A stretch of 64,000 bases of DNA, from NCBI RefSeq assembly GCF_947179015.1, contig NZ_CAMXCM010000005.1, positions 1 to 64,000 of the forward strand. The letters are read 5' to 3'. This DNA comes from Commensalibacter communis. GTDB taxonomy: Bacteria; Pseudomonadota; Alphaproteobacteria; Acetobacterales; Acetobacteraceae. This document shows, one piece after another, positions 1-64,000 of the stretch. Both the position numbers and the translations under genes were made by a program. How positions within the stretch are numbered: the first letter of the stretch is position 1; every line of letters starts with the position of its first letter. Below the pieces are notes generated by a model. It saw only the letters and a list, made by a program, of their open reading frames with translations. It ran no database searches and was not told the origin of the DNA.

Positions 1-263
1 TAAAAAATTAATTTTTTTATTCCTCTGCGCACAACAGGCAAGTATCTGTATATAAAAATCATATGCCTCAATAAAGTTAACTCAATATAATATCAAAATA
101 AATAGTTATACTACCTAGGTATCTAATTACCATCATTTAATGTTTGGTCTTGGCTAAATTGTGTATTGTAAATTGGATGTTCACTATTATTAATATTTAT
201 TGTAGTAATGATATGTGAAGTTGGTAATGATGCTTTCTTAGGTAAATTTAATCGTCTTTTTTA

Positions 264-1181
264 TTAATGATTAAACTCGTTTACTGATAAGTATGCTTGA
301 CCTGTTTGTGAAGCGTGACGTCTTATCCTTGATATGATTTCTTTAAAACTCATAACACCAGAGAAAAATAAATATAAGTGGTTTACATCCATGATGAGTA
401 TTGTTGTTTTACTTCCAGATGCCTCCGAAATAGCTATTTGAGTATAACCGCTTACTGATATCATGATGCCCATTGTATTATCTGCCATTTTGCTGACTTT
501 TGCTTTTAAGGAATCGATCTCTTGAACTCCAGACAGATTTTTCGTAAATTTTAATTCTAAAAGATAGGTTGTCCCTTCATGAGTTAAAGAACCATCTATT
601 TGTCTACCACTAGTAATATATGGCCGTTTACTTTGTATTTCACAAAAATCAAGTAATTGATAAAACCATTTTTCAAAAGCATATCCTCCTTCTTGTGTTC
701 CTATTTGTGATTGTAATGCCTCAAATCCTTGTTGCAGTTTGTGCTTATCAGTTTGTGATCGTTGAATGCGTTCTTTTTCAATTCGTGCTTGCTTTTGTAT
801 TTCTAAACGCTCTTTTTCAGATGTAACTTGTTCATTTAGTTGTTTTAAATACGATTTTAGCTCTTGCACTGCTTTGTGAGCAGCTTGTATTTTTAAAATT
901 GAATCTTCCCAAGGCCCCCTTAGATCAGGAAAAGACGATTGTTCTGATAGGCTATGTGCCATGTGAGAAATAACCGCTTTGCCTTTTGCTGTTTGTTGTA
1001 ATCCATTAAAAAGTCGATCTAAAAAGATACGTTTGGTCTCATCATCTGACCAAGTTGCAATGAATGTAGAAGAAATATTAGATGACTTAAGAAATTTTTT
1101 AAGAGCCTCTTTTCTCCAATAAGATTTGAGAAGGGCTTCATAAGTTAAATCAATTAGACGAGGGGTTATATTTATAGCCAT
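264..1181 (-). CDS. PD-(D/E)XK nuclease-like protein with coiled coil
   Basis: This 305-residue protein has a helical N-terminal part, a charged Lys/Glu/Gln-rich stretch at about residues 95-160 that looks like a coiled coil, and a C-terminal nuclease-like fold. In the last part I see Glu170 (AFEKWF), Asp196 (QIDG) and the pair Glu209-Leu-Lys211 (LELKFTK), the usual spacing of a PD-(D/E)XK active site as in Mrr and related restriction endonucleases. The ATG is preceded by AAAGAGG. There is no methyltransferase or ATPase gene beside it, so it is an orphan. A role in restricting foreign DNA or in DNA repair is an inference. It could also be an uncharacterised house-keeping nuclease. Confidence 0.6.
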   Translation of the reverse strand: MAINITPRLIDLTYEALLKSYWRKEALKKFLKSSNISSTFIATWSDDETKRIFLDRLFNGLQQTAKGKAVISHMAHSLSEQSSFPDLRGPWEDSILKIQAAHKAVQELKSYLKQLNEQVTSEKERLEIQKQARIEKERIQRSQTDKHKLQQGFEALQSQIGTQEGGYAFEKWFYQLLDFCEIQSKRPYITSGRQIDGSLTHEGTTYLLELKFTKNLSGVQEIDSLKAKVSKMADNTMGIMISVSGYTQIAISEASGSKTTILIMDVNHLYLFFSGVMSFKEIISRIRRHASQTGQAYLSVNEFNH

Positions 1182-1552
1182 AAAAGCCTCTTTCTGATTT
1201 ATGTCTTTATATTCTTCAATTTGCTAAGAGCTTATATTGTTAGATTCATACAAATGATTGTAAAGGAACATTGTTGTTTAGCATTTTATAATTACGTAAT
1301 AAAGTAGAAATGAAATATAAATTATATAGTCGCTTTATGGATTAATAAAAAAACATACAATAAAATGGGTCTTTAATTATGCATATATTACAAATTGCTA
1401 TTAAAAGATGAAGATTGCGGTGATATGTTGGTGTATGATTGATTGGTCTTTAAGATTTAAATAGATAATGTTTCAAAGGTTATTCTTGAAATTTTTCAAA
1501 ATAAGAGGGATATATTTTAATATATTCTTAAATTTTTAATAGGATTTGTTAA
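1182..1552. other. Divergent intergenic region between nuclease gene and ilvD
   Basis: This 371-base AT-rich stretch must hold the promoters of the nuclease gene (leftward) and ilvD (rightward). A 10-codon ORF at 1379-1411 has three Ile and one Leu codons, but I see no convincing terminator hairpin after it, so I do not call an attenuator. No other gene is visible. Confidence 0.4.
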
Positions 1553-3388
1553 ATGCCCAAATATCGTTCACATACTTCTACTCAAGGTCGTAATATGGCT
1601 GGGGCTCGTGCATTATGGCGGGCAACGGGAATGAAAGATGGGGATTTTAACAAGCCTATTATTGCTGTGGTGAATTCTTTTACCCAGTTTGTGCCAGGTC
1701 ATGTTCATTTAAAGGATCTGGGTGATGTTGTTGCACGGGAAATTGAGGCAGCAGGCGGCGTTGCCAAGGAATTCAACACGATTGCTGTCGATGATGGGAT
1801 CGCGATGGGGCATGATGGTATGTTATATTCATTGCCTAGCCGCGAAATCATTGCTGATTCTGTTGAATATATGGTGAATGCACATTGTGCCGATGCGATG
1901 GTTTGTATTTCAAACTGCGATAAGATTACACCTGGTATGTTGATGGCTGCGATGCGTTTAAATATTCCAGTGATCTTTGTTTCTGGTGGTCCTATGGAGG
2001 CTGGAAAAAGTAATGTTTCAGATCGTAAGTTAGATTTGGTCGATGCGATGGTTGTCGCTGGGGATAATAGCGTTTCTGATGCACATGTTGCTGAATATGA
2101 ACGTTCTGCTTGCCCAACTTGTGGATCATGTTCTGGCATGTTTACAGCGAATTCCATGAATTGTTTGACTGAGGCTTTGGGATTATCTTTTCCTGGTAAC
2201 GGAACCATGCTAGCAACTCATAAAGACCGTGAGTTATTATTTAAACGTGCAGGAAGTCGTATAGTTGAATTATGTAGACAATATTATGAGCAGGGGGACG
2301 ATAGCATTTTACCCCGTTCAATTGCACAAATTGCTTCTTTTGAAAATGCTATGACATTGGATATTGCGATGGGTGGATCAACAAATACCATTTTGCATTT
2401 ATTAGCCATTGCACAAGAAGGTGAAGTTCCATTTACTTTGGAAAATATCGATCGTTTATCTCGTCAAGTTCCACAGCTTTGCAAGGTGGCGCCCAACACT
2501 CAAAAATACCATATTGAAGACGTACATCGTGCAGGTGGAATTTTTTCTATCTTGGCTGAGTTGGCCAAAGGTGGTCTGATTGATACAACGGTAAAAACCA
2601 TTCATTTTGAAGTATTAGGTGAGGCGCTACGCCATTGGGATATTACAAGTAGTAAAGAGGAATCTGTTTTACAGTTTTATAAAGCAGCACCTGGTGGTGT
2701 TCCGACACAGCAAGCATTTAGTCAAGATAAGCGTTGGGAGAGCTTAGACACTGATCGTAAAGAGGGTTGTATTCGTAGCGTCGAGCATGCTTATTCTCAA
2801 GATGGTGGTCTTGCAGTCTTATACGGTAACATTGCCGAGGCTGGGTGTGTGGTGAAAACTGCAGGTGTGGATAAGTCTATCTTGACTTTTACAGGCAACG
2901 CCAAAGTGTTCGAAAGTCAAGATGCCTCTGTTGAAGCAATTTTAAGTGACCAAATCGAACCTGGTGATATTGTCATTATTCGTTATGAGGGGCCAAAAGG
3001 TGGGCCAGGTATGCAAGAAATGTTGTATCCCACTAGCTATTTGAAATCTAAAAATCTTGGCAAATTGTGTGCGTTATTAACCGATGGTCGTTTTTCAGGC
3101 GGAACCTCTGGGCTTTCGATTGGGCATGTATCCCCAGAAGCGGCATCTGGGGGAGCCATTGGGTTGGTTCGGGATGGAGATAAAATCATTATTGATATTC
3201 CTAATCGTTCTATTCAACTTGATATCTCTGACGCAGAGTTACAACAACGCCGTGCAGAGCAAGATCAAAAAGGTTGGAAGCCAGCGAAGCCTCGTGCTAG
3301 AAAAGTCAGTCTTGCGTTGAAAGCCTATGCCATGATGGCAACTAGTGCTGATAAAGGTGCGGTAAGAAATAAAGAGCTGTTTACGTAA
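1553..3388 (+). CDS. ilvD: Dihydroxy-acid dehydratase
   Basis: This enzyme dehydrates 2,3-dihydroxy-isovalerate and 2,3-dihydroxy-3-methylvalerate to the 2-oxoacids that precede valine, leucine and isoleucine. It is cytoplasmic and carries an Fe-S cluster. The length of 611 residues is close to the E. coli enzyme (616). The family signatures are present: [10 protein letters not shown], with Cys122, and [17 protein letters not shown], with Cys187, Cys190 and Cys193. The C-terminal swivel-type domain contains the [14 protein letters not shown] signature. The gene stands alone, ends in a strong hairpin, and no other ilv gene is in the window. Assignment is firm. Confidence 0.97.
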
Positions 3389-3397
3389 TAAAATAAA

Positions 3398-3428
3398 TAG
3401 CATAATTATATAAAATATAATTATGCTA
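3398..3428. terminator. Hairpin after ilvD
   Basis: A perfect 14-bp inverted repeat (3398-3411 with 3415-3428) with an AAA loop lies 10 bases after the ilvD stop. It lacks a clear run of T, so it may be a terminator or a 3'-end stabilising structure. Confidence 0.55.
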
Positions 3429-3474
3429 TAAAGTTTACGGAATAATTTCTTTTACAAAAGGAGGGTGATGGATA

Positions 3475-4641
3475 GTGTTAAATGAAAATGCTTCTTTTTT
3501 GCCAATTTTAGGTAATTTTAATGGTCCGTTTGCTTCAGATGGTCAATGTTATGATATGAGTCATAGCCCAGAACGCGTGTTACCGATGCCTATTACCGCA
3601 TACGATGCTCAACGATTTCAAGAGTTTGAATTGGGCTTAAGAGCTTATGATGTGAGAAGGATTATAAGAAATACTGCTGCTGTAGATGGAAAGGAGAGTG
3701 GAAAAGCCATCATGCAGGCTCGGACTTTAAAGATTTGCACCATTGAGAATGCTTATCTTGTTATAGCTCCTGAATTATATGGTGTTATTGTTCAAAATGA
3801 CTATCAGATTATTGGTCCTCCTTCCTGTTTTAGAAATCGTATAATTGATAGAGAGGGTTGTATAAAAAATATTCCATTTAGAGATAAATTGGATGATATT
3901 TTTGTAGGTTGCGATGCAGCCTCTACCAATTATTATCATTGGTTATTATATGCAATTTCAAAAACACAGTTTGCAAATTCTATATTGCCATCTGAAACGC
4001 AGTTAGTTCTTCCATCAAGAAGTAGTCTGTTTGAAAATAGACAGCCTGCATATAGTTTATCAACTTATGAACAAACACTTGCGCTGAGTGGTTTAAAAGA
4101 TCGCGTTACTTTATTAGATGTGGGTATTTATCCAGTTAAAAAGTTATCTTATTGTTGGCATATTCCAGATTTTAAGCCTGAGTTGTATTTGCTTTTTTCT
4201 GAAGTCTATTCTTTATTTGATAAATTTGATGTGCCTAATATGCCTGAATTACCAAAACGCATTTATATTAGCCGCGAAAAGGGGCACGATAGTAGAGTTA
4301 ATAATGAAGAAAAAGAAATAATAGAGCGTGTTTTACAAACCAAAGATATCCAAAAAATATGTTTAGAAGATATGGATTTTATTACGCAAGTTGCCCTTTT
4401 TAGACAGGCAGAATTTGTAATGGCTCCTCATGGTGCAGGTTTAGCAAATATGGTTTTTGCTCGCCCAGGAACGGCTTTGTTAGAATTTAACCGTCAATTT
4501 GAACAGCCCTATTTAAGAAATTGTTTTTATCTAATCACGGCTATGAAACAGCAACCCTATTGTTATTTTAATTTATCAAAAGATCAATTAACAGAGGATT
4601 ATTTGTTACAAGCAATTGATCGATTAAAGCCAAATTGGTGA
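3475..4641 (+). CDS. Glycosyltransferase family 61 protein
   Basis: This 388-residue protein belongs to the DUF563/GT61 family of glycosyltransferases. The diagnostic C-terminal part is present: PKRIYISREKG near residue 260, followed by MAPHGAGLANMVFARPGT near residues 320-340. The best start is GTG at 3475, nine bases after GGAGGG. An ATG at 3468 opens only a five-codon frame that ends inside the gene. No signal peptide or membrane segment is seen. Family members transfer sugars onto surface or extracellular polysaccharides. Donor and acceptor cannot be told here, and no other polysaccharide genes lie next to it. Confidence 0.8.
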   Translation: MLNENASFLPILGNFNGPFASDGQCYDMSHSPERVLPMPITAYDAQRFQEFELGLRAYDVRRIIRNTAAVDGKESGKAIMQARTLKICTIENAYLVIAPELYGVIVQNDYQIIGPPSCFRNRIIDREGCIKNIPFRDKLDDIFVGCDAASTNYYHWLLYAISKTQFANSILPSETQLVLPSRSSLFENRQPAYSLSTYEQTLALSGLKDRVTLLDVGIYPVKKLSYCWHIPDFKPELYLLFSEVYSLFDKFDVPNMPELPKRIYISREKGHDSRVNNEEKEIIERVLQTKDIQKICLEDMDFITQVALFRQAEFVMAPHGAGLANMVFARPGTALLEFNRQFEQPYLRNCFYLITAMKQQPYCYFNLSKDQLTEDYLLQAIDRLKPNW

Positions 4642-4686
4642 TTGGGATGATCATCGTTTTCTAACTTAAAAATCTCGTATTGGTAT

Positions 4687-4760
4687 TGATGTCTTACAGG
4701 GAATTTAATCCGTGTTATCACCTTGAAAAGGTGGCTGTCCTACGATTTTTGTAGGAAACT
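4687..4760 (-). pseudogene. Decayed tRNA-Glu
   Basis: This stretch aligns along its whole length with the two intact tRNA-Glu genes that follow. The anticodon loop still reads TTTTCAA with anticodon TTC, and TGTCCTA is shared exactly, but the acceptor stem and T-arm no longer pair and the TTCGA core is lost. The flanks also match in weaker form: TTGGTATTGAT before it and AGAGGTAA after it, against TATGGTAATGATT and AGAGGCAA at the intact copies. I read it as a third tandem copy that has lost function. Confidence 0.75.
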
Positions 4761-4846
4761 AATAAAGAGGTAACGGCATAGCCGTGAACTGTATGTTAAG
4801 ATTTATAGGATATTTATTAATTATACGCAATCATTATGGTAATGAT

Positions 4847-4922
4847 TGGCGTCCCGTACGGGATTCGAACCCGTGTTGCCGCCGTGAAAGGGCGATGTCC
4901 TAGGCCTCTAGACGAACGGGAC
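4847..4922 (-). tRNA. tRNA-Glu (TTC), copy 1
   Basis: A full cloverleaf is encoded on the minus strand with 7-bp acceptor stem GTCCCGT/ACGGGAC, T-loop TTCGAAT, anticodon loop CTTTCAC (anticodon TTC) and an encoded CCA end at 4847-4849. It is identical to the copy at 4997-5072. Confidence 0.97.
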
Positions 4923-4996
4923 AGAGGCAATATGTTCTTTTTGAATAGCAGAACGAGCTATGTAGTATAAACACCAACAATCATTATGGTAATGAT

Positions 4997-5072
4997 TGGC
5001 GTCCCGTACGGGATTCGAACCCGTGTTGCCGCCGTGAAAGGGCGATGTCCTAGGCCTCTAGACGAACGGGAC
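4997..5072 (-). tRNA. tRNA-Glu (TTC), copy 2
   Basis: This tRNA is identical to the copy at 4847-4922, including the encoded CCA. It is the one nearer to recJ and is transcribed in the same direction as recJ, so it may be co-transcribed with that operon or have its own promoter. Confidence 0.97.
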
Positions 5073-5124
5073 AGAGGCAATGAGGTTCTACTTACATGGC
5101 AATTGGGTTTTGGTCAAGGACAAT

Positions 5125-6948
5125 TTATACAAAAGCTGCATCTTTTATGAAAAAATCTGCATTTTCACGACCATTCCAGCTATTTGTGCGCAACCATCCT
5201 GCTAAATGCATAGGGCGACGGTTGTTATAATCCTCTAAATATGGCGTAATCGGATGTTGATCGGCCTTAAACATCAAGGCTTTGATGCTGGCACCATTTT
5301 CCCCTTGCAGTGTTAACCGTAATGTATTGCTGTCTTTGCCGATTCTATCAGAGCGCAGAATATGAACATGAGATAACACAATCAAAGGCTCATCATTTCC
5401 GTTCCCAAAAGGGGTCAGACGCTCTATTTGTTTAGCCAGTTCAACCGTAGCCCCCGCAACAGTGGTGACGCCTTCGACTTCTAAATCAACGACACTGGGT
5501 GCGTCAGCAGCTTTGGATAAATATTCATTCAGGAACTGATGCAAAGCCTCTGTTTGATCTTTGTGATAGCTATATCCAGCAGCCATAGCATGACCACCAC
5601 CATGCAGTAATAATCCTGCTTGCTTGGCTGCAATAATTGCTGCACCTAAATCTAGCCCAATAATAGAACGTCCAGACCCTTTGATCATCCCATCTGAAAG
5701 CTCTGCCCCAATCAAGGTAGGTCTGTTGATTTGTTCTTTAATTCGTCCTGCCACAATACCAACAATGCCAGGATGCCAGTCACTATGATGTAATAGAATA
5801 ACAGGCGAGCCTTTTTCATGCTGTTCTAACGCTAAGTCGGTTGCTTGTTGTAATACACCTTGTTCAATATTTTGGCGCTGTTTGTTAATTGTGTCTAAGC
5901 GTTCTGCTAATTGATGGGCTTCCACAGGATTATGACAAGTCAGCAATTTTAATCCCAAATCAGATTCGGAGATACGACCGCCAGCATTAATTCTGGGGCC
6001 TAAGGCAAAACCACAACTGAATGCATCAGGTGCTTTTTGCACGCCCGAGACTTCTAGTAGTGCAGCAAGGCCAATCCGTTCTCTCTTCCCTAAAACTTTC
6101 AACCCTTGCGTGACAAGCGCACGATTTAAGCCGGTTAATGGCATGACATCACAAATTGTCGAAAGTGCCACTAAGTCTAATAAGTTGAAAAGATCAGGTT
6201 TTGGATGATTTTCAAAATATTGCTGCTGCTGCAAAGCTCTGGTAACGGCGATGCAAGCAATAAAACTGACCCCACCAGCACATAAATACCCTAATCCTGA
6301 ATCGCAATCTAATTGATTCGGATTGACGCTGGCGAAAATATGAGGTGCTGTCTCGCATTTATGGTGGTCAAGTACAATAATGTCAGTTTTATCTTGAGGG
6401 GTTGCATCAAATACTTGATGTGAAGCAGCCCCACAATCGACACATATAATTAATGTCACGCCTTGATCAATGAGGCTTTGCAAGGCGGGGATATTGGGTC
6501 CATATCCTTCTTTGATTCGGTCAGGAATATAGACGATAGGGGAGAGGTCAAGATCATTAAAATATTGCGTTAAAATAGCTGAAGAACATCCACCATCAAC
6601 ATCATAATCGCCGAAAATAGCAATTTTTTCCTGTTGAATAACGGCTTTGGCAATGCGATCGGCTGCTTTGTCCATATTTTTCAAACAAGAGGGGTTGGGC
6701 AATAAGTTTTTTAACCTTGGATCAAGGAAATGCTCAACTGCTTGGGGTGAGACCCCACGCACGGCAATCATCCTGCCAACGATGTCGTAAAGCGAGGCTT
6801 TTTGAGCTATATGTTGAGCATGGCGATCTAACGCGGTTGGATCGCAAGAGGATGGCATACGCCATAACCACCGCCGCCCAGAAAGGCTTTGTTGTATATT
6901 CAGGGCAAGCGGTGCTTCAGAAGAAGGTTTTTTTAATAATTCAGACAC
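5125..6948 (-). CDS. recJ: Single-stranded-DNA-specific exonuclease RecJ
   Basis: RecJ degrades single-stranded DNA 5' to 3' in recombination and mismatch repair. The protein has 607 residues, in the normal range. The DHH-family metal-binding motifs are in order: DYDVDG at 114-119, DCG at 171-173 and DHH at 194-196. The DHHA1 part contains the GGGHAMAAG signature near residue 450, and an OB-fold-like tail follows. The gene starts 16 bases after glpX, so it is the last gene of the operon, just before the tRNA-Glu pair in the direction of transcription. Confidence 0.95.
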   Translation of the reverse strand: MSELLKKPSSEAPLALNIQQSLSGRRWLWRMPSSCDPTALDRHAQHIAQKASLYDIVGRMIAVRGVSPQAVEHFLDPRLKNLLPNPSCLKNMDKAADRIAKAVIQQEKIAIFGDYDVDGGCSSAILTQYFNDLDLSPIVYIPDRIKEGYGPNIPALQSLIDQGVTLIICVDCGAASHQVFDATPQDKTDIIVLDHHKCETAPHIFASVNPNQLDCDSGLGYLCAGGVSFIACIAVTRALQQQQYFENHPKPDLFNLLDLVALSTICDVMPLTGLNRALVTQGLKVLGKRERIGLAALLEVSGVQKAPDAFSCGFALGPRINAGGRISESDLGLKLLTCHNPVEAHQLAERLDTINKQRQNIEQGVLQQATDLALEQHEKGSPVILLHHSDWHPGIVGIVAGRIKEQINRPTLIGAELSDGMIKGSGRSIIGLDLGAAIIAAKQAGLLLHGGGHAMAAGYSYHKDQTEALHQFLNEYLSKAADAPSVVDLEVEGVTTVAGATVELAKQIERLTPFGNGNDEPLIVLSHVHILRSDRIGKDSNTLRLTLQGENGASIKALMFKADQHPITPYLEDYNNRRPMHLAGWLRTNSWNGRENADFFIKDAAFV

Positions 6949-6964
6949 TGGCTAACAGTTAAAT

Positions 6965-7963
6965 TTATTTAATATCCATTGGTTTTGCTAAGATATTATG
7001 GCGTGCATTCACAAAGCGAACCGTTTTTGAGCGAGAACGTGTTACCAAAGAATTGGTCCATACGTAATTTCCTCTCCATTGAACGCCTTTTAGAATATCG
7101 CCCGTGGTAACGCCTGTTGCAGAGAATAATACATTGCCACTGGCCATATCTTCTAAGAAGAGTTTTCTTTGAGGATCGCCTTCGCTCATTGTTTTGGCAC
7201 GATCAATCTGAGATTGATCTTCAAACAGTAAACGCCCTTGCATTTGCCCATCAAAGCATCGAAGTGCAGCTGCTGCTAATACTCCTTCGGGAGCACCACC
7301 AGAACCTATGAATATATCGACATTACTGTCAGGGATACAAGTAGCAATAATCCCAGCCACATCCCCATCAGAAAGTAGTTTAACCCGCACGCCGACTTCA
7401 CGAGCCTTGGCAATCATTTCTTGATGGCGGTCTCTGTCTAATGCGCTTAGTGTAATTTCAGAAACATCTACTTTTTTTGCTTTGGCAAGGTTACGCAAAT
7501 TGGTTTCAATAGAATTATCAATATCAATCACGCCTTCTGGATAATCAGGGCCAATTGCTATTTTGTCCATATAGATATCTGGAGCATGAAGGAATTTGCC
7601 CTCTTCAGCCAAGGCAACCACCGTAATCGCATTAGGAAGGTTTTTAGCAGTCAGATTAGTTCCTTCTAATGGATCAACAGCAATATCCATTTTTGGGCCA
7701 CCGGAACCGACGTTTTCACCAATATAAAGCATTGGTGCTTCGTCCATTTCACCTTCACCAATTACCACTGTTCCAGAAATGGCAACAGTGTCAAATGCAT
7801 GCCTCATTCCCTCTACTGCGGCATTGTCAGCCTCGTTCTTTTTCCCTCGGCCAATCCAGCTAAATGATTGAATAGCAGCAGCTTCGGTGACTCTGACAAG
7901 TTCTAATGCAAGATTGCGATCAGAAACAGTATAGGTTGAGGTCGTAGGAGAAGAGAGAGGCAT
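6965..7963 (-). CDS. glpX: Class II fructose-1,6-bisphosphatase
   Basis: This enzyme hydrolyses fructose 1,6-bisphosphate to fructose 6-phosphate for gluconeogenesis and sugar-phosphate cycling. The length of 332 residues fits GlpX. The motifs GEGEMDEAPMLY (69-80) and VDPLEGTN (96-103) bind metal and phosphate in this family, and GSGGAPEG follows near residue 220. The ATG has AAGGATAT upstream. It lies between hom (27-base gap) and recJ (16-base gap) in one operon. Confidence 0.95.
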   Translation of the reverse strand: MPLSSPTTSTYTVSDRNLALELVRVTEAAAIQSFSWIGRGKKNEADNAAVEGMRHAFDTVAISGTVVIGEGEMDEAPMLYIGENVGSGGPKMDIAVDPLEGTNLTAKNLPNAITVVALAEEGKFLHAPDIYMDKIAIGPDYPEGVIDIDNSIETNLRNLAKAKKVDVSEITLSALDRDRHQEMIAKAREVGVRVKLLSDGDVAGIIATCIPDSNVDIFIGSGGAPEGVLAAAALRCFDGQMQGRLLFEDQSQIDRAKTMSEGDPQRKLFLEDMASGNVLFSATGVTTGDILKGVQWRGNYVWTNSLVTRSRSKTVRFVNARHNILAKPMDIK

Positions 7964-7990
7964 AGTAAATGATATCCTTAAAATAACTGC

Positions 7991-9313
7991 TTATGCTTCT
8001 TCAATACGAAGCATAATATGTTTTTCTGTAATAACTGGGAGTTTTTGAATGGCTTGTAAGGCTCGCAGTAACGATTCTTCTTTGGTCTTATGCGTTACTA
8101 AAATTATAGGTACAATAGGTGTATCATCAGTATCATTGGTTGCACCATGTTGTAGTAAGCTGCGCAAAGACACATTATGTTCTTTTAAAATGGTTGCAAT
8201 ATCCGCAACAACACCAGGTTTGTCTTGAACCATTAATCGAATGTAATAGGCTTTGACAAATTCATTGCGAGAGACAACGGTCGCTGGCGTTAACTCTTTC
8301 CAATCGGTTCCCCACATTGGAATGGTTGAACCTCTGGCAATATCAATAATATCAGCACTGACTGCGGTGGAAGTTGGTCCTTCTCCTGCACCAGCACCTT
8401 CTAACATTAATCGGCCAGAAAATTCGCCTTCGGTAAAGACCGCATTGGTCACACCATCTACACGCGCAAGTGGCGTATCACACGGTAACAAAGCAGGATG
8501 AACGCGTAATTCGATACGGTTATCTTGGTGTTGTTGTGCAATTCCAATCAATTTGATGGTATATCCCAGCTCTTTGGCATAGTGTAAATCGTCTGGATTG
8601 ATGCCACGAATACCTTCAACAAAAACATCCTTAAAGTGAATCGTATGTCCAAAACCTAGGCTGGCTAGAATAGCCAATTTATGCGCTGCATCGAACCCAT
8701 CAATATCGGTTGAAGGATCTGCTTCGGCATAGCCCAGTTCTTGAGTTTCTTTAAGAATATCATTAAATGCGCAACCTGTCTTCGCCATGGCAGTCAAAAT
8801 ATAGTTACAAGTCCCATTTAAGATCCCACCAATCCGTTTTAAACGGTCTGGGGTTAATGCTTCTTTGATGGTTTTAATAACAGGAATTCCGCCTGCAACA
8901 GCAGCTTCGAATAAAAGTGGAACATTTTTTTCTTCGGCAAGTTTTGCCAATTCATCGCCATGCAAAGCAATTAATGCTTTGTTGGCAGTAACCACGCCTT
9001 TGTGGGCTTTTAATGCTGCACAAACCAAATCATAAGCAATTCCGTTGGCGCCACCAATCAACTCGACAACAACGTCAATCTTAGGATTGGAAACAAGATC
9101 CATTGGGTCATCAACCCATTGAATATGGGATAAATCGATCCCTCGATCTTTTGCTTTGCTTTTGGCACTGATCGCCACGATTTCAATAGGACGACCAGCT
9201 TTGTGGGTGACAGCATTGGCGTTGGCTTGTAAAAGGCGGACAACGCCACCTCCTACGGTTCCAAGACCAGCAATTCCCAGTTTTAATGGTTTGCTTACAG
9301 ACGGGTTACTCAT
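7991..9313 (-). CDS. hom: Homoserine dehydrogenase
   Basis: This enzyme reduces aspartate semialdehyde to homoserine, the branch point to threonine and methionine. The 440-residue protein has an N-terminal NAD(P)-binding motif (GLGTVGGGVV near 16-25), the catalytic domain with ANKALIALHG and GGILNGTCNYIL, and a C-terminal ACT domain from about residue 358 (VQDKPGVVADIA) that usually gives threonine feedback control. A GGAGAAC ribosome binding site precedes the ATG. It follows alaC by 49 bases. Confidence 0.96.
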   Translation of the reverse strand: MSNPSVSKPLKLGIAGLGTVGGGVVRLLQANANAVTHKAGRPIEIVAISAKSKAKDRGIDLSHIQWVDDPMDLVSNPKIDVVVELIGGANGIAYDLVCAALKAHKGVVTANKALIALHGDELAKLAEEKNVPLLFEAAVAGGIPVIKTIKEALTPDRLKRIGGILNGTCNYILTAMAKTGCAFNDILKETQELGYAEADPSTDIDGFDAAHKLAILASLGFGHTIHFKDVFVEGIRGINPDDLHYAKELGYTIKLIGIAQQHQDNRIELRVHPALLPCDTPLARVDGVTNAVFTEGEFSGRLMLEGAGAGEGPTSTAVSADIIDIARGSTIPMWGTDWKELTPATVVSRNEFVKAYYIRLMVQDKPGVVADIATILKEHNVSLRSLLQHGATNDTDDTPIVPIILVTHKTKEESLLRALQAIQKLPVITEKHIMLRIEEA

Positions 9314-9362
9314 AAAATGTTCTCCAGGTTACGATAGATATATAGATATTCGTTTAACTTTA

Positions 9363-10547
9363 TTATTTCGAATGAGAATTCATAAAGTTTTTAATAGAGC
9401 GACAAGCTTGTCGTAATCTTTGGGTATTTTCAACCAAACCAATACGAACAAAATCATCGCCATATTCGCCAAAGCCCAAGCCAGGTGCGACAGCAACCTG
9501 TGCTTCCTTCAGGAGCAATTTGGAAAATTCGACACTGCCCAAATGTTTGAATTGCTCTGGAATAGGTGCCCAAGCAAACATAGAGGCTGGTGGTGAAGGG
9601 ACATCCCACCCCGCATTATGGAGGCCTTTAATCAAGGTATCACGGCGATCTTTGTAGAGATCACGCATTTCTTGGATATAATCTTGTGGGCCATTTAATG
9701 CAGCAACCGCAGCAATCTGAATAGGGGTAAATGCCCCATAGTCAAGATAAGATTTAATGCGAGTCAAAGCAGCGATTAGTTTAGGATTACCGGCGGCAAA
9801 ACCAATGCGCCAACCAGCCATGGAATAGGTTTTTGACATAGAAGTAAATTCAACTGCGATGTCTTTCGCGCCAGGCACTTCCAAGATAGAAGGTGGAATT
9901 TGGTCACCATAATACAGCTCTGCATAAGCAAGGTCTGACAGAATCCAAATGGATTCTTTTTTAGCAAACGCGACCAGTTCACGATAGAAATCTAAGCTGG
10001 CAACATAGGATGTGGGATTGGATGGGAAATTCACGATTAATGCGGTGGGTTTGGGAATCGAATGATGAACCGCTCTATGCAAGGCTTCGAGCATATTTTC
10101 GTCTGGTGTTGCAGGAATAGAGCGTACCGCTGCCCCTGCAATGATAAATCCAAATTGATGAATGGGATAAGATGGATTGGGAACTAAAATTGTGTCCCCT
10201 GGGCTGGTAATAGCGGATGCTAAATTGGCCAAGCCTTCTTTGGAACCCAATGTCACGATTGCTTCGTTTTCTGGATCCAAAGATACATTGAAACGACGTT
10301 GATAATAATTGACTAATGCTTTACGCAGCCCAGGAATTCCACGGCTTACGGAATATCCATGCACACGAGAGGATGAAGTTGCTTCAACTAATTTTTGCAC
10401 CACATGTTCTGGTGGGCGGCTGTCTGGGTTTCCCATGCCGAGATCGATAATGTCTTCACCGCGCGCACGTGCCGCTTTTTTCGCCGCGTTAACTTCTGCA
10501 AAGACATAAGGAGGGAGGCGGCGTATGCGATGAAATTCTTCGGTCAT
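9363..10547 (-). CDS. alaC: AlaC-type PLP-dependent aminotransferase
   Basis: The 394-residue protein is a fold-type I aminotransferase very like E. coli AlaC. The start RIRRLPPYVFAEV, the stretch DIIDLGMGNPDS and the Schiff-base lysine motif SMSKTYSMAGWRIGF are characteristic. The main reaction in the family is glutamate-pyruvate transamination to alanine. Some relatives act on LL-diaminopimelate or methionine precursors, so exact substrate is open. Its position directly before hom is common in alphaproteobacteria. Confidence 0.85.
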   Translation of the reverse strand: MTEEFHRIRRLPPYVFAEVNAAKKAARARGEDIIDLGMGNPDSRPPEHVVQKLVEATSSSRVHGYSVSRGIPGLRKALVNYYQRRFNVSLDPENEAIVTLGSKEGLANLASAITSPGDTILVPNPSYPIHQFGFIIAGAAVRSIPATPDENMLEALHRAVHHSIPKPTALIVNFPSNPTSYVASLDFYRELVAFAKKESIWILSDLAYAELYYGDQIPPSILEVPGAKDIAVEFTSMSKTYSMAGWRIGFAAGNPKLIAALTRIKSYLDYGAFTPIQIAAVAALNGPQDYIQEMRDLYKDRRDTLIKGLHNAGWDVPSPPASMFAWAPIPEQFKHLGSVEFSKLLLKEAQVAVAPGLGFGEYGDDFVRIGLVENTQRLRQACRSIKNFMNSHSK

Positions 10548-10584
10548 AGGAAACTCTATTCTGTGAAAATGTTAAAATAATAAA

Positions 10585-11616
10585 TTATTCGTCCATTCGA
10601 ATTCGGACACCATGGCCGATAGCATGTGCACGAATGATAATAGACGATTCTGGTACATTATGAGCAATTAACATTTTTGCAACTGTTTTTGCACGTAATA
10701 ATGCCAAAGATAATGCTTTTGATTGTGAATCCGGTGAAATTGAATAAGCATCCCCATATCCGTGAACAAAAATGGTGCGTCCATGGCGTTGCCAAGCAAT
10801 CGAATTGATAAGCCCATCTTGTTTAGGATTGGGTGTATCTGAATCAACAGGAAATGTGATTAAATCTCCCTTTGGAGCCTCCAAAGGTAAAGCTGCGGGT
10901 TGAAATACAGGGGGGAGATGCGCATCAGAAGGAATATTAAAACCAGGAAATTTCGAGGGCGCAGGTGGGTTCACAGGAATTTCAGGAATGACAACAGTCT
11001 GATTATCAATTTGTGCGCGCAGAGCGGGCATTACCACAGGCACAGGTGCCGGAGGGGGTTCTTTTTTCGATTCTTTGGGTTTTTCTTCTGGTTTTTTGGT
11101 TTCTTTAGGTGGTGGACTATCTGGCTGCTTCGGATCAGGAGGTGTTGGATCCTGTCCAACAGCGTCAAAGGATGCGGATGATGTTTGTGAATTTTGATTA
11201 TTTTCTGTTGTTTTTGATTGGTCTGTACGGGGTGCTTGTTTATTGTCTGCTACTTGTTGAGGTGCAGCTGGAATTTTTGGAATTTCAAGAGGTGTAACCG
11301 TATTTTGCCAATCAGATAAGGTTCTATCCCTGGTTAATGAGTTCGTAATTTCATTTCTTAACGCAGGGGACGGCAGCGCAGGGGGTTGGGTTGGTGTTAA
11401 TCCAACATAAGGATAAGATTGATCGTTTCCAGGGACAGGCAGGCGAGGTTGTGAGACGATCCCGCCTTCAATATTGTGGTACCAGCCCACGGGCGTTTTA
11501 ATAACAGGACTATTTGCACAGCTTGTTAACCCTAAAAAACCGATGAATAAACTATATCGAAAAACTGGTTGACGGATAAAGGACACTCTTTTGAACCTTA
11601 AATTTAAAAACAGCAT
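10585..11616 (-). CDS. Proline-rich lipoprotein with OmpA-like domain
   Basis: The N-terminus is hydrophobic and ends in a lipobox-like LTSC (Cys33), so the protein is probably lipid-anchored. The middle, about residues 60-250, is rich in Pro, Lys, Glu and Gln and likely disordered. The last 80 residues resemble an OmpA/MotB peptidoglycan-binding domain (IFVHGYGDAYS, LALLRAKTVAKML, then a final basic-acidic tail). This layout suits a protein spanning from membrane to cell wall. It is the first gene of the run leading to alaC, 37 bases upstream. The start codon is uncertain because the N-region is long. Confidence 0.65.
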   Translation of the reverse strand: MLFLNLRFKRVSFIRQPVFRYSLFIGFLGLTSCANSPVIKTPVGWYHNIEGGIVSQPRLPVPGNDQSYPYVGLTPTQPPALPSPALRNEITNSLTRDRTLSDWQNTVTPLEIPKIPAAPQQVADNKQAPRTDQSKTTENNQNSQTSSASFDAVGQDPTPPDPKQPDSPPPKETKKPEEKPKESKKEPPPAPVPVVMPALRAQIDNQTVVIPEIPVNPPAPSKFPGFNIPSDAHLPPVFQPAALPLEAPKGDLITFPVDSDTPNPKQDGLINSIAWQRHGRTIFVHGYGDAYSISPDSQSKALSLALLRAKTVAKMLIAHNVPESSIIIRAHAIGHGVRIRMDE

Positions 11617-11859
11617 TAAATAATTTTAATAGTATTATAGGTTTTTTTACGAATACGCTATTTTCCTTTTGCAACACTTGGAAAATAATCATGAAAAATC
11701 ATGGCCAAAAGAAAATATATTAAAAAAATAGTGGTTTTTATATAAAGAACACTAAATTATTTTCTATTCTGATTGTTGAAGTGTATAAGGATTAGCAACA
11801 AATGTATTTATATGCAGTTTATATGTTTTATTGACTTTGTAATATTAAGGGGAAGATAA

Positions 11860-12522
11860 ATGAATTTTATGCAAACGACGTCGCATGATGCGATAATTTT
11901 AGATGATAATGATCCAGAAGAACCCGTAAATCCCTCAGAAAAAAATGAAAAGGAAGAAAATTCAGCCCCATCAAGTTCAGTATTGGAAAGCAAACTTTTT
12001 AAAGAGCGCAAAATTTTAATATTTGGTGAAGTTCATGACAAATTAGCCAAGGAAGTAACCGCGCGTCTGTTGGCTTTGGCATATGATTCTGATCGTCCAA
12101 TTGATGTTTATGTGAACTCACCTGGTGGTCATGTTGAAAGTGGCGATACCATTCACGATATGATTCGCTTTGTTGATGCGCATGCGCCTGTGAATATGAT
12201 TGGTACAGGATGGGTTGCATCTGCTGGCGCGTTGATTTTTGCTGCAGGTCACAAAGAACGTCGTTTCTGTTTGCCTAACACGCGTTTTTTACTCCATCAA
12301 CCTATGGGTGGGGTCAGAGGTCCAGCGACCGATATTGATATTGAAGCAAGAGAAATTATTAAAATGCGTGAGCGTTTAAACTATATTTTTGCCAAGGAAA
12401 CTGGTCATTCTTATGAAAAAATTGCAAAAGATACAGACCGCAATTACTGGATGTCCGCAAAAGAGGCAATTGAATATGGATTAGTCAGCAAAATTATTCA
12501 TACATGGTCTGACTTAAAATAA
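11860..12522 (+). CDS. clpP: ClpP-family protease subunit, Asn-triad paralogue
   Basis: This is a ClpP-type serine protease subunit of 220 residues. Ser121 (VASAGA) and His146 (LLHQPMGG) match the catalytic Ser and His, and NSPGG (86-90) is the substrate-strand signature. At the third triad position the usual TDRD reads TDRN, so Asn195 replaces Asp. A similar Asn occurs in Listeria ClpP1, which works in mixed rings with ClpP2. The first 45 residues are acidic and unlike a normal propeptide. No clpX or clpA is adjacent. The gene is followed 24 bases on by a di-iron protein gene. I infer a second ClpP type, either a specialised or a hetero-oligomeric subunit. Confidence 0.85.
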
Positions 12523-12546
12523 TTTCATCGAGGGAGATTTGGTTAA

Positions 12547-13536
12547 ATGTCTAATTTAGAAGCGATTTACACGCAGTTACCTGAAAATTTGCACGATTTA
12601 CCTCAGCCTAAATCTGATAAAGAGTTAGAGGAAATGAATTATCGAGTACGCCATTGGATGAGTGCTATTCCTGGTTCGATAAAAATCGGTAGTAAAGAGC
12701 ACAAGCAGGCAATGTGTCAGATGTTTCGTGAGACATTTAACCCCTATAGACCTACTTTTATGGATTGGCCAAAATTAAGCGAAGGAGAAATTAATCGGTT
12801 AAAAAGTCTGCCGATCTGGGATATTGCTGTTCACACAGAAGGTAAAGCACGCCTTAGAATGGCAGCTTTTGTAAATGAATTGCTTGATCCCGAAGTGGCA
12901 GATGCCATCGCCAGAAATGCTTGGGAAGAAAACCGCCATAAAGAAGTTCTTGAGGATATGGTCAAATTTTATGGTATTCCCCTAGCTCAAGAGCAGGAAT
13001 ACCAAGCACCCAAAGATGCAGAATGGGCCTATATGGTCACAGGATTTAGCGAATGTTGGGATAGTTTTTTTGCTTTTGGTTTATTTGCTATTGCTGAAAA
13101 GTCTGGTTTTTTTACAAAAGAGCTTATTGAAACGTTTGAACCCGTAATGCAAGAAGAGTGTCGTCATATCTTGCTTTTTGCGAATTGGCTTGCTTGGCAT
13201 CGTAAAAATATGCCTTTATTAAAAAGGGCAAAATTCGAAGTTAAACTATGGGCCGTCCATGCATTTTTAATTTATGAACGTATGGGGTTAATTAGAGATG
13301 TCGACGTTGATGGACAGGAATATTACGAAGATAATAACTTTACCATTAATGGTGTTGCTGAGTTGGGAAAAGAAAAGACGACACTTAAAGAATTTTTAAA
13401 ATTATGTCTTGCTGAAAACGATCGTCGTTTTGCCGGCTATGATCGTCGCTTGGTCAGACCCAAGACAGCACCATTTTTAACAAAATTACTATTACGTATT
13501 TTGCCAGAAAAGATAAAAAACAAACAAATTGGTTGA
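12547..13536 (+). CDS. Ferritin-like di-iron carboxylate protein, function unknown
   Basis: The 329-residue soluble protein shows the ligand pattern of a four-helix di-iron protein: Glu98, the pair Glu128-x-x-His131 (WEENRH), Glu169, and Glu204-x-x-His207 (QEECRH). The spacings of 30 and 35 residues within each half fit paired helices. I do not recognise a named family, so an oxygenase, oxidase or storage role is open. It sits 24 bases after the clpP paralogue on the same strand with GAGGGAG before the ATG, and a terminator closes the pair, so the two are probably co-expressed. Confidence 0.6.
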   Translation: MSNLEAIYTQLPENLHDLPQPKSDKELEEMNYRVRHWMSAIPGSIKIGSKEHKQAMCQMFRETFNPYRPTFMDWPKLSEGEINRLKSLPIWDIAVHTEGKARLRMAAFVNELLDPEVADAIARNAWEENRHKEVLEDMVKFYGIPLAQEQEYQAPKDAEWAYMVTGFSECWDSFFAFGLFAIAEKSGFFTKELIETFEPVMQEECRHILLFANWLAWHRKNMPLLKRAKFEVKLWAVHAFLIYERMGLIRDVDVDGQEYYEDNNFTINGVAELGKEKTTLKEFLKLCLAENDRRFAGYDRRLVRPKTAPFLTKLLLRILPEKIKNKQIG

Positions 13537-13557
13537 TAATCTGAATGATTCATTTTC

Positions 13558-13592
13558 ATCCTCTTTCAAAGTAATCTGAAAGAGGATTTTTT
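13558..13592 (+). terminator. Rho-independent terminator
   Basis: A 10-bp perfect stem (13558-13567 with 13578-13587) is followed by a T run. It ends the clpP paralogue/di-iron operon and overlaps the stop codon of the convergent gene at 13591. Confidence 0.85.
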
Positions 13593-14637
13593 ATGTCTTG
13601 ATGGGCAAACAAAATTGTCTGGCTGTACGACTTGAACTCAGATTGTTTGGAACTTTTCCTAACAGTTTAAACTCATCAATATATTGAGCTATTTGTTCCC
13701 ATAATTGATTATTGATCGGGGCAATGTTTTGATTTTCATTTTTTAACATTTGTAAAATTTGTTTTGAGTTCATACCCTTCCATTCGTCGGCAAGCAATAT
13801 GCTGGTTTCTTGTAAATGTTGCGTTTGCCATTTCGAAGATTGTCGGATACTCAATGCCAAAGGCACAGCAATATCGGGGTTCTTTTTTAAAAATTGGTTG
13901 TTGATGCCAAGAATCCGATTGGCTCTGGAGCTCCAGCTGCCAGTCTGGCTGCCAGCCAACTCAAAGATTTGTTTGTTGGCATTACTTAAGATTTCCCACA
14001 TAAAAGGGTCATATCCAATAATAGCTTGTACTTGATTAGACAATAATGCTGGTAATAGTTCTTCTTTTTCCATTTCAACCCATTTGATATTTCGTTCAGG
14101 GTTTAGGCCTTTACGCCTTAATAAAATGGAAAAGAAAAGACGTTCTTTTTCTGCATGACGGCGTGTTGCAATTTTTAAGTCTGCTAGATCAACTAATCTG
14201 TCGATTCGGCTTTTTTTAGAAACTAGAAGACGGAAATTACCACCACTGATGCCAACCAATAGCCGAGCTTGCATTCCAGTTAAAAGATTAGGTAACCAAT
14301 CTAAAACAGATAAAACAGTTGCATCGCACATATTATTTTTAAAAGCATCCAATGCTTGTAGGTGGTTTTGAATATTGGGCAGAATTGTTACGTTTAAACC
14401 ATAATTTTGAAAGAAATCTTCTGTGTGGGCAATTGTTAACAGTGAATCGATTTCACTTTTTGGCCATGCAATACGAATAGATTGAGGTTTATATTCACCA
14501 ATCAAATTTTTTTTATGAGTAATAAGGTGGTAAGATGTATATCCACCTCCGCCTGCAAGGAAAAAAGTTCCAGCAAGACCAAGGAGTGTTTTTCTGCGTG
14601 TTATTAAAGACTTCTGAGATTTGTTCTGAATATTCAT
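13591..14637 (-). CDS. ABC transporter substrate-binding protein, NMT1/SsuA-like
   Basis: The 348-residue protein starts with a twin-arginine-like signal (TRRKTLLGLAGTFFLAGG), so it is probably exported. The rest resembles the NMT1/THI5/SsuA periplasmic-binding fold, with RIAWPKSEIDSLL near the mature start and the TEDFFQNYGLNVTILPN segment typical of these proteins. Family members bind sulfonates, nitrate, or thiamine precursors. The ligand cannot be read from sequence. No permease or ATPase gene is next to it, which is unusual and suggests a transporter encoded elsewhere or a non-transport role. Confidence 0.7.
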   Translation of the reverse strand: MNIQNKSQKSLITRRKTLLGLAGTFFLAGGGGYTSYHLITHKKNLIGEYKPQSIRIAWPKSEIDSLLTIAHTEDFFQNYGLNVTILPNIQNHLQALDAFKNNMCDATVLSVLDWLPNLLTGMQARLLVGISGGNFRLLVSKKSRIDRLVDLADLKIATRRHAEKERLFFSILLRRKGLNPERNIKWVEMEKEELLPALLSNQVQAIIGYDPFMWEILSNANKQIFELAGSQTGSWSSRANRILGINNQFLKKNPDIAVPLALSIRQSSKWQTQHLQETSILLADEWKGMNSKQILQMLKNENQNIAPINNQLWEQIAQYIDEFKLLGKVPNNLSSSRTARQFCLPIKT

Positions 14638-14733
14638 AAGATATATTTACTAAAATTTAAAAAAAATTACAAAAAATTAAAAAAAACACTTTACCATTAA
14701 TATCAAATTAGGCTATAGAGTGTGCATGGCTGA

Positions 14734-14809
14734 TCCCGAATAGCTCAGTTGGTAGAGCTAGCGACTGTTAATCGCTCGGTCGTAGGTTCGAGTCCTACTT
14801 CGGGAGCCA
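14734..14809 (+). tRNA. tRNA-Asn (GTT)
   Basis: A full cloverleaf with acceptor stem TCCCGAA/TTCGGGA, anticodon loop CTGTTAA (anticodon GTT), T-arm GTAGG-TTCGAGT-CCTAC and encoded CCA. Confidence 0.97.
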
Positions 14810-15090
14810 TATATTCTCTAAAAGAATTATCAACTTATCCCCACCTATATTCAAAGTTATTGCCATTAAATTTATGTAAATATATGGTTGTTTCTATTTT
14901 AACACTGTATGTTTTTATTTCGTTTTAATGATCTGAAATTACATTAATTTTACTATGACAGTTGAGCAAACTATATTTATATAATGCTTGGCTCGTTCTA
15001 GATAATAAAGCAGCTGTATAAAGAGTGATTGTCTTTATTGCTTTGTTAATTTAGTGATTTTTTAACGTCTAAACACGATAATAGGTAAAT

Positions 15091-16665
15091 ATGGCATTAT
15101 TTTGGAATAAACCCAGCCTTTTACGGAAAAAAGAATTTTCTTTTCTGTCTTGTTTGCTAGTTATGGGGGGAATGGTTTTATTTGATTCTGCTGCAAAAGC
15201 AGATGGACAAAAGAATAAACCATCAACAGAAGAGTTCACAGATGATAACTCACCCTTGAATGGATTAACAGATTGGCATTTGGTGCCAGCAGGTGGGGGT
15301 GGAGACTGGAAAACAGCAATCGGTCGTGTCCAAAGTAACGCCAAAGATATTGAACGTTTAAAAACAGAGGGTAATCCTTTGCTTCCTCAACCAGAGCATT
15401 TGTTTGGTACGTGGGGTGGGATTAATCCTTGGCTTTATAAACGTGGTATTAACTTAAATTTAGATAATCAAAACGAATTTGCAGGCAATATTACTGGAGG
15501 AAAGAAAAAGGGCGCGACAAATGCAGGCGCTGTAGATGCCAACCTTGATGTTGACTGGAGTACCCTTGTTGGCAAAAACTGGCTAACGGATGGATTAGTT
15601 TCTCATATGACTGTATTAGGTCGTTATGGAAATAATTTGGGTAAAACCATAGGAGAAAATATTACTCAGGTTCAGGAAATTTACGGTGCTGGTGGCAACG
15701 TTGTTGCAAAGTTGGTGAATCTTTATAGTGATAAATATTTTATGGATGGTAAGATCGTTACCTCTTTTGGCCGTACAAGTGTGGGTGGGTTTTATGCGAC
15801 CAGTCCAATTCACTGTTACTTTATGAATAACGGTCTGTGCGGTAACCCCAAACCTTTGACCGGACAAGCAGCTGGGTTTAATGCTTGGCCAGATTCAACA
15901 TGGGGAATGACAACTTTATTTCGTCCTATAGAGCATTTTTATGTTCGTATTGGAATATTTCAAGTCAGTCGTGCGGCCTATGGTAATGCCTCTGGACATC
16001 GTGCTGGTTGGGCTTCATTGGTCAGAACGGGCAGTGACGCTGGTGGTGAATTCCCACTTGAAGTTGGATATGAACCACATTGGGGTAAAAATGATCTGGT
16101 TGGTCATTACAAAGCTGGTTTTGCTTATGATACGTCCTCTTATCCTGTTTGGGGGAGTGGATTAAATGGAAAAAAAATTACAGCAATGAATGGTTCCGAT
16201 CAACGTTGGAAACGTGGTCGTGATGTTGAATGGTTGCTATTGGATCAGATGTTTCACCGTAATGGTCCTGGCGATTTAAATGGTGTTATTGGTTATGTTG
16301 GCTTTGTTCACAGTAACCCTTTGACATTTCAACGTCAAAATCAAGTCATTGTTGGGATGATTAATACAGGCTTTTGGAAAGCCAGACCGATGGATGCTTT
16401 TGGTCTTTTATTTATACACCAAATTATGAGTGGTAAAATGCGTGATGCACAGCGTTATAATTTGGCGCATGGTTTCCCTATTCAAAATATTGGTGACGCA
16501 ACGGGAATACAAACCTCTGAAACCAGTTTTGAAGCAACCTATATTATACATGTATATAGAGGTGTTCGTTTTCAACCAGATTTCCAGTATGAAATTCATC
16601 CGAATGCGCAAAAAAATATCAAAGATGCTGCATTTTTAGGATTTAAAAGTCGTATAGATTTCTAA
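15091..16665 (+). CDS. OprB-family carbohydrate porin
   Basis: The 524-residue protein has an N-terminal signal sequence ending near residue 38 (DSAAKADG), then a region with HLFGTWGGINPWLYKRGI, the usual OprB entry motif, and alternating beta-strand pattern to a terminal Phe (RIDF), as in outer-membrane barrels. OprB porins admit glucose and other sugars. It stands just upstream of two secreted beta-glucosidase genes, so import of their products is a reasonable inference. A terminator-like hairpin separates it from them. Confidence 0.88.
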   Translation: MALFWNKPSLLRKKEFSFLSCLLVMGGMVLFDSAAKADGQKNKPSTEEFTDDNSPLNGLTDWHLVPAGGGGDWKTAIGRVQSNAKDIERLKTEGNPLLPQPEHLFGTWGGINPWLYKRGINLNLDNQNEFAGNITGGKKKGATNAGAVDANLDVDWSTLVGKNWLTDGLVSHMTVLGRYGNNLGKTIGENITQVQEIYGAGGNVVAKLVNLYSDKYFMDGKIVTSFGRTSVGGFYATSPIHCYFMNNGLCGNPKPLTGQAAGFNAWPDSTWGMTTLFRPIEHFYVRIGIFQVSRAAYGNASGHRAGWASLVRTGSDAGGEFPLEVGYEPHWGKNDLVGHYKAGFAYDTSSYPVWGSGLNGKKITAMNGSDQRWKRGRDVEWLLLDQMFHRNGPGDLNGVIGYVGFVHSNPLTFQRQNQVIVGMINTGFWKARPMDAFGLLFIHQIMSGKMRDAQRYNLAHGFPIQNIGDATGIQTSETSFEATYIIHVYRGVRFQPDFQYEIHPNAQKNIKDAAFLGFKSRIDF

Positions 16666-16698
16666 TTCAAACTGTTTAGACATAAGTAATAAAAGGAC

Positions 16699-16743
16699 AG
16701 GTTTTAATAATTATGGTTAAAATAGTTATTAAAGCCTTTTTTA
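16699..16743 (+). terminator. Terminator after first OprB porin gene
   Basis: A 12-bp stem with one G-T pair (16699-16710 with 16726-16737) is followed by TTTTTTATTT. Confidence 0.75.
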
Positions 16744-16860
16744 TTTATAAATTTTGCGAAAAAGGTTTTAAATTGTTTTGTTGATTTGTTTAGTCGATTA
16801 TTTAATTTTAAGAGTAGAATATATCAATACGTTATTAATTATTTTATAAAGGCTGCCATC

Positions 16861-19113
16861 ATGAAAATATCCCATATTTTTCTTATGTCCTCTATGCTTG
16901 TAAGCATGCCTAGTTTAGCATTATCTGTCGAGCCAGTATGGAAAGATTCTTCATTATCTACAGAAGCGCGTGCAAAAGCATTAGTCAAAGCGATGACACA
17001 AGAGGAAAAACTACAATTAGTAGTTAGTCGTTATGGGGTTCATGGTGGGCCAGGAAACGAATCTGTTCCGAAAGAAGCTTTAGGTTCTGCGGGATATGTG
17101 CCTGGTATTCCTCGTTTAGGTATTCCAGCGCAACAAATTACCGATGCAAGTTTGGGCATTACAAATCCCCAAAATGTAAGACCTGGTGATGCTGCGACTT
17201 CGTTGCCCAGTGGACAAATTTTATCAGGAACTTTTGATCCAGACCTTGCCTACGAAGCGGGTCAGATGATGGGTAAAGAGGCTTATCACAGAGGATTTAA
17301 TGTCCTTCTTGGTGGTGGGGGAGCTGTATTAGTTCGAGACCCCAGAAATGGTCGCAATTTCGAATATTTAGGTGAAGATTCATTGGTTGCAGGCAACATG
17401 GCAGCAGCTCAGATTCAAGGGGTGCAAAGTCAGCATGTAATTGCAACAGCAAAACAATTTGCTTTTGGAGCCATTGAAACCAATCGTATGAAGGTTGATA
17501 TGCGTATTGGTGAGAAAGAAGCAAGAGAATCAGATTTGTTGGCTTTTGAGATTGCAGTAAAACAAGGGAAACCTGGTGCAATTATGTGTGCTTATAACAA
17601 AGTCAATGGGGATTATAGTTGTGAAAATAGTTATTTGCTGCAATTACCGAAAAAAAATTGGGCATATCGAGGATATATCCTAACAGACTGGGGCGCAACG
17701 CATAGTACTGAAAAATCTGCCAACGCAGGTTTGGATCAGGAATCTGGTGCTTCATTTGATTCAAAAGTGTTTTTTGGTAAAGATTTAAAACGAGCCATTG
17801 CCAAAGGTGAAGTATCACAGGGTCGTTTGGATAATATGGTTTATCGGATTGTATATAGTTTGATGGATGTTGGTGCATACGATCATCCATCTTATAAATC
17901 AAATCAACCCGAAGACGTTGCAGCAAATGAAGCTGTTTCACAAAAAGTTGCGGAAAATGGGATTGTTTTGTTAAAGAATTCTCATAATGTTTTACCTTTA
18001 TCTCCTCAAATTAAAAAGATTGCGATTATTGGTGGTAAGGCCGATCAGGGCGTAATGTCAGGAGGAGGGTCTTCTCAGGTGACGGCTAGAGGGGGTAATA
18101 TTATTGACCAAACAAGAACACAAATTTGGCCAGGGCCTGTTTCCTATTTTCCATCTTCCCCGATGAAAGCGATTCAAGCACTGGCACCAAATACAAAAGT
18201 TGATTTTGCGACAGGAAATAATATTCAAGAAGCTGTTGCATTGGCAAGTCATGCTGATGTGGCGATTGTTTTCGCCACTAAATGGAGTGCAGAGGGATTT
18301 GATAGTGCCAATCTAGAATTGTTTGGTAATCAAAACCAACTAATTGAAGCCGTTGCGAAAACAGGCAAACCCGTGATTGTTGTTTTGGAAACGGGTAACC
18401 CTGTGGAAATGCCTTGGCTAAATAATGTTGATGCTGTTGTTGAAGCTTGGTATCCGGGAACTTCTGGCGGGCCAGCTATTGCTAATATTTTATTTGGCAA
18501 AGTAAACCCATCTGGACGTTTGACAACCACATGGCCAAAAGCGTTAAGTCAAGTTCCTTATCCGTATATCGCTGGTGCGGGGCATATGCCTGCGATACAA
18601 AAGTTAAATGTGAAACAATATTCTGCACATAACCAACTGGTTTCTTCGGTTAACTTAAATGAAGATGGTGCGAATGTTGGATATCGTTGGTATGAACAAA
18701 AACGTTTAACGCCTCTTTATTCCTTTGGGTATGGCTTATCCTATACAACTTTTAAGTATAAAAAAATTAACGTTGTTAAAGATTTCACATCAGATCAACA
18801 TTTAATTACGGCTAATGTGACGATAGAAAACACAGGAAAGCGCGACGGTGCTGATGTTATTCAGGTTTATGGAAAGATGCCTGATGGAACACCAAGTCGT
18901 TTACTTGGGTTTAAAAAGGTTGATTTGAAAGCAGGTGAAACAAAAACTGTTGCAGTGACCTTGTTTCCGGCCAGTTTGTCTCATTACCTTCCTGAAAAAC
19001 ATGACTGGGAAATTAACCCAGGGTCTTATGAAATTTTTGTCAGACCAAATGCGTTGTCTACTGATGGCTTAAAAACAACGATGCACTTGGATAAGATTGA
19101 TCTGCCTGATTGA
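16861..19113 (+). CDS. Secreted GH3 beta-glucosidase, copy 1
   Basis: This glycoside hydrolase family 3 enzyme should release glucose from beta-glucosides. I start it at ATG 16861, which gives a clean signal peptide (MKISHIFLMSSML) and matches the start of its neighbour. An upstream in-frame TTG at 16786 would bury the signal sequence. The (beta/alpha)8 domain ends with the nucleophile Asp276 in LTDWGA. The second domain carries a probable acid/base Glu near 478 (SAEGFD), and a fibronectin-III-like domain closes the protein. It has 750 residues, normal for the family. The next gene is a close paralogue, so the pair arose by tandem duplication. Confidence 0.92.
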   Translation: MKISHIFLMSSMLVSMPSLALSVEPVWKDSSLSTEARAKALVKAMTQEEKLQLVVSRYGVHGGPGNESVPKEALGSAGYVPGIPRLGIPAQQITDASLGITNPQNVRPGDAATSLPSGQILSGTFDPDLAYEAGQMMGKEAYHRGFNVLLGGGGAVLVRDPRNGRNFEYLGEDSLVAGNMAAAQIQGVQSQHVIATAKQFAFGAIETNRMKVDMRIGEKEARESDLLAFEIAVKQGKPGAIMCAYNKVNGDYSCENSYLLQLPKKNWAYRGYILTDWGATHSTEKSANAGLDQESGASFDSKVFFGKDLKRAIAKGEVSQGRLDNMVYRIVYSLMDVGAYDHPSYKSNQPEDVAANEAVSQKVAENGIVLLKNSHNVLPLSPQIKKIAIIGGKADQGVMSGGGSSQVTARGGNIIDQTRTQIWPGPVSYFPSSPMKAIQALAPNTKVDFATGNNIQEAVALASHADVAIVFATKWSAEGFDSANLELFGNQNQLIEAVAKTGKPVIVVLETGNPVEMPWLNNVDAVVEAWYPGTSGGPAIANILFGKVNPSGRLTTTWPKALSQVPYPYIAGAGHMPAIQKLNVKQYSAHNQLVSSVNLNEDGANVGYRWYEQKRLTPLYSFGYGLSYTTFKYKKINVVKDFTSDQHLITANVTIENTGKRDGADVIQVYGKMPDGTPSRLLGFKKVDLKAGETKTVAVTLFPASLSHYLPEKHDWEINPGSYEIFVRPNALSTDGLKTTMHLDKIDLPD

Positions 19114-19142
19114 TCATATTCTTTATTAAGTAGAATTCTTAT

Positions 19143-19178
19143 GCAGCCACGGTTCTTTTAGCCGTGGCTGTATTCTTA
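19143..19178 (+). terminator. Terminator after GH3 copy 1
   Basis: A 9-bp GC-rich stem (CAGCCACGG at 19144-19152 with CCGTGGCTG at 19162-19170) is followed by a weak T-rich tract. A near-identical stem follows the second GH3 gene. Confidence 0.75.
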
Positions 19179-19275
19179 TAACAACATAACGTGTACAACC
19201 CTCAATCAATATTGACTGTTCGAAATAAATATAAGCTAATAGTAGAATATATTTTGATTATAGAAGGACATTCTT

Positions 19276-21525
19276 GTGAAATTATCTCAGTTATTTTTAC
19301 TGTCATCTATTCTTGTCGGTGTTCCATCAATTGGACATGCAGGAGAAGCAAGTTGGAAAGACACATCTCTTTCCGCAGAAGCTCGTGCAAAAGCCTTAGT
19401 TAAGGCAATGACGCAAGATGAAAAATTGCAACTAGTTGCTAGTCAGTATGCGGTTGATAATGGGTCTAAACATTTACCTATTCCCAAGGGCGCTCTGGGC
19501 AGTGCAGCTTATGTTGCGGGTATCCCTAGATTAGGTATCCCAGCACAACAAATCACTGATGCTGGACTAGGGGTCACTAATCCAAATCATATTCGTCTAA
19601 ACGATGCTGCTACTTCATTACCAAGTGGTCAAATTTTGTCTGGAACATTTGATCGAAACCTTGCTTATGAAGCGGGGAAGATGACAGGTGCAGAGGCATT
19701 TCATCGTGGCTTTAATGTTCTATTAGGCGGTGGTATGGTCTTAACCAGAGATCCAAGAATTGGTCGTAATTTTGAATATCTTGGCGAAGATCCGATCTTG
19801 GCAGGAAACATCGGTGCAGAGCAAATAAAAGGTGTTCAAAGTCAACATGTTGTTTCAACGGCTAAACATCTTGCGTTTAATAATATTGAAACCAACCGCA
19901 AAAAAATTGATATGAAGGTTGGTGAAAAAGAAGGAAGAGAATCAGACCTACTTGCTTTTGAAATTGCGATTAAAAAAGGTAATCCTGGTTCGATTATGTG
20001 CGCCTATAATAAAGTGAATGGGGATTATAGTTGTGAAAATAGCTACCTATTACAACTTCCTAAAAAAGAATGGGGATATCAGGGATATATTATGACCGAT
20101 TGGGGGGCGGGTCATAGTACAGTTAAAGCTGCCAATGCAGGATTAGATCAAGAATCTGCTGCCGACCAGTTTGATAATAAGATCTATTTTGGTAAAGATT
20201 TAAAAGAAGCCATTGCTAAAGGTGAGGTTCCACAAAGCCGTCTTGATGACATGGCATATCGTGTATTATATGGGTTAATTCAAGTTGGAGCTTATGACCA
20301 TCCAGCCGTAAAGTCGACTCAATCCGAAGATGTCGCTGCGCATGAGGCTATTTCACAGAAAGTCGCAGAAAATGGGATTGTACTCCTTCAAAATAAACAG
20401 AATATTTTACCTTTAGCTGCAACAGTGAAGAATATTGCGATTATTGGTGGTAAAGCTGATAAAGGTGTTCTGTCTGGTGGTGGTTCTTCTCAAGTCACAG
20501 CAAGAGGAGGGAATATTACTGATCCTACCAGTATGCAAACATGGCCTGGCCCTGCATCTTATTTTCCATCCTCACCCATGAAAGCAATTCAAGCATTGGC
20601 TCCAAAGGCTAAGATACAATTTGCTGAAGGAAACAATATTGATGAAGCGGTTAAATTAGCCAGCCAATCAGATGTTGTGATTGTATTTGCAACCAAATGG
20701 AGTGCTGAAAGTTTCGATAATGCAGATATGAGCTTGCCTGGCAATCAAAATCAGTTAATTGAAGCGGTTGCTAAAGCAGGAAAACCGGTTGTAGTTGTTT
20801 TGGAAACAGGAAATCCTGTTGAAATGCCTTGGTTAAATAATGTCGATGCAGTGGTTGAAGCTTGGTTCCCAGGCACATCAGGTGGGCAAGCGATTGCTAA
20901 TATTTTATTTGGTAAAGTTAACCCATCTGGGCGTTTAACTATTACCTGGCCTAAATCTTTGGCACAAGTTCCATATCCTAAAATTACCAATGCTGGGCAA
21001 CGATGGAACGAAGATGATCCTGTAAAAGAAGATAAGCCTGATTTATCAGGCATTAAGACTTTTAGTTTGGATGTCGATAAAGCCAATGTTGGCTATCGTT
21101 GGTATCAAGATAAAAAGATTACGCCACTTTATCCATTTGGATATGGATTATCTTATACGACATTTAAATATAATAAGATCACCTTGAATAATAATTTATC
21201 TGGTAAAAACCCGACCATGACCGCCGAAGTTACGGTTGAAAATACAGGTAACAAAGATGGTGCGGATGCGGTTCAGGTATATGGCACGATACCAGATGGC
21301 ACAACCAGTCGTTTGCTTGGATTTGATAAAGTTGCGTTAAAGGCAGGGGAAACAAAAACAGTTTCAATACCATTGGCTTTACAAGCGATTGCGAATTATG
21401 AACCCAAAGCCCATCATTGGGAATTACCAGCAGGTACTTATACGATTGCTGTGAAACCTGACGCACTTTCTAATGAAGGCGTGAAAACAACGGTTCATCT
21501 TGATAAAATGAATTTGGCTGATTAA
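19276..21525 (+). CDS. Secreted GH3 beta-glucosidase, copy 2
   Basis: A paralogue of the gene at 16861 with the same three-domain layout, 749 residues. It starts at GTG after GAAGGA and opens with a signal peptide (MKLSQLFLLSSILVG, then GHAGE). The nucleophile is Asp275 in MTDWGA. The acid/base region reads SAESFDNAD instead of SAEGFDSAN. It has an additional charged insert near residue 580 (NEDDPVKEDKPDLSG) before the last domain. The two may divide substrates between them. That is inference. Confidence 0.92.
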   Translation: MKLSQLFLLSSILVGVPSIGHAGEASWKDTSLSAEARAKALVKAMTQDEKLQLVASQYAVDNGSKHLPIPKGALGSAAYVAGIPRLGIPAQQITDAGLGVTNPNHIRLNDAATSLPSGQILSGTFDRNLAYEAGKMTGAEAFHRGFNVLLGGGMVLTRDPRIGRNFEYLGEDPILAGNIGAEQIKGVQSQHVVSTAKHLAFNNIETNRKKIDMKVGEKEGRESDLLAFEIAIKKGNPGSIMCAYNKVNGDYSCENSYLLQLPKKEWGYQGYIMTDWGAGHSTVKAANAGLDQESAADQFDNKIYFGKDLKEAIAKGEVPQSRLDDMAYRVLYGLIQVGAYDHPAVKSTQSEDVAAHEAISQKVAENGIVLLQNKQNILPLAATVKNIAIIGGKADKGVLSGGGSSQVTARGGNITDPTSMQTWPGPASYFPSSPMKAIQALAPKAKIQFAEGNNIDEAVKLASQSDVVIVFATKWSAESFDNADMSLPGNQNQLIEAVAKAGKPVVVVLETGNPVEMPWLNNVDAVVEAWFPGTSGGQAIANILFGKVNPSGRLTITWPKSLAQVPYPKITNAGQRWNEDDPVKEDKPDLSGIKTFSLDVDKANVGYRWYQDKKITPLYPFGYGLSYTTFKYNKITLNNNLSGKNPTMTAEVTVENTGNKDGADAVQVYGTIPDGTTSRLLGFDKVALKAGETKTVSIPLALQAIANYEPKAHHWELPAGTYTIAVKPDALSNEGVKTTVHLDKMNLAD

Positions 21526-21550
21526 TTTATTTTTTGTTGAGTTATTTTAT

Positions 21551-21585
21551 GTAGCCACGGTTATCTTAGCCGTGGCTACTTTAAT
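21551..21585 (+). terminator. Terminator after GH3 copy 2
   Basis: A 10-bp stem (GTAGCCACGG at 21551-21560 with CCGTGGCTAC at 21570-21579) repeats the hairpin after GH3 copy 1, so the duplicated unit included its terminator. Confidence 0.75.
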
Positions 21586-21631
21586 ATGACAATGTCTATG
21601 AAACGTTAATTTATTTGATAAAATTACCTGT

Positions 21632-22189
21632 TTAACTTTTAATAATATCAAACTTTAAACGGCTCCAAAATTTAGGGGTATAGCGGCTAATAAATTTACA
21701 ATATTTTCTGAACCTTTTTCTATAATCATTCATTGAAAAATCAGTAGACCATGGAAAAATAAGCTTTTCGAAAACTTCGATACTGTAAGTATTGTAGTCA
21801 AATACAAAAGTAATTTTATTCGGGGGAACAAGGTGAAATTTTTCTAAAGATCCATAACATAATGGGTCGTAAACCCAGCAGAAGCCATGTTCACTCTCAA
21901 ATTCTGCTTTTTCTTGATCTGATGCAGCGTCTATACTCCAACGTTCAAGAATTTTACCCGATGAGGTAATTAAATAGATATAGCAAGCCTCTATAGGCTC
22001 TTCTAAACTTTGTCCGTAAGGTCTTAGAGAAACAAAAAGTAAATAGTAAGAATAAATTTGGACAACTTTTTCTAAGCACTTTCCACGGAGTGTATATCGC
22101 GTGCGACGTCCATTCATATAAATTCGACTGGTAAATAATTTAACTTCGAATGGGTCTAACGTAATTCGATTATCTTGAATAAATTTCAT
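21632..22189 (-). CDS. Hypothetical protein, 185 residues
   Basis: I do not recognise this protein. It has no signal peptide or membrane segment. It is rich in Tyr and Phe, with a basic C-terminal part (near residues 150-185: [11 protein letters not shown]). The ATG is preceded by AAGCGGTG. It lies alone between the beta-glucosidase genes and a decayed small ORF, which suggests an accessory islet. Confidence 0.5.
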
Positions 22190-22283
22190 GTAATCACACC
22201 GCTTTAATATACACTCATATCACAAGTTAACATAAGAATCCATTAGATAAATAGCTAGAAAACTGCTCTTCAATACGCACAAA

Positions 22284-22538
22284 ATGGCTCGATATAACTC
22301 CTCTCTAGAAAGCCACCAGCATATAATGTTGGTAGATAAATAAATTGATTTAATTGATAGGTGGAGTAAAAATTGCCATCATTTTATAGCTGATTTCAGA
22401 AGTGATGATTCTGTATCACTAGAAGCTGAGAATATATATTATTAAGATATATCAAAGTAAGGTAAGTTGTTCGATAAATATAGAAAATAGCTGTTCAATG
22501 AACTTGCTAAAGAAGTTAATATTTTAAATTTCGAATGA
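22284..22538 (+). pseudogene. Small ORF relic with four in-frame stops
   Basis: Starting at ATG 22284, one frame of 84 codons runs to TGA at 22536 but is broken by TAA at codon 20, TAA at 54, TAA at 59 and TAG at 69. Between the stops the codons give protein-like text (for example IDRWSKNCHHFIADF and LFNELAKEV). There is no frameshift, so the damage looks like point mutations only. The family is not recognised, and chance open text cannot be excluded. Confidence 0.35.
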
Positions 22539-22540
22539 TA

Positions 22541-22575
22541 AAAAACGCCATACTCTCTCGAATATGACGCTTTTT
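22541..22575 (-). terminator. Terminator after adhB
   Basis: An imperfect stem (ACGCCATA with TATGACGCT) flanked by A5 and T5 runs lies 22 bases after the adhB stop. It could work in both directions. Confidence 0.65.
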
Positions 22576-22596
22576 ACTAACTCAAGCAATTAAAAA

Positions 22597-23745
22597 TTAC
22601 ATCGCAGATTTGAAGATTGCTTCAACTTCAGCTTGGTTACCAACACGAGGGTTCGTAACAGCACAAGCATCTTTTAATGCGTTTGTTGCCAATGTTGGAA
22701 TATCTTCTGCTTTAACCTTAAGTTCGGTCAAGTTTGCGGGAATATTGACATCTTTTGATAATGCACGAATAGCGGCAATACAAGCTTTTGCCCCTTCTTC
22801 GTCATTCATATTATCAACATTCACACCCATTGCTGCTGCGATGTCTTTTAGACGACCAGCACATTTTGGTGCGTTATATTCTTCAACATGAGGAAGAAGA
22901 ACCGCATTGCACACACCATGAGGAAGACCATAAAAGCCACCTAATTGGTGAGCCATCGCATGAACATAGCCCAATGAAGCATTGTTAAATGCCATACCAG
23001 CTAATAATTGTGCATAAGCCATGTTTTCACGTGCAACCATATTTTTGCCGTCTTTAACAGCGGTGCGTAGGTTTTCAGAAATCAAAGTGGCTGCTTTTAA
23101 TGCACAAGCATCAGTAATTGGGGATGCAGCAATAGAAACATAAGCTTCCACAGCATGGGTTAATGCATCCATACCCGTCGCAGCAGTCAGCCCAGCAGGC
23201 ATACCAGCCATTAGTGCAGGATCATTCACAGATAAAATAGGGGTGACCTGAGAAGTCACAATTGCCATTTTAATATGGCGCACTTCATCAGTAATAATAC
23301 AGAAACGAGTAATTTCACTGGCAGTGCCAGCAGTTGTGTTGATCGAGACAAGTGGGAGTTGAGGTTTCTTGGGAACGTCTAGACCTTCATAATCTTTGAT
23401 TTCCCCACCATTTGTTGCAAGAAGAGCGATTCCTTTTGCACAATCGTGAGGTGATCCACCCCCAAGAGAAATAACAAAATCACAGTTATTTGCTTTAAGG
23501 ATTTTTAGCCCATCATTCACATTTGTTACGGTTGGGTTTGGGTTGGTTCCATCATAGATGGATGTTTTAATGCCTACTTTTCCAAGCAAGTCAGAAACTT
23601 GTTGTGCCGCACCAGATTTATTCATGAAAATATCTGTCACGATTAACCCGTGTTTAAAGCCGTAACCTTGGATATGTGGCACAGCATCGCTTAAAGCATT
23701 TTCCCCAATAACGTTGACTGAAGGGATAAAAAATGTGGTACTCAT
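22597..23745 (-). CDS. adhB: Iron-containing alcohol dehydrogenase
   Basis: The 382-residue enzyme is a group III (iron-dependent) alcohol dehydrogenase and is strikingly like Zymomonas mobilis ADH II, which interconverts ethanol and acetaldehyde with NAD. Shared signatures are [24 protein letters not shown] and [13 protein letters not shown], and metal-ligand His residues lie in HAMAHQLGG and [13 protein letters not shown]. The ribosome binding site AAAGGAC stands before the ATG. It lies downstream of katA on the same strand with a hairpin between, so the two may be transcribed separately. Confidence 0.93.
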
Positions 23746-23813
23746 AGATATTTGTCCTTTGTAATTTATCTAAGTTACGTAGTAATCATACAACATTTTT
23801 TGATAATTTTATA

Positions 23814-23842
23814 GAATATACGAAAATTTGATTCGTATATTC
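23814..23842. promoter_or_regulatory. Inverted repeat between katA and adhB
   Basis: A perfect 11-bp inverted repeat (GAATATACGAA with TTCGTATATTC) with a 7-base loop lies 16 bases after the katA stop and 68 bases before the adhB start. It has no T run. It could be a katA terminator, or an operator for adhB. Confidence 0.45.
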
Positions 23843-23857
23843 TAATATAGACGATAA

Positions 23858-25303
23858 TTATTTAAGTGTTATGTTCAGTTTTTTTGCAATGCCATTGCCA
23901 TATTCTGGATCAATTTTTACAAAATGTGCCAACACACGTTCCACAGTTTCTTTTTTAACTGATTGCAAAGACTCAGCAATATTATTGATCAGCAGTTCTT
24001 TTTGATCTGCATTCATTAATTTAAATAATGCTGCGGGATAACTATAGTAATCGCCATCAGTTCTGTTGTCATAGATACCAGCTGCCCCAGAAAGATCAGC
24101 AGGAAATAATGGATTTGGATCATTGGTTTGTTTAGGGGCATTGGGGTCGCTGTTTGGCTCGTAATTCAAGCTTGAACCACCATTGCTATCAAAACGCATT
24201 GCACCATCACGTTGATAATTTGCATAAGGGCATTTGGGCGCGTTAATTGGTAATTGTTGGTAATTGGTACCAATACGATAACGTTGAGCATCCGCATAAG
24301 CAAATACACGACCTTGAAGCATTTTATCAGGGGAAAGGCCTGTGCCCGGAATTACATTGCTTGGTGCAAAGGCAGCTTGCTCGATCTCGGCAAAATAATT
24401 TTCTGGGTTACGGTTTAATTCAAAAAAACCAACCTCATGCAAAGGAAATTCTCTTTGAGACCATACTTTGGTCACGTCAAAAGGATTATCTTTGTGATTT
24501 TTTGCTTGTTCTTCTGTCATAATTTGAATATAGACACCCCATTTTGGATAATCACCCTTTTCAATGGCGTTAAACAAGTCTTCAGTCGCGTAATCAGGGT
24601 TGCTACCATCTAATTCGGCGGCTTTTTTGGGATCAAGGTTTTTGATGCCTTGTTGTGTTCTAAAATGCCATTTCACCCATGTTCTAACACCGTCTTTGTT
24701 AATCAAACTATAGGTATGGCTGCCGTAACCATGCATAAATCTGAACCCATCAGGAATCCCACGATCAGAGAATAGGATCGTGACTTGGTGTAATGCTTCG
24801 GGGGAGAGAGAGAAGAAATCCCACATCATATTCGGATCTTTGAGATTTGTTTGAGGCACTCTTTTTTGTGTATGGATGAAGTCTGGAAATTTAATCGCGT
24901 CACGAATAAAGAATACAGGCGTGTTGTTTCCAACAATATCCCAGTTGCCTTCTTCGGTATAAAATTTAAGCGAAAATCCACGGGGATCACGGGCAGTATC
25001 TGCAGATCCTCTTTCCCCACCAACAGTCGAAAAACGTGAGAGAATAGGGGTTTTCTTACCAATTGTATCAAATAATTTTGCAGAAGTATATTTTGAGATA
25101 TCTTTGGTCACTGTGAATGTACCATGCGCACCTGCGCCTTTGGCGTGGACACGACGTTCTGGAATATTTTCACGGTTAAAATGTGCTAATTTTTCGATCA
25201 AATGAAAATCATCGATAAGGACTGGGCCTCTGGGTCCAGCTGAGCGAGAGTTTTGATTATCTGCGATTGGGGTACCACTGGCACCTGTAAGTTTTTTACT
25301 CAT
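23858..25303 (-). CDS. katA: Monofunctional haem catalase
   Basis: This enzyme converts hydrogen peroxide to water and oxygen. The 481 residues fit the small-subunit catalases. The active-site His53 stands in ERRVHAKGAGAHG. The Asn of the haem pocket lies in DIVGNNTPVFF, and the haem-ligand Tyr in RVFAYADAQRYRIG near residue 335. No signal peptide is seen, so it is cytoplasmic. AAGGAGC precedes the ATG. Confidence 0.96.
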   Translation of the reverse strand: MSKKLTGASGTPIADNQNSRSAGPRGPVLIDDFHLIEKLAHFNRENIPERRVHAKGAGAHGTFTVTKDISKYTSAKLFDTIGKKTPILSRFSTVGGERGSADTARDPRGFSLKFYTEEGNWDIVGNNTPVFFIRDAIKFPDFIHTQKRVPQTNLKDPNMMWDFFSLSPEALHQVTILFSDRGIPDGFRFMHGYGSHTYSLINKDGVRTWVKWHFRTQQGIKNLDPKKAAELDGSNPDYATEDLFNAIEKGDYPKWGVYIQIMTEEQAKNHKDNPFDVTKVWSQREFPLHEVGFFELNRNPENYFAEIEQAAFAPSNVIPGTGLSPDKMLQGRVFAYADAQRYRIGTNYQQLPINAPKCPYANYQRDGAMRFDSNGGSSLNYEPNSDPNAPKQTNDPNPLFPADLSGAAGIYDNRTDGDYYSYPAALFKLMNADQKELLINNIAESLQSVKKETVERVLAHFVKIDPEYGNGIAKKLNITLK

Positions 25304-25824
25304 TGGTATGCTCCTTAGGTTGTTTTTAATAAAGAAAGCAGTCGGTATTATTTCTTGACATCATTGATGATAAAGTTTTGTTCTATTTAATCAAACGAAA
25401 AAATTAAATATGGATTATTGACGATCACGATAAAGATCATTGTATATGTATCTGTAATAAATATATTTTATATATTACCATCATGCAATTATTATAAAAT
25501 ATATCTTTTTACGATTAAATAGTATTCTTGTCTTTGAATCAACCTATGATTGATAAAACGATTTAAAATGAATAAATTTTCCAGTTGTTTTAATGTTTAA
25601 TTCACACTGAGATTCAAATTTTAAAATAGTTTTTTTGTAAAGTATCACGTTGTGTGGGGATGAAAATATTTTATACAAGATAAAGATGCAACGTTATCTT
25701 GTCATTATTAGGAACCAATGTGATTCCATAGTACAGAAAATGGCTTGCGTATTTTAAATTAGCAAGATGTCGAGTGGTTAAGACTAAATCGATTATATTA
25801 AATTATATTTATAAAGGAATAATC
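25304..25824. other. Intergenic region upstream of katA
   Basis: This 521-base AT-rich region must hold the katA promoter (leftward) and that of the small gene at 25825. I see no clear operator, RNA gene or ORF with coding character. Confidence 0.4.
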
Positions 25825-26187
25825 ATGGATTATATAGCAATATATCACAATGCTTCTTTCCCTCAATCATCTGTTATTTCCAAAGCCTCACAAAAACAGT
25901 TAAGTTGCCAGCAATTCCTTGGTATACTTGCCGATTTGAAAGTAGCAAATGATTTGTTAGCTACTGGACATTATCAAAAGGCAATTCATTTATTCGATAA
26001 AAATATTACAATTGTGGGTCAACATTACTTGTCGCCTACGACGAATATATCTGATGATACGGGAACTAAATTAATACTTGGACAAATTGAGCAAAAAAAA
26101 GGTCGCTTGAAAAGAGCTGCTTATTTAAAACGGAATGTTCTAGAAAGTAGAGTCAGTGTATTTCAAGAAAACAATCAATGCCAATAA
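25825..26187 (+). CDS. Hypothetical protein, 120 residues
   Basis: I do not recognise a family. The start at ATG 25825 has AAAGGAATAATC upstream, better than the in-frame GTG at 25774. Residues 35-60 (LLATGHYQKAIHLFDKN) and 80-105 look like short helical hairpins of TPR type, but a repeat unit cannot be proven. It is soluble and basic near the C-terminus, and stands alone between katA and a porin gene. Confidence 0.5.
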   Translation: MDYIAIYHNASFPQSSVISKASQKQLSCQQFLGILADLKVANDLLATGHYQKAIHLFDKNITIVGQHYLSPTTNISDDTGTKLILGQIEQKKGRLKRAAYLKRNVLESRVSVFQENNQCQ

Positions 26188-26262
26188 CAAAAATAAAAGT
26201 TAAGATAAACAAGATACAATGATATTTTGTTTATCTTAATTGTGTTGAGATCAATCTTTTTA

Positions 26263-27720
26263 TTAAAAGACAACGTTTACGTGAACACCCAGCACGACAG
26301 CATCATTATACAAATTTTTGTAAGCTCCAACTTTATGAAAATATTCAAAAACGGGCATAACTTTAATTCCTCTATATACCGCCGCGCCATAGTTGACTTC
26401 AAATACCATAGCATTCGTTTGTGCGGCTTCGGCATTATTCAATAGGCTGAACGTGCCATTTTCCATAAAGGTGGTTCCTTGGGACATTTGATAACGTTGT
26501 GCGCGTCTTAAAGAGCGTGGAATGGTATAATAGGTCATCATAAATCCAATTTGGTCATAAGGGCGTGCATGCCAAAAACCACGATCTAGCAAACCAATAT
26601 TATAAAAATCTTTGAAACTGCTTGTAGACGGAGACTGATGGTTCCAATTGGCTAAGACATATAAACCATGATTGTCCATTGGGTCGTTTCTGTAGATCAT
26701 TTGTCCAAACATGATCCAATATTGTGAAGCATTGTCCCTTTTGCCAGTTTCCGAAACTTGAGATGACCAAGTATCATATTTGGTGGTATCATACCCAGCA
26801 CCAATATGATAATATCCATTTAATTGTTTCTTGCCAAAATTAGAGATATAGCTGAATTCAACGGGAATAAAGGCGCCTGTCGCATGTTTCGTTCCCCATG
26901 ATAGTCCTGCTGGGCCACCTTGTCCTGTTTCACCAAAGGGGGTGCTTTCATATGCGCCAACTGCAAAGCTAAATTGTTCAGAAAAATTATATATTATCCT
27001 GCCTGACCATACATTGTTTGGCCATGCGGAATATCCTTGTTGTGAACCCATACTGGTCATCTGATTACAGGTCGAAGCAGTAACATATTCACAGGCAAAG
27101 GGACTGACGGCAAAATCATCACCTGGATTAAAGCGTCCTACTTTTAAGTTAATTTTATTATTCCATAATGCTTGTTCTGCATATAAATTATATAGGCGTA
27201 AAAAACGATCGTTACTGCTGCCATAGATTTCTTGGGCTTGCATGAATGGGTCGCCAACATAATCTGTGCTAGCATTTCGTCCCGCAAGATTCATTAAAAT
27301 TAAATGGGTTGAAAATCCTTTCCAACCAATCAATTTGTCCCAATCCATATCCAATGCAAATTCAACTTCGTGCGCATAATCAGCCCCTTTTTTCTTACCA
27401 CCACGAACCACACCGACGGTTTCACCGATGTAGCTCAGCCCAAATTGTACACCATATTGCTCTAGATATTTATTTGCCCCCGTAAAAAATAATTCTTCGT
27501 CCGGGTCAAAGGCTGTATCAATATGATAAGGTACGGGTTCTGCGGGTGGGGTAACATTATTTTTGATAATGGATTCTTTATCTTTGGAAGTTTGTGCCCC
27601 TGTTATGTTGTCTTTATTCGTTGCAAAATCTGTTTTTGCAAATGCACTCGTAGTAAAATGACAGCTTAATAGAAAAGCAGAATATATATATACAGTTCTC
27701 AGACAATATTTAGTAACCAT
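26263..27720 (-). CDS. OprB-family carbohydrate porin, second copy
   Basis: From ATG at 27720 the protein has 485 residues with a signal peptide (IYSAFLLSCHFTTSAFA). An in-frame TTG at 27759 would add 13 residues before the signal and is less likely. The mature part has KYLEQYGVQFGLSYIGETVG, many aromatic beta-strand segments and a terminal Phe, as in OprB porins. It is clearly diverged from the porin at 15091 (about the same length but with little run-on identity). It should admit sugars or other small polar solutes. It stands alone. Confidence 0.85.
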   Translation of the reverse strand: MVTKYCLRTVYIYSAFLLSCHFTTSAFAKTDFATNKDNITGAQTSKDKESIIKNNVTPPAEPVPYHIDTAFDPDEELFFTGANKYLEQYGVQFGLSYIGETVGVVRGGKKKGADYAHEVEFALDMDWDKLIGWKGFSTHLILMNLAGRNASTDYVGDPFMQAQEIYGSSNDRFLRLYNLYAEQALWNNKINLKVGRFNPGDDFAVSPFACEYVTASTCNQMTSMGSQQGYSAWPNNVWSGRIIYNFSEQFSFAVGAYESTPFGETGQGGPAGLSWGTKHATGAFIPVEFSYISNFGKKQLNGYYHIGAGYDTTKYDTWSSQVSETGKRDNASQYWIMFGQMIYRNDPMDNHGLYVLANWNHQSPSTSSFKDFYNIGLLDRGFWHARPYDQIGFMMTYYTIPRSLRRAQRYQMSQGTTFMENGTFSLLNNAEAAQTNAMVFEVNYGAAVYRGIKVMPVFEYFHKVGAYKNLYNDAVVLGVHVNVVF

Positions 27721-28004
27721 ACAGATCAACCCATAATGAAATGTTAATTTATGCAGCAAGTAATAAAGGAATACCCTTGTTATAAAAGTAACATTTGCAT
27801 ATTTGACTTCAAATCACTTTTATTGAAATTTTAAAATATATTTATTTATAGTAATATAATTGCTATAATTACATTCTATTTATGCAATAAATATAATCGT
27901 TTCTTGAACAAGAAATTAAATACTTACTGGTTAAAGAATTTTTGAAGTTTTACAATATTGATCCAGTAAGATTATAAATATCAAAGCTTTCTCTGAAAAT
28001 GTAA

Positions 28005-28439
28005 TCATTGTATATTTGATATTCTTTCTTTAAAAAATCTTGCAGTATATTCAGAACACTCTTCGATTGCATCAAGCAAAGAATGCTCTGTATTGCCAAT
28101 AATTTTTAATGAGTCATTGAATGCGATCAATGAACCTAACTGAATCGTATTATTAATCTTATTCACTATTTCCATATAAGTTGATCGAGTATCTATTCTG
28201 CAATAAATTTCACGGATTTGATGATCTTCATACGAAATAGTAATAGAATTTGAATCATAGTTTCCAAAAAAGAGGATGTCTTTGTTCCAATGTTGTTCAG
28301 GGGGAAGATACGTAATTGAATTTAAGAAGTTTTCAGAGCAATATTGGGTAAACCAGTCAATATTATTAAATTGATCTTCAGAGATAGACCGAGGGATAAT
28401 TCCATCATTATGTTGTATAATTGTTTTGTAAGGAAGCAA
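28005..28439 (-). CDS. Hypothetical protein, about 144 residues, start unclear
   Basis: I do not recognise this acidic soluble protein. The frame begins at TTG 28439 and has no ATG near its start, and reading continues upstream for several codons (FSFWLLPYK), so either a TTG start is used or the 5' end was lost. The C-terminal helix contains AIEECSEYTARFFKER. It is divergent from cobW and may be an orphan accessory gene. Confidence 0.4.
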   Translation of the reverse strand: MLPYKTIIQHNDGIIPRSISEDQFNNIDWFTQYCSENFLNSITYLPPEQHWNKDILFFGNYDSNSITISYEDHQIREIYCRIDTRSTYMEIVNKINNTIQLGSLIAFNDSLKIIGNTEHSLLDAIEECSEYTARFFKERISNIQ

Positions 28440-28694
28440 CCAAAATGAAAATTGTTAGATTGTTATGATTTTATTTATGAAAATGATTTTAAAAAGTAAA
28501 TATAACTGGGAAAAAATTACCTATCTATAAAATAATGTGAAACAACAATATAAAACCGCAGTTAGCAATTTTTTCCATAGAATAATGAATACATGTTTCT
28601 TTAAAAATTACATGGTAATCCTCTCTTTTATTCCCGACATAAAAACAGTAAACTTCACTGATCAATATTTTACTGACAAAGACAGGATCAACAG

Positions 28695-29726
28695 ATGCAA
28701 TCTACTCGTATTCCCGCCACCATTATTTCTGGTTTTCTAGGTGCAGGAAAAACCACATTGTTGCGTTCTTTAATGGAAAAAACAACGCATAAAAGAATAG
28801 CGATTATTGTGAATGAATTTGGCTCCTTGGGCATTGATGGGGATATTTTAAAAAATTGTGGTGTTCCTGGCTGCACCGAAGATAACATCGTGGAATTGGC
28901 AAATGGGTGTATTTGTTGCACAGTCGCCGATGAGTTTTTGCCAACGATGGAGGCTTTACTTGACCGTAAAGATCCACCAGAACATATTATCATTGAAACC
29001 TCTGGCTTGGCATTGCCAAAACCATTAATCAAAGCCTTTAATTGGCCTAGCATTAAAACCAGAATGACTGTTGATGGGGTTGTGACTTTGGTTGATTCAC
29101 CAGCGGTATTGTCTGGACAATTTGCAGATGATCCTGATGCCGTGGCACAGCAACGGGCGGCTGATCCTTCTTTGGATCACGATAATCCTTTGCATGAAGT
29201 GTTTGAAGATCAACTTTGTTCTGCTGATTTGGTTATTTTAAATAAAATAGACTTAATTACGCCAGAACAAGCCCAACAATTAACGCAAGATATTCAAAAA
29301 GAAATCCCTAAAGCGGTTAAGATTATCCAAGCATCGAATGGACAAGTTGATCCAGAAATTATTTTGGGCATTTATGCTGGCGCAGAAGATGATTTACAGT
29401 CTCGTCCATCACACCATGATGGGGAGGGCGAAGATCATGAGCATGATGATTTCACAAGCTTTGTCGTGACGATCCCAACTGCGGATAATCCAGAAAGTCT
29501 TGTGCAAAAATTAATCCAAGTTGCAAATACGCATGATATTTTACGTATCAAAGGCTATGTGAATATTGCGAATAAACCCATGCGTTTAGAAATCCATGGT
29601 GTAGGTCAGCGTTTTAATTACCATTTTGATCGCGCATGGCGTGCGGATGAAAGCCGTGAGAGTAAGTTGATTATCATTGGCGAAACGGGGATCGATCAAG
29701 AGGCGATTCAGGCTGCGTTGCAATAA
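28695..29726 (+). CDS. cobW: CobW-type GTP-binding metallochaperone
   Basis: CobW is a G3E-family GTPase thought to hand cobalt to the CobNST chelatase. The P-loop GFLGAGKTT (13-21) and the metal-binding CICC (72-75) are present. A His/Asp-rich run with HHDGEGEDHEHDD near 238-250 may bind metal, and the C-terminal CobW_C domain follows. It opens the plus-strand cobalamin run, with a membrane protein gene and cobN next. No cobalamin riboswitch is seen in the 255 bases before it. Confidence 0.93.
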   Translation: MQSTRIPATIISGFLGAGKTTLLRSLMEKTTHKRIAIIVNEFGSLGIDGDILKNCGVPGCTEDNIVELANGCICCTVADEFLPTMEALLDRKDPPEHIIIETSGLALPKPLIKAFNWPSIKTRMTVDGVVTLVDSPAVLSGQFADDPDAVAQQRAADPSLDHDNPLHEVFEDQLCSADLVILNKIDLITPEQAQQLTQDIQKEIPKAVKIIQASNGQVDPEIILGIYAGAEDDLQSRPSHHDGEGEDHEHDDFTSFVVTIPTADNPESLVQKLIQVANTHDILRIKGYVNIANKPMRLEIHGVGQRFNYHFDRAWRADESRESKLIIIGETGIDQEAIQAALQ

Positions 29727-29746
29727 ATTAATATCCTAAAAATTAT

Positions 29747-30292
29747 ATGATAAAATGTATAACTATAGAGTTATCCATATGGATTTTGAAGAAAATGCTT
29801 AATCATTCTTTTCCGTTTTTAGCTTTTTTAACGGTATCAATTGGTTTTTGTTCTCTTGTTGTTGCATATACTCAAATGAAAATAGCTTGTGCAAAAACAA
29901 GGCTAGATTTGTATGAAAGACGCTTTGGTATTTATGTGTCAGCATTAAATTGTTATCAAGCATGCTCCAAAGAACAATCTGAGGAAATACTCAGGTGTCA
30001 ATATGAGTTAATAAAATCATGTCGAGAATCACAATTTCTTTTCAAGAGAAATGATAGTATTCATAAAATTTTATCCGAAATGCTAGATTATACTAATCAA
30101 ATCGGAAGTTATGTAAGTCGTGTAAAAAAATATGAATCCTTAAATTCAGCCTATCTAGAAATTGAACTGAAAAGATATAAAAAATTAACGGATGATGCAA
30201 AGGCTGTGTTTCAGAAAAAACTTTTCGAACTTGAAGATAAAATAAAACCATATATTCAATTTGAGAATATTCAAGGTTGGACATTTTTCTAA
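29747..30292 (+). CDS. Small membrane-anchored protein in cobalamin run
   Basis: The 181-residue protein has one membrane segment at about residues 22-43 (FLAFLTVSIGFCSLVVAY) and then a mostly helical, Lys/Glu-rich cytoplasmic or periplasmic part. A second ATG at 29795 would place the membrane segment at the extreme N-terminus and may be the true start. It lies between cobW and cobN in the same direction, 20 bases after cobW. I know no cobalamin gene of this kind, so it may be an insertion or a new partner. Confidence 0.5.
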   Translation: MIKCITIELSIWILKKMLNHSFPFLAFLTVSIGFCSLVVAYTQMKIACAKTRLDLYERRFGIYVSALNCYQACSKEQSEEILRCQYELIKSCRESQFLFKRNDSIHKILSEMLDYTNQIGSYVSRVKKYESLNSAYLEIELKRYKKLTDDAKAVFQKKLFELEDKIKPYIQFENIQGWTFF

Positions 30293-30325
30293 ACGAATTA
30301 CTCATTATTTTAAAAGAGACCCCTA

Positions 30326-33300
30326 ATGCATTTACTGGTTCGTGAAATTAAAACTTTGGATGAGCAAGCGCCCGCTGAGGATTTGCAACACGAGCCAGCG
30401 GATATTTTGTTTTTATCTTTTTCAGACAGTGATCTGACTATTATGGCGCATTGTTTGAAAAAGCCTCAGTTTCAAAATACTTCCATTCGATTGGTGCCTT
30501 TAAAGCGGCTTCGTCATCCAATGTCGGTGGATATTTATGTTGAAGAGACCTTAAAAAAAACAAAATTTGTGATCCTTCGGCTGTTAGGTGGCATTGAATA
30601 TTGGCGCTATGGCACCGAGGAAGTGGTTGCCACTTGTAAAGCTCATCACATCCCTTTACTGGTTCTTTCCGGTGAAGGATATGATGATCCAAAATTAGAT
30701 AGGCTTTGCACGCTTCCTCCTTTATTATTAGCGCAATATAAAAGCTTTTTTTATGAAGGTGGTGTTGATAATTTTACGCATATCTTGCAGCTGACAACAC
30801 ATTATATTGTACAAAAATCCTATCAAGCTGATCCTGAAAATTTACCAATGGTTGGTGAATATTCCTTTTTGTTGCCCGAAAAAGAAAATCAGCCAACTGT
30901 CATTATTGTATTTTATCGCACGCATTTATTGGCCGATAATATTCAGCCCATTGCTGCATTGGCTGCTCAGCTTGCCGAGAAAAATGTAACTATTAAAGGG
31001 GTTTATATTTCTTCTTTAAAAGATCCAATGGTTTCTTGCTGGGTTGCAGATTTTTTTCTTAAAACCAACCCAAAAGTCATCGTTAATGCGACTTATTTCT
31101 CTATTCAACAAGATGCAGAATTCTCACTTTTCAAACAAACAAACGTGCCTGTTTTGCAAGTTTTACAACCAGGAAATACAAAAGAATTATGGGAAAGTAG
31201 CTTTCGTGGTTTGTCTCAAACGGATCTTGCGATGCAGGTCGTATTGCCAGAGTTGGATGGAAAGTTATTAACGACAGCTATTGGGTTCAAAAAAGAGACA
31301 AACGATCAAATCCAGTATGAACCTTATTCTGCAGGAATTGAACTGGCTGCTGATCGTGTGATGGGATGGGTGAACCTTGCCACGAAAGCAAACAAAGATA
31401 AAAAAATAGCGTTATTCTTATCCAATTATCCTGGTGTTGGTGGACAAGAAGGACATGCGGTGGGATTGGATAGTTTTGCCAGCTTGTACTATATTTTACA
31501 ATGGTTAAAAGAGGAAGAATATGAGCTTTCCGAGCCTATTCTTTCGATCACCGAGTTAACCGATAGTTTATGCCAAAAAGCAGCTTCTGTTATTTTAACG
31601 ATTGATAAGTATAAACAACTTTTTTCTGAACTTCCTATAGCGTTTCAAGACGCCGTTTTAAACGCTTGGCCTCTGATCGAAGATGATGAAAACGTTCAAG
31701 ATGGGTGCTTTACATTACGTTATTTTACCCTTGGGAATGTTGTCATTGCTATTCAACCTGAACGTGCCACATTAACCGATCATAAAATTTTATATCATGA
31801 TCCAGATACGCCACCATCACATGGATATATAGCCACTTACTTATGGTTGCGACACAAGCAGCAGATTGATGCAATGATTCATCTTGGCACGCATGGAACG
31901 ATGGAGTGGTTGCCTGGCAAAGCAACTGCTTTATCGGAGAATTGCGCGCCTGCTGCTTTATTGCGTGGGTTGCCAGTGATTTATCCTTTTATTGTCAATA
32001 ATCCAGGTGAAGCTGCATGTGCAAAAAGACGACTGGGTGCTGTGACGATTGGTCATTTAACGCCTCCAGTGAATAAAGCGATGTTAAGTGGCGAGGCAGC
32101 GGAATTAGAACGGCTAATTGACGATTATGCCGAGGCGGATGGATTGGATCGCAGACGCAGTCAGCTTCTTATTGGTGCAATTTTAGATAAGGCGGAAACT
32201 TGCGGGTTACTAAGTGAAACTGGCATTAACCGTCAAGAAACTGGCGATGAAATTGCGCTAAGCCATCTTGATGCCTATTTATGCGATGTGAAAGATTTAC
32301 AGATCAGAGAAGGCTTGCATATTTTTGGCATGCCTCCAGTCAAAAAAGATCAGCTTTTAGAAAACATCAAAGCCTATGCGCCTGATAAAATTCATGAACT
32401 TGAACGAAAACTTGACCAATGTGCAGAGCAAGAAAAATCGGCTCTGTTAAACACGTTATCAGGGCAGTTTATAGCACCAGGCCCTGCGGGCGCGCCAACA
32501 CGTGGACGGTTGGATGTTTTACCAACAGGGCGTAATTTATACACAGTTGATCCACGATCTATTCCCACTCAAACAGCCTATTTGTTGGCGCAAAAAGCAG
32601 CCGAACAATTATTGCTGCGTTATATGCAAGAAAATGGCGATCATTTGCGTTATCTTGTGATTGATTTATGGGGAAGCACGAACCTTAGAACTGGTGGTGA
32701 AGACCTTGCTTTGGCTTATATTTTGATGGGTGCCAAACCGTTATGGGATTCAACGTCAGGCAGAGTGCATGCTATAGAGATTATTCCTTTGCCAGAGATG
32801 GATCGACCGCGTGTAGATGTAACTTTGCGAATTTCAGGTTTTTTTAGAGATGCATTCGAAGCACAAATTAATAATTTTGATCAAACCGTTGAAGCAATTG
32901 CAAAACGAGAAGAACCTGCGGAATGGAACCCCTTGGCGGGTCTTTACCAAACGACACCCGATCAAGATAAACATCATGTATTAACGCGTATCTATGGTAC
33001 GGCTAAGGGTACTTATGGCACAGGAATTGAGCAACCTTTAACGATTGGCAATTGGCAAGAGAAAAAAGAGCTTGGTGAATCATGGTTAAAGAACTCTGCC
33101 TATGCTTATGGTCGAGATAAAGCGGGGGAATATAACCAAGAAGGGCTTTCTGATCGATTAAAAACGACGCAAGCCTTTTTCCATAGTCAAGATCATGCTG
33201 AAATTGATTTATTAGATAGTCCTGATTATGCCGCTCACGAAGGGGGATTTGCAGCCGCAGCCGAGCTGTTTAATAATCGGCCAGCTTTATATCACGCTGA

Positions 33301-33667
33301 TACTTCCAAAGCAGAAACCCCTAAAATCCGATTGTTGGTGGAAGAGGTCAATCGTATTACACGAGGGCGCGTTGCTAATCCTGTTTGGATTAACTTTATG
33401 ATGAAGCATCATTATCGAGGGGCTGCGGAAATAGCACGTTCAGTCGATGCTTTATTTGGTTTTGCAGCAACGTTATCCCACCGTTTTGATCAACAGTTTA
33501 ATTTGGTTTTTGAAGCAACGTTGGGCAATGAAACGGTTAATTATTTTTTAGACCAAGCCAATACAGAAGCTAAAAAATCCATACAAAATCGTTTTAAAGA
33601 AGCACGAGATCGTGGGTTATGGCATCCACGTTCAAACAGTGTGGCAATGATCTTGGATGAAGAATAA
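30326..33667 (+). CDS. cobN: Cobaltochelatase subunit CobN
   Basis: CobN is the large subunit of the ATP-dependent cobaltochelatase that puts cobalt into hydrogenobyrinic acid a,c-diamide in the aerobic route. The 1113 residues include the family signatures NYPGVGGQEGHAVGLDS near 370, HLGTHGTMEWLPGKA near 520, and PTGRNLYTVDPRSIPT near 735. It is somewhat shorter than the Pseudomonas protein of about 1270. CobS and CobT, its partners, are not in the window. cobG starts 3 bases after its stop. Confidence 0.95.
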   Translation: MHLLVREIKTLDEQAPAEDLQHEPADILFLSFSDSDLTIMAHCLKKPQFQNTSIRLVPLKRLRHPMSVDIYVEETLKKTKFVILRLLGGIEYWRYGTEEVVATCKAHHIPLLVLSGEGYDDPKLDRLCTLPPLLLAQYKSFFYEGGVDNFTHILQLTTHYIVQKSYQADPENLPMVGEYSFLLPEKENQPTVIIVFYRTHLLADNIQPIAALAAQLAEKNVTIKGVYISSLKDPMVSCWVADFFLKTNPKVIVNATYFSIQQDAEFSLFKQTNVPVLQVLQPGNTKELWESSFRGLSQTDLAMQVVLPELDGKLLTTAIGFKKETNDQIQYEPYSAGIELAADRVMGWVNLATKANKDKKIALFLSNYPGVGGQEGHAVGLDSFASLYYILQWLKEEEYELSEPILSITELTDSLCQKAASVILTIDKYKQLFSELPIAFQDAVLNAWPLIEDDENVQDGCFTLRYFTLGNVVIAIQPERATLTDHKILYHDPDTPPSHGYIATYLWLRHKQQIDAMIHLGTHGTMEWLPGKATALSENCAPAALLRGLPVIYPFIVNNPGEAACAKRRLGAVTIGHLTPPVNKAMLSGEAAELERLIDDYAEADGLDRRRSQLLIGAILDKAETCGLLSETGINRQETGDEIALSHLDAYLCDVKDLQIREGLHIFGMPPVKKDQLLENIKAYAPDKIHELERKLDQCAEQEKSALLNTLSGQFIAPGPAGAPTRGRLDVLPTGRNLYTVDPRSIPTQTAYLLAQKAAEQLLLRYMQENGDHLRYLVIDLWGSTNLRTGGEDLALAYILMGAKPLWDSTSGRVHAIEIIPLPEMDRPRVDVTLRISGFFRDAFEAQINNFDQTVEAIAKREEPAEWNPLAGLYQTTPDQDKHHVLTRIYGTAKGTYGTGIEQPLTIGNWQEKKELGESWLKNSAYAYGRDKAGEYNQEGLSDRLKTTQAFFHSQDHAEIDLLDSPDYAAHEGGFAAAAELFNNRPALYHADTSKAETPKIRLLVEEVNRITRGRVANPVWINFMMKHHYRGAAEIARSVDALFGFAATLSHRFDQQFNLVFEATLGNETVNYFLDQANTEAKKSIQNRFKEARDRGLWHPRSNSVAMILDEE

Positions 33668-33670
33668 GAC

Positions 33671-34876
33671 ATGAATCATATTCGTCGAGGATGGTGTCCT
33701 TCTTTGTATAGGCCAATGGAAACAGGTGATGGTTTCCTATGTAGGATTAAACCTTTTTTTTCCTCAATTACCAGCGAACAAGCAAAGATTATTGCGGAAT
33801 TATCTGAACAATACGGGAATGGATATATAAACCTTTCCCAAAAAGGGAATTTACAATTACGTGGCTTTACACGTCAGAATATTGATCTTGCTATCCCTCG
33901 GATTATCAAAGCACATTTGGGATCAAATGATGCGATGATGGAGGAAAAGCGCAATATTATGATCTCGCCGTTGTGGGATATTGATCCCTCTCGGAATCCA
34001 GAAGCCTATGCCATTGCGGTTGAATTACACACAGCATTGCAAGATCATCCAGATATTCACCCTTTAACAGGAAAATTTAGTTTTCTGATTGATGGTCGGG
34101 AGCATTACGGACTACAAAACATTTGCGCAGATGTGAATATTCGATTTTATGAGGAGCATTGGATTATTCAACTTGGGCAGAACAAACAAGTTATACAATG
34201 TTCACGCAAAGACTTAGTCAAAATCATCTTAGAAATCATACAATTTTGCAGGGATCATCAGTTAAAACGTTTGTTAAACCCAGACAATGCTCAACTTTAT
34301 TTACAGCAACTATCCTATCCAACCATTAAGTATATAAATATTCACCAACATATTACTTTACCAATTGGTTCGCCTCAGCTTTCTGCAACATCAATCGTCC
34401 ATTTAGGGGTTCCTTTTGGATTGTTGAAGGCAAGTCAGTTATTACATCTGGCAGCTATAGCCGATCAATATGGAAATAAAACTCTTCGCTTTACACCATG
34501 GCGTAGCATTATTTTACCTCATTGTTCTCCAGAGGCTTTGTCTGCTCTTTCTGATTTCATCATTACCCAAGACGATCCCAGATTGTATATGACAACATGT
34601 CCAGGAAAACCATTTTGTATACAAGGACAACAAGAAACGATGGACGCTGTTTCTTCTTTGGTTCCAATTTGGAAAAATCAGAAAAGCATGATTCATATAT
34701 CTGGCTGCGCCAAAGGCTGTGCTTCACCTCAAATTAATCCTGTTACGCTCTGTGCGACGAAAGAAGGATATAATCTGATCTTTAATGGTAAAGCCGATCA
34801 AGAAACGTCTTATCAAAATCTCAAATTGACAGAAATTATCAATTTGCTACAAACAGAATTTCTTTCTTCTCATTAA
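33671..34876 (+). CDS. cobG: Precorrin-3B synthase CobG
   Basis: CobG is an oxygen-using Fe-S enzyme that hydroxylates precorrin-3A and sets up ring contraction in the aerobic route. The 401-residue protein looks like a small sulfite/nitrite reductase. Cys310 and Cys316 (TCPGKPFC) and Cys346 and Cys350 (SGCAKGCAS) should hold the 4Fe-4S cluster. It follows cobN almost directly and precedes cobH by 12 bases, so they are one operon. Its presence marks the aerobic pathway. Confidence 0.93.
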   Translation: MNHIRRGWCPSLYRPMETGDGFLCRIKPFFSSITSEQAKIIAELSEQYGNGYINLSQKGNLQLRGFTRQNIDLAIPRIIKAHLGSNDAMMEEKRNIMISPLWDIDPSRNPEAYAIAVELHTALQDHPDIHPLTGKFSFLIDGREHYGLQNICADVNIRFYEEHWIIQLGQNKQVIQCSRKDLVKIILEIIQFCRDHQLKRLLNPDNAQLYLQQLSYPTIKYINIHQHITLPIGSPQLSATSIVHLGVPFGLLKASQLLHLAAIADQYGNKTLRFTPWRSIILPHCSPEALSALSDFIITQDDPRLYMTTCPGKPFCIQGQQETMDAVSSLVPIWKNQKSMIHISGCAKGCASPQINPVTLCATKEGYNLIFNGKADQETSYQNLKLTEIINLLQTEFLSSH

Positions 34877-34888
34877 GAAAAGCAGTTA

Positions 34889-35527
34889 TTGATGTCTTTA
34901 TATGACTATATCCATGATGGCCAAGCAATTTATAAGCAATCTTTTGCAACGATTCGTCGTGAAGCTAATCTATCCAAATTTACAGAAGATCAAGCGAGGA
35001 TTGCTGTGCGGATTATTCATGCCTGTGGTCGTATTGAAATCACGGAACAACTTATATTTCATCCAGAGGTTATTACCGCGACAGAGAATGCTTTACAGCA
35101 AGGCAAACCGATTTTTTGTGATGCAGAGATGGTGTCGCATGGAATTACGAAACGGCGATTATCTAAAAATAATGAAATTATCTGCACATTAAACCACCCT
35201 GATACGCCAATGCTGGCACAAACTTTACAAAATACGCGTTCTGCGGCTGCGATTCATTTATGGGGAGATGCTTTGGAAGGCGCGGTGGTCGTGATCGGAA
35301 ATGCCCCAACGACCTTATTTCATCTTATTAATCTTTTGGAAGCAAAGAAAATCCCATATCCTGCGGCGATTATTGGTGTTCCTGTTGGCTTTGTGGGGGC
35401 AATGGAATCAAAAGAAGCTTTGGCAGAATGGGGAAAAATTCCCTATTTAATCGTTAAAGGCCGTCAAGGGGGCAGCGCGATGGCGGTAGCTGCGATTAAT
35501 GCATTGGCACAGAAACAGGAAATATAA
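34889..35527 (+). CDS. cobH: Precorrin-8X methylmutase CobH
   Basis: CobH moves a methyl group from C11 to C12 of precorrin-8X to give hydrogenobyrinic acid. The 212 residues are normal length. The catalytic His44 stands in RIIHACG near the N-terminus, and SHGITKRRL and VGFVGAMESKEAL are family signatures. It lies within the cobG-cobH-cobI-cobJ run with very short gaps. Confidence 0.95.
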   Translation: MMSLYDYIHDGQAIYKQSFATIRREANLSKFTEDQARIAVRIIHACGRIEITEQLIFHPEVITATENALQQGKPIFCDAEMVSHGITKRRLSKNNEIICTLNHPDTPMLAQTLQNTRSAAAIHLWGDALEGAVVVIGNAPTTLFHLINLLEAKKIPYPAAIIGVPVGFVGAMESKEALAEWGKIPYLIVKGRQGGSAMAVAAINALAQKQEI

Positions 35528-35531
35528 GGGG

Positions 35532-36245
35532 ATGAGTGGGCATTTATATATTCTGGGCATGGGGCCAGGCGATCCTGAGTTGGTAACACGGAAGTCAGAA
35601 CGAATTTTACGACAGACCACGCTTTATGCCTATTTTGCTAAAAAAGGTGAGGTGGGTCACGCGAGAAAAATTGCGGATGATATGCTTAGTTCACATCATC
35701 AAGAATTGCGTTTTGAATACCCAATCACGACCGAAATTCCTCATCAAAGTGATGAATACAAGCAAACTATTTCATTATTCTACGATCAGTCAGCAAAAAC
35801 GATCGAGCAATATCTACAAAAAAATCAAGATGTTGTGTTGTTATGTGAAGGCGATCCTTTGCTATATGGCTCAGCTATGTATATTTTAGAACGATTACAG
35901 CCCAATTATACGACGCATATTGTCCCAGGTATTACAGCGATGAGTGGATGTTGGAGCGCGGCTCAATTACCGATCGTGAAATATGAACAGACGCTCACTG
36001 TTTTGCCTGCGACATTACCTTTGGAAGAGCTTATTGCTAAACTTCGTCTTTGTAATGCGGCTGTGATTATGAAAATGGGACGTAATTTATCCAAAGTAAA
36101 ACAAGCCTTACAAGAAACAGGTTTAATTGATAAAGCCATTTATATTGAGCGCGGCACTCAAGCTGCAGAGAAAATGATGCCTCTAACACACTACACAGAA
36201 CTTAAAGCGCCGTATTTCTCTTTAATTTTGATTGCTGGATCTTAA
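35532..36245 (+). CDS. cobI: Precorrin-2 C20-methyltransferase CobI
   Basis: CobI uses S-adenosylmethionine to methylate C20 of precorrin-2. I start at ATG 35532, which gives the usual N-terminus MSGHLYILGMGPGDPEL. An upstream in-frame ATG at 35499 lies inside cobH. The tetrapyrrole methylase motifs GMGPGDPEL (9-17) and LLCEGDPLLYGS near 105 are present, and the length of 237 residues fits. AGGGG overlaps the cobH stop region just before the start. Confidence 0.93.
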   Translation: MSGHLYILGMGPGDPELVTRKSERILRQTTLYAYFAKKGEVGHARKIADDMLSSHHQELRFEYPITTEIPHQSDEYKQTISLFYDQSAKTIEQYLQKNQDVVLLCEGDPLLYGSAMYILERLQPNYTTHIVPGITAMSGCWSAAQLPIVKYEQTLTVLPATLPLEELIAKLRLCNAAVIMKMGRNLSKVKQALQETGLIDKAIYIERGTQAAEKMMPLTHYTELKAPYFSLILIAGS

Positions 36246-36250
36246 CGCTG

Positions 36251-37000
36251 ATGAGTGGACATATTTATATTATTGGTCTAGGTCCTGGGGATCAAAATTT
36301 ACTAACCATTGAGGTTGCTACTCTGTTGCCAAATTTAACCGATTTAGTTGGATATGGTCCTTATGTGCAACGTGTTCAGGTGCCTGATACTATTCGTAAA
36401 CATAGCTCTGACAATCGTGAAGAATTAGACCGTGCGCGTCATGCATTATTATTGGCACAGCAAGGGCATCGTGTTGGTGTAGTATCCTCTGGCGATGCAG
36501 GCGTTTTTGCGATGGCCAGTGCTGTTTTTGAAGCGATTGACCATGGTGATCCATCGTTTAAAGAAACCGAAGTGACGGTTTTACCTGGCATTTCTGCTAT
36601 GTTTGCAGCAGCTTCTCGACTTGGTGCGCCATTAGGACATGATTTTTGTGCGATTTCGTTGTCGGATAATCTAAAGCCTTGGGAAGTTATTCTCAAACGT
36701 CTCAGATTGGCTGCTCAGGCTGATTTTGTCATTGCGCTTTATAATGCAGTGTCTAAAGCACGTCCTTGGCAGTTAGATACGGCTTTTGAGTTGTTAAGAG
36801 AAGAATTGCCCTTGGATATTCCTGTAGCATTTTGTCAGGCTATTTCCAGAGAAAATGAGCATATTGAAATTACCAATTTGAAAGATGCCAAAGCCTCGAT
36901 GGGGAATATGCAAACTCTTGTATTAATTGGCAGTCGATATAGCCAATTACTGACGACCCAACAAAAAACATGGTTTTATACGCCAAGATCAATAAAATGA
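36251..37000 (+). CDS. cobJ: Precorrin-3B C17-methyltransferase CobJ
   Basis: CobJ methylates C17 and drives ring contraction of precorrin-3B to precorrin-4. The 249-residue protein has the family motifs GLGPGDQNLLT (9-19), VGYGPYVQ, and VVSSGDAGVFAMAS near 80, followed by VLPGISAMFAAASRLGAPLGHD. It is the last gene of this plus-strand run and is followed by a strong hairpin. Confidence 0.95.
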   Translation: MSGHIYIIGLGPGDQNLLTIEVATLLPNLTDLVGYGPYVQRVQVPDTIRKHSSDNREELDRARHALLLAQQGHRVGVVSSGDAGVFAMASAVFEAIDHGDPSFKETEVTVLPGISAMFAAASRLGAPLGHDFCAISLSDNLKPWEVILKRLRLAAQADFVIALYNAVSKARPWQLDTAFELLREELPLDIPVAFCQAISRENEHIEITNLKDAKASMGNMQTLVLIGSRYSQLLTTQQKTWFYTPRSIK

Positions 37001-37008
37001 GTTTCTAT

Positions 37009-37045
37009 TTTATACAGGATAAAGCGTTTTTCTATCCTGTATAAA
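37009..37045. terminator. Terminator between cobJ and the metal transporter
   Basis: A perfect 13-bp stem (37009-37021 with 37033-37045) lies between convergent genes. T-rich sequence follows on the plus strand, and it may serve both genes. Confidence 0.75.
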
Positions 37046-37055
37046 TGTTGTTTTA

Positions 37056-38090
37056 TTATTCTATGTTTTGTCTTTTATACACAACATAAGAAATAAACCA
37101 AGCGATGATAAATAATCCAATAATGGCATAGCCTAAATCATTAAAGTTACTTCCCAGCGCACTGATCCAATCCCAGAAAAACCCTGTTAATTCCAGTTGA
37201 TCGGCCAGTAATCCCAAGGCTTCGACACCGCCAATAAAAATAGCGACAATAATTGAAACCAATGTAATGGACATATTATAGAATAATTTACGCATGGGTT
37301 TCACAAAAGCCCAATCATAGGCTTTGAGCATCATGATGCCATCAGATGTATCCACCAGAGACATTCCTGCGGCAAAAAGGACAGGAAAGACCAAAATCGA
37401 TTCAATAGGAACGCCTTTGCTAGCTTGGGCTGCGGACACACCAAACATGGCTACTTCGGTTGCGGTATCAAAGCTGAGGCCAAATAATACCCCCAAAGGA
37501 AACATATGCCATCCTTTGGTTACCAGTTTAAACATTGGACGAAATAGTCGTGATAAGAAGCCACGATTATTTAATAAAAGATCCATATCTTCATCAATAT
37601 AATTGCCGCCTGCTTTGACGCGTTTATAAGTTTTATAAATAGAGATAAAAATATAAATATTCATAATCGCAATAATCAGCAAAAAGGTCGATGAAACTAA
37701 CGTTCCGATGATGGCTGAATATTTTTGAAAACTGCCAAAATTATTTAATGTATTGGCAGCAATCGCAACCAAGGCTGCGGCAATAAAAACGACGGTTGAA
37801 TGTCCCATGGCAAAAAAGAAACCAACAGAGACAGGCCTTTGGTTCATTTGCATTAATTTTCGGGTGACATTATCAATCGCCGCGATATGATCGGCATCCA
37901 CGGCATGTCGTAACCCGAGGCAGTAAATGGTTAAGGAGATGCCAAGTAAAGTCGGACTGTCATAAAAAGCGATAAATGCCCATACCCAAGCCCCAAGATT
38001 AATAATGGCCAAGATAATATAAATGGTGATGATGCGAGCTTTTAAATTCGGTGAGCTCTCATCAAAAAGTTGTTTAATAGCGGTAAACAT
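37056..38090 (-). CDS. NixA/HoxN-family cobalt or nickel transporter
   Basis: The 344-residue integral membrane protein is a NiCoT permease. The signature HAVDADHI (62-69) in the second membrane helix and GLSFDTATE near residue 200 are both present, with about eight hydrophobic segments. It lies inside the cobalamin region and is preceded by a cobalamin riboswitch on the same strand. Cobalt import under B12 feedback is therefore the most likely role. Sequence alone does not exclude nickel. Confidence 0.92.
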   Translation of the reverse strand: MFTAIKQLFDESSPNLKARIITIYIILAIINLGAWVWAFIAFYDSPTLLGISLTIYCLGLRHAVDADHIAAIDNVTRKLMQMNQRPVSVGFFFAMGHSTVVFIAAALVAIAANTLNNFGSFQKYSAIIGTLVSSTFLLIIAIMNIYIFISIYKTYKRVKAGGNYIDEDMDLLLNNRGFLSRLFRPMFKLVTKGWHMFPLGVLFGLSFDTATEVAMFGVSAAQASKGVPIESILVFPVLFAAGMSLVDTSDGIMMLKAYDWAFVKPMRKLFYNMSITLVSIIVAIFIGGVEALGLLADQLELTGFFWDWISALGSNFNDLGYAIIGLFIIAWFISYVVYKRQNIE

Positions 38091-38202
38091 GAAATATGCC
38101 TTACGGTAATGTTCATGTCATTATGAAAAGAAAAAAGAGGCAATAATGGCATCTTTTTATCCCATCGAGGCACCCCGCCCAATGGTTTCACGTTGACGAA
38201 TG

Positions 38203-38362
38203 ATGATGGCAGGTCTCCTGACTTCATAGTATACACATTATTTCGCCCTTCCCAGAATATATATTCCAGTGGGATTACAGAAATAACCAACTATTAACAG
38301 TTGCGGGGGCAGCTATAGATTTGCACTATATTCCCTATTATTCCAACGGAACCATCAAATGG
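38203..38362 (-). promoter_or_regulatory. Cobalamin (AdoCbl-type) riboswitch
   Basis: On the minus strand the conserved parts are in order: GGTTCC, then GTGCAAATC, CTGCCCCCGCAACTG, CCCACTGG, GGGAAGG and the B12 box GTCAGGAGACCTGCC (38208-38222). A G-rich stretch at about 38165-38182 follows and may form the expression platform. The metal transporter gene begins 113 bases downstream. B12 should lower its expression. Confidence 0.95.
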
Positions 38363-38522
38363 GGTTATAGTCTTTATTATTTTAAAAGACTATAGGGATA
38401 TTATGATTTTTTAGGGTTGTGATATGAATGAAATAGTTTGTTTTGAAGTAAGGATAGAATGATGACTTGCCAACCAACAATCAGGATAAGTATTGTAACA
38501 TTGTTAGAGCTATCTAACTGAA

Positions 38523-38795
38523 ATGGTTAGGAGCAGTAATTTTCCTGTGCATGAAGTGACTAAGAGTAAAATCAATTTATTGATTGATGACGATCAACCT
38601 AGCATGATTACAGCACAAGTTATTTATGATGTCACTCCACAATCAGATAATTCGAGTTTCACCTTTATTGGTTGGATTAAATATGATGTGGCAAACCATA
38701 TCCTATGGAATAACTCAGCAAATTTAGATGAACATCCTGTAAAATTATCATTTAATCCGCAATATGCCGATGGTTTTGACCGATGTCGTAAATAG
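38523..38795 (+). CDS. Hypothetical protein, 90 residues
   Basis: I do not recognise this acidic protein. It reads like a small beta-rich domain (FTFIGWIKYDVANHILWN, VKLSFNPQYADGF). It has an ATG with no strong ribosome binding site. The next gene starts 8 bases after its stop, so the two are probably one unit. They sit as an islet between cobalamin genes on one side and a dehydrogenase gene on the other. Confidence 0.4.
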   Translation: MVRSSNFPVHEVTKSKINLLIDDDQPSMITAQVIYDVTPQSDNSSFTFIGWIKYDVANHILWNNSANLDEHPVKLSFNPQYADGFDRCRK

Positions 38796-38803
38796 AAGAG
38801 TGG

Positions 38804-39139
38804 ATGATGATAGATTATATATATTATTTAACTAAGCAAAGAGTTTACGCAAAAATTAATTATCAAAAGGAAGGGGATATTGACTATTATTATAGTGCAA
38901 ATCTTTTAGAATATTGTTTTCCTGAGGAGTTAATGACATTAATTACTGAATATAATGGTATCGTTGAAGATATGGTCTTTTCGTCGCTTGATAGCATCGA
39001 AAAGAAAATTTATACTCAGTATGATTTGGTTTTATATAATAGTAAAATCAGAATATTTAACTTGTCTATTCCTCAAGATAATAAAATATATTTTTTCACT
39101 AAATATCCAACATCTCGAGGTTTTAGAGATCAATATTAA
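38804..39139 (+). CDS. Hypothetical protein, 111 residues
   Basis: I do not recognise this protein. It is Tyr- and Ile-rich, soluble, and has no obvious motif. Either of two adjacent ATG codons (38804, 38807) could start it, and AAGAGTGG lies upstream. It is probably co-transcribed with the 90-residue gene before it. A short orphan pair like this is compatible with, but does not prove, an immunity or antitoxin function. Confidence 0.4.
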   Translation: MMIDYIYYLTKQRVYAKINYQKEGDIDYYYSANLLEYCFPEELMTLITEYNGIVEDMVFSSLDSIEKKIYTQYDLVLYNSKIRIFNLSIPQDNKIYFFTKYPTSRGFRDQY

Positions 39140-39155
39140 AATTTGTGATTAATAA

Positions 39156-39380
39156 ATATTATTAAAAAATAATCTCGTCTATCTAAAATATTTTGATTTA
39201 AAAACTGGCCTTTCGAAAGCAGCTCGAGTAAGTCGTATGACTATTTCATTAGAAAGTTATTTTAAAGCAAACAATATTGTAAAAAAGATGAGCAGAACAT
39301 TTACAAAGAAAAATTCTTTAATTTCTGTGATGCGATGCTTTGAAAATAGGATTTACCTGGTCACTATTCAAGGTAAATGA
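39156..39380 (+). pseudogene. Possible gene remnant after the hypothetical pair
   Basis: One frame stays open for 74 codons (with TGLSKAARVSRMT and MRCFENRIYLV) but lacks a start codon with a ribosome binding site; the first Met is at codon 28. Its stop overlaps an ATG of a 17-codon frame (SLSQDELNFLLRL). I read it as a 5'-truncated relic. Chance is possible. Confidence 0.25.
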
Positions 39381-39525
39381 GTTTATCACAAGATGAGTTA
39401 AATTTCTTGCTGCGACTAACTAAATAAGAATAAGCAGGTTGATGTGATTTTATACATAATAATAACTAACGTTTGTTACTCTTATTTAAAAAATCGCTAT
39501 TAACTATATTTACAGGAAACAATAG

Positions 39526-39558
39526 AAAAAGCCATTCCTAAGTTCGGATGGCTTTTTT
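39526..39558. terminator. Terminator with A and T runs on both sides
   Basis: Stem AAAAAGCCAT with ATGGCTTTTT (one bulge) and a T6 tail on the plus strand. It lies 52 bases after the dehydrogenase stop on the minus strand and may be bidirectional. Confidence 0.7.
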
Positions 39559-39609
39559 GATGTATTAAATTGCTACGCTAGATATAATATCAGGTTGTAA
39601 CATGTGATC

Positions 39610-40542
39610 TTATAATTTTACTTCATCAGGCAATGGTTTTCCTGCAAAGAATAATTCCAATGAATTTAATACTTTTTCTGCTATTTTTTTAGATGTTTCA
39701 TAGGTTGCACCTGCGGAATGTGGAGCCATTACGATATTTGGCAGGTCTTTTAATGCTTGGGGAACATGTGGTTCATTAGCAAATACATCTAGTCCAGCAC
39801 CCGCTATTTTCTTTTGCTGTAAACATTCGATCAACGCCTCTTCGTCAACGGTTACGCCACGACCAATATTAATTAAAAAGCCTCGTTCACCGATGGCTTC
39901 GATAATTTCTTTATTGACGGCTTTTCGAGAGTTATCGCCACCGCTGGCTGCTATAATCAAAATATCGGATTGTTTAGCTAACTCTAATAAAGATGGCACA
40001 AAATTCCACTGTACATCCGTGTGCTGATGACGGGCCGTATAGGAGACTTCGTTATCGAACGCAGCAATTCGTTGTGCAATAGCTCTGCCGATGGGTCCCA
40101 TGCCCATAATGCCGATCTTTTTATTGGAAACAGAATTACCTTGATAAGGACACCGTTCATTTTCCCAACGCCCAGCACGGATAAATTGATCCCGTAACGT
40201 TAATTGACGTGCCACATCCAGTAATAAACCAATCGCCATGTCTGCAACGTCTTGTGTGGGGGCATTGGTCGCGATACTCAGTTTAATATTTCTTTGTTTA
40301 ATGAGCTCTATGTTGACATTATCATACCCAACCCCATGAACTGTAATAAGTTTTAGCTTAGGTAATTGATCTAGCATTTCAGTCGGCGCGCCAATAACCC
40401 CATTCGTAATCACTGCTTCGACTTTGCTTAAAATATCAGCAGAAGGCAGGTCGTCGATATGAATATGATTGGTAAATTGTTGATTGATTTGTTCTTGGAT
40501 AGATTTATTCATCGGAACAAGTTGTAAAATATTTGGTTTCAT
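39610..40542 (-). CDS. D-isomer-specific 2-hydroxyacid dehydrogenase
   Basis: The 310-residue protein has the Rossmann motif GIMGMGPIGRAIA near 148 and the catalytic set of the family: Arg in NIGRGVTVDEEAL, Glu in DVFANEPHVP, and His in APHSAGATYETS. It is closest in style to glyoxylate/hydroxypyruvate reductases. The natural substrate is open. It splits the cobalamin region and has no evident link to it. Confidence 0.85.
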   Translation of the reverse strand: MKPNILQLVPMNKSIQEQINQQFTNHIHIDDLPSADILSKVEAVITNGVIGAPTEMLDQLPKLKLITVHGVGYDNVNIELIKQRNIKLSIATNAPTQDVADMAIGLLLDVARQLTLRDQFIRAGRWENERCPYQGNSVSNKKIGIMGMGPIGRAIAQRIAAFDNEVSYTARHQHTDVQWNFVPSLLELAKQSDILIIAASGGDNSRKAVNKEIIEAIGERGFLINIGRGVTVDEEALIECLQQKKIAGAGLDVFANEPHVPQALKDLPNIVMAPHSAGATYETSKKIAEKVLNSLELFFAGKPLPDEVKL

Positions 40543-40645
40543 TATTCATTTGTCCTTAATCTATTAAACGGAATAAAATGTTCATGTTGAATGTTGGTTA
40601 ATTATAGGCATATTATGAGCCTCTTTGTAAATTTAATTAAAAAGT

Positions 40646-41173
40646 ATGTTAAATGTGATGATTCATTTTATTCTTGGTGGTGCTAAATCAGGAAAAAGCC
40701 AATATGCAGAAATACAAATGAAACAATATGTTCAACCCTGGATATATTTAGCAACGGGCAGAGCTTGGGATGATGAAATGAAACAAAAGATACAACATCA
40801 TCAAGAGCGTAGAGGAACGGGATGGATTACTGTTGAAGAGCCTATTCAAATAGCAGATTATTTAAAGCAACCAAATCATGCGCCTATTTTAATAGATTGT
40901 TTAACATTATGGCTAACGAATTTAATGATGGATGAAAGAGATATAGAACAAGAAACCATACAGCTCGTTGACGCCTTGCAATCGTACGGTGGGGATATTT
41001 TTATCGTCAGTAACGAAGTTGGGCAAGGAATTGTTCCCGTTGAACCCATGGCAAGGGCTTTTCGGAATTATGCAGGGATATTACATCAAAAAATAGCCTC
41101 GATTGCGGAGGATTTTACGTTTATCGTGGCGGGCTATCCAATGAAGATAAAATCACAAGAGAGGGATATATAA
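40646..41173 (+). CDS. cobU: Adenosylcobinamide kinase/guanylyltransferase
   Basis: This bifunctional enzyme (CobU in Salmonella, CobP in Pseudomonas) phosphorylates adenosylcobinamide and then adds GMP. The 175-residue protein has the P-loop GGAKSGKS (11-18), the histidine in KIQHHQERR near 50 that forms the GMP adduct, and the IDCLTLWLTNLM signature near 90. A second ATG at codon 5 is equally possible as the start. Its stop overlaps the cobO start as TAATG, so the two are coupled. Confidence 0.93.
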   Translation: MLNVMIHFILGGAKSGKSQYAEIQMKQYVQPWIYLATGRAWDDEMKQKIQHHQERRGTGWITVEEPIQIADYLKQPNHAPILIDCLTLWLTNLMMDERDIEQETIQLVDALQSYGGDIFIVSNEVGQGIVPVEPMARAFRNYAGILHQKIASIAEDFTFIVAGYPMKIKSQERDI

Positions 41174-41781
41174 TGACAGATCATGATGCTGAGTTGCATA
41201 AAAAGAAAATGCAAAAGAGAAAAGAGTTACAAACAGAGCTTGTATCTTCTAAAATAGAAACCAAAGGGCTGGTAATGGTGCATACAGGTTCTGGAAAAGG
41301 GAAGTCGACAGCTGCTTTTGGATTGGTATTCAGAAATCTAGGCTATGGTCGTAAATGTGCCGTTATTCAGTTCATTAAAGCTCCAGAGTGGCAAACGGGT
41401 GAACGTAAAATGGGGGACAGGTTCCCCGATTTATTAGAATGGCATACGTTAGGCGAGGGCTTTACATGGGATACGCAAGATAAGCAAAAAGATATTGCCT
41501 CTTGTGCCAAAGCCTGGGATGTTGCGTTGAAATATTTGCAAGATGAAGAAATTGCATTGGTCGTCTTAGATGAGCTGAATATTGCATTACGGTATGATTA
41601 TATTACAGTAGAAACTGTTCTTGAAGGATTGCGCAATCGTCCAGCAATGCAACATGTTGTGATTACGGGTCGCAATGCGAAACAAGCATTGATTGATGCA
41701 GCGGATTTAGTCACAGAAATGAATTTAGTCAAACATCATTTCGAAGCTGGTGTAAAAGCTCAAAAAGGAGTTGAATTTTAA
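41173..41781 (+). CDS. cobO: Cob(I)yrinic acid a,c-diamide adenosyltransferase
   Basis: CobO (BtuR family) attaches the adenosyl group from ATP to cob(I)alamin precursors. The 202-residue protein has the P-loop HTGSGKGKSTAAFG near 37-50 and the signature VLDELNIALRYDY near 135. The gene is overlapped at both ends by its neighbours (TAATG), which indicates one cobU-cobO-cobQ transcript. Confidence 0.94.
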   Translation: MTDHDAELHKKKMQKRKELQTELVSSKIETKGLVMVHTGSGKGKSTAAFGLVFRNLGYGRKCAVIQFIKAPEWQTGERKMGDRFPDLLEWHTLGEGFTWDTQDKQKDIASCAKAWDVALKYLQDEEIALVVLDELNIALRYDYITVETVLEGLRNRPAMQHVVITGRNAKQALIDAADLVTEMNLVKHHFEAGVKAQKGVEF

Positions 41782-43238
41782 TGGCACGTGCCTTGATGTT
41801 CCAAGGAACAGGTTCCAGTGTTGGGAAATCGGTATTGGTTGCTGGAATTGCCAGAGCATTAAGGCGACGAGGCTTTAAGGTTTTACCTTTTAAGCCTCAA
41901 AACATGTCTAATAATGCTGCTGTCACCAAAGAAGGTGGTGAAATTGGACGTGCGCAAGCTTTACAAGCGATGGCTTGTGGTGTTGAACCCAGTGTGCATA
42001 TGAATCCTGTTCTGTTAAAACCGCAAAGTCAAGTTGGTTCACAGATCATTGTTCAAGGTAAAGTGTGGGGGACAGCCAAAGCCCGAGAGTATCAAGCTAT
42101 AAAATCTCAGCTAATGCCTTATGTATTAGAGAGCTTTGAAATCTTATCCCAACAAGCAGACATTGTCTTAATCGAAGGGGCAGGGTCTGCATCAGAAATC
42201 AATTTAAGAGAACATGATATTGCCAATATGGGGTTTGCTCAAGCCGTCAAAGCGCCTGTCTTTTTAATCGGGGATATTGATCGCGGGGGCGTTATTGCGA
42301 GCCTTATTGGTACACATGCAGTTTTATCACCAGATGATCTATCTTTAATTAAAGGATTTATTGTGAATAAAATGCGGGGTGATCCTTCTTTATTTACAGA
42401 AGCAATGGAATGGATCAGCCAACAGACGCAATGGAAAAATATTGGATTACTTCCTTATTTTCCTCAACTCAGTCAATTGCCAGCCGAAGATGCTGCAGAT
42501 TTAAAATCTGTTACTCATCAAAAACAACAAGGCAAGCTCGTTATTTCTGTTTTACTTTTACCAACGATTTCAAATTTTGACGATTTTGATCCGTTAAAAT
42601 ATGAGGAAAACGTTCAATTAAATTTTGTAAAAGTAGGGGATGTTATTCCTAAAAGCTCGGATGTGATTATTATTCCTGGATCTAAAACAACAATTAATGA
42701 TCTACAAGCTTTATATGAAACCGAATGGGACGTTGATATCAAAGCTCATGTAAGACAGGGCGGTTATGTGATGGGGATTTGTGGGGGATATCAAATGCTG
42801 GGCAGAGAGATTGTTGATCCACATGGTATCGAAGGGGAAGTGCCTCAGATTAAAGGATTAGAATTAATAAATATATCCACGAGATTAGAGCGTTCTAAAA
42901 AGTTAAATGAAGTGAAAGGCAAGCTTTTTATTGAGGGCATATATTGTTCAGGATATGAAATGCATTTAGGTACAACAGTCCATCATGGTGCCTACACCCC
43001 TTTTGCTAGATTAGAACAAGAAAAATTAGATGGGGTTATCTCAAGTAACGGTCGGGTCTTAGGAACTTACCTACATGGAATTTTTCACCATAATCAAGCA
43101 CGTCAAGCTTTGTTGCATTATTTTGGTGTTTGCACGAGCAGTTGTGATTTTTTATCACAAATTGAAGATCATTTAGATCAGTGGGCCCAGCACATTGAAC
43201 AGAATATAACTATAGAAACTTTATTACAATATAGTTAA
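41781..43238 (+). CDS. cobQ: Cobyric acid synthase CobQ
   Basis: CobQ amidates four side chains of adenosylcobyrinic acid a,c-diamide. The 485-residue protein starts with the ATP-binding dethiobiotin-synthetase-like domain (GTGSSVGKSVLVAG, 10-23) and ends with a glutamine amidotransferase domain whose nucleophile is Cys334 in GICGGYQMLG, followed by the His in YLHGIFHH. The length is normal. Confidence 0.96.
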   Translation: MARALMFQGTGSSVGKSVLVAGIARALRRRGFKVLPFKPQNMSNNAAVTKEGGEIGRAQALQAMACGVEPSVHMNPVLLKPQSQVGSQIIVQGKVWGTAKAREYQAIKSQLMPYVLESFEILSQQADIVLIEGAGSASEINLREHDIANMGFAQAVKAPVFLIGDIDRGGVIASLIGTHAVLSPDDLSLIKGFIVNKMRGDPSLFTEAMEWISQQTQWKNIGLLPYFPQLSQLPAEDAADLKSVTHQKQQGKLVISVLLLPTISNFDDFDPLKYEENVQLNFVKVGDVIPKSSDVIIIPGSKTTINDLQALYETEWDVDIKAHVRQGGYVMGICGGYQMLGREIVDPHGIEGEVPQIKGLELINISTRLERSKKLNEVKGKLFIEGIYCSGYEMHLGTTVHHGAYTPFARLEQEKLDGVISSNGRVLGTYLHGIFHHNQARQALLHYFGVCTSSCDFLSQIEDHLDQWAQHIEQNITIETLLQYS

Positions 43239-43559
43239 TGTAAAAAAAACCTCCCTAAATGATTAGAGAGGTCAAGTTAAGTAGTTAGGTAGTTAATAAA
43301 AGAGATTAAGTAAAGGAAATAGATGGTAATCTCTAAGTAGTCTGCAGTTATTGATTACTGGTATAAAAGCCAGTAAATGATAACCATGTTTATGTATATC
43401 CTTATTTTATGTAGTTTGGCAATAAGATTTTTTCGATAAAGAAGATAAAAAAGTTCATTATTTACAGTTTGTCAATAACTATTATATGGTATTAATTAAT
43501 TATTTGTAATAATAAAATGTAATATTTATTAATGAAATCTTAATTACTTGATAAAAATA
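43239..43559. other. Intergenic region between cobQ and cobD
   Basis: These 321 bases separate two convergent genes. A weak hairpin (ACCTC with GAGGT, 43250-43273) follows cobQ. The rest is AT-rich with no coding or RNA signal that I can see. Confidence 0.4.
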
Positions 43560-44603
43560 TTAATTTTTAGTACTTATACTTTTGGTTAAGACATACAACG
43601 ACAATAAAACAAATAAATAATATAAATTACAAGCTAATGAAAATAGTTTTAATGCATTTTTGAGATTCCTTTTACTTACTGTTTTTCTTCCTCTGCCTAT
43701 CCAAGGGGTATTAATCACGGTATTTTGATATTGACGTGGCCCTGCAAGATAAATGGATAAACAAGTTGCCATAGCAGCTTCTGGCCATCCAGCGTTGGGT
43801 GAATTATGTTTTTTAGCTTCTTGAACAACAAATTGAAAATCAACGATTGGGTGTTTGCTGGCTGCTAAGATAATCCATAACGCCGAAAGTCTAGATGCTG
43901 GATAATTCACATAATCATCTGTTTTAGCAGCAGCATATCCAAAAAATAAATGTTTCTTGGTTTTATGTCCAATCATACTATCGGCTGTATTAATGGCTTT
44001 ATAGGCAATAATCCCAGGTAATCCACCAACACCCCCCCAGAATATAGGGGCAGTAACACCATCTGAGAAATTTTCAGCAAGGCTTTCGATAGCAGCCCTG
44101 GCAATGCCTGATTGGTTTAATTGTTCAGTATTTCTGCCGACAATTTGGCTGACTGCATGACGGGCAAGGTTAATATCAGATTGGTCAAGTGCGTCTGCTA
44201 CGTTTTGAACATGTTCGTGTAAAGAGCGTCTGGCAACAAAGATGCTGCCAATCATTCCAGAAATCAGATATGCAATTGGTTTTGGTAAATAGTTAAAGAT
44301 GATTTTTTGCGAGAAATAACCTAAGATACTTGGAATGGTTACAGCCAACCCGAGAGCAATAAATCCCTTTCTTTTTTGTTGTTGAGGTGCCTCTGTGGGA
44401 TGATTGAATTTTTTATCTAACAAACCAATCAAATTGCCTATCCACACAATGGGATGCGGAATTTTACTATAAATTTGTTTAGGGTCACCCCATATTGCGT
44501 CAATTAAAATAGCAATAGCCATTATTTTTAAATGGCGTAAAAGCAGTGTTTGGATAACATAAATAAATAGTTTTTTCATTAGCTCTGATATGACATGATG
44601 CAA
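43560..44603 (-). CDS. cobD: Adenosylcobinamide-phosphate synthase (CbiB/CobD)
   Basis: This membrane protein joins aminopropanol phosphate to adenosylcobyric acid. In aerobic-pathway naming it is CobD, the same as CbiB of Salmonella. The 347-residue protein has family signatures: IDAIWGDPKQIYSKIPHP near 34, SLAENFSDGVTAPIFWGGVGG near 195, and SPNAGWPEAAMA near 275, with several membrane segments. An N-terminal extension of about 25 residues before the core makes the start uncertain. It is divergent from cobC, with 55 bases between. Confidence 0.93.
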   Translation of the reverse strand: MHHVISELMKKLFIYVIQTLLLRHLKIMAIAILIDAIWGDPKQIYSKIPHPIVWIGNLIGLLDKKFNHPTEAPQQQKRKGFIALGLAVTIPSILGYFSQKIIFNYLPKPIAYLISGMIGSIFVARRSLHEHVQNVADALDQSDINLARHAVSQIVGRNTEQLNQSGIARAAIESLAENFSDGVTAPIFWGGVGGLPGIIAYKAINTADSMIGHKTKKHLFFGYAAAKTDDYVNYPASRLSALWIILAASKHPIVDFQFVVQEAKKHNSPNAGWPEAAMATCLSIYLAGPRQYQNTVINTPWIGRGRKTVSKRNLKNALKLFSLACNLYYLFVLLSLYVLTKSISTKN

Positions 44604-44658
44604 AAAGTTCGATAGATGGACTATATCAGATTTTTATAAAAAGGATGCGTAAATCACA

Positions 44659-45663
44659 ATGATTCATGGTGGTCAGTTACAAGAAGCTAAACAACAATTT
44701 CCTGACGCTGTGTTGCCTTGGATTGATTTGTCCACAGGGATTAATCCTTATGCTTATCCATTTTTATCAATTTCGACAGAACGTTGGACAGAATTACCGA
44801 GTGTTCACGATGAATTACAATTAAGAAAAATTGCAGCACACTGTTACGGGGCAGAGGATGAAAGTTATGTGATTGCAGCCCCTGGCACACAAATCCTGAT
44901 CTCATTATTGCCTTATATCTTTAAGGCAAAGCAGGTTTGCGTTTTATGCCCGACTTATATGGAACATGTTAACTCTTGGCAGCAAGCAGGTATTCCAGCG
45001 CATCAAGTGGCTTCGTTAGGAGAATTGATGAAGTTTGCGTCACAAGATCAAGTGGTAGGAGTTATCTGTAATCCCAATAATCCTGATGGGCGATTATTTT
45101 CAAAGTCTCAGCTTCAAGATATTGCGAATTACTGGGCGCAGTTTAAGAATCATCTGATTATTGATGAAGCCTTCATGGATTTTGAAGGGGAGGGTGCAGG
45201 CAGTTTGCTACCTCATCCTGCATTGACGATACTACGCTCTTTTGGAAAAACATATGGATTGGCTGGGGTGCGTTTAGGGTTTTTATTATCTGACCTTGAT
45301 CATATAGAAAGAGTGAGACAAATGTTAGGGCCTTGGGCTATCAGTGGGGCAGCTTTACAGATTGGATTACAAGCCTTGCAAGATCGATCTTGGTTTTTGC
45401 AGTCTCAACGTCAATTATCACTGCAAGCAAAACAGCTAGATCAACTTTTTCTAACGCATCAATGTCAAATTGTTGGAGGTACGCACTTATTTAGATTGAT
45501 TGAATACCCAAAAGCACAAACATTATGGAAATATTTGGCCAGTCAAGGCATTTGGGTACGAAAGTTTGAATATAATGCACATTGGTTGCGCTTTGGTCTG
45601 CCTCATAAGCGACAATGGGATAGAGTTCAAAAAACGATTAGAGATTATTTTTCAGCAGGCTGA
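44659..45663 (+). CDS. cobC: CobC, PLP-dependent aminotransferase fold
   Basis: CobC in Pseudomonas-type pathways is the counterpart of the threonine-phosphate decarboxylase that makes aminopropanol phosphate for CobD. The 334-residue protein opens with HGGQLQEAKQQFPDA and WIDLSTGINPYAYP, typical of this family, and has the Schiff-base Lys in RSFGKTYGLAGVRLGF near 195. It is divergent from cobD. Its 3' end overlaps the convergent peptidase gene by 19 bases. Confidence 0.92.
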   Translation: MIHGGQLQEAKQQFPDAVLPWIDLSTGINPYAYPFLSISTERWTELPSVHDELQLRKIAAHCYGAEDESYVIAAPGTQILISLLPYIFKAKQVCVLCPTYMEHVNSWQQAGIPAHQVASLGELMKFASQDQVVGVICNPNNPDGRLFSKSQLQDIANYWAQFKNHLIIDEAFMDFEGEGAGSLLPHPALTILRSFGKTYGLAGVRLGFLLSDLDHIERVRQMLGPWAISGAALQIGLQALQDRSWFLQSQRQLSLQAKQLDQLFLTHQCQIVGGTHLFRLIEYPKAQTLWKYLASQGIWVRKFEYNAHWLRFGLPHKRQWDRVQKTIRDYFSAG

Positions 45664-47180
45664 TCCTGCAGGTACAGTTGCTGAACATCATGGGTCAAGG
45701 CTGCTCTGCTATTGGGGTTTGCATATAGCATATGACCGCCTTTATAGAGCTTTAAATTGATACGGTTTTGGTTAATAGGCATCTGATTGATAATCCATTG
45801 AGAAGAGGCAAAAGGACAAACTAAATCAAAATAACCATGTGCAATAAAGAGCTTCATTGATGGATTTAACGCCATTAATTTACGCAGAATAGGCATCCCA
45901 CGGACGATAGAAAATCCATTATCTGTATAACTCCATTTACTATTCAAAGGCATGTTTAATAAATTATACGTTAAAGGGGTTGGAAACTTAAGCTCTTGTG
46001 CTGCATAGGTTGCAAACATGCCCCCATAAGCCTTGCCAAACCCTGATAAAACAGGCTCTGGGCTGTCTTCATTATTCGTCCCATCAGGATAAGGATCATT
46101 AATGGTCAGTGTATAATCATAAAGGCTGTGTAATTTTCCATCGCGGCTGCGAATGTCATGTGCAGATGGATCTAATACAGCTTTATGTTGCGCGATGATT
46201 TCTGTAGGCAATCCTGTTTTTTGGCTAAGTTCTTGATAGAAATTTTGTTGATCTGAAGTGGGAATCGGATTGATGATTTTTGCAAGATAGTCGTTCATCG
46301 CATAATGATAGGCTTCTTTGATTTTATCGTCTGTAAGTTGCTGTGTCTTTTCGAGGTGGCTGGCAATGTAAGAAGGCAAGATAAAAGCGTTTGCCATAGG
46401 ATTATCGGATTGATCTAAAAAACCCATTTCTATGGCAGGAGAGATCATAATAATGCCTCTGACAAAAATATTTTGATTTTTTTGCAAATCATTGGCGACT
46501 AAAATAGATCGTAATCCACCATAACTTTCACCGACTAGCCAAACAGGTGGATCTTTTCGATCAGATTTGGATAAATAGAGTTGAATCACTTTGGCAAAAG
46601 TCTTGGCATCTTGTTTTGACGTGTAAAAATCTTTAGGTGCTTTGTCTGGGTCTGCGGAAAGACTATATCCTGTATCCACAGCGTCGATAAAAACCATATC
46701 CGTGAAAGGCAGCCAACTATCTTTATTGGCCTCTCTGATGGCATGGGCGCCATCTGTGGGATTATTTTGCGGAAAATTAATCACTTCTGGCCCTGCTGCC
46801 CCCAAATTTAAAAAAGAACTGCCTGCACCAGGTCCACCATTAAAAAAGAAAGAGATTGGGCGATTAGAATCTTTGACATTATTCATTGTGTAAGCGACAA
46901 AGAATAGTTTTGCGGTGATTTCTGCTTTGTCATTACGGATGAATAAAGTGCCTGCATGTGCTGTATAAGGAATGGTTTGATCTGCGAGGGTTAATTTATG
47001 ATGTGTGATTGTGTCTTGGGGTAAGAGAGCAAAGCGATTTTGGGCAGTTTGCGTATCGGTATTTTCTACATAAGGTGTATTTTTCAAAGAAGATTTTGAA
47101 ATGGTTTGTGCAAATGAGTTGAGGTTCAAAGATAATATCAAGGCACTGGTAAGACATGACGTGAAGAAAAGTTTTTTCAT
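45645..47180 (-). CDS. Secreted S10-family serine carboxypeptidase-like protein
   Basis: The 511-residue protein has a signal peptide (LTSALILSLNLNSFAQT) and an alpha/beta-hydrolase fold of the S10 family. The triad is visible: Ser219 in GESYGG (217-222), Asp in HGYFDLVCPF and His in YKGGHMLY near the end. NGGPGAGSSFLNLG near 113 forms the usual oxyanion site. It should trim C-terminal residues of peptides in the periplasm or outside. Its stop lies within cobC on the opposite strand. Confidence 0.88.
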   Translation of the reverse strand: MKKLFFTSCLTSALILSLNLNSFAQTISKSSLKNTPYVENTDTQTAQNRFALLPQDTITHHKLTLADQTIPYTAHAGTLFIRNDKAEITAKLFFVAYTMNNVKDSNRPISFFFNGGPGAGSSFLNLGAAGPEVINFPQNNPTDGAHAIREANKDSWLPFTDMVFIDAVDTGYSLSADPDKAPKDFYTSKQDAKTFAKVIQLYLSKSDRKDPPVWLVGESYGGLRSILVANDLQKNQNIFVRGIIMISPAIEMGFLDQSDNPMANAFILPSYIASHLEKTQQLTDDKIKEAYHYAMNDYLAKIINPIPTSDQQNFYQELSQKTGLPTEIIAQHKAVLDPSAHDIRSRDGKLHSLYDYTLTINDPYPDGTNNEDSPEPVLSGFGKAYGGMFATYAAQELKFPTPLTYNLLNMPLNSKWSYTDNGFSIVRGMPILRKLMALNPSMKLFIAHGYFDLVCPFASSQWIINQMPINQNRINLKLYKGGHMLYANPNSRAALTHDVQQLYLQDQPAEK

Positions 47181-47413
47181 TGGATTAAGCTTACCTATGA
47201 CAAGAACATTAAAGATTAGTAAAAATAATAATTGGAAATAATATCCTATCAGAATAAATCTAAAAAAATAGACAAATCGAGAATTATTGTTATGATAATA
47301 GTTTGTTACGATTTAATATGGTTTTAGAGGATTTGTTACAATAGTGCCTTATTGTCGCCTAAATTATAGACTTTTCTATGCACAAGTTCATTAAAGAATA
47401 AGGTATTTAAATT

Positions 47414-47908
47414 ATGACAAAGACATCAAAAAAAGTTTTATTAACAGCAAGTTTATTTAGTGCGTTTATCGCAGTGGGTGCAGCTTCTCAAGCAAACGCT
47501 CAAAGTGCGTTGCAAAATTTACAACAAAGAGAAGATAACCTACACAATAAAATTACGGAACATAATAAAAATGTTCAAGATCGTATGCAAAAGCAACAAG
47601 AGCAAATAGATCGTTATAAAAATGCAGGTAAAGATCAAAGAGAACGTCTAGAAAATCAAAAAAAAGAATTTAAAGATAAACTCGAAGCTCAAAAGAAACA
47701 AAGACAAGAAGAGTTAGATCGCTATAAAGATCCATTAAAAGATCAAAAAAAACAATTTGAAGATAAGAAAAATCAGTTCAAAAAAGATATGCAAGATAGA
47801 AAAGAACAATCTTTGCAAAGACAAAAAGAACAACGCCAACAATGGAAAGACCTAAAAAACAACACAAAACGTGATGTAAAAGATCTATCAAGTCCTTTTG
47901 GTCGCTAG
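47414..47908 (+). CDS. Secreted charged helical protein
   Basis: The 164-residue protein has a signal peptide ending near ANAQS (about residue 30). The rest is nearly all Lys, Gln, Glu, Asp and Arg and should form a long helix or coiled coil (YKDPLKDQKKQFEDKKNQF). I know no named family. It shares its signal style (MTKxSK, then LFSAF) with the next gene, so the two are probably related exported proteins. A strong hairpin separates them. Confidence 0.6.
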   Translation: MTKTSKKVLLTASLFSAFIAVGAASQANAQSALQNLQQREDNLHNKITEHNKNVQDRMQKQQEQIDRYKNAGKDQRERLENQKKEFKDKLEAQKKQRQEELDRYKDPLKDQKKQFEDKKNQFKKDMQDRKEQSLQRQKEQRQQWKDLKNNTKRDVKDLSSPFGR

Positions 47909-47925
47909 TTTAGCGGAAATAAAAG

Positions 47926-47968
47926 TTTAAAAACCTCATTTTTCTATTGAACAAATGAAGTTTTTAAA
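47926..47968 (+). terminator. Hairpin between the two secreted helical protein genes
   Basis: A 16-bp stem with one mismatch (47926-47941 with 47953-47968). It has A/T-rich arms, and could end the first transcript. Confidence 0.65.
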
Positions 47969-48031
47969 TAAAGGTGATCTAGTATTCATTTCGAATTTTT
48001 GTTCTTATTCTATTTTATAAGGTAATTGTTT

Positions 48032-48493
48032 ATGACAAAGTTATCAAAACATGCGATCCTTTTGGCTGGTGTTTTCAGTGCGTTCGTAACCATTAGCACT
48101 GTTTCTTCTCAGGCTCAAAGTCAAGCGCCATCTGCTACTCTTTCTGCAACACCACAGAAAATGCCTGCATTATCAGCAGAACAACAACAAGAAGTTGTGG
48201 CCGCTCAGGCAAAAGCACAAGCTGAGATGGATCGTTTTAATAAAATGACACCAGCAGAACAAAAAGCATACATGGAAAAAGCTCAAAAACAAGCGGATGA
48301 ACAGTTTGATCGTATTTCAAAGAATTTAACACCAGAACAAAAAACAGCGCTTGAAGCAGCAAGAGTTAAGGCAAAAGCTGAAATGGAACGTTTTAATAAA
48401 ATGACTCCAGAACAGAAAAAAGTCTATATGGAAAAAGCTAAACAGCAAATGGGTGTGCAGATCCAAAATATGACCCCAGCACAACAAAAATAA
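48032..48493 (+). CDS. Secreted helical repeat protein with Spy-like LTPEQ motif
   Basis: From ATG 48032 the protein has 153 residues, with a signal peptide ending near SSQAQS (about 32). Two copies of a 26-residue unit follow: AEMDRFNKMTPAEQKAYMEK and AEMERFNKMTPEQKKVYMEK, with NLTPEQ between and NMTPAQQ at the end. LTxxQ-type motifs are typical of the periplasmic chaperones Spy and CpxP. I infer a periplasmic chaperone-like role, with moderate doubt, as the repeats are short. An in-frame TTG six bases upstream is less likely as start. Confidence 0.6.
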   Translation: MTKLSKHAILLAGVFSAFVTISTVSSQAQSQAPSATLSATPQKMPALSAEQQQEVVAAQAKAQAEMDRFNKMTPAEQKAYMEKAQKQADEQFDRISKNLTPEQKTALEAARVKAKAEMERFNKMTPEQKKVYMEKAKQQMGVQIQNMTPAQQK

Positions 48494-48525
48494 GTTAGTT
48501 AATTATTGAAATACAACTTATTATT

Positions 48526-48552
48526 AAGGCCTATATTAAATAGGCCTTTTTA
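48526..48552 (+). terminator. Terminator after the Spy-like gene
   Basis: An 8-bp stem (AAGGCCTA with TAGGCCTT) followed by TTTTAT lies 32 bases after the stop. Confidence 0.8.
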
Positions 48553-48923
48553 TATAAAGACTTGTGTCGTCTATATGAATAGATTGATGGAACAAATGGG
48601 TTCAATAGACGAGTTTTTATAGTAGCGATTGTTACTTTTAGTATGGATAGCTGATAGTATAATTAGCCTAGAGCAAGAAATAAACTCTTGAAACTACCAG
48701 AAATCAAAATAAAGCTTATATAAAGCGGTCTATGGTACAGCAGAGAAAAATTTATATAGATACTTTGAAAAGATAATATGTTCCGAAACAATATGATTAT
48801 TTGCTTTTCAAACATTTACAGGCGTTGATATTGATAATTTATATATAAAAAACCATCTATAATTCTTTATAGATGGTTTTTTTGATAGGCTCTGAAATCT
48901 AACCGATTTTAAAGGCTAAATTT
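48553..48923. other. Intergenic region with possible relic
   Basis: This stretch of 371 bases separates convergent genes. At about 48715-48860 one frame reads as protein-like text (KAVYGTAEKNLYRYFEK) with an internal stop and no start. It may be a gene relic or chance. The rest shows nothing clear apart from the terminator at 48847-48883. Confidence 0.35.
48847..48883. terminator. Bidirectional terminator near deaD end
   Basis: A 13-bp stem (AAACCATCTATAA with TTATAGATGGTTT) with A and T runs on its two sides. It lies 41 bases after the deaD stop on the minus strand. Confidence 0.85.
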
Positions 48924-50846
48924 TTATTTTCTTCTTTTACGAGAGGAGCTTGCGCTACCTCTTGCAGCAGATGGTGCAGCAGCAGATGGTCTTCTTTTAC
49001 CAGAACGTTCACCTTCTGATCTTCTGCGATCGCCACCACCACTTCTTTCTCTTCTTTCGCCTGTTTCAGCGCCTCTTTCACCTCTTTCTTTATCACGGCC
49101 TCTGCCGCCGCCATATCCTCCACGACCACTTCCGCCGCCATCTCTTCTACGGTCACCACCGCCACGGCCTTTATATCCGCCTTCTCTTCTTCCTTCAGAA
49201 GGAGCAGCAGGGGTGGACGGAGAGATTTGGACTTCATCATCTTTGATTCTTGAAATAGATTTGTTAAAGTCAGCGACTTTATCAGCAGCAATTTCAAATT
49301 TAGTTGCTCTGTCGGAAATACGAATAGAACCAATGTCTTTTTTCTGGATATTCGCAATTTTACAGAGCATTGGAATTAACCATTTTGGATCGGCATTATC
49401 ACTGCGTCCTACTGGCATTTCATACCAGCTGCCTGATTCAAAAGAGTGTGAATCAGATCGACCATCGCGATCACGGCCTCTGCCATCTCTTGATCTTTCT
49501 CTGTCAGAACCAACAGAGCGTCTATTTTCAAGGGAAATAGGGGTGATTTCTTCTGGGTTAGGTATTGTAGTACGATATAAAGAAATAACAGTATTAGCCA
49601 AATCATTAATAGAAAATTTGGAAGTAAGTTGATCAATTAAGATTTGATCTTCACCAAGAACCTCTTTGCTGTTTAATAAAGAAGGATGATTTAACAAACG
49701 TTCGTTATCTTTTTCATGAATAGCAGTAATGCTTGGTGCTGTTTCCCAAGTAGCAGCCACTTTAGCCTTGCGTAATAATTGTTCAGCACGATTGCGTTGG
49801 CTGTTTGGAACGATTAATGCACAAACCCCCTTACGTCCAGCACGTCCAGTACGTCCAGAACGGTGAAGTAATGTTGCGTGGTTAGTTGGAAGACTTGCGT
49901 GGATAACCAAATCCAGTGTTGGCAAATCCAAACCACGAGCAGCAACGTCGGTTGCTACACAGACGCGAACTTGTCCTGTGCGTAGGCTTTTAATAGCTTG
50001 GGTACGTTCTTCTTGTCCTAAATCGCCAGACAATGCAGCGCAAGAAAATCCGCGTTCGATCAATGCAGATTGCATATGGCGGACTAATTCACGAGTTGCA
50101 CAGAATACCATTGCTGTTGGACTATCGATGTAACGCAATAGGTTGACAACAGCATTATCGACTTCTTTAGGATGGGTAACAACAGCATGATATTCAATAT
50201 CAATATGTTGAGCTGTTGAAACGGTATTAATACGAATTGCATTATTTTGATAGCGTTTTGCTAATGATTCAATTGCTTTATCAATGGTTGCAGAAAACAA
50301 CAACGTTCTGTGTTCATTCGCACAAGCAGACAATAATTCTTCAAGCTCGTCACGGAAACCAAGATCAAGCATTTCATCTGCTTCATCCAAAACCATGACT
50401 TTTAAGTCAGACAAATCTAAATGGCGGCGACGAACATGGTCACATAAACGACCAGGCGTTCCAACAACGATATGGCAGCCACGCTCTAATGCAAAAGATT
50501 CTTTGCGAACATTCATTCCACCAATACAGGTAATAATTTTTGCATTTGTATCTGCATAGAGCCAAGTAAGCTCTTGATGAACTTGCAGCGCAAGTTCACG
50601 AGTAGGCGCAATAATAAGCGCCTGTGGTGCACTGGCTGCACTGAAATGTGTTTTGTTTCCCAAAAGAGTTGGGGCCATAGCAATACCATAAGCTACGGTT
50701 TTTCCTGATCCTGTTTGTGCAGAAACCAACAGATCTTGATGAGGATCTTGTTGTTCTAAAACAGCTTGCTGAACTGGGGTTAACGTTTTGTAACCTTTAT
50801 TTTCAAGAGCTTGAGCAAGTGAGGAATTGATTTGTGTAAACGGCAT
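48924..50846 (-). CDS. deaD: DEAD-box RNA helicase, DeaD/CsdA type
   Basis: This ATP-dependent RNA helicase acts in ribosome assembly and mRNA turnover. The 640-residue protein has all core motifs: AQTGSGKT (43-50), PTRELA, DEAD (in VLDEADEMLD), SAT, and HRSGRTGRAG. A DbpA-type RNA-binding domain covers about 470-545. The tail, from about 545, is rich in Gly, Arg and Lys (RGG-like) and probably disordered. The RNA-binding domain and tail fit the DeaD group rather than RhlE. It is transcribed away from the isomerase gene. Confidence 0.92.
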   Translation of the reverse strand: MPFTQINSSLAQALENKGYKTLTPVQQAVLEQQDPHQDLLVSAQTGSGKTVAYGIAMAPTLLGNKTHFSAASAPQALIIAPTRELALQVHQELTWLYADTNAKIITCIGGMNVRKESFALERGCHIVVGTPGRLCDHVRRRHLDLSDLKVMVLDEADEMLDLGFRDELEELLSACANEHRTLLFSATIDKAIESLAKRYQNNAIRINTVSTAQHIDIEYHAVVTHPKEVDNAVVNLLRYIDSPTAMVFCATRELVRHMQSALIERGFSCAALSGDLGQEERTQAIKSLRTGQVRVCVATDVAARGLDLPTLDLVIHASLPTNHATLLHRSGRTGRAGRKGVCALIVPNSQRNRAEQLLRKAKVAATWETAPSITAIHEKDNERLLNHPSLLNSKEVLGEDQILIDQLTSKFSINDLANTVISLYRTTIPNPEEITPISLENRRSVGSDRERSRDGRGRDRDGRSDSHSFESGSWYEMPVGRSDNADPKWLIPMLCKIANIQKKDIGSIRISDRATKFEIAADKVADFNKSISRIKDDEVQISPSTPAAPSEGRREGGYKGRGGGDRRRDGGGSGRGGYGGGRGRDKERGERGAETGERRERSGGGDRRRSEGERSGKRRPSAAAPSAARGSASSSRKRRK

Positions 50847-50925
50847 CTAAAAATCCGATAAAGTTTATTTATTCTTAAAATTTAAGAAAAGAGAGACATA
50901 AGTGGATAAGTCACTATTGTAAAAG

Positions 50926-50995
50926 TGATGATCCAAGGAGAGGTGATCGTCAAATGCAAAGGCAGGATGATTGTGGGAGCAGTCAAATACATTAA
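50926..50995 (+). promoter_or_regulatory. Hairpin with Shine-Dalgarno-like loop and 13-codon ORF
   Basis: An 8-bp stem with one G-T pair (TGATGATC, 50926-50933, with GATCGTCA, 50945-50952) holds the loop CAAGGAGAGGT, a near-perfect Shine-Dalgarno sequence. An ATG at 50954 opens a 13-codon frame ending at 50995. It lies between deaD and the isomerase gene. It may be a leader, part of a small RNA, or chance. Confidence 0.35.
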
Positions 50996-51129
50996 AACCT
51001 GAAATGTCATATGAAATATTTTGGTTTTTTATCTATAATCGATTTTACCAAAATGTGATAGATTAAATTAATCTGCAAAGATTACTACATAATATATTTT
51101 TTTTAAAGAAATATCAAGGAGTAACCCTC

Positions 51130-51813
51130 ATGAAACGTTCAGAAATTAATCAAGCGATCAAAGCAATGGAACGAATGATTGAAAAGGTTGGCTTTTCTTT
51201 ACCTCCATTTTGTTATTTTACCCCCGAAGATTGGGAGGATAAAAATCAAGAGTATGATGAGATTCGTGATAATTTATTGGGTTGGGATGTCACCGACTAT
51301 GGAAAAGGGGATTTTAACAAGATTGGCTTTTCGTTAATTACATTGCGTAATGGTAATTTAAAAAATAAAAAATATACGAAAACTTACGCAGAGAAATTAC
51401 TTTATTTAGAGGAAAGTCAATATTCCCCTATGCATTTCCATTGGAATAAAATGGAAGATATTATTAATCGCGGCGGTGGGAACGTGCTGATTCGTGTGTA
51501 TAATTCTACTAAGGATGGAGCGTTAGACAAAGTCAATCCAGTCAAAGTTCACTGTGACGGTCGGGAAAGAGAAGTTCCAGCAGGTTCTCAGGTTAAATTA
51601 ACACCAGGGGAAAGTATTACCGTTTATCCTTATATGTATCATGATTTTGAGATTGAAAAGGGAACAGGCTCAGTATTACTGGGTGAGGTTTCAATGTGTA
51701 ATGATGACGAACATGATAATCGTTTTTATGAAAAGATGGGACGTTTTCCTAAAATTGAAGAGGATGAAGCACCTTATCGTTTGTTATGCACAGAATATCC
51801 AAAAGTTAGTTAA
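51130..51813 (+). CDS. D-lyxose ketol-isomerase family protein
   Basis: The 227-residue cupin-type protein resembles D-lyxose/D-mannose isomerases, which interconvert D-lyxose and D-xylulose or D-mannose and D-fructose. The metal-binding residues His102, His104 and Glu109 (MHFHWNKME) and His171 (YMYHDFE) are in place. A strong AAGGAG site precedes the ATG, and a terminator follows. It stands alone, so the physiological sugar is unknown. Confidence 0.87.
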   Translation: MKRSEINQAIKAMERMIEKVGFSLPPFCYFTPEDWEDKNQEYDEIRDNLLGWDVTDYGKGDFNKIGFSLITLRNGNLKNKKYTKTYAEKLLYLEESQYSPMHFHWNKMEDIINRGGGNVLIRVYNSTKDGALDKVNPVKVHCDGREREVPAGSQVKLTPGESITVYPYMYHDFEIEKGTGSVLLGEVSMCNDDEHDNRFYEKMGRFPKIEEDEAPYRLLCTEYPKVS

Positions 51814-51824
51814 TTATTAAAGCA

Positions 51825-51860
51825 AAGAAAAGCCTGTAAAAAATGAGGCTTTTCTTATTT
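51825..51860 (+). terminator. Terminator after isomerase gene
   Basis: An 11-bp perfect stem (AAGAAAAGCCT with AGGCTTTTCTT) followed by ATTT. Confidence 0.8.
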
Positions 51861-51883
51861 AAGATGATTGGGATGTGTTTCAT

Positions 51884-52126
51884 ATGATCTTTGTTATCGC
51901 AGTGATTCTTTTCGGGCTACTTGCTCTTCCTTTTGCTAAAAAACAAGCAGCGAAAAAAGGAAACGAATTTAGGTTAATAAAATATCTTGCTAAAATAGCA
52001 GTGCTTGCTGTTGCAGTGCTGATCGGTGGATTGATTAATGAGCTTTATCTAAATCCTTCAGAAAAACCAGTTGCTCCAAAACCTATTCATTTACCAGCCA
52101 ATATACAAAATAATCTTTATCAATAA
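51884..52126 (+). CDS. Small membrane protein, 80 residues
   Basis: Two hydrophobic segments (IFVIAVILFGLLALPF near residues 2-17, and LAKIAVLAVAVLIGGLI near 36-52) frame a basic loop, then a Pro-rich tail (NPSEKPVAPKPIHLP). The family is not recognised. A GTG nine bases upstream in frame could be the start instead. Confidence 0.5.
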   Translation: MIFVIAVILFGLLALPFAKKQAAKKGNEFRLIKYLAKIAVLAVAVLIGGLINELYLNPSEKPVAPKPIHLPANIQNNLYQ

Positions 52127-52185
52127 GCTATGTGTCTATCGATCTTATAGTAAAGAGAGTTAGCTGTAGGATGATACGAATGTTG

Positions 52186-52643
52186 TTATGATAGACCAGC
52201 AGCTAAATATTCTATTAGATAATCCTTAAACGAATTGTTCAATTTATTTGTAGATTTACGGTCAGGATCAAAAAAGTAAATAGGAGCTTTTTGTGTTTCT
52301 TGATTAAATTGAGAACAATCAATACAAAGTACTAAATCCCCCTCTTCAAATTCCAAAGCGATAAAGTGATGAGGCAGGTTGATATCGTCTCTTAAATATT
52401 TTGTAAAACAAACAACATCACCAGGAGTATTAACTTGGTCTGGAAACATTCCACATATACCAGCTCCACCACCCATACCAAGCCATCCAAAATGTTGTAA
52501 AAATATTTTGTAAGAGTTTAGAAAAGAAATCGCCAAAATCGTTTCAGCTTGCTGAATCGTAGTAAGATCAACGGGATGACCAGTTTCTACTTCATCATCA
52601 TGTTCTTTATTTTCTGTATCAATGTTTTAATCTGATTAATCAT
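52186..52643 (-). pseudogene. Frameshifted SUKH (SMI1/KNR4)-type gene
   Basis: The 3' part (from 52626 down to 52186) reads as a SUKH-like domain: IQQAETILAISF, SYKIFLQHFGWLGMGGGAG, then a hydrophobic-acidic core FIALEFEEGDLVLCID and an SFKDYLIEYL end. It lacks a start codon in its own frame. An ATG at 52643 opens MINQIKTLIQKIKN in another frame, a fitting N-terminus, but it stops at 52587. Joining the two needs one frameshift within about 52590-52626. SUKH proteins are often immunity proteins against secreted toxins. A TTG start at 52536 for a shorter protein is the alternative. Confidence 0.55.
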
Positions 52644-52775
52644 GATGTCTTTAAATCAATATTCTATGATAAGTTCATGTAAAATAGTATTGATGAAAAT
52701 ATCATTGTTTCATACTCTTTTTGTTGTCAGTATCTGAAGCATTCATGGAGGATATGACCCTTATGGTCAGAATTT

Positions 52776-53216
52776 TCATTTTGTTATGATATAGTCTTCG
52801 CCATTCCATTGTAAAATAAATGATGGGCCACAAAAGATATCTTTCATCCCATTATGTATTGAGTTCATGATTCCTATGGCTGTACACATATAACTGACAG
52901 GAATCGTTGCATTAGGTTCTTTAAGAATAATATGAAAGGTTAATGTGGGGTGTGAGTTCAGAGCCTGATTTTGATCAATACAATTAACATCATTACCGCA
53001 TGCCATGGGTGGTGCTGATGCATTATAAGAATACTCAATCACATCGTTTATCGTGTCATTATCAATGTCTGCATAGGCTTTGCCATCTGATGTTATTGTC
53101 TCAGGATGTGCTTTTTTGAGTGATGCGGCATCGACGATAATGGTCATATTTGTCGGTTTTGCACAAGCAAAAGAAATAGGTGATAACAATAAAAGAAATA
53201 AAATAATTTTCTTCAT
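52776..53216 (-). CDS. Secreted hypothetical protein with Asp-rich calcium-loop-like motif
   Basis: The 146-residue protein has a signal peptide (IILFLLLLSPISFACA). The mature part has DIDNDTINDVIEY at about residues 50-62, like a calcium-binding loop in FG-GAP or EF-type repeats, and four further Cys that could form two disulfides. The family is not recognised. It follows the dioxygenase gene by 12 bases on the same strand, so they may be co-transcribed. Confidence 0.55.
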   Translation of the reverse strand: MKKIILFLLLLSPISFACAKPTNMTIIVDAASLKKAHPETITSDGKAYADIDNDTINDVIEYSYNASAPPMACGNDVNCIDQNQALNSHPTLTFHIILKEPNATIPVSYMCTAIGIMNSIHNGMKDIFCGPSFILQWNGEDYIITK

Positions 53217-53228
53217 AGAGTGATCTAT

Positions 53229-54023
53229 TTATCCAAATTGATATCCCGTGATGGGTTTATGGAAAATAGTATCTTTAAAAATACATTGCCCTACATCTTG
53301 GTCGCCAGCCCCAGCAGCGACCATTAATGGAAGTAAATGTTCTTCTCGAGGATGGCTTGACCTTGCACCAGAGGCTTGTAGCCAGCTCGATAGTAATTGA
53401 TTGCGTTCAGAAATAATTGGATTAGTAACGGTTTTATTCAGCCAATCATGAAATAAATCCGCATTTCTAGATTCTTTGCCAGAAAATAGATAAGGAAGAT
53501 TGTGGTAACTCATTCCGCTGCCTAAAATTAGGATGTTCTCATCACGTAAAGGCGCTAGGGTATTACCCATTTCAATATGGGTTTGTGCGTCAAGGGAATG
53601 ATGCAAAGAGACTTGAACAATCGGAATATTGGCTTTAGGGAACATCACTTTCAAAGGGATAAATAGCCCATGATCCCACCCACGTTTATATTCAAATTCT
53701 GTTTCGATATTATGATTTTGAAAGAGCGCTTGAATTTTCCCTGCCAGTTGCGGATTGCCAGAAGCCGAATAGGTCAGCTCATAAGTATGTGGAGGAAAAT
53801 CATAATAATCATAATATAGAGAAGGGGTTTCAGCCGCATGGATTTTAATTGGTGTATTTTCCCAATGTCCTGAAATAACCACGATACTATCAGGCGTTTG
53901 CGGCAGCAGCTGAGGCAGTTTATTCAGAAAATTCCCCATATTCGTCCACACATCATGCGGATCATCCATAAAAAAACAAGGTCCCCCACCATGAGGGATA
54001 TAGAAAGTGGGTTGGCGTTTCAT
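53229..54023 (-). CDS. DODA-type extradiol aromatic ring-opening dioxygenase
   Basis: The 264-residue protein is a class III extradiol dioxygenase (LigB/4,5-DOPA dioxygenase type). Metal-ligand His residues appear as His11 (IPHGGGPCFFM) and His53 (ISGHWE), and His118 (WDHGLFIPL) is the catalytic base. The start ATG overlaps the stop of the DUF4145 gene by four bases (ATGA), so it is translationally coupled to it. The natural catechol-like substrate is unknown. Confidence 0.85.
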   Translation of the reverse strand: MKRQPTFYIPHGGGPCFFMDDPHDVWTNMGNFLNKLPQLLPQTPDSIVVISGHWENTPIKIHAAETPSLYYDYYDFPPHTYELTYSASGNPQLAGKIQALFQNHNIETEFEYKRGWDHGLFIPLKVMFPKANIPIVQVSLHHSLDAQTHIEMGNTLAPLRDENILILGSGMSYHNLPYLFSGKESRNADLFHDWLNKTVTNPIISERNQLLSSWLQASGARSSHPREEHLLPLMVAAGAGDQDVGQCIFKDTIFHKPITGYQFG

Positions 54024-54718
54024 GAGGTTTTTCCTTGGTTTTTACGTTGGGCGCGTCTTTCTCGAATTAGTGACATTTCTTTTTCGTCAGAATATACTTC
54101 TCTTAAAAAAGAGGTGACGAAATAAAAAACTGCTTTTAAGTTTTCTGGACTAGTATCACCATCATGTACAGCATTATTTCCCTCCACACGAATTTCTTCA
54201 GCAAATTCTTTAAGACGCAAGCGAATAAAGCCTTTATTAAACAATATTTCAATGCGTTGATACAATGATTTTTTTTGATCACTTTCTTCGTTTAATAAAT
54301 CTTTTGTTGTCATATCCAAGCAAGTTCGAAGCATAGTTAAGCTTGCTGTAAAACAATGGGCTGCATAGCATTGCGCGGCTTCATCAAAGATTTTCTCTAT
54401 GTTTTTTGGTGTATGTTTAGGACATAAATAAGGGGAGTTCATAGGTGGTCTAAGAATATCAATAATGTTGATTTCACTTGCTTGACATTCTAAAACGAAT
54501 GGGACTGTTTGCTGACATTCACTTTTTCTACATTGACCTAGCGCATAATAACGAACGGTCATACTATAAAATAATGCTTCTGGATCTGGTTCAATAACAG
54601 AGCTGTCATATTTGCGCCCATATGCTTGTTGATACTCTTGATCATAACTATTAACGATAATATCAAAAGTCATATTTTTACTTTTACAATATGGGCAATC
54701 ATGAACTACTTGACTCAT
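54020..54718 (-). CDS. DUF4145 domain protein with zinc-ribbon-like N-terminus
   Basis: The 232-residue protein opens with CPYCKSK and a second Cys pair (QCRKSEC), which suggests a zinc ribbon, and continues with a DUF4145 domain (FTASLTMLRTCLDM, then EIRVEGNNAVHDGDTSPE). DUF4145 proteins occur alone and next to restriction or other defence genes, and their function is not established. Here it lies between a methyltransferase gene and a dioxygenase gene on one strand. Confidence 0.75.
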   Translation of the reverse strand: MSQVVHDCPYCKSKNMTFDIIVNSYDQEYQQAYGRKYDSSVIEPDPEALFYSMTVRYYALGQCRKSECQQTVPFVLECQASEINIIDILRPPMNSPYLCPKHTPKNIEKIFDEAAQCYAAHCFTASLTMLRTCLDMTTKDLLNEESDQKKSLYQRIEILFNKGFIRLRLKEFAEEIRVEGNNAVHDGDTSPENLKAVFYFVTSFLREVYSDEKEMSLIRERRAQRKNQGKTS

Positions 54719-54729
54719 TATTGATCTCC

Positions 54730-55362
54730 TTACTTCCTCGCCACCACACTATAAATCGGATCTTTCCAAACTGTCTGATCCTCAGGAGGATGGACTTCAC
54801 CTTGATCGCAGTCTGTAAATCCTGTGCGGGTCAACAATAGTTTAATCAGCCCTTGACGATCTTGATTCTCTAATGCTTGCCATAAAGCCGTGGCACGCAA
54901 TGGTAAAAATCGCGAGGTAAAGGAAATAATAATTCGACCACCAGGTTTTAATACCCGTAAGCACTCTTCCAGTGTGGTAAACGGATGACGCAGATATTCA
55001 AAAACGCAGCACATGCAAATATAGTCTACACTACTATCTTTCAAAGGAAGCTCTGGTTTATCGTTGATGTCTTGTGTGATTTTGCGAGTTAAAGCAGTAT
55101 TTTCTTTTAAAGCTTGAGGGTTCAAATCAATGCCGATTAAGTTTTCACAAGGAACCTCATTGGGCATATGACTGTCTGAACCACACATAAGATCAAGAAT
55201 AGTATCGCTTTCTTGTATCAGAGTGTGATATAAGGCTTCGATTGCCTTATAACCACCTTGATCCAACATAGGAGGAACAGAGTGCTTTGTAAAATATTGA
55301 AGGTCACTTTCGTTACTTGCGATATCGAAAGATCGAGGATGAAAATCTTTTAAGTGGTTCAT
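54730..55362 (-). CDS. Class I SAM-dependent methyltransferase
   Basis: The 210-residue protein has a methyltransferase-11 type fold. The SAM-binding region reads DTILDLMCGSDSHMP near 57, then LIGIDLNPQALKEN near 78, with the LPLKDSSVDYICMCCVFEYLRHP core. The first glycine-rich motif is unusual (LMCGSDSH instead of DxGxGxG). It is the first gene of the run to the DUF4145 gene (11 bases). The substrate is unknown. Confidence 0.75.
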   Translation of the reverse strand: MNHLKDFHPRSFDIASNESDLQYFTKHSVPPMLDQGGYKAIEALYHTLIQESDTILDLMCGSDSHMPNEVPCENLIGIDLNPQALKENTALTRKITQDINDKPELPLKDSSVDYICMCCVFEYLRHPFTTLEECLRVLKPGGRIIISFTSRFLPLRATALWQALENQDRQGLIKLLLTRTGFTDCDQGEVHPPEDQTVWKDPIYSVVARK

Positions 55363-55437
55363 GATGTAAAAAGTTAGCGCTTTTTATAATTTGTTGGTAA
55401 ATTGAATTTATAGTCTATAACTGTATTTAGAAGAATA

Positions 55438-56262
55438 ATGAACATTCCTTTTTATAAAATGCACGGTATTGGCAATGATTTTGTCATTATCGATAATTCT
55501 GTTAATAATATCGAATTGAATGAACGTCGAATCAAAACTTTATGCGATCGTCGTTATGGGATTGGTTGTGATCAATTAATCATTCTTTCTAAACCAAAGG
55601 ACAGCAACGCTGATATTTATGTCCGGTTTTTTAACGAGGGCGGTGATGAAGCTGGCGCATGTGGTAATGGATCACGTTGCGTTGCTGGTTGGCTGCATCA
55701 TAAATATCAACGTAAAGAATTTACCTTGCAAACCAATGCAGGATTACTGCCAGTAGAGGTAATTGATAACCATACGATGAAAGTCAATATGGGACAACCC
55801 AGAATGAAATGGCAAGATATTCCATTGTCTCGTGACGTGGATACATTGAATCTGCCTTTGTCAGGGGATCCAGCAGCCGTGTCTATGGGGAATCCTCATG
55901 CGACATTCTTTGTAGAAGATTTATCGACAGTTGATCCTGTTTTTTCTGGCAAAATGTTGGAAAAAGATCCTTTATTTGCAGAAGGTGCCAATATTGGGTT
56001 CGTGCAAATGCTGGATCGTCAAAGCATGCGTGTGCGTGTTTGGGAACGTGGGGCTGGATTGACCTTGGCTTGTGGCTCTGGTGCGTGCGCGTCTGTGGTG
56101 AATGCGGTTCGTCGTGGATTTGCGGATCGTTATTGTGAAGTCAAAATGGATGGCGGTAATTTAATCATTGAGTGGGACGAAGAAACCAACAATGTGTTAA
56201 TGACTGGCGCAGTTCATTTCTCCTTCACAGGTCAATTTGATTTGGATAATTATCCTTTATGA
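55438..56262 (+). CDS. dapF: Diaminopimelate epimerase
   Basis: DapF converts LL- to meso-diaminopimelate for lysine and peptidoglycan synthesis, without a cofactor. The two catalytic cysteines are Cys75 (AGACGNGSR) and Cys212 (ACGSGACAS). The 274-residue length is normal. Its stop overlaps the mtaB start by four bases, a pairing common in alphaproteobacteria. Confidence 0.97.
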   Translation: MNIPFYKMHGIGNDFVIIDNSVNNIELNERRIKTLCDRRYGIGCDQLIILSKPKDSNADIYVRFFNEGGDEAGACGNGSRCVAGWLHHKYQRKEFTLQTNAGLLPVEVIDNHTMKVNMGQPRMKWQDIPLSRDVDTLNLPLSGDPAAVSMGNPHATFFVEDLSTVDPVFSGKMLEKDPLFAEGANIGFVQMLDRQSMRVRVWERGAGLTLACGSGACASVVNAVRRGFADRYCEVKMDGGNLIIEWDEETNNVLMTGAVHFSFTGQFDLDNYPL

Positions 56263-57518
56263 GCGATAAGACACCGCAAAAACCTCAAATTCTGACCTTT
56301 GGCTGTCGTTTAAACCGTTACGAGAGTGAAGTAATGGGGCAATACGCAGACGGGCTGGGGGATGTTGTTGTTGTGAATACTTGTGCGGTGACTGCCGAGG
56401 CAGAACGACAAGCACGACAAGCCATTCGACGTTTGAATCGCAAAGACGATCAAAAGCGAATTGTCGTCACGGGATGTGCCGCACAATTAAATCCTCAAAA
56501 ATGGTCGGAACTTCCTGGTGTGGTTCAGGTCTTGGGGAATGAAGATAAATTACAGGCAGAAAATTGGACGAACGAAGCAATTGCTTCTGGAAATCAAGTT
56601 TCTGATATTATGTCTGTCAAGCAAACGGCGGCTCAAGTTGTAACAGAATTCACGGGTCGCACCAGAGCGTTCGTGCAAGTCCAACAAGGATGTGATCATC
56701 GTTGTACATTCTGTGTGATCCCTTTTGGTCGTGGGCCGTCTCGCTCTGTAACGATTGAGGGCGTAATCGATCAAGCCAGAGCATTGGTGGAACGGGATTA
56801 CAAAGAAGTAGTGTTAACAGGGGTTGATATTGCCTCTTGGAAAAGTAACAAAGACGATCGGCTGGCTTTGGGGGATTTATGTAAGGCTGTTTTAAAAGCC
56901 GTGCCAGAGTTACAACGTTTACGTCTATCGTCAATAGATCCGATTGGTTTTGACGAGACATTATGGGAACTCTTGGCGACAGAGCCTCGCTTAATGCCTC
57001 ATTTGCATCTTTCTGTGCAAGCAGGCTCCGATATGATTTTAAAACGTATGAAGCGTCGTCATTTAACGGCGGATGTGGATCAATTGGTGCAAAAATTACG
57101 CTCTATTCGCCCCGATATTGGCTTAAGTGTCGATATTATTGCAGGTTTCCCAACCGAAGATGATGTGTATTTTCAAGAAACCTATGACTTCTTGAAAGAA
57201 CAAGCCTTTCCTTATTTACACGTGTTCCCCTACAGCGAGCGCAAAGACACACCCGCAGCACAAATGCCTGCGGTCGCAGTGGCGGTACGTAAAGAAAGAG
57301 CTGCAAAATTAAGAGAATTAGGGGTTCATTCATCAAAACAATTTCATGAATCTTTGATGGGTCGAGACGTTCATATTTTAATGGAAACCCCAGATCATGG
57401 GCATTCCGAACAATTTGCATTTGCGACTTTGCAAGGGGAACTCGCAACCCCCGGTGAAATAATTTCTGCCCGTGTAATTGCGGGTAATTCTGATGGTATA
57501 GTGGTGGAAAGAAGATAA
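56259..57518 (+). CDS. mtaB: tRNA t6A37 methylthiotransferase MtaB
   Basis: MtaB is a radical-SAM enzyme that adds a methylthio group to t6A at position 37 of tRNAs. The radical-SAM cluster is held by Cys145, Cys149 and Cys152 (GCDHRCTFC). The N-terminal domain has Cys residues in FGCRLN, NTCAVT and TGCAAQ for the second cluster. The last part is a TRAM-like domain. 419 residues is normal. ftsY starts directly at its stop codon. Confidence 0.95.
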   Translation: MSDKTPQKPQILTFGCRLNRYESEVMGQYADGLGDVVVVNTCAVTAEAERQARQAIRRLNRKDDQKRIVVTGCAAQLNPQKWSELPGVVQVLGNEDKLQAENWTNEAIASGNQVSDIMSVKQTAAQVVTEFTGRTRAFVQVQQGCDHRCTFCVIPFGRGPSRSVTIEGVIDQARALVERDYKEVVLTGVDIASWKSNKDDRLALGDLCKAVLKAVPELQRLRLSSIDPIGFDETLWELLATEPRLMPHLHLSVQAGSDMILKRMKRRHLTADVDQLVQKLRSIRPDIGLSVDIIAGFPTEDDVYFQETYDFLKEQAFPYLHVFPYSERKDTPAAQMPAVAVAVRKERAAKLRELGVHSSKQFHESLMGRDVHILMETPDHGHSEQFAFATLQGELATPGEIISARVIAGNSDGIVVERR

Positions 57519-58484
57519 ATGGCACTCGGGTTTTTTTCACGGTTAAAAGAAGGTCTATCTCGTTCAACACAAAAGTTAGGCACGAACCTGACTTCGGTGT
57601 TTACAAAGCGTCGATTGGACGAAGAATCCTTAGTACAATTAGAAGAAGTTCTGATCGCCGCTGATTTCGGTCCAGAAGTTGCGGAAAATGTGATTGAGAC
57701 ATTTCGTAAAACCCGTTTTGGATCAGAGGTTACGGATAAAGAAATCAAAGACGCGCTGGCCAAAGAAATTGCCAAGGTTCTCCAACCAGTCACCGTTCCT
57801 TTTGAACCTAATCCAGAGTTAAAACCTCATGTCGTTTTAATGGTTGGGGTAAATGGTACGGGCAAAACAACAACAATCGGCAAAATGGCTAAATATTTTG
57901 GCGATCAAGGGCTAAAGACAATGATGGTTGCGGGAGATACGTTCCGCGCTGCTGCAGTTGAGCAATTACAGATTTGGGGTGATCGTGTCGGTGCCCCTGT
58001 GATTTCTGGCAAGCCTGGTGCAGATGCAGCGGGATTGGCGTTTGAAGCATTAAAGCGTGCCAAGAATGAAGGTGCAGATATATTATTTATTGATACTGCG
58101 GGTCGTTTGCACAATAAAAGTGCGTTGATGGAAGAGTTGGCAAAAATCATTCGTGTGATGCGCAAGTTTGATGAAACGGCTCCTCATTCCGTTTTGTTGG
58201 TGCTTGATGCTACCACAGGTCAAAATGCGATTGAACAAGTTCGTATTTTCAAAGAAATGGTCGATGTGTCTGGATTAGTGATTACAAAATTGGATGGCAC
58301 TGCACGAGGTGGGATTGTGATTGCCTTGGCTCAACAATTTCAGTTGCCTATCCATGCTGTGGGTGTTGGTGAAAAAGCGGAAGATTTGCGTGATTTCTCG
58401 GCTGAAGAATTTGCAGCAGGGTTAGTTGGCAATACGAATGTAGAAGTTTCAACGACTGAAGTTGTTGAAGAAAAAGAAGAGTAA
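57519..58484 (+). CDS. ftsY: Signal recognition particle receptor FtsY
   Basis: FtsY is the membrane-associated GTPase that receives SRP-bound ribosomes. The 321-residue NG domain has the P-loop GVNGTGKTT (110-118), DTAGRLHNK near 193 and TKLDGTARGG near 254. The acidic N-terminal domain of some FtsY proteins is missing, as in many alphaproteobacteria. It closes the dapF-mtaB-ftsY operon and is followed by a terminator. Confidence 0.97.
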   Translation: MALGFFSRLKEGLSRSTQKLGTNLTSVFTKRRLDEESLVQLEEVLIAADFGPEVAENVIETFRKTRFGSEVTDKEIKDALAKEIAKVLQPVTVPFEPNPELKPHVVLMVGVNGTGKTTTIGKMAKYFGDQGLKTMMVAGDTFRAAAVEQLQIWGDRVGAPVISGKPGADAAGLAFEALKRAKNEGADILFIDTAGRLHNKSALMEELAKIIRVMRKFDETAPHSVLLVLDATTGQNAIEQVRIFKEMVDVSGLVITKLDGTARGGIVIALAQQFQLPIHAVGVGEKAEDLRDFSAEEFAAGLVGNTNVEVSTTEVVEEKEE

Positions 58485-58507
58485 TATAAACAATCAATGC
58501 TGATATC

Positions 58508-58539
58508 AAAAAAGCCGATCCAATGATCGGCTTTTTTTA
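58508..58539. terminator. Terminator between ftsY and recA
   Basis: A 10-bp perfect stem (AAAGCCGATC with GATCGGCTTT) with A and T runs on either side, between convergent genes. Confidence 0.9.
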
Positions 58540-58575
58540 TGATAATAAATGATGCTGTTTTAGATCCAAGCAGAA

Positions 58576-59616
58576 TTATTCATCTAATAGGTCACCTGAT
58601 GGTTCTTCACTATCATCGGTCATCAATGCATCGTTGACAATCCCAGACTTTTCACGAATGCGCTGCTCGATACTTTGTGCCATCTCTGGGTTATCACGCA
58701 GGAATTGTTTGACATTTTCACGTCCTTGCCCGATCCGTTGTCCATCACAAGAGAACCAAGAGCCAGCTTTCTCAACAATTCCAGCTTTCACCCCAAGGTC
58801 AATCAGCTCGCCTGTTTTACTGATGCCTTCGCCATACATAATATCGAATTCAACTTGACGGAAAGGAGGAGCCATTTTGTTCTTAACCACTTTAACGCGG
58901 GTTTGGTTGCCAGAGATTTCTTCTTTATCTTTGACCTGACCAATACGTCTAATATCCATACGCACAGAGGCATAGAATTTAAGGGCATTACCACCTGTTG
59001 TTGTTTCAGGAGACCCAAACATAACGCCAATTTTTTGACGAATTTGGTTCAAAAACACCAAACAAGTATTAGAACGAGAAACAGATCCTGTCAGTTTTCT
59101 AAGCGCTTGGCTCATTAAACGGGCATGTAGTCCAACGTGACTGTCGCCCATATCGCCTTCTAATTCTGCACGAGGAACCAAGGCCGCAACGCTATCAACG
59201 ACCAGAACGTCAACAGCACCAGAGCGCACCAATGTATCGACGATTTCTAGGGCTTGTTCACCAGCATCAGGTTGAGAGATTAATAAATTATCAATATCGA
59301 CACCTAATTTGCGAGCGTAAACAGGGTCTAGAGCATGTTCCGCATCGATAAACGCGCATGTTCCACCCATTTTTTGAGCTTCGGCAATGATGTGTAAGGC
59401 CATGGTTGTTTTACCAGAGCTTTCTGGGCCATAAATTTCGACAACTCGCCCTCTGGGAACCCCACCAATTCCTAATCCGATATCTAGTCCAATAGATCCA
59501 GTTGAAATGGTTTCCACTTGAATAGATGGTTTCTCACCCATTTTCATAATGGAACCTTTACCAAAAGCACGTTCAATTTGTGCCAAAGCGCCATCTAATG
59601 CTTTATTTTTATCCAT
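58576..59616 (-). CDS. recA: Recombinase RecA
   Basis: RecA drives strand exchange and activates the SOS response. The 346-residue protein has the P-loop GPESSGKT (63-70), [12 protein letters not shown] with loop 2, and a typical acidic C-terminus ([11 protein letters not shown]). I saw no clear alphaproteobacterial SOS box in the bases just upstream. Confidence 0.98.
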
Positions 59617-60053
59617 TTAATTCAATGCTCTTTTGTTATTAACGTTGACGATTATATCTTACTCAAAGAAAAGAGATTTTAAGACCGTGAGCGTTGGATA
59701 TTTCACGATATATTTTGAATAGAGTATAGTCTTAATTCACTATTTAAGAAATAGAGAAGATTTCTTTTTGATATTTTGCAAAAATATAAAACAAAGGGAT
59801 TTACATGTCTCATTAATAATACACCAAAGTGTAATAATAATAGTCGTTTAATATCTGATTATATATAGGTATCAATATGCTGAATGCAATAATTTAACGA
59901 TGCAGAATTTGCTAAAGTTTTAAAAAATATAACTCTTAAATAAGTTTAGAAAATCAGGTTAAACTAGAATATTTCAACATTATAACTATAAAAAATGCCA
60001 CTTTCATTTTTGCAGAAAGTGACATTCTCAAAGAGCATAAAATTATAAACTAT
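59617..60053. other. Intergenic region upstream of recA
   Basis: This AT-rich stretch of 437 bases holds the recA promoter and, at the right end, the terminator of the gamma-glutamyltransferase-like gene. I see no convincing ORF or RNA gene. Confidence 0.4.
59990..60026 (-). terminator. Terminator after gamma-glutamyltransferase-like gene
   Basis: On the minus strand a 10-bp stem (TGTCACTTTC with GAAAGTGGCA, one G-T pair) is followed by a T run, 28 bases after the stop. Confidence 0.8.
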
Positions 60054-61580
60054 TTATCGTTTACTCAACGCCAATCCTGCACCTTGAGGATCCGTATAAG
60101 CACGGCATTTGTTGGTATTTCCTGGTAATCCATCTTGACAATACACAGCATTCACGCGTCCTTGTGGTGTATTTGGATGTGCGATCGCAGAGTTTTCTGT
60201 ATTTTTGCCTGAACTGAGTAAGTTATTTAAGGCTTCTGCTCCAGCGGCAGCGGCATCATTTTGCCCAGATGCACTCATTGCAGCAAGGAAGCGATTTTTA
60301 TAAGTGGCAATGGCTGCAGTTAATAATGGTTGAGGAGCAGCATTCGGAGAAGCAGCCATGACAATGCCTGTTGTCCCTGCAATACGACCTGTTCCAAACA
60401 AGTTATTCATGGTCAAGGCACAAGAAACTGCTTCGCCATTTCTGTCCACCACGGTAAAGGAGGTAGATGCAGGAAGTGATGGCAATGTTCCATTCCCAGC
60501 TTGACCTTCATTCAGCAACGCTTGTGCTTTTTCTTCTTGTGCTAAGATATCTTTCTTACTGAAAGAGACTGGATTATTGGCACGCCAAGAGGCAACCGTT
60601 CCTTGAGAAGTGGTCAAAGCGTTGCTTTGCACTTTCCATGCCATGCCCATACCCAGACCACCGTCAGCAGGTGGGGCGACGAGGTAAAGTGTTTCTTTGT
60701 TTGGAAGCGCAAGGGATAAAGCAGGAGCTGTGGCAGGTAAGGCATTTCGGAAATCAGTGCCACTTAATCCACCACCAGCATTTTGTGCACCGAGAATATA
60801 ACTATGTGCCAAAGAACCAATATATAAATCAGAAATTCCAGCCGTAGTTAAGCGATCGTAAATAATTTTCAAACGAGGTTGATATAGCATGTCACCCGCT
60901 TGTAAAGTTGCACCATCTCTGCGACTAAATAATTTTTGCATGGCTGGGTCTTGGAATAAAGGCCCTTGAACAGAGGCTAAATCACTTGCAAAAATATCGG
61001 ACACAGTAACGCCATTGGCAGCTAAATTACTGGTTACTTGTAAAATATCGTTAATATCAGCTTTACCATTGCTGGCTTGCAGTAAATATAATCCACGTGC
61101 CATCATTGGGATTGCAGCGGGTCGGTCGGCATTTCCTTTGATCGCCCCTGGTTGAGGAAGGAAAAGGAAAGATTGAGCAGGTTGTTCTGGACGATATGCA
61201 ACACATGCACCACCACCGCCTAAAGACGCACGAGAAGGAAGGGTTACAGTCAGTGCAAACCCTAGTGCAGCGGCTGCATCAGCAGCATTTCCACCTCTGA
61301 TCAAAACATCTCGAGCAACCATTGCTGCTTGGGGTTCATCCGCAGCGATGCTGCCGACATATCCAGTGACTCGATCTTGCATGGCTTTGTTTTTTAAAGG
61401 CTTATGCCCCGTGCCACCACCACAGGCAGTGACAGACAAAGCCATGATCGAGCATAAGGCAATCGTTCCTGTTTTTTTTAACCAATTATTGCTGGTTTGA
61501 AAGGAATGAACAGGCTGTTTTAAAAAGGTGCAAGCTTTAAAAAAAGAATGACTATACAAGGTATGATGACGCTTAGACAC
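60054..61580 (-). CDS. Divergent gamma-glutamyltransferase-like lipoprotein
   Basis: The 508-residue protein belongs to the gamma-glutamyltransferase fold (ATLGFALTV-type core with GGNAADAAAA near 97, and FTVVDRNGEAV near 375), and the family normally moves gamma-glutamyl groups from glutathione. The lipobox VTAC (Cys53) after a long basic N-region suggests an inner-face or outer-membrane lipoprotein. The residue aligned with the nucleophile Thr is Ser372 (STSFTVVD against TTHYSVVD). The Arg-Glu of the usual DFRETAP stretch is not found (QSFLFLPQPGA instead), and the typical NNEMDDF loop is replaced by MAASPNAAP. So it is unlikely to be an ordinary enzyme. Confidence 0.7.
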   Translation of the reverse strand: MSKRHHTLYSHSFFKACTFLKQPVHSFQTSNNWLKKTGTIALCSIMALSVTACGGGTGHKPLKNKAMQDRVTGYVGSIAADEPQAAMVARDVLIRGGNAADAAAALGFALTVTLPSRASLGGGGACVAYRPEQPAQSFLFLPQPGAIKGNADRPAAIPMMARGLYLLQASNGKADINDILQVTSNLAANGVTVSDIFASDLASVQGPLFQDPAMQKLFSRRDGATLQAGDMLYQPRLKIIYDRLTTAGISDLYIGSLAHSYILGAQNAGGGLSGTDFRNALPATAPALSLALPNKETLYLVAPPADGGLGMGMAWKVQSNALTTSQGTVASWRANNPVSFSKKDILAQEEKAQALLNEGQAGNGTLPSLPASTSFTVVDRNGEAVSCALTMNNLFGTGRIAGTTGIVMAASPNAAPQPLLTAAIATYKNRFLAAMSASGQNDAAAAGAEALNNLLSSGKNTENSAIAHPNTPQGRVNAVYCQDGLPGNTNKCRAYTDPQGAGLALSKR

Positions 61581-61753
61581 GCGGTTGCTCTCCGATGAAT
61601 AACCAGATAAAAATCAGGTTTAAAATTTACCATAAATAGTAAATAGAATACCAATTCTATTGATAAGTTTTTTTTTATAACATAACAATGATAATCCTGT
61701 ATAATGTTATATAACTTAAAATAAATTTACTGACCCATTCTAGGAGATTTTTA

Positions 61754-62545
61754 ATGATATTGTCGCCGTTAAAGCGCTATTTTTACTTGCCACTATCCCT
61801 TACTTTATTATCGGGTGTAGCTTTTACGTCGCTTTCTGCTCATGCGCAAAATGCGAATAGCTTTAGTCCAGAGCAACGCAAAGAAATCGTTTCTATTGTT
61901 CGTGATGCGTTAAAAAAAGATCCTACTATATTAGAAGATGCCGTCGTTTCTGCTCAGAAAGCCAGAATACAACAAAAAGCAGAATCTGCAACGAAAACAC
62001 TTGCTGATAAGAAGAATGTTCTGAACAATGTGTTACCAACCGACGGAATTATCGGCAATCCAAATGCTAAAAATACGATCGTAGAATTTTTTGATCCACG
62101 TTGTCCTTACTGTAAAAAAGTGCTTCCTGAGCTGATTCAATTGGCAAAAGATGACAAAAATGTAAAAATTATCTTTAAAGTGGTTCCTATTCTTGGAAAA
62201 GATAGTGAGCTTCAATCAAGAGCCATTGCTGCTGCTGCGCGTCAAAATGGGTATGTTTTGATGATGAAAGCAATCATGGATTCAAAAGAAGAAATTACTG
62301 AAGACACTATTAAAACGATTGCTAAACAACAAAAGCTTGATGGTGATCGCTTAGTCCAAGACATGAAAGCAGCCTCTGTAACGCAAGCATTGGAAGACAA
62401 TGTTAAATTATTGCGTGACTTGGGCATTGATGGAACGCCAGCATTGGTGATTAATGCGTCTAAGATCATTCCTGGTGCGGTCAGCTATGATACGTTAAAG
62501 ACGATTTTGAAAGATAAATCTGCTGCACCTGCTGAAAGTAATTAA
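61754..62545 (+). CDS. Secreted DsbA-like thiol:disulfide protein
   Basis: The 263-residue protein has a signal peptide ending near SAHAQ (about residue 32) and a helical N-terminal extension. The thioredoxin domain carries CPYC at 117-120 (FFDPRCPYC) and the cis-Pro loop GTPALVI near 227. This is the layout of Com1/DsbA-type oxidoreductases. It should act in disulfide formation or isomerisation in the periplasm. An AGGAG site precedes the ATG. Confidence 0.9.
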   Translation: MILSPLKRYFYLPLSLTLLSGVAFTSLSAHAQNANSFSPEQRKEIVSIVRDALKKDPTILEDAVVSAQKARIQQKAESATKTLADKKNVLNNVLPTDGIIGNPNAKNTIVEFFDPRCPYCKKVLPELIQLAKDDKNVKIIFKVVPILGKDSELQSRAIAAAARQNGYVLMMKAIMDSKEEITEDTIKTIAKQQKLDGDRLVQDMKAASVTQALEDNVKLLRDLGIDGTPALVINASKIIPGAVSYDTLKTILKDKSAAPAESN

Positions 62546-62565
62546 TTACTTGATAGGGTTGAGTT

Positions 62566-62607
62566 AAAAAAAGCGACTAACTCGAAAGAGTATAGGCGCT
62601 TTTTTTA
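62566..62607. terminator. Bidirectional terminator between the DsbA-like gene and hemA
   Basis: A stem with A7GCG and CGCT7 arms and inner stem TAACTC-GAAA-GAGT lies between the two convergent genes. Confidence 0.85.
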
Positions 62608-62609
62608 TT

Positions 62610-63827
62610 TTATAACAGTGCTTTTAATGCGTTAACCATATCATTCATCATGGTATCAGTATGAAATGGATTAGGCGTTAACCGTAACCTTTCTGTTCCT
62701 TTTGGAACGGTCGGATAGTTAATCGGGGTTGCATACAAAGCATATTCGTCCAACAAGCGTCTGCTGATTTCTTTACAGCGTTCAGCATCCCCAATCATGA
62801 CGGGCACAATATGGCTTTCTGTTTGTATAAAGGGAATACCAGCAGCTTTTAGTTTCTTTTGAAACGTATGAACGCGTTCAAATAATTTCTCGCGCCGCCA
62901 ATGCTGTTGGCGAACCAGCTTGATGCTGGCCAGGGCTGGGGCAACAATCGATGGGGGCAGTGCAGTGGTAAAAATAAAGCCAGAAGCAGCCAACCTTAAA
63001 TATTCAATAATTTCTTTTTTCGCAGTCACATATCCACCATGAACGCCAAATCCTTTGGCTAAGGTGCCTTCGATTATATCGACTTGATCTGCGACTTGAT
63101 CTCGTTCAGAAATACCACCACCTTGGTTGCCGTATAATCCAACCGCATGAACTTCATCAAGGTAGGTCAGTGCATTATATTTGCGTGCTAATGCACAAAT
63201 TGCGCCAATATCAGCAATATCCCCATCCATTGAGTAAACGCTTTCAAATGCGATCAATTTAGGTGCAGATGCGGGTGCTGAGGCAAGTTTTTCTTCTAAA
63301 TCGGTTAAATCATTATGTTTAAAAATAATACATTGCGAATTTTTAGCGCCTTTGATTCCAGCAATCATAGAGGCATGGTTTTGCTGATCAGAAAACGTTA
63401 TCCAGTCGCCAGACATGCTGGTCAAGATCGTTTGCAGGCTGGCATGGTTCGAAACATAGCCAGACACGAATAATAAGCCAGCTTCTTTTCCATGTAAATC
63501 AGCTAATTCAGCTTCTAAAGCTACATGCAAAGGATGTGTCCCTGCAATATTACGGGTTCCGCCAGAACCCGCACCATATTCTTGGATCGCAGAGATGGCT
63601 GCATTCATGACTTCGGGTTCGACACCCATTCCTAAATAGTCATTGGACGACCATACCGTTACTGGTTTTTCAGATTGTTTGATGTTTCCTTGATCGTATA
63701 CAGGATATTGCGAGGATCGTCTGCTTAACGAGGTAAATCGGCGATAACGTCCTTGCTCTTCGATTTCTTGTAATGCGGTCTGACAATATGCGTAAAAAGG
63801 ATGCGCTGGTCTCGCATGCTCTGTCAC
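62610..63827 (-). CDS. hemA: 5-aminolevulinate synthase
   Basis: This PLP enzyme condenses glycine and succinyl-CoA to 5-aminolevulinate, the first step of the C4 tetrapyrrole route typical of alphaproteobacteria. The 405-residue protein has the family signatures VWSSNDYLGMG near 58, the glycine-rich GAGSGGTRNIAGTH near 90 and the Schiff-base Lys in TLAKGFGVHGGYV near 243. It feeds haem and, here, also cobalamin synthesis. Confidence 0.96.
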   Translation of the reverse strand: MTEHARPAHPFYAYCQTALQEIEEQGRYRRFTSLSRRSSQYPVYDQGNIKQSEKPVTVWSSNDYLGMGVEPEVMNAAISAIQEYGAGSGGTRNIAGTHPLHVALEAELADLHGKEAGLLFVSGYVSNHASLQTILTSMSGDWITFSDQQNHASMIAGIKGAKNSQCIIFKHNDLTDLEEKLASAPASAPKLIAFESVYSMDGDIADIGAICALARKYNALTYLDEVHAVGLYGNQGGGISERDQVADQVDIIEGTLAKGFGVHGGYVTAKKEIIEYLRLAASGFIFTTALPPSIVAPALASIKLVRQQHWRREKLFERVHTFQKKLKAAGIPFIQTESHIVPVMIGDAERCKEISRRLLDEYALYATPINYPTVPKGTERLRLTPNPFHTDTMMNDMVNALKALL

Positions 63828-63909
63828 TGAAGCTTACTCCTATAAAGATAATAAAGTCTTTTTTCCAACGTGCATAACAATGTAAAGCTCTTTACTATTC
63901 AATAGTATA

Positions 63910-64000
63910 TTATTGAATGGTTACTTGAACCACATTTTTTTGAACGGAACCCTCTGCTTTTGCAACCATATGGATTTGCTCTGGTTTTGCCCCTGCTTTA
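63910..64000 (-). CDS. 3' end of a gene that continues beyond the window
   Basis: The last 30 codons are visible before the stop at 63910, ending in AKAEGSVQKNVVQVTIQ. The fragment is too short to name. It is on the same strand as hemA and 83 bases upstream of it. Confidence 0.5.
   Translation of the reverse strand, partial: KAGAKPEQIHMVAKAEGSVQKNVVQVTIQ

Follow-up and report, generated by a model that had tools for sequence, protein, structure and literature searches.

We identified, at positions 11860..12522 (+) of a 64,000-nucleotide stretch of Commensalibacter communis DNA (hereafter the window), a clpP paralogue whose 220-aa product is assigned by open reading frame, profile searches and tree to the helper-type ClpPs. 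Judging from sequence comparisons, we put the probability at roughly 0.7 that this protein is the helper ring of a heteromeric ClpP, latent alone and working when paired with standard ClpP. The paralogue has an asparagine, Asn195, where the catalytic aspartate is expected, and across the aligned family this residue is coupled without exception to a glutamate of the handle helix, Glu162. The coupling is the new part of this analysis and had been overlooked in an earlier sequence-only reading of the same DNA, which had noted the asparagine and proposed the helper role.

The gene starts with an ATG at 11860, preceded by a Shine-Dalgarno-like AAGGGGAA that can be read from the sequence at 11848..11855 (+), and its product scores 218.5 bits against Pfam CLP_protease. 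The AlphaFold2 model of the paralogue (pLDDT 90.5) has the ClpP fold (MEROPS S14): Z was at least 8 for 1000 of the 1000 chains ranked by Foldseek, and the 50 listed were all ClpPs. VIA-align gave Z values of 29.3 to P. aeruginosa ClpP2 (7m1l), 29.2 to Listeria ClpP1 N165D (4jcr) and 28.1 to Listeria ClpP1 (4jcq); canonical ClpPs follow close behind the best matches, at 28.2 and lower, so the fold cannot tell a helper from a canonical ClpP. In an alignment to E. coli ClpP, residues Ser97, His122, Asp171 and Arg170 correspond to the nucleophile Ser121 (12220..12222), the catalytic His146 (12295..12297), Asn195 (codon AAT, 12442..12444) and the retained ring-ring sensor arginine Arg194 (12439..12441), all on the + strand, confirming the Ser121-His146-Asn195 triad that had been proposed.

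Asn195 is real and not a sequence error. The earlier reading had allowed for a corrected sequence coding Asp; instead, we found Asn together with Glu162 in 65 of 65 family genomes carrying the paralogue (nine from the source genus) and in 80 of 80 Acetobacteraceae loci (the best 80 of at least 565), two sets that overlap in species, and this conservation across genomes rules out a sequencing error. The 207 rows scoring above 175 bits comprised 174 with Ser-His-Asn, 32 with Ser-His-Asp and 1 ended by a contig end; they include many repeats (148, 28 and 1 unique sequences, respectively), Acetobacteraceae are over-represented, and four of the 32 Ser-His-Asp rows (L152-L155) are canonical ClpPs, L152 and L155 by their place in the tree and L153 and L154 by 97% identity to L152. 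The Asn195 codon in the unique Asn rows is AAC in 79 and AAT in 71, indicating that the codon mutates yet keeps Asn, although Asp is one transition away. Across the core of the paralogue, comparison with seven congeners gave dN values of 0.016-0.102 and dS values of 0.9-2.8, five more distant pairs having no usable dS. The loss of the catalytic Asp could also mark a decaying or purely structural pseudo-ring without catalysis; with dN far lower than dS, and with Ser121, His146, Asn195 and Arg194 invariant in 41 of 41 Asn representatives, we regard this as very improbable.

To place the paralogue among known ClpPs, we combined sequence searches, phylogeny and family profiles. Its best matches in a PDB sequence search were Listeria ClpP1 (4jcq, 222 bits) and, as the next kind, P. 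aeruginosa ClpP2 (7m1l, 206 bits), with E. coli ClpP reaching ~160 bits. A tree of 74 representatives, built with column 195 omitted, splits 61 paralogue rows from 13 canonical rows with support of 100/100; Listeria ClpP1 lies inside the paralogue clade, beside a protein from another class of the source phylum (G566; 100/99), and inner branches are often weak (27 of 71 starred). The phylogeny with ClpP1 and ClpP2 thus places the paralogue in the Listeria ClpP1 clade, and the likeness to Listeria ClpP1 first noticed at one shared residue extends to the top PDB match and a common clade. The Listeria protein (L220) shares as much as 65% identity with Azospirillum proteins, and its place in the tree lies within proteobacterial rows, a pattern suggestive of transfer between phyla. 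Klebsiella pneumoniae plasmids (H26-H40) encode a ClpP 51.7% identical to the paralogue, and no phage relatives were found in the viral contigs searched with patterns from this single protein. Against family profiles, the paralogue stays below the cut-offs of two canonical ClpP models, NCBIfam TIGR00493 (177.5 of 308.6 bits) and PRK00277 (202.5 of 249 bits), and of the PRK14512 equivalog (211.4 against 251 bits). It exceeds the cut-off of the PRK12553 subfamily (282 against 228 bits), as does the canonical ClpP of its own genome (266.6 bits), so that this profile does not discriminate between the two kinds.

The source genome (2.58 Mb, 66 contigs) also encodes a standard ClpP with a Ser-His-Asp triad, at G000:C1:714156-714695 in the gene order tig-clpP-clpX-lon. 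The second, standard clpP that had been suggested to lie beside clpX is therefore present, between tig and clpX, and the paralogue is not the only clpP of its genome, a situation that would have spoken against a helper. A third, weak Pfam match (30 bits) falls in a 313-residue frame. Among 289 sampled genomes of the class, 35 carry the paralogue at more than 180 bits, and each of these 35 shows two or more ClpP matches at E <= 1e-20; among the matches listed, the place of the second ClpP is given for 19 of the 35, with canonical-type scores of 137-150 bits. At the level of the family, 59 of 150 sampled genomes carry the paralogue, 56 of the 59 with at least two ClpP matches. A renewed search found no canonical clpP in three paralogue-bearing family genomes (G585, G646 and G710). 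Because clpX is cut at the contig start in G585 and was likewise not found in G646 and G710, which share a genus code, assembly gaps are the likely cause, and likelier than the paralogue serving as the sole ClpP of these genomes.

Gene arrangements vary among the relatives. One Acetobacteraceae genome (G597, L200) has two helper clpP copies 13.5 kb apart (G597:C1:1002843-1003412 and 1016349-1016918), with equal score and equal identity to the paralogue at 11860-12522. In another genome of the same class (G537, L218), an Asp-type helper clpP at ~3048-3668 (-) and a standard clpP at ~3800-4492 (+) are divergent neighbours.

The second clpP and the shared clade with Listeria ClpP1 support the helper-subunit reading at the level of sequence. 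On its own, Listeria ClpP1 assembles mainly into inactive heptamers, and it becomes active only together with ClpP2; its Asn selects the inactive heptamer, the Asn-to-Asp change yielding tetradecamers and activity (PMC5361862, excerpts). This agrees with the earlier statement that Listeria ClpP1 carries a comparable Asn and needs ClpP2 for full activity. P. aeruginosa ClpP2, of the same clade, forms no functional homotetradecamer (PMC9753991, excerpts) and has Asp; helper status is therefore independent of Asn, and we rejected Asn as its cause. For P. plecoglossicida ClpP1, which has a Ser-His-Pro triad, the third residue has been reported not to be the main cause of low activity (PMC12900304).

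We then compared the residue at position 195 with the remaining core columns. Glu162 (12343..12345, +), assigned to the handle helix by alignment and predicted model, accompanies Asn195 without exception: among 286 aligned ClpP rows, all 189 with Asn have this Glu and none of the 97 with Asp does. The residue pairs at 162/195 are Glu/Asn (189), Gln/Asp (81), His/Asp (14), Tyr/Asp (1) and Ala/Asp (1), and the 222 unique rows give 146, 60, 14, 1 and 1 in the same order. This sample covers genomes of the source phylum and Listeria through a plasmid-collection record, together with six of the plasmid hits. Position 162 is the sole one of 173 core columns in which the residue sets of Asn and Asp paralogue representatives are disjoint, with Glu in 41 of 41 Asn representatives and Gln (19) or Tyr (1) alongside Asp, and it carries 0.927 of the 0.927 bits on residue 195 (next column, 0.723). 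We found no paper on the Asn/Glu coupling in the openly licensed literature searched; the primary Listeria structure and Neisseria pH-switch papers lie beyond that scope and may discuss it.

Tracing both residues on the tree showed how often the pair has changed. With column 195 omitted, the Asn and Asp states of the paralogues require 2 changes, and with columns 195 and 162 omitted 3; neither a single Asn clade (p-AU 0.294) nor a single Asp clade (0.253) is rejected. We therefore set aside repeated independent loss of Asp, and the few changes together with the unrejected Asn clade point to Asn as an old, inherited state. On the tree without both columns, each site needs 3 changes. The count for the joint state equals that for either site alone, both in the best tree and in every one of the 200 bootstrap trees examined (3, 4 or 5 changes). 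This corresponds to ~3 joint changes, with 1 independent pair on starred branches. So few independent changes cannot establish a functional link on statistical grounds alone, and much of the coupling could be due to shared ancestry.

What the pairing might mean is suggested by the place of position 162, which aligns to E. coli His138 and to Neisseria His145 (in the N. gonorrhoeae sequence, with the numbering set to give triad residues S102 and H127; the Asp is then residue 178, matching the N. meningitidis paper). The E. coli Asp171 forms hydrogen bonds to His122 and, in an adjacent monomer of unspecified ring, to His138 (PMC12383707, excerpts). N. meningitidis His145, located in the handle helix, acts with a pKa of 7.4 as a pH switch between compact and extended states (PMC9035409, excerpts). 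As position 162 is a known contact of the catalytic Asp, the Asn clade carries the exchanged form, an amide in the triad and a carboxylate at the partner position. We tentatively propose that Glu162 provides, in trans, the acid that the triad lacks. The Listeria mutant, in which Asp stands beside Glu, gains activity, indicating that an Asp/Glu pair is possible and that Glu does not forbid Asp; the pair nevertheless occurs in 0 of 286 rows.

A simpler account has somewhat less than an even chance in our estimate: the protein would be a plain helper ring in which the effect of Asn is to impair the triad and promote the compact state, with Glu162 a mere lineage marker that has no catalytic role. 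S. aureus ClpP with the D172N change adopts a compact form in solution, and ADEP restores its activity (PMC9035409, excerpts); the small number of independent changes at 162/195, along with the unrejected single Asn clade, fits such a marker. It leaves aside that only column 162 of the 173 fully separates the Asn from the Asp paralogues and holds all the information on 195, and that this very position is the reported contact of the catalytic Asp (PMC12383707, excerpts).

Were the "adjacent monomer" of the E. coli contact part of the opposite ring, Glu162 would lie against a standard-ring Asp and not against Asn195. This geometry leads to another reading, in which Glu162 reaches that Asp across the equator and the mixed barrel has an Asp-Glu carboxyl pair that holds a proton and favours assembly in acid, which would suit acetic acid bacteria. 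In its favour are the behaviour of the homologous residue in Neisseria, the pH switch His145 (PMC9035409, excerpts), and the antiparallel packing of handle helices from opposing rings (PMC5225881, excerpts). We examined 20 standard ClpPs, 14 from Asn-type and 6 from Asp-type genomes, and all keep Asp; the partner residue is Gln in 11 and His in 3 of the former, compatible with such a code, against Gln in 1 and His in 5 of the latter, in a set that is small and closely related. For coupling of a helper with the standard ClpP of its own genome, an idea set aside, these 20 sequences are too few and too related. The ring of the E. coli contact is not given in the parts of the literature examined, we saw no pH data on any Asn-type ClpP in that literature, and our analyses gave no tie between the Asn clade and acid habitats; we consider this inter-ring arrangement unlikely.

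The N-terminus distinguishes the paralogue from canonical ClpP as well. An acidic tail (residues 1-41; 11860..11982, +) occupies the place of the axial-loop segment of canonical ClpP, and the loop itself is absent from the alignment. Residues 1-38 have no predicted secondary structure and are predicted to be disordered (block pLDDT 61-70), so the acidic extension described earlier as unlike normal ClpP holds up. Measured through residue 50, with start codons picked by a simple rule on which lengths and charges depend, N-termini have a median of 56 residues and a net charge of -7 in Acetobacteraceae-type rows (117 unique), 34.5 residues and -3.5 in other paralogues (40 unique), and 39 residues and -2 in canonical ClpPs (16 unique). 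Several of the E. coli ClpP positions that form the ClpX-docking pocket are polar in the paralogue: Val28, Phe49, Tyr60 and Met92 are replaced by Lys51, Ala72, Asp82 and Thr116, the last being Thr in 41 of 41 Asn representatives. Other pocket positions are still hydrophobic (Leu71, Tyr84, Phe104, Ile114, Phe136 and Leu138).

These features bear on whether the paralogue could instead be an independent protease that assembles into an active homotetradecamer and uses substrates or an ATPase of its own. In C. difficile, ClpP1 and ClpP2 each form a functional homotetradecamer (PMC9753991, excerpts), and the Asn/Glu pair would be self-consistent inside a homomer. With the axial loop lost, the docking pocket polar and the closest characterised relatives inactive alone (PMC5361862 and PMC9753991, excerpts), we rate such independence as improbable, if less so than a pseudo-ring without catalysis.

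In the latent helper ring that we favour, heptamers of the paralogue would be latent alone and would stack on a heptamer of the standard ClpP from the tig-clpP-clpX-lon locus to give a working barrel, a pairing that we infer for this organism from its sequences. The standard ClpP face, with its axial loop and docking pocket, would carry ClpX or ClpA, and the acidic tails would line the far pore. Across the subunit interface, Glu162 would supply a carboxylate, or its charge would be felt, and the active site would be complete only in an assembled, extended barrel with ordered handle helices, giving built-in latency. A review reports in a figure legend that Listeria ClpX binds either ring, ClpP1 or ClpP2, and in its text places ClpX on the ClpP2 heptamer (PMC9035409, excerpts); binding to either ring weakens the argument that the helper face cannot dock an ATPase. 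Extended to the whole clade, from Listeria to acetic acid bacteria, the proposal, equally speculative, is that the catalytic carboxylate has left the third position of the triad and now resides on a neighbouring subunit, in its handle helix. The trans acid would then sit at the Neisseria pH-switch contact, and the enzyme would be active only in the correctly assembled barrel and might read pH differently.

Downstream, 24 bases from the paralogue on the same strand, lies a conserved neighbour (12547..13536, +) that encodes a 329-aa protein described from model and alignment as ferritin-like and helical, with EENRH and EECRH motifs. It follows the paralogue in 126 of 157 Acetobacteraceae-type loci, a set that includes the own genome, repeats and short contigs. 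No Pfam or NCBIfam family matched the 329-aa protein. Among 36 aligned homologues, EENRH is invariant and EECRH is invariant except for its Cys. The predicted model is of moderate confidence (pLDDT 79.1), and Foldseek linked it weakly to ribonucleotide reductase R2, with TM ~0.4 and a best E of 3e-3, no match reaching 1e-3. The protein is possibly diiron, as far as the model can indicate.

A published clpP knock-out probably concerns the helper rather than the standard gene. In K. xylinus E25, disruption of clpP gave cells 2.5 times longer that were stress-sensitive and produced cellulose more slowly; the gene, with a given length of 650 bp and a 25.56 kDa product, had been opened with BssHII (PMC12733265, excerpts). 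We found BssHII sites in 14 of 14 Komagataeibacter-group paralogue genes (13 Komagataeibacter and 1 Gluconacetobacter entanii; L078, L079, L089 and 11 more), against 5 of 13 standard clpP open frames (among L298-L300 and L307-L316) and 0 of the 3 in K. xylinus. With start codons chosen in this analysis, the predicted mass is 25.0-25.2 kDa for the paralogue (25.8-26.0 with six His) and 23.5-23.6 kDa for the standard protein (24.3-24.4). The 650-bp length is non-decisive, lying between the 675 bp of the paralogue and the 642 bp of standard clpP. On the basis of the BssHII sites and the protein mass, judged from related loci outside strain E25 itself, the knock-out probably hit the helper paralogue.

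Asn-type helper ClpPs are thus no Listeria curiosity: they are a conserved component of the acetic acid bacterial protease system, cellulose producers included. The papers examined on Listeria ClpP1, in the excerpts consulted, leave the mechanism of an active Asn triad unexplained, and the Asn/Glu coupling offers a concrete and cheap test in an organism that is harmless. The paralogue also allows testing how helper rings stay off until paired with a standard ring, and a trans-supplied acid, if true, would tie the activity of a serine protease strictly to its assembly by unusual means.

Among known systems, Listeria monocytogenes ClpP1 (4jcq; heterocomplexes 4ryf and 6sfx) is alike in clade, Ser-His-Asn triad, Glu at the handle position, absence of the axial loop and a standard ClpP partner in the same record. 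It is ~55% identical to the paralogue and has a short N-terminus where the paralogue has an acidic tail of ~40 residues, and the partner position of the standard ClpP is Ala in Listeria and Gln in the source genome. Pseudomonas aeruginosa ClpP2 (7m1l, 9ndj), a helper of the standard ClpP1 (PMC9753991, excerpts), shares clade and fold with the paralogue but has Tyr at the partner position beside its Asp in the triad. The Asp-type alphaproteobacterial paralogues, such as those of S. meliloti and R. leguminosarum, for which we saw no activity data in the literature searched, likewise share the clade and lack the axial loop, yet pair Asp with Gln where the paralogue pairs Asn with Glu. Canonical ClpP, both that of E. 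coli and the source genome's own tig-clpP-clpX-lon gene product, has the same fold, Ser, His and sensor Arg, whereas it retains the axial loop and a hydrophobic docking pocket and combines Asp with His or Gln.
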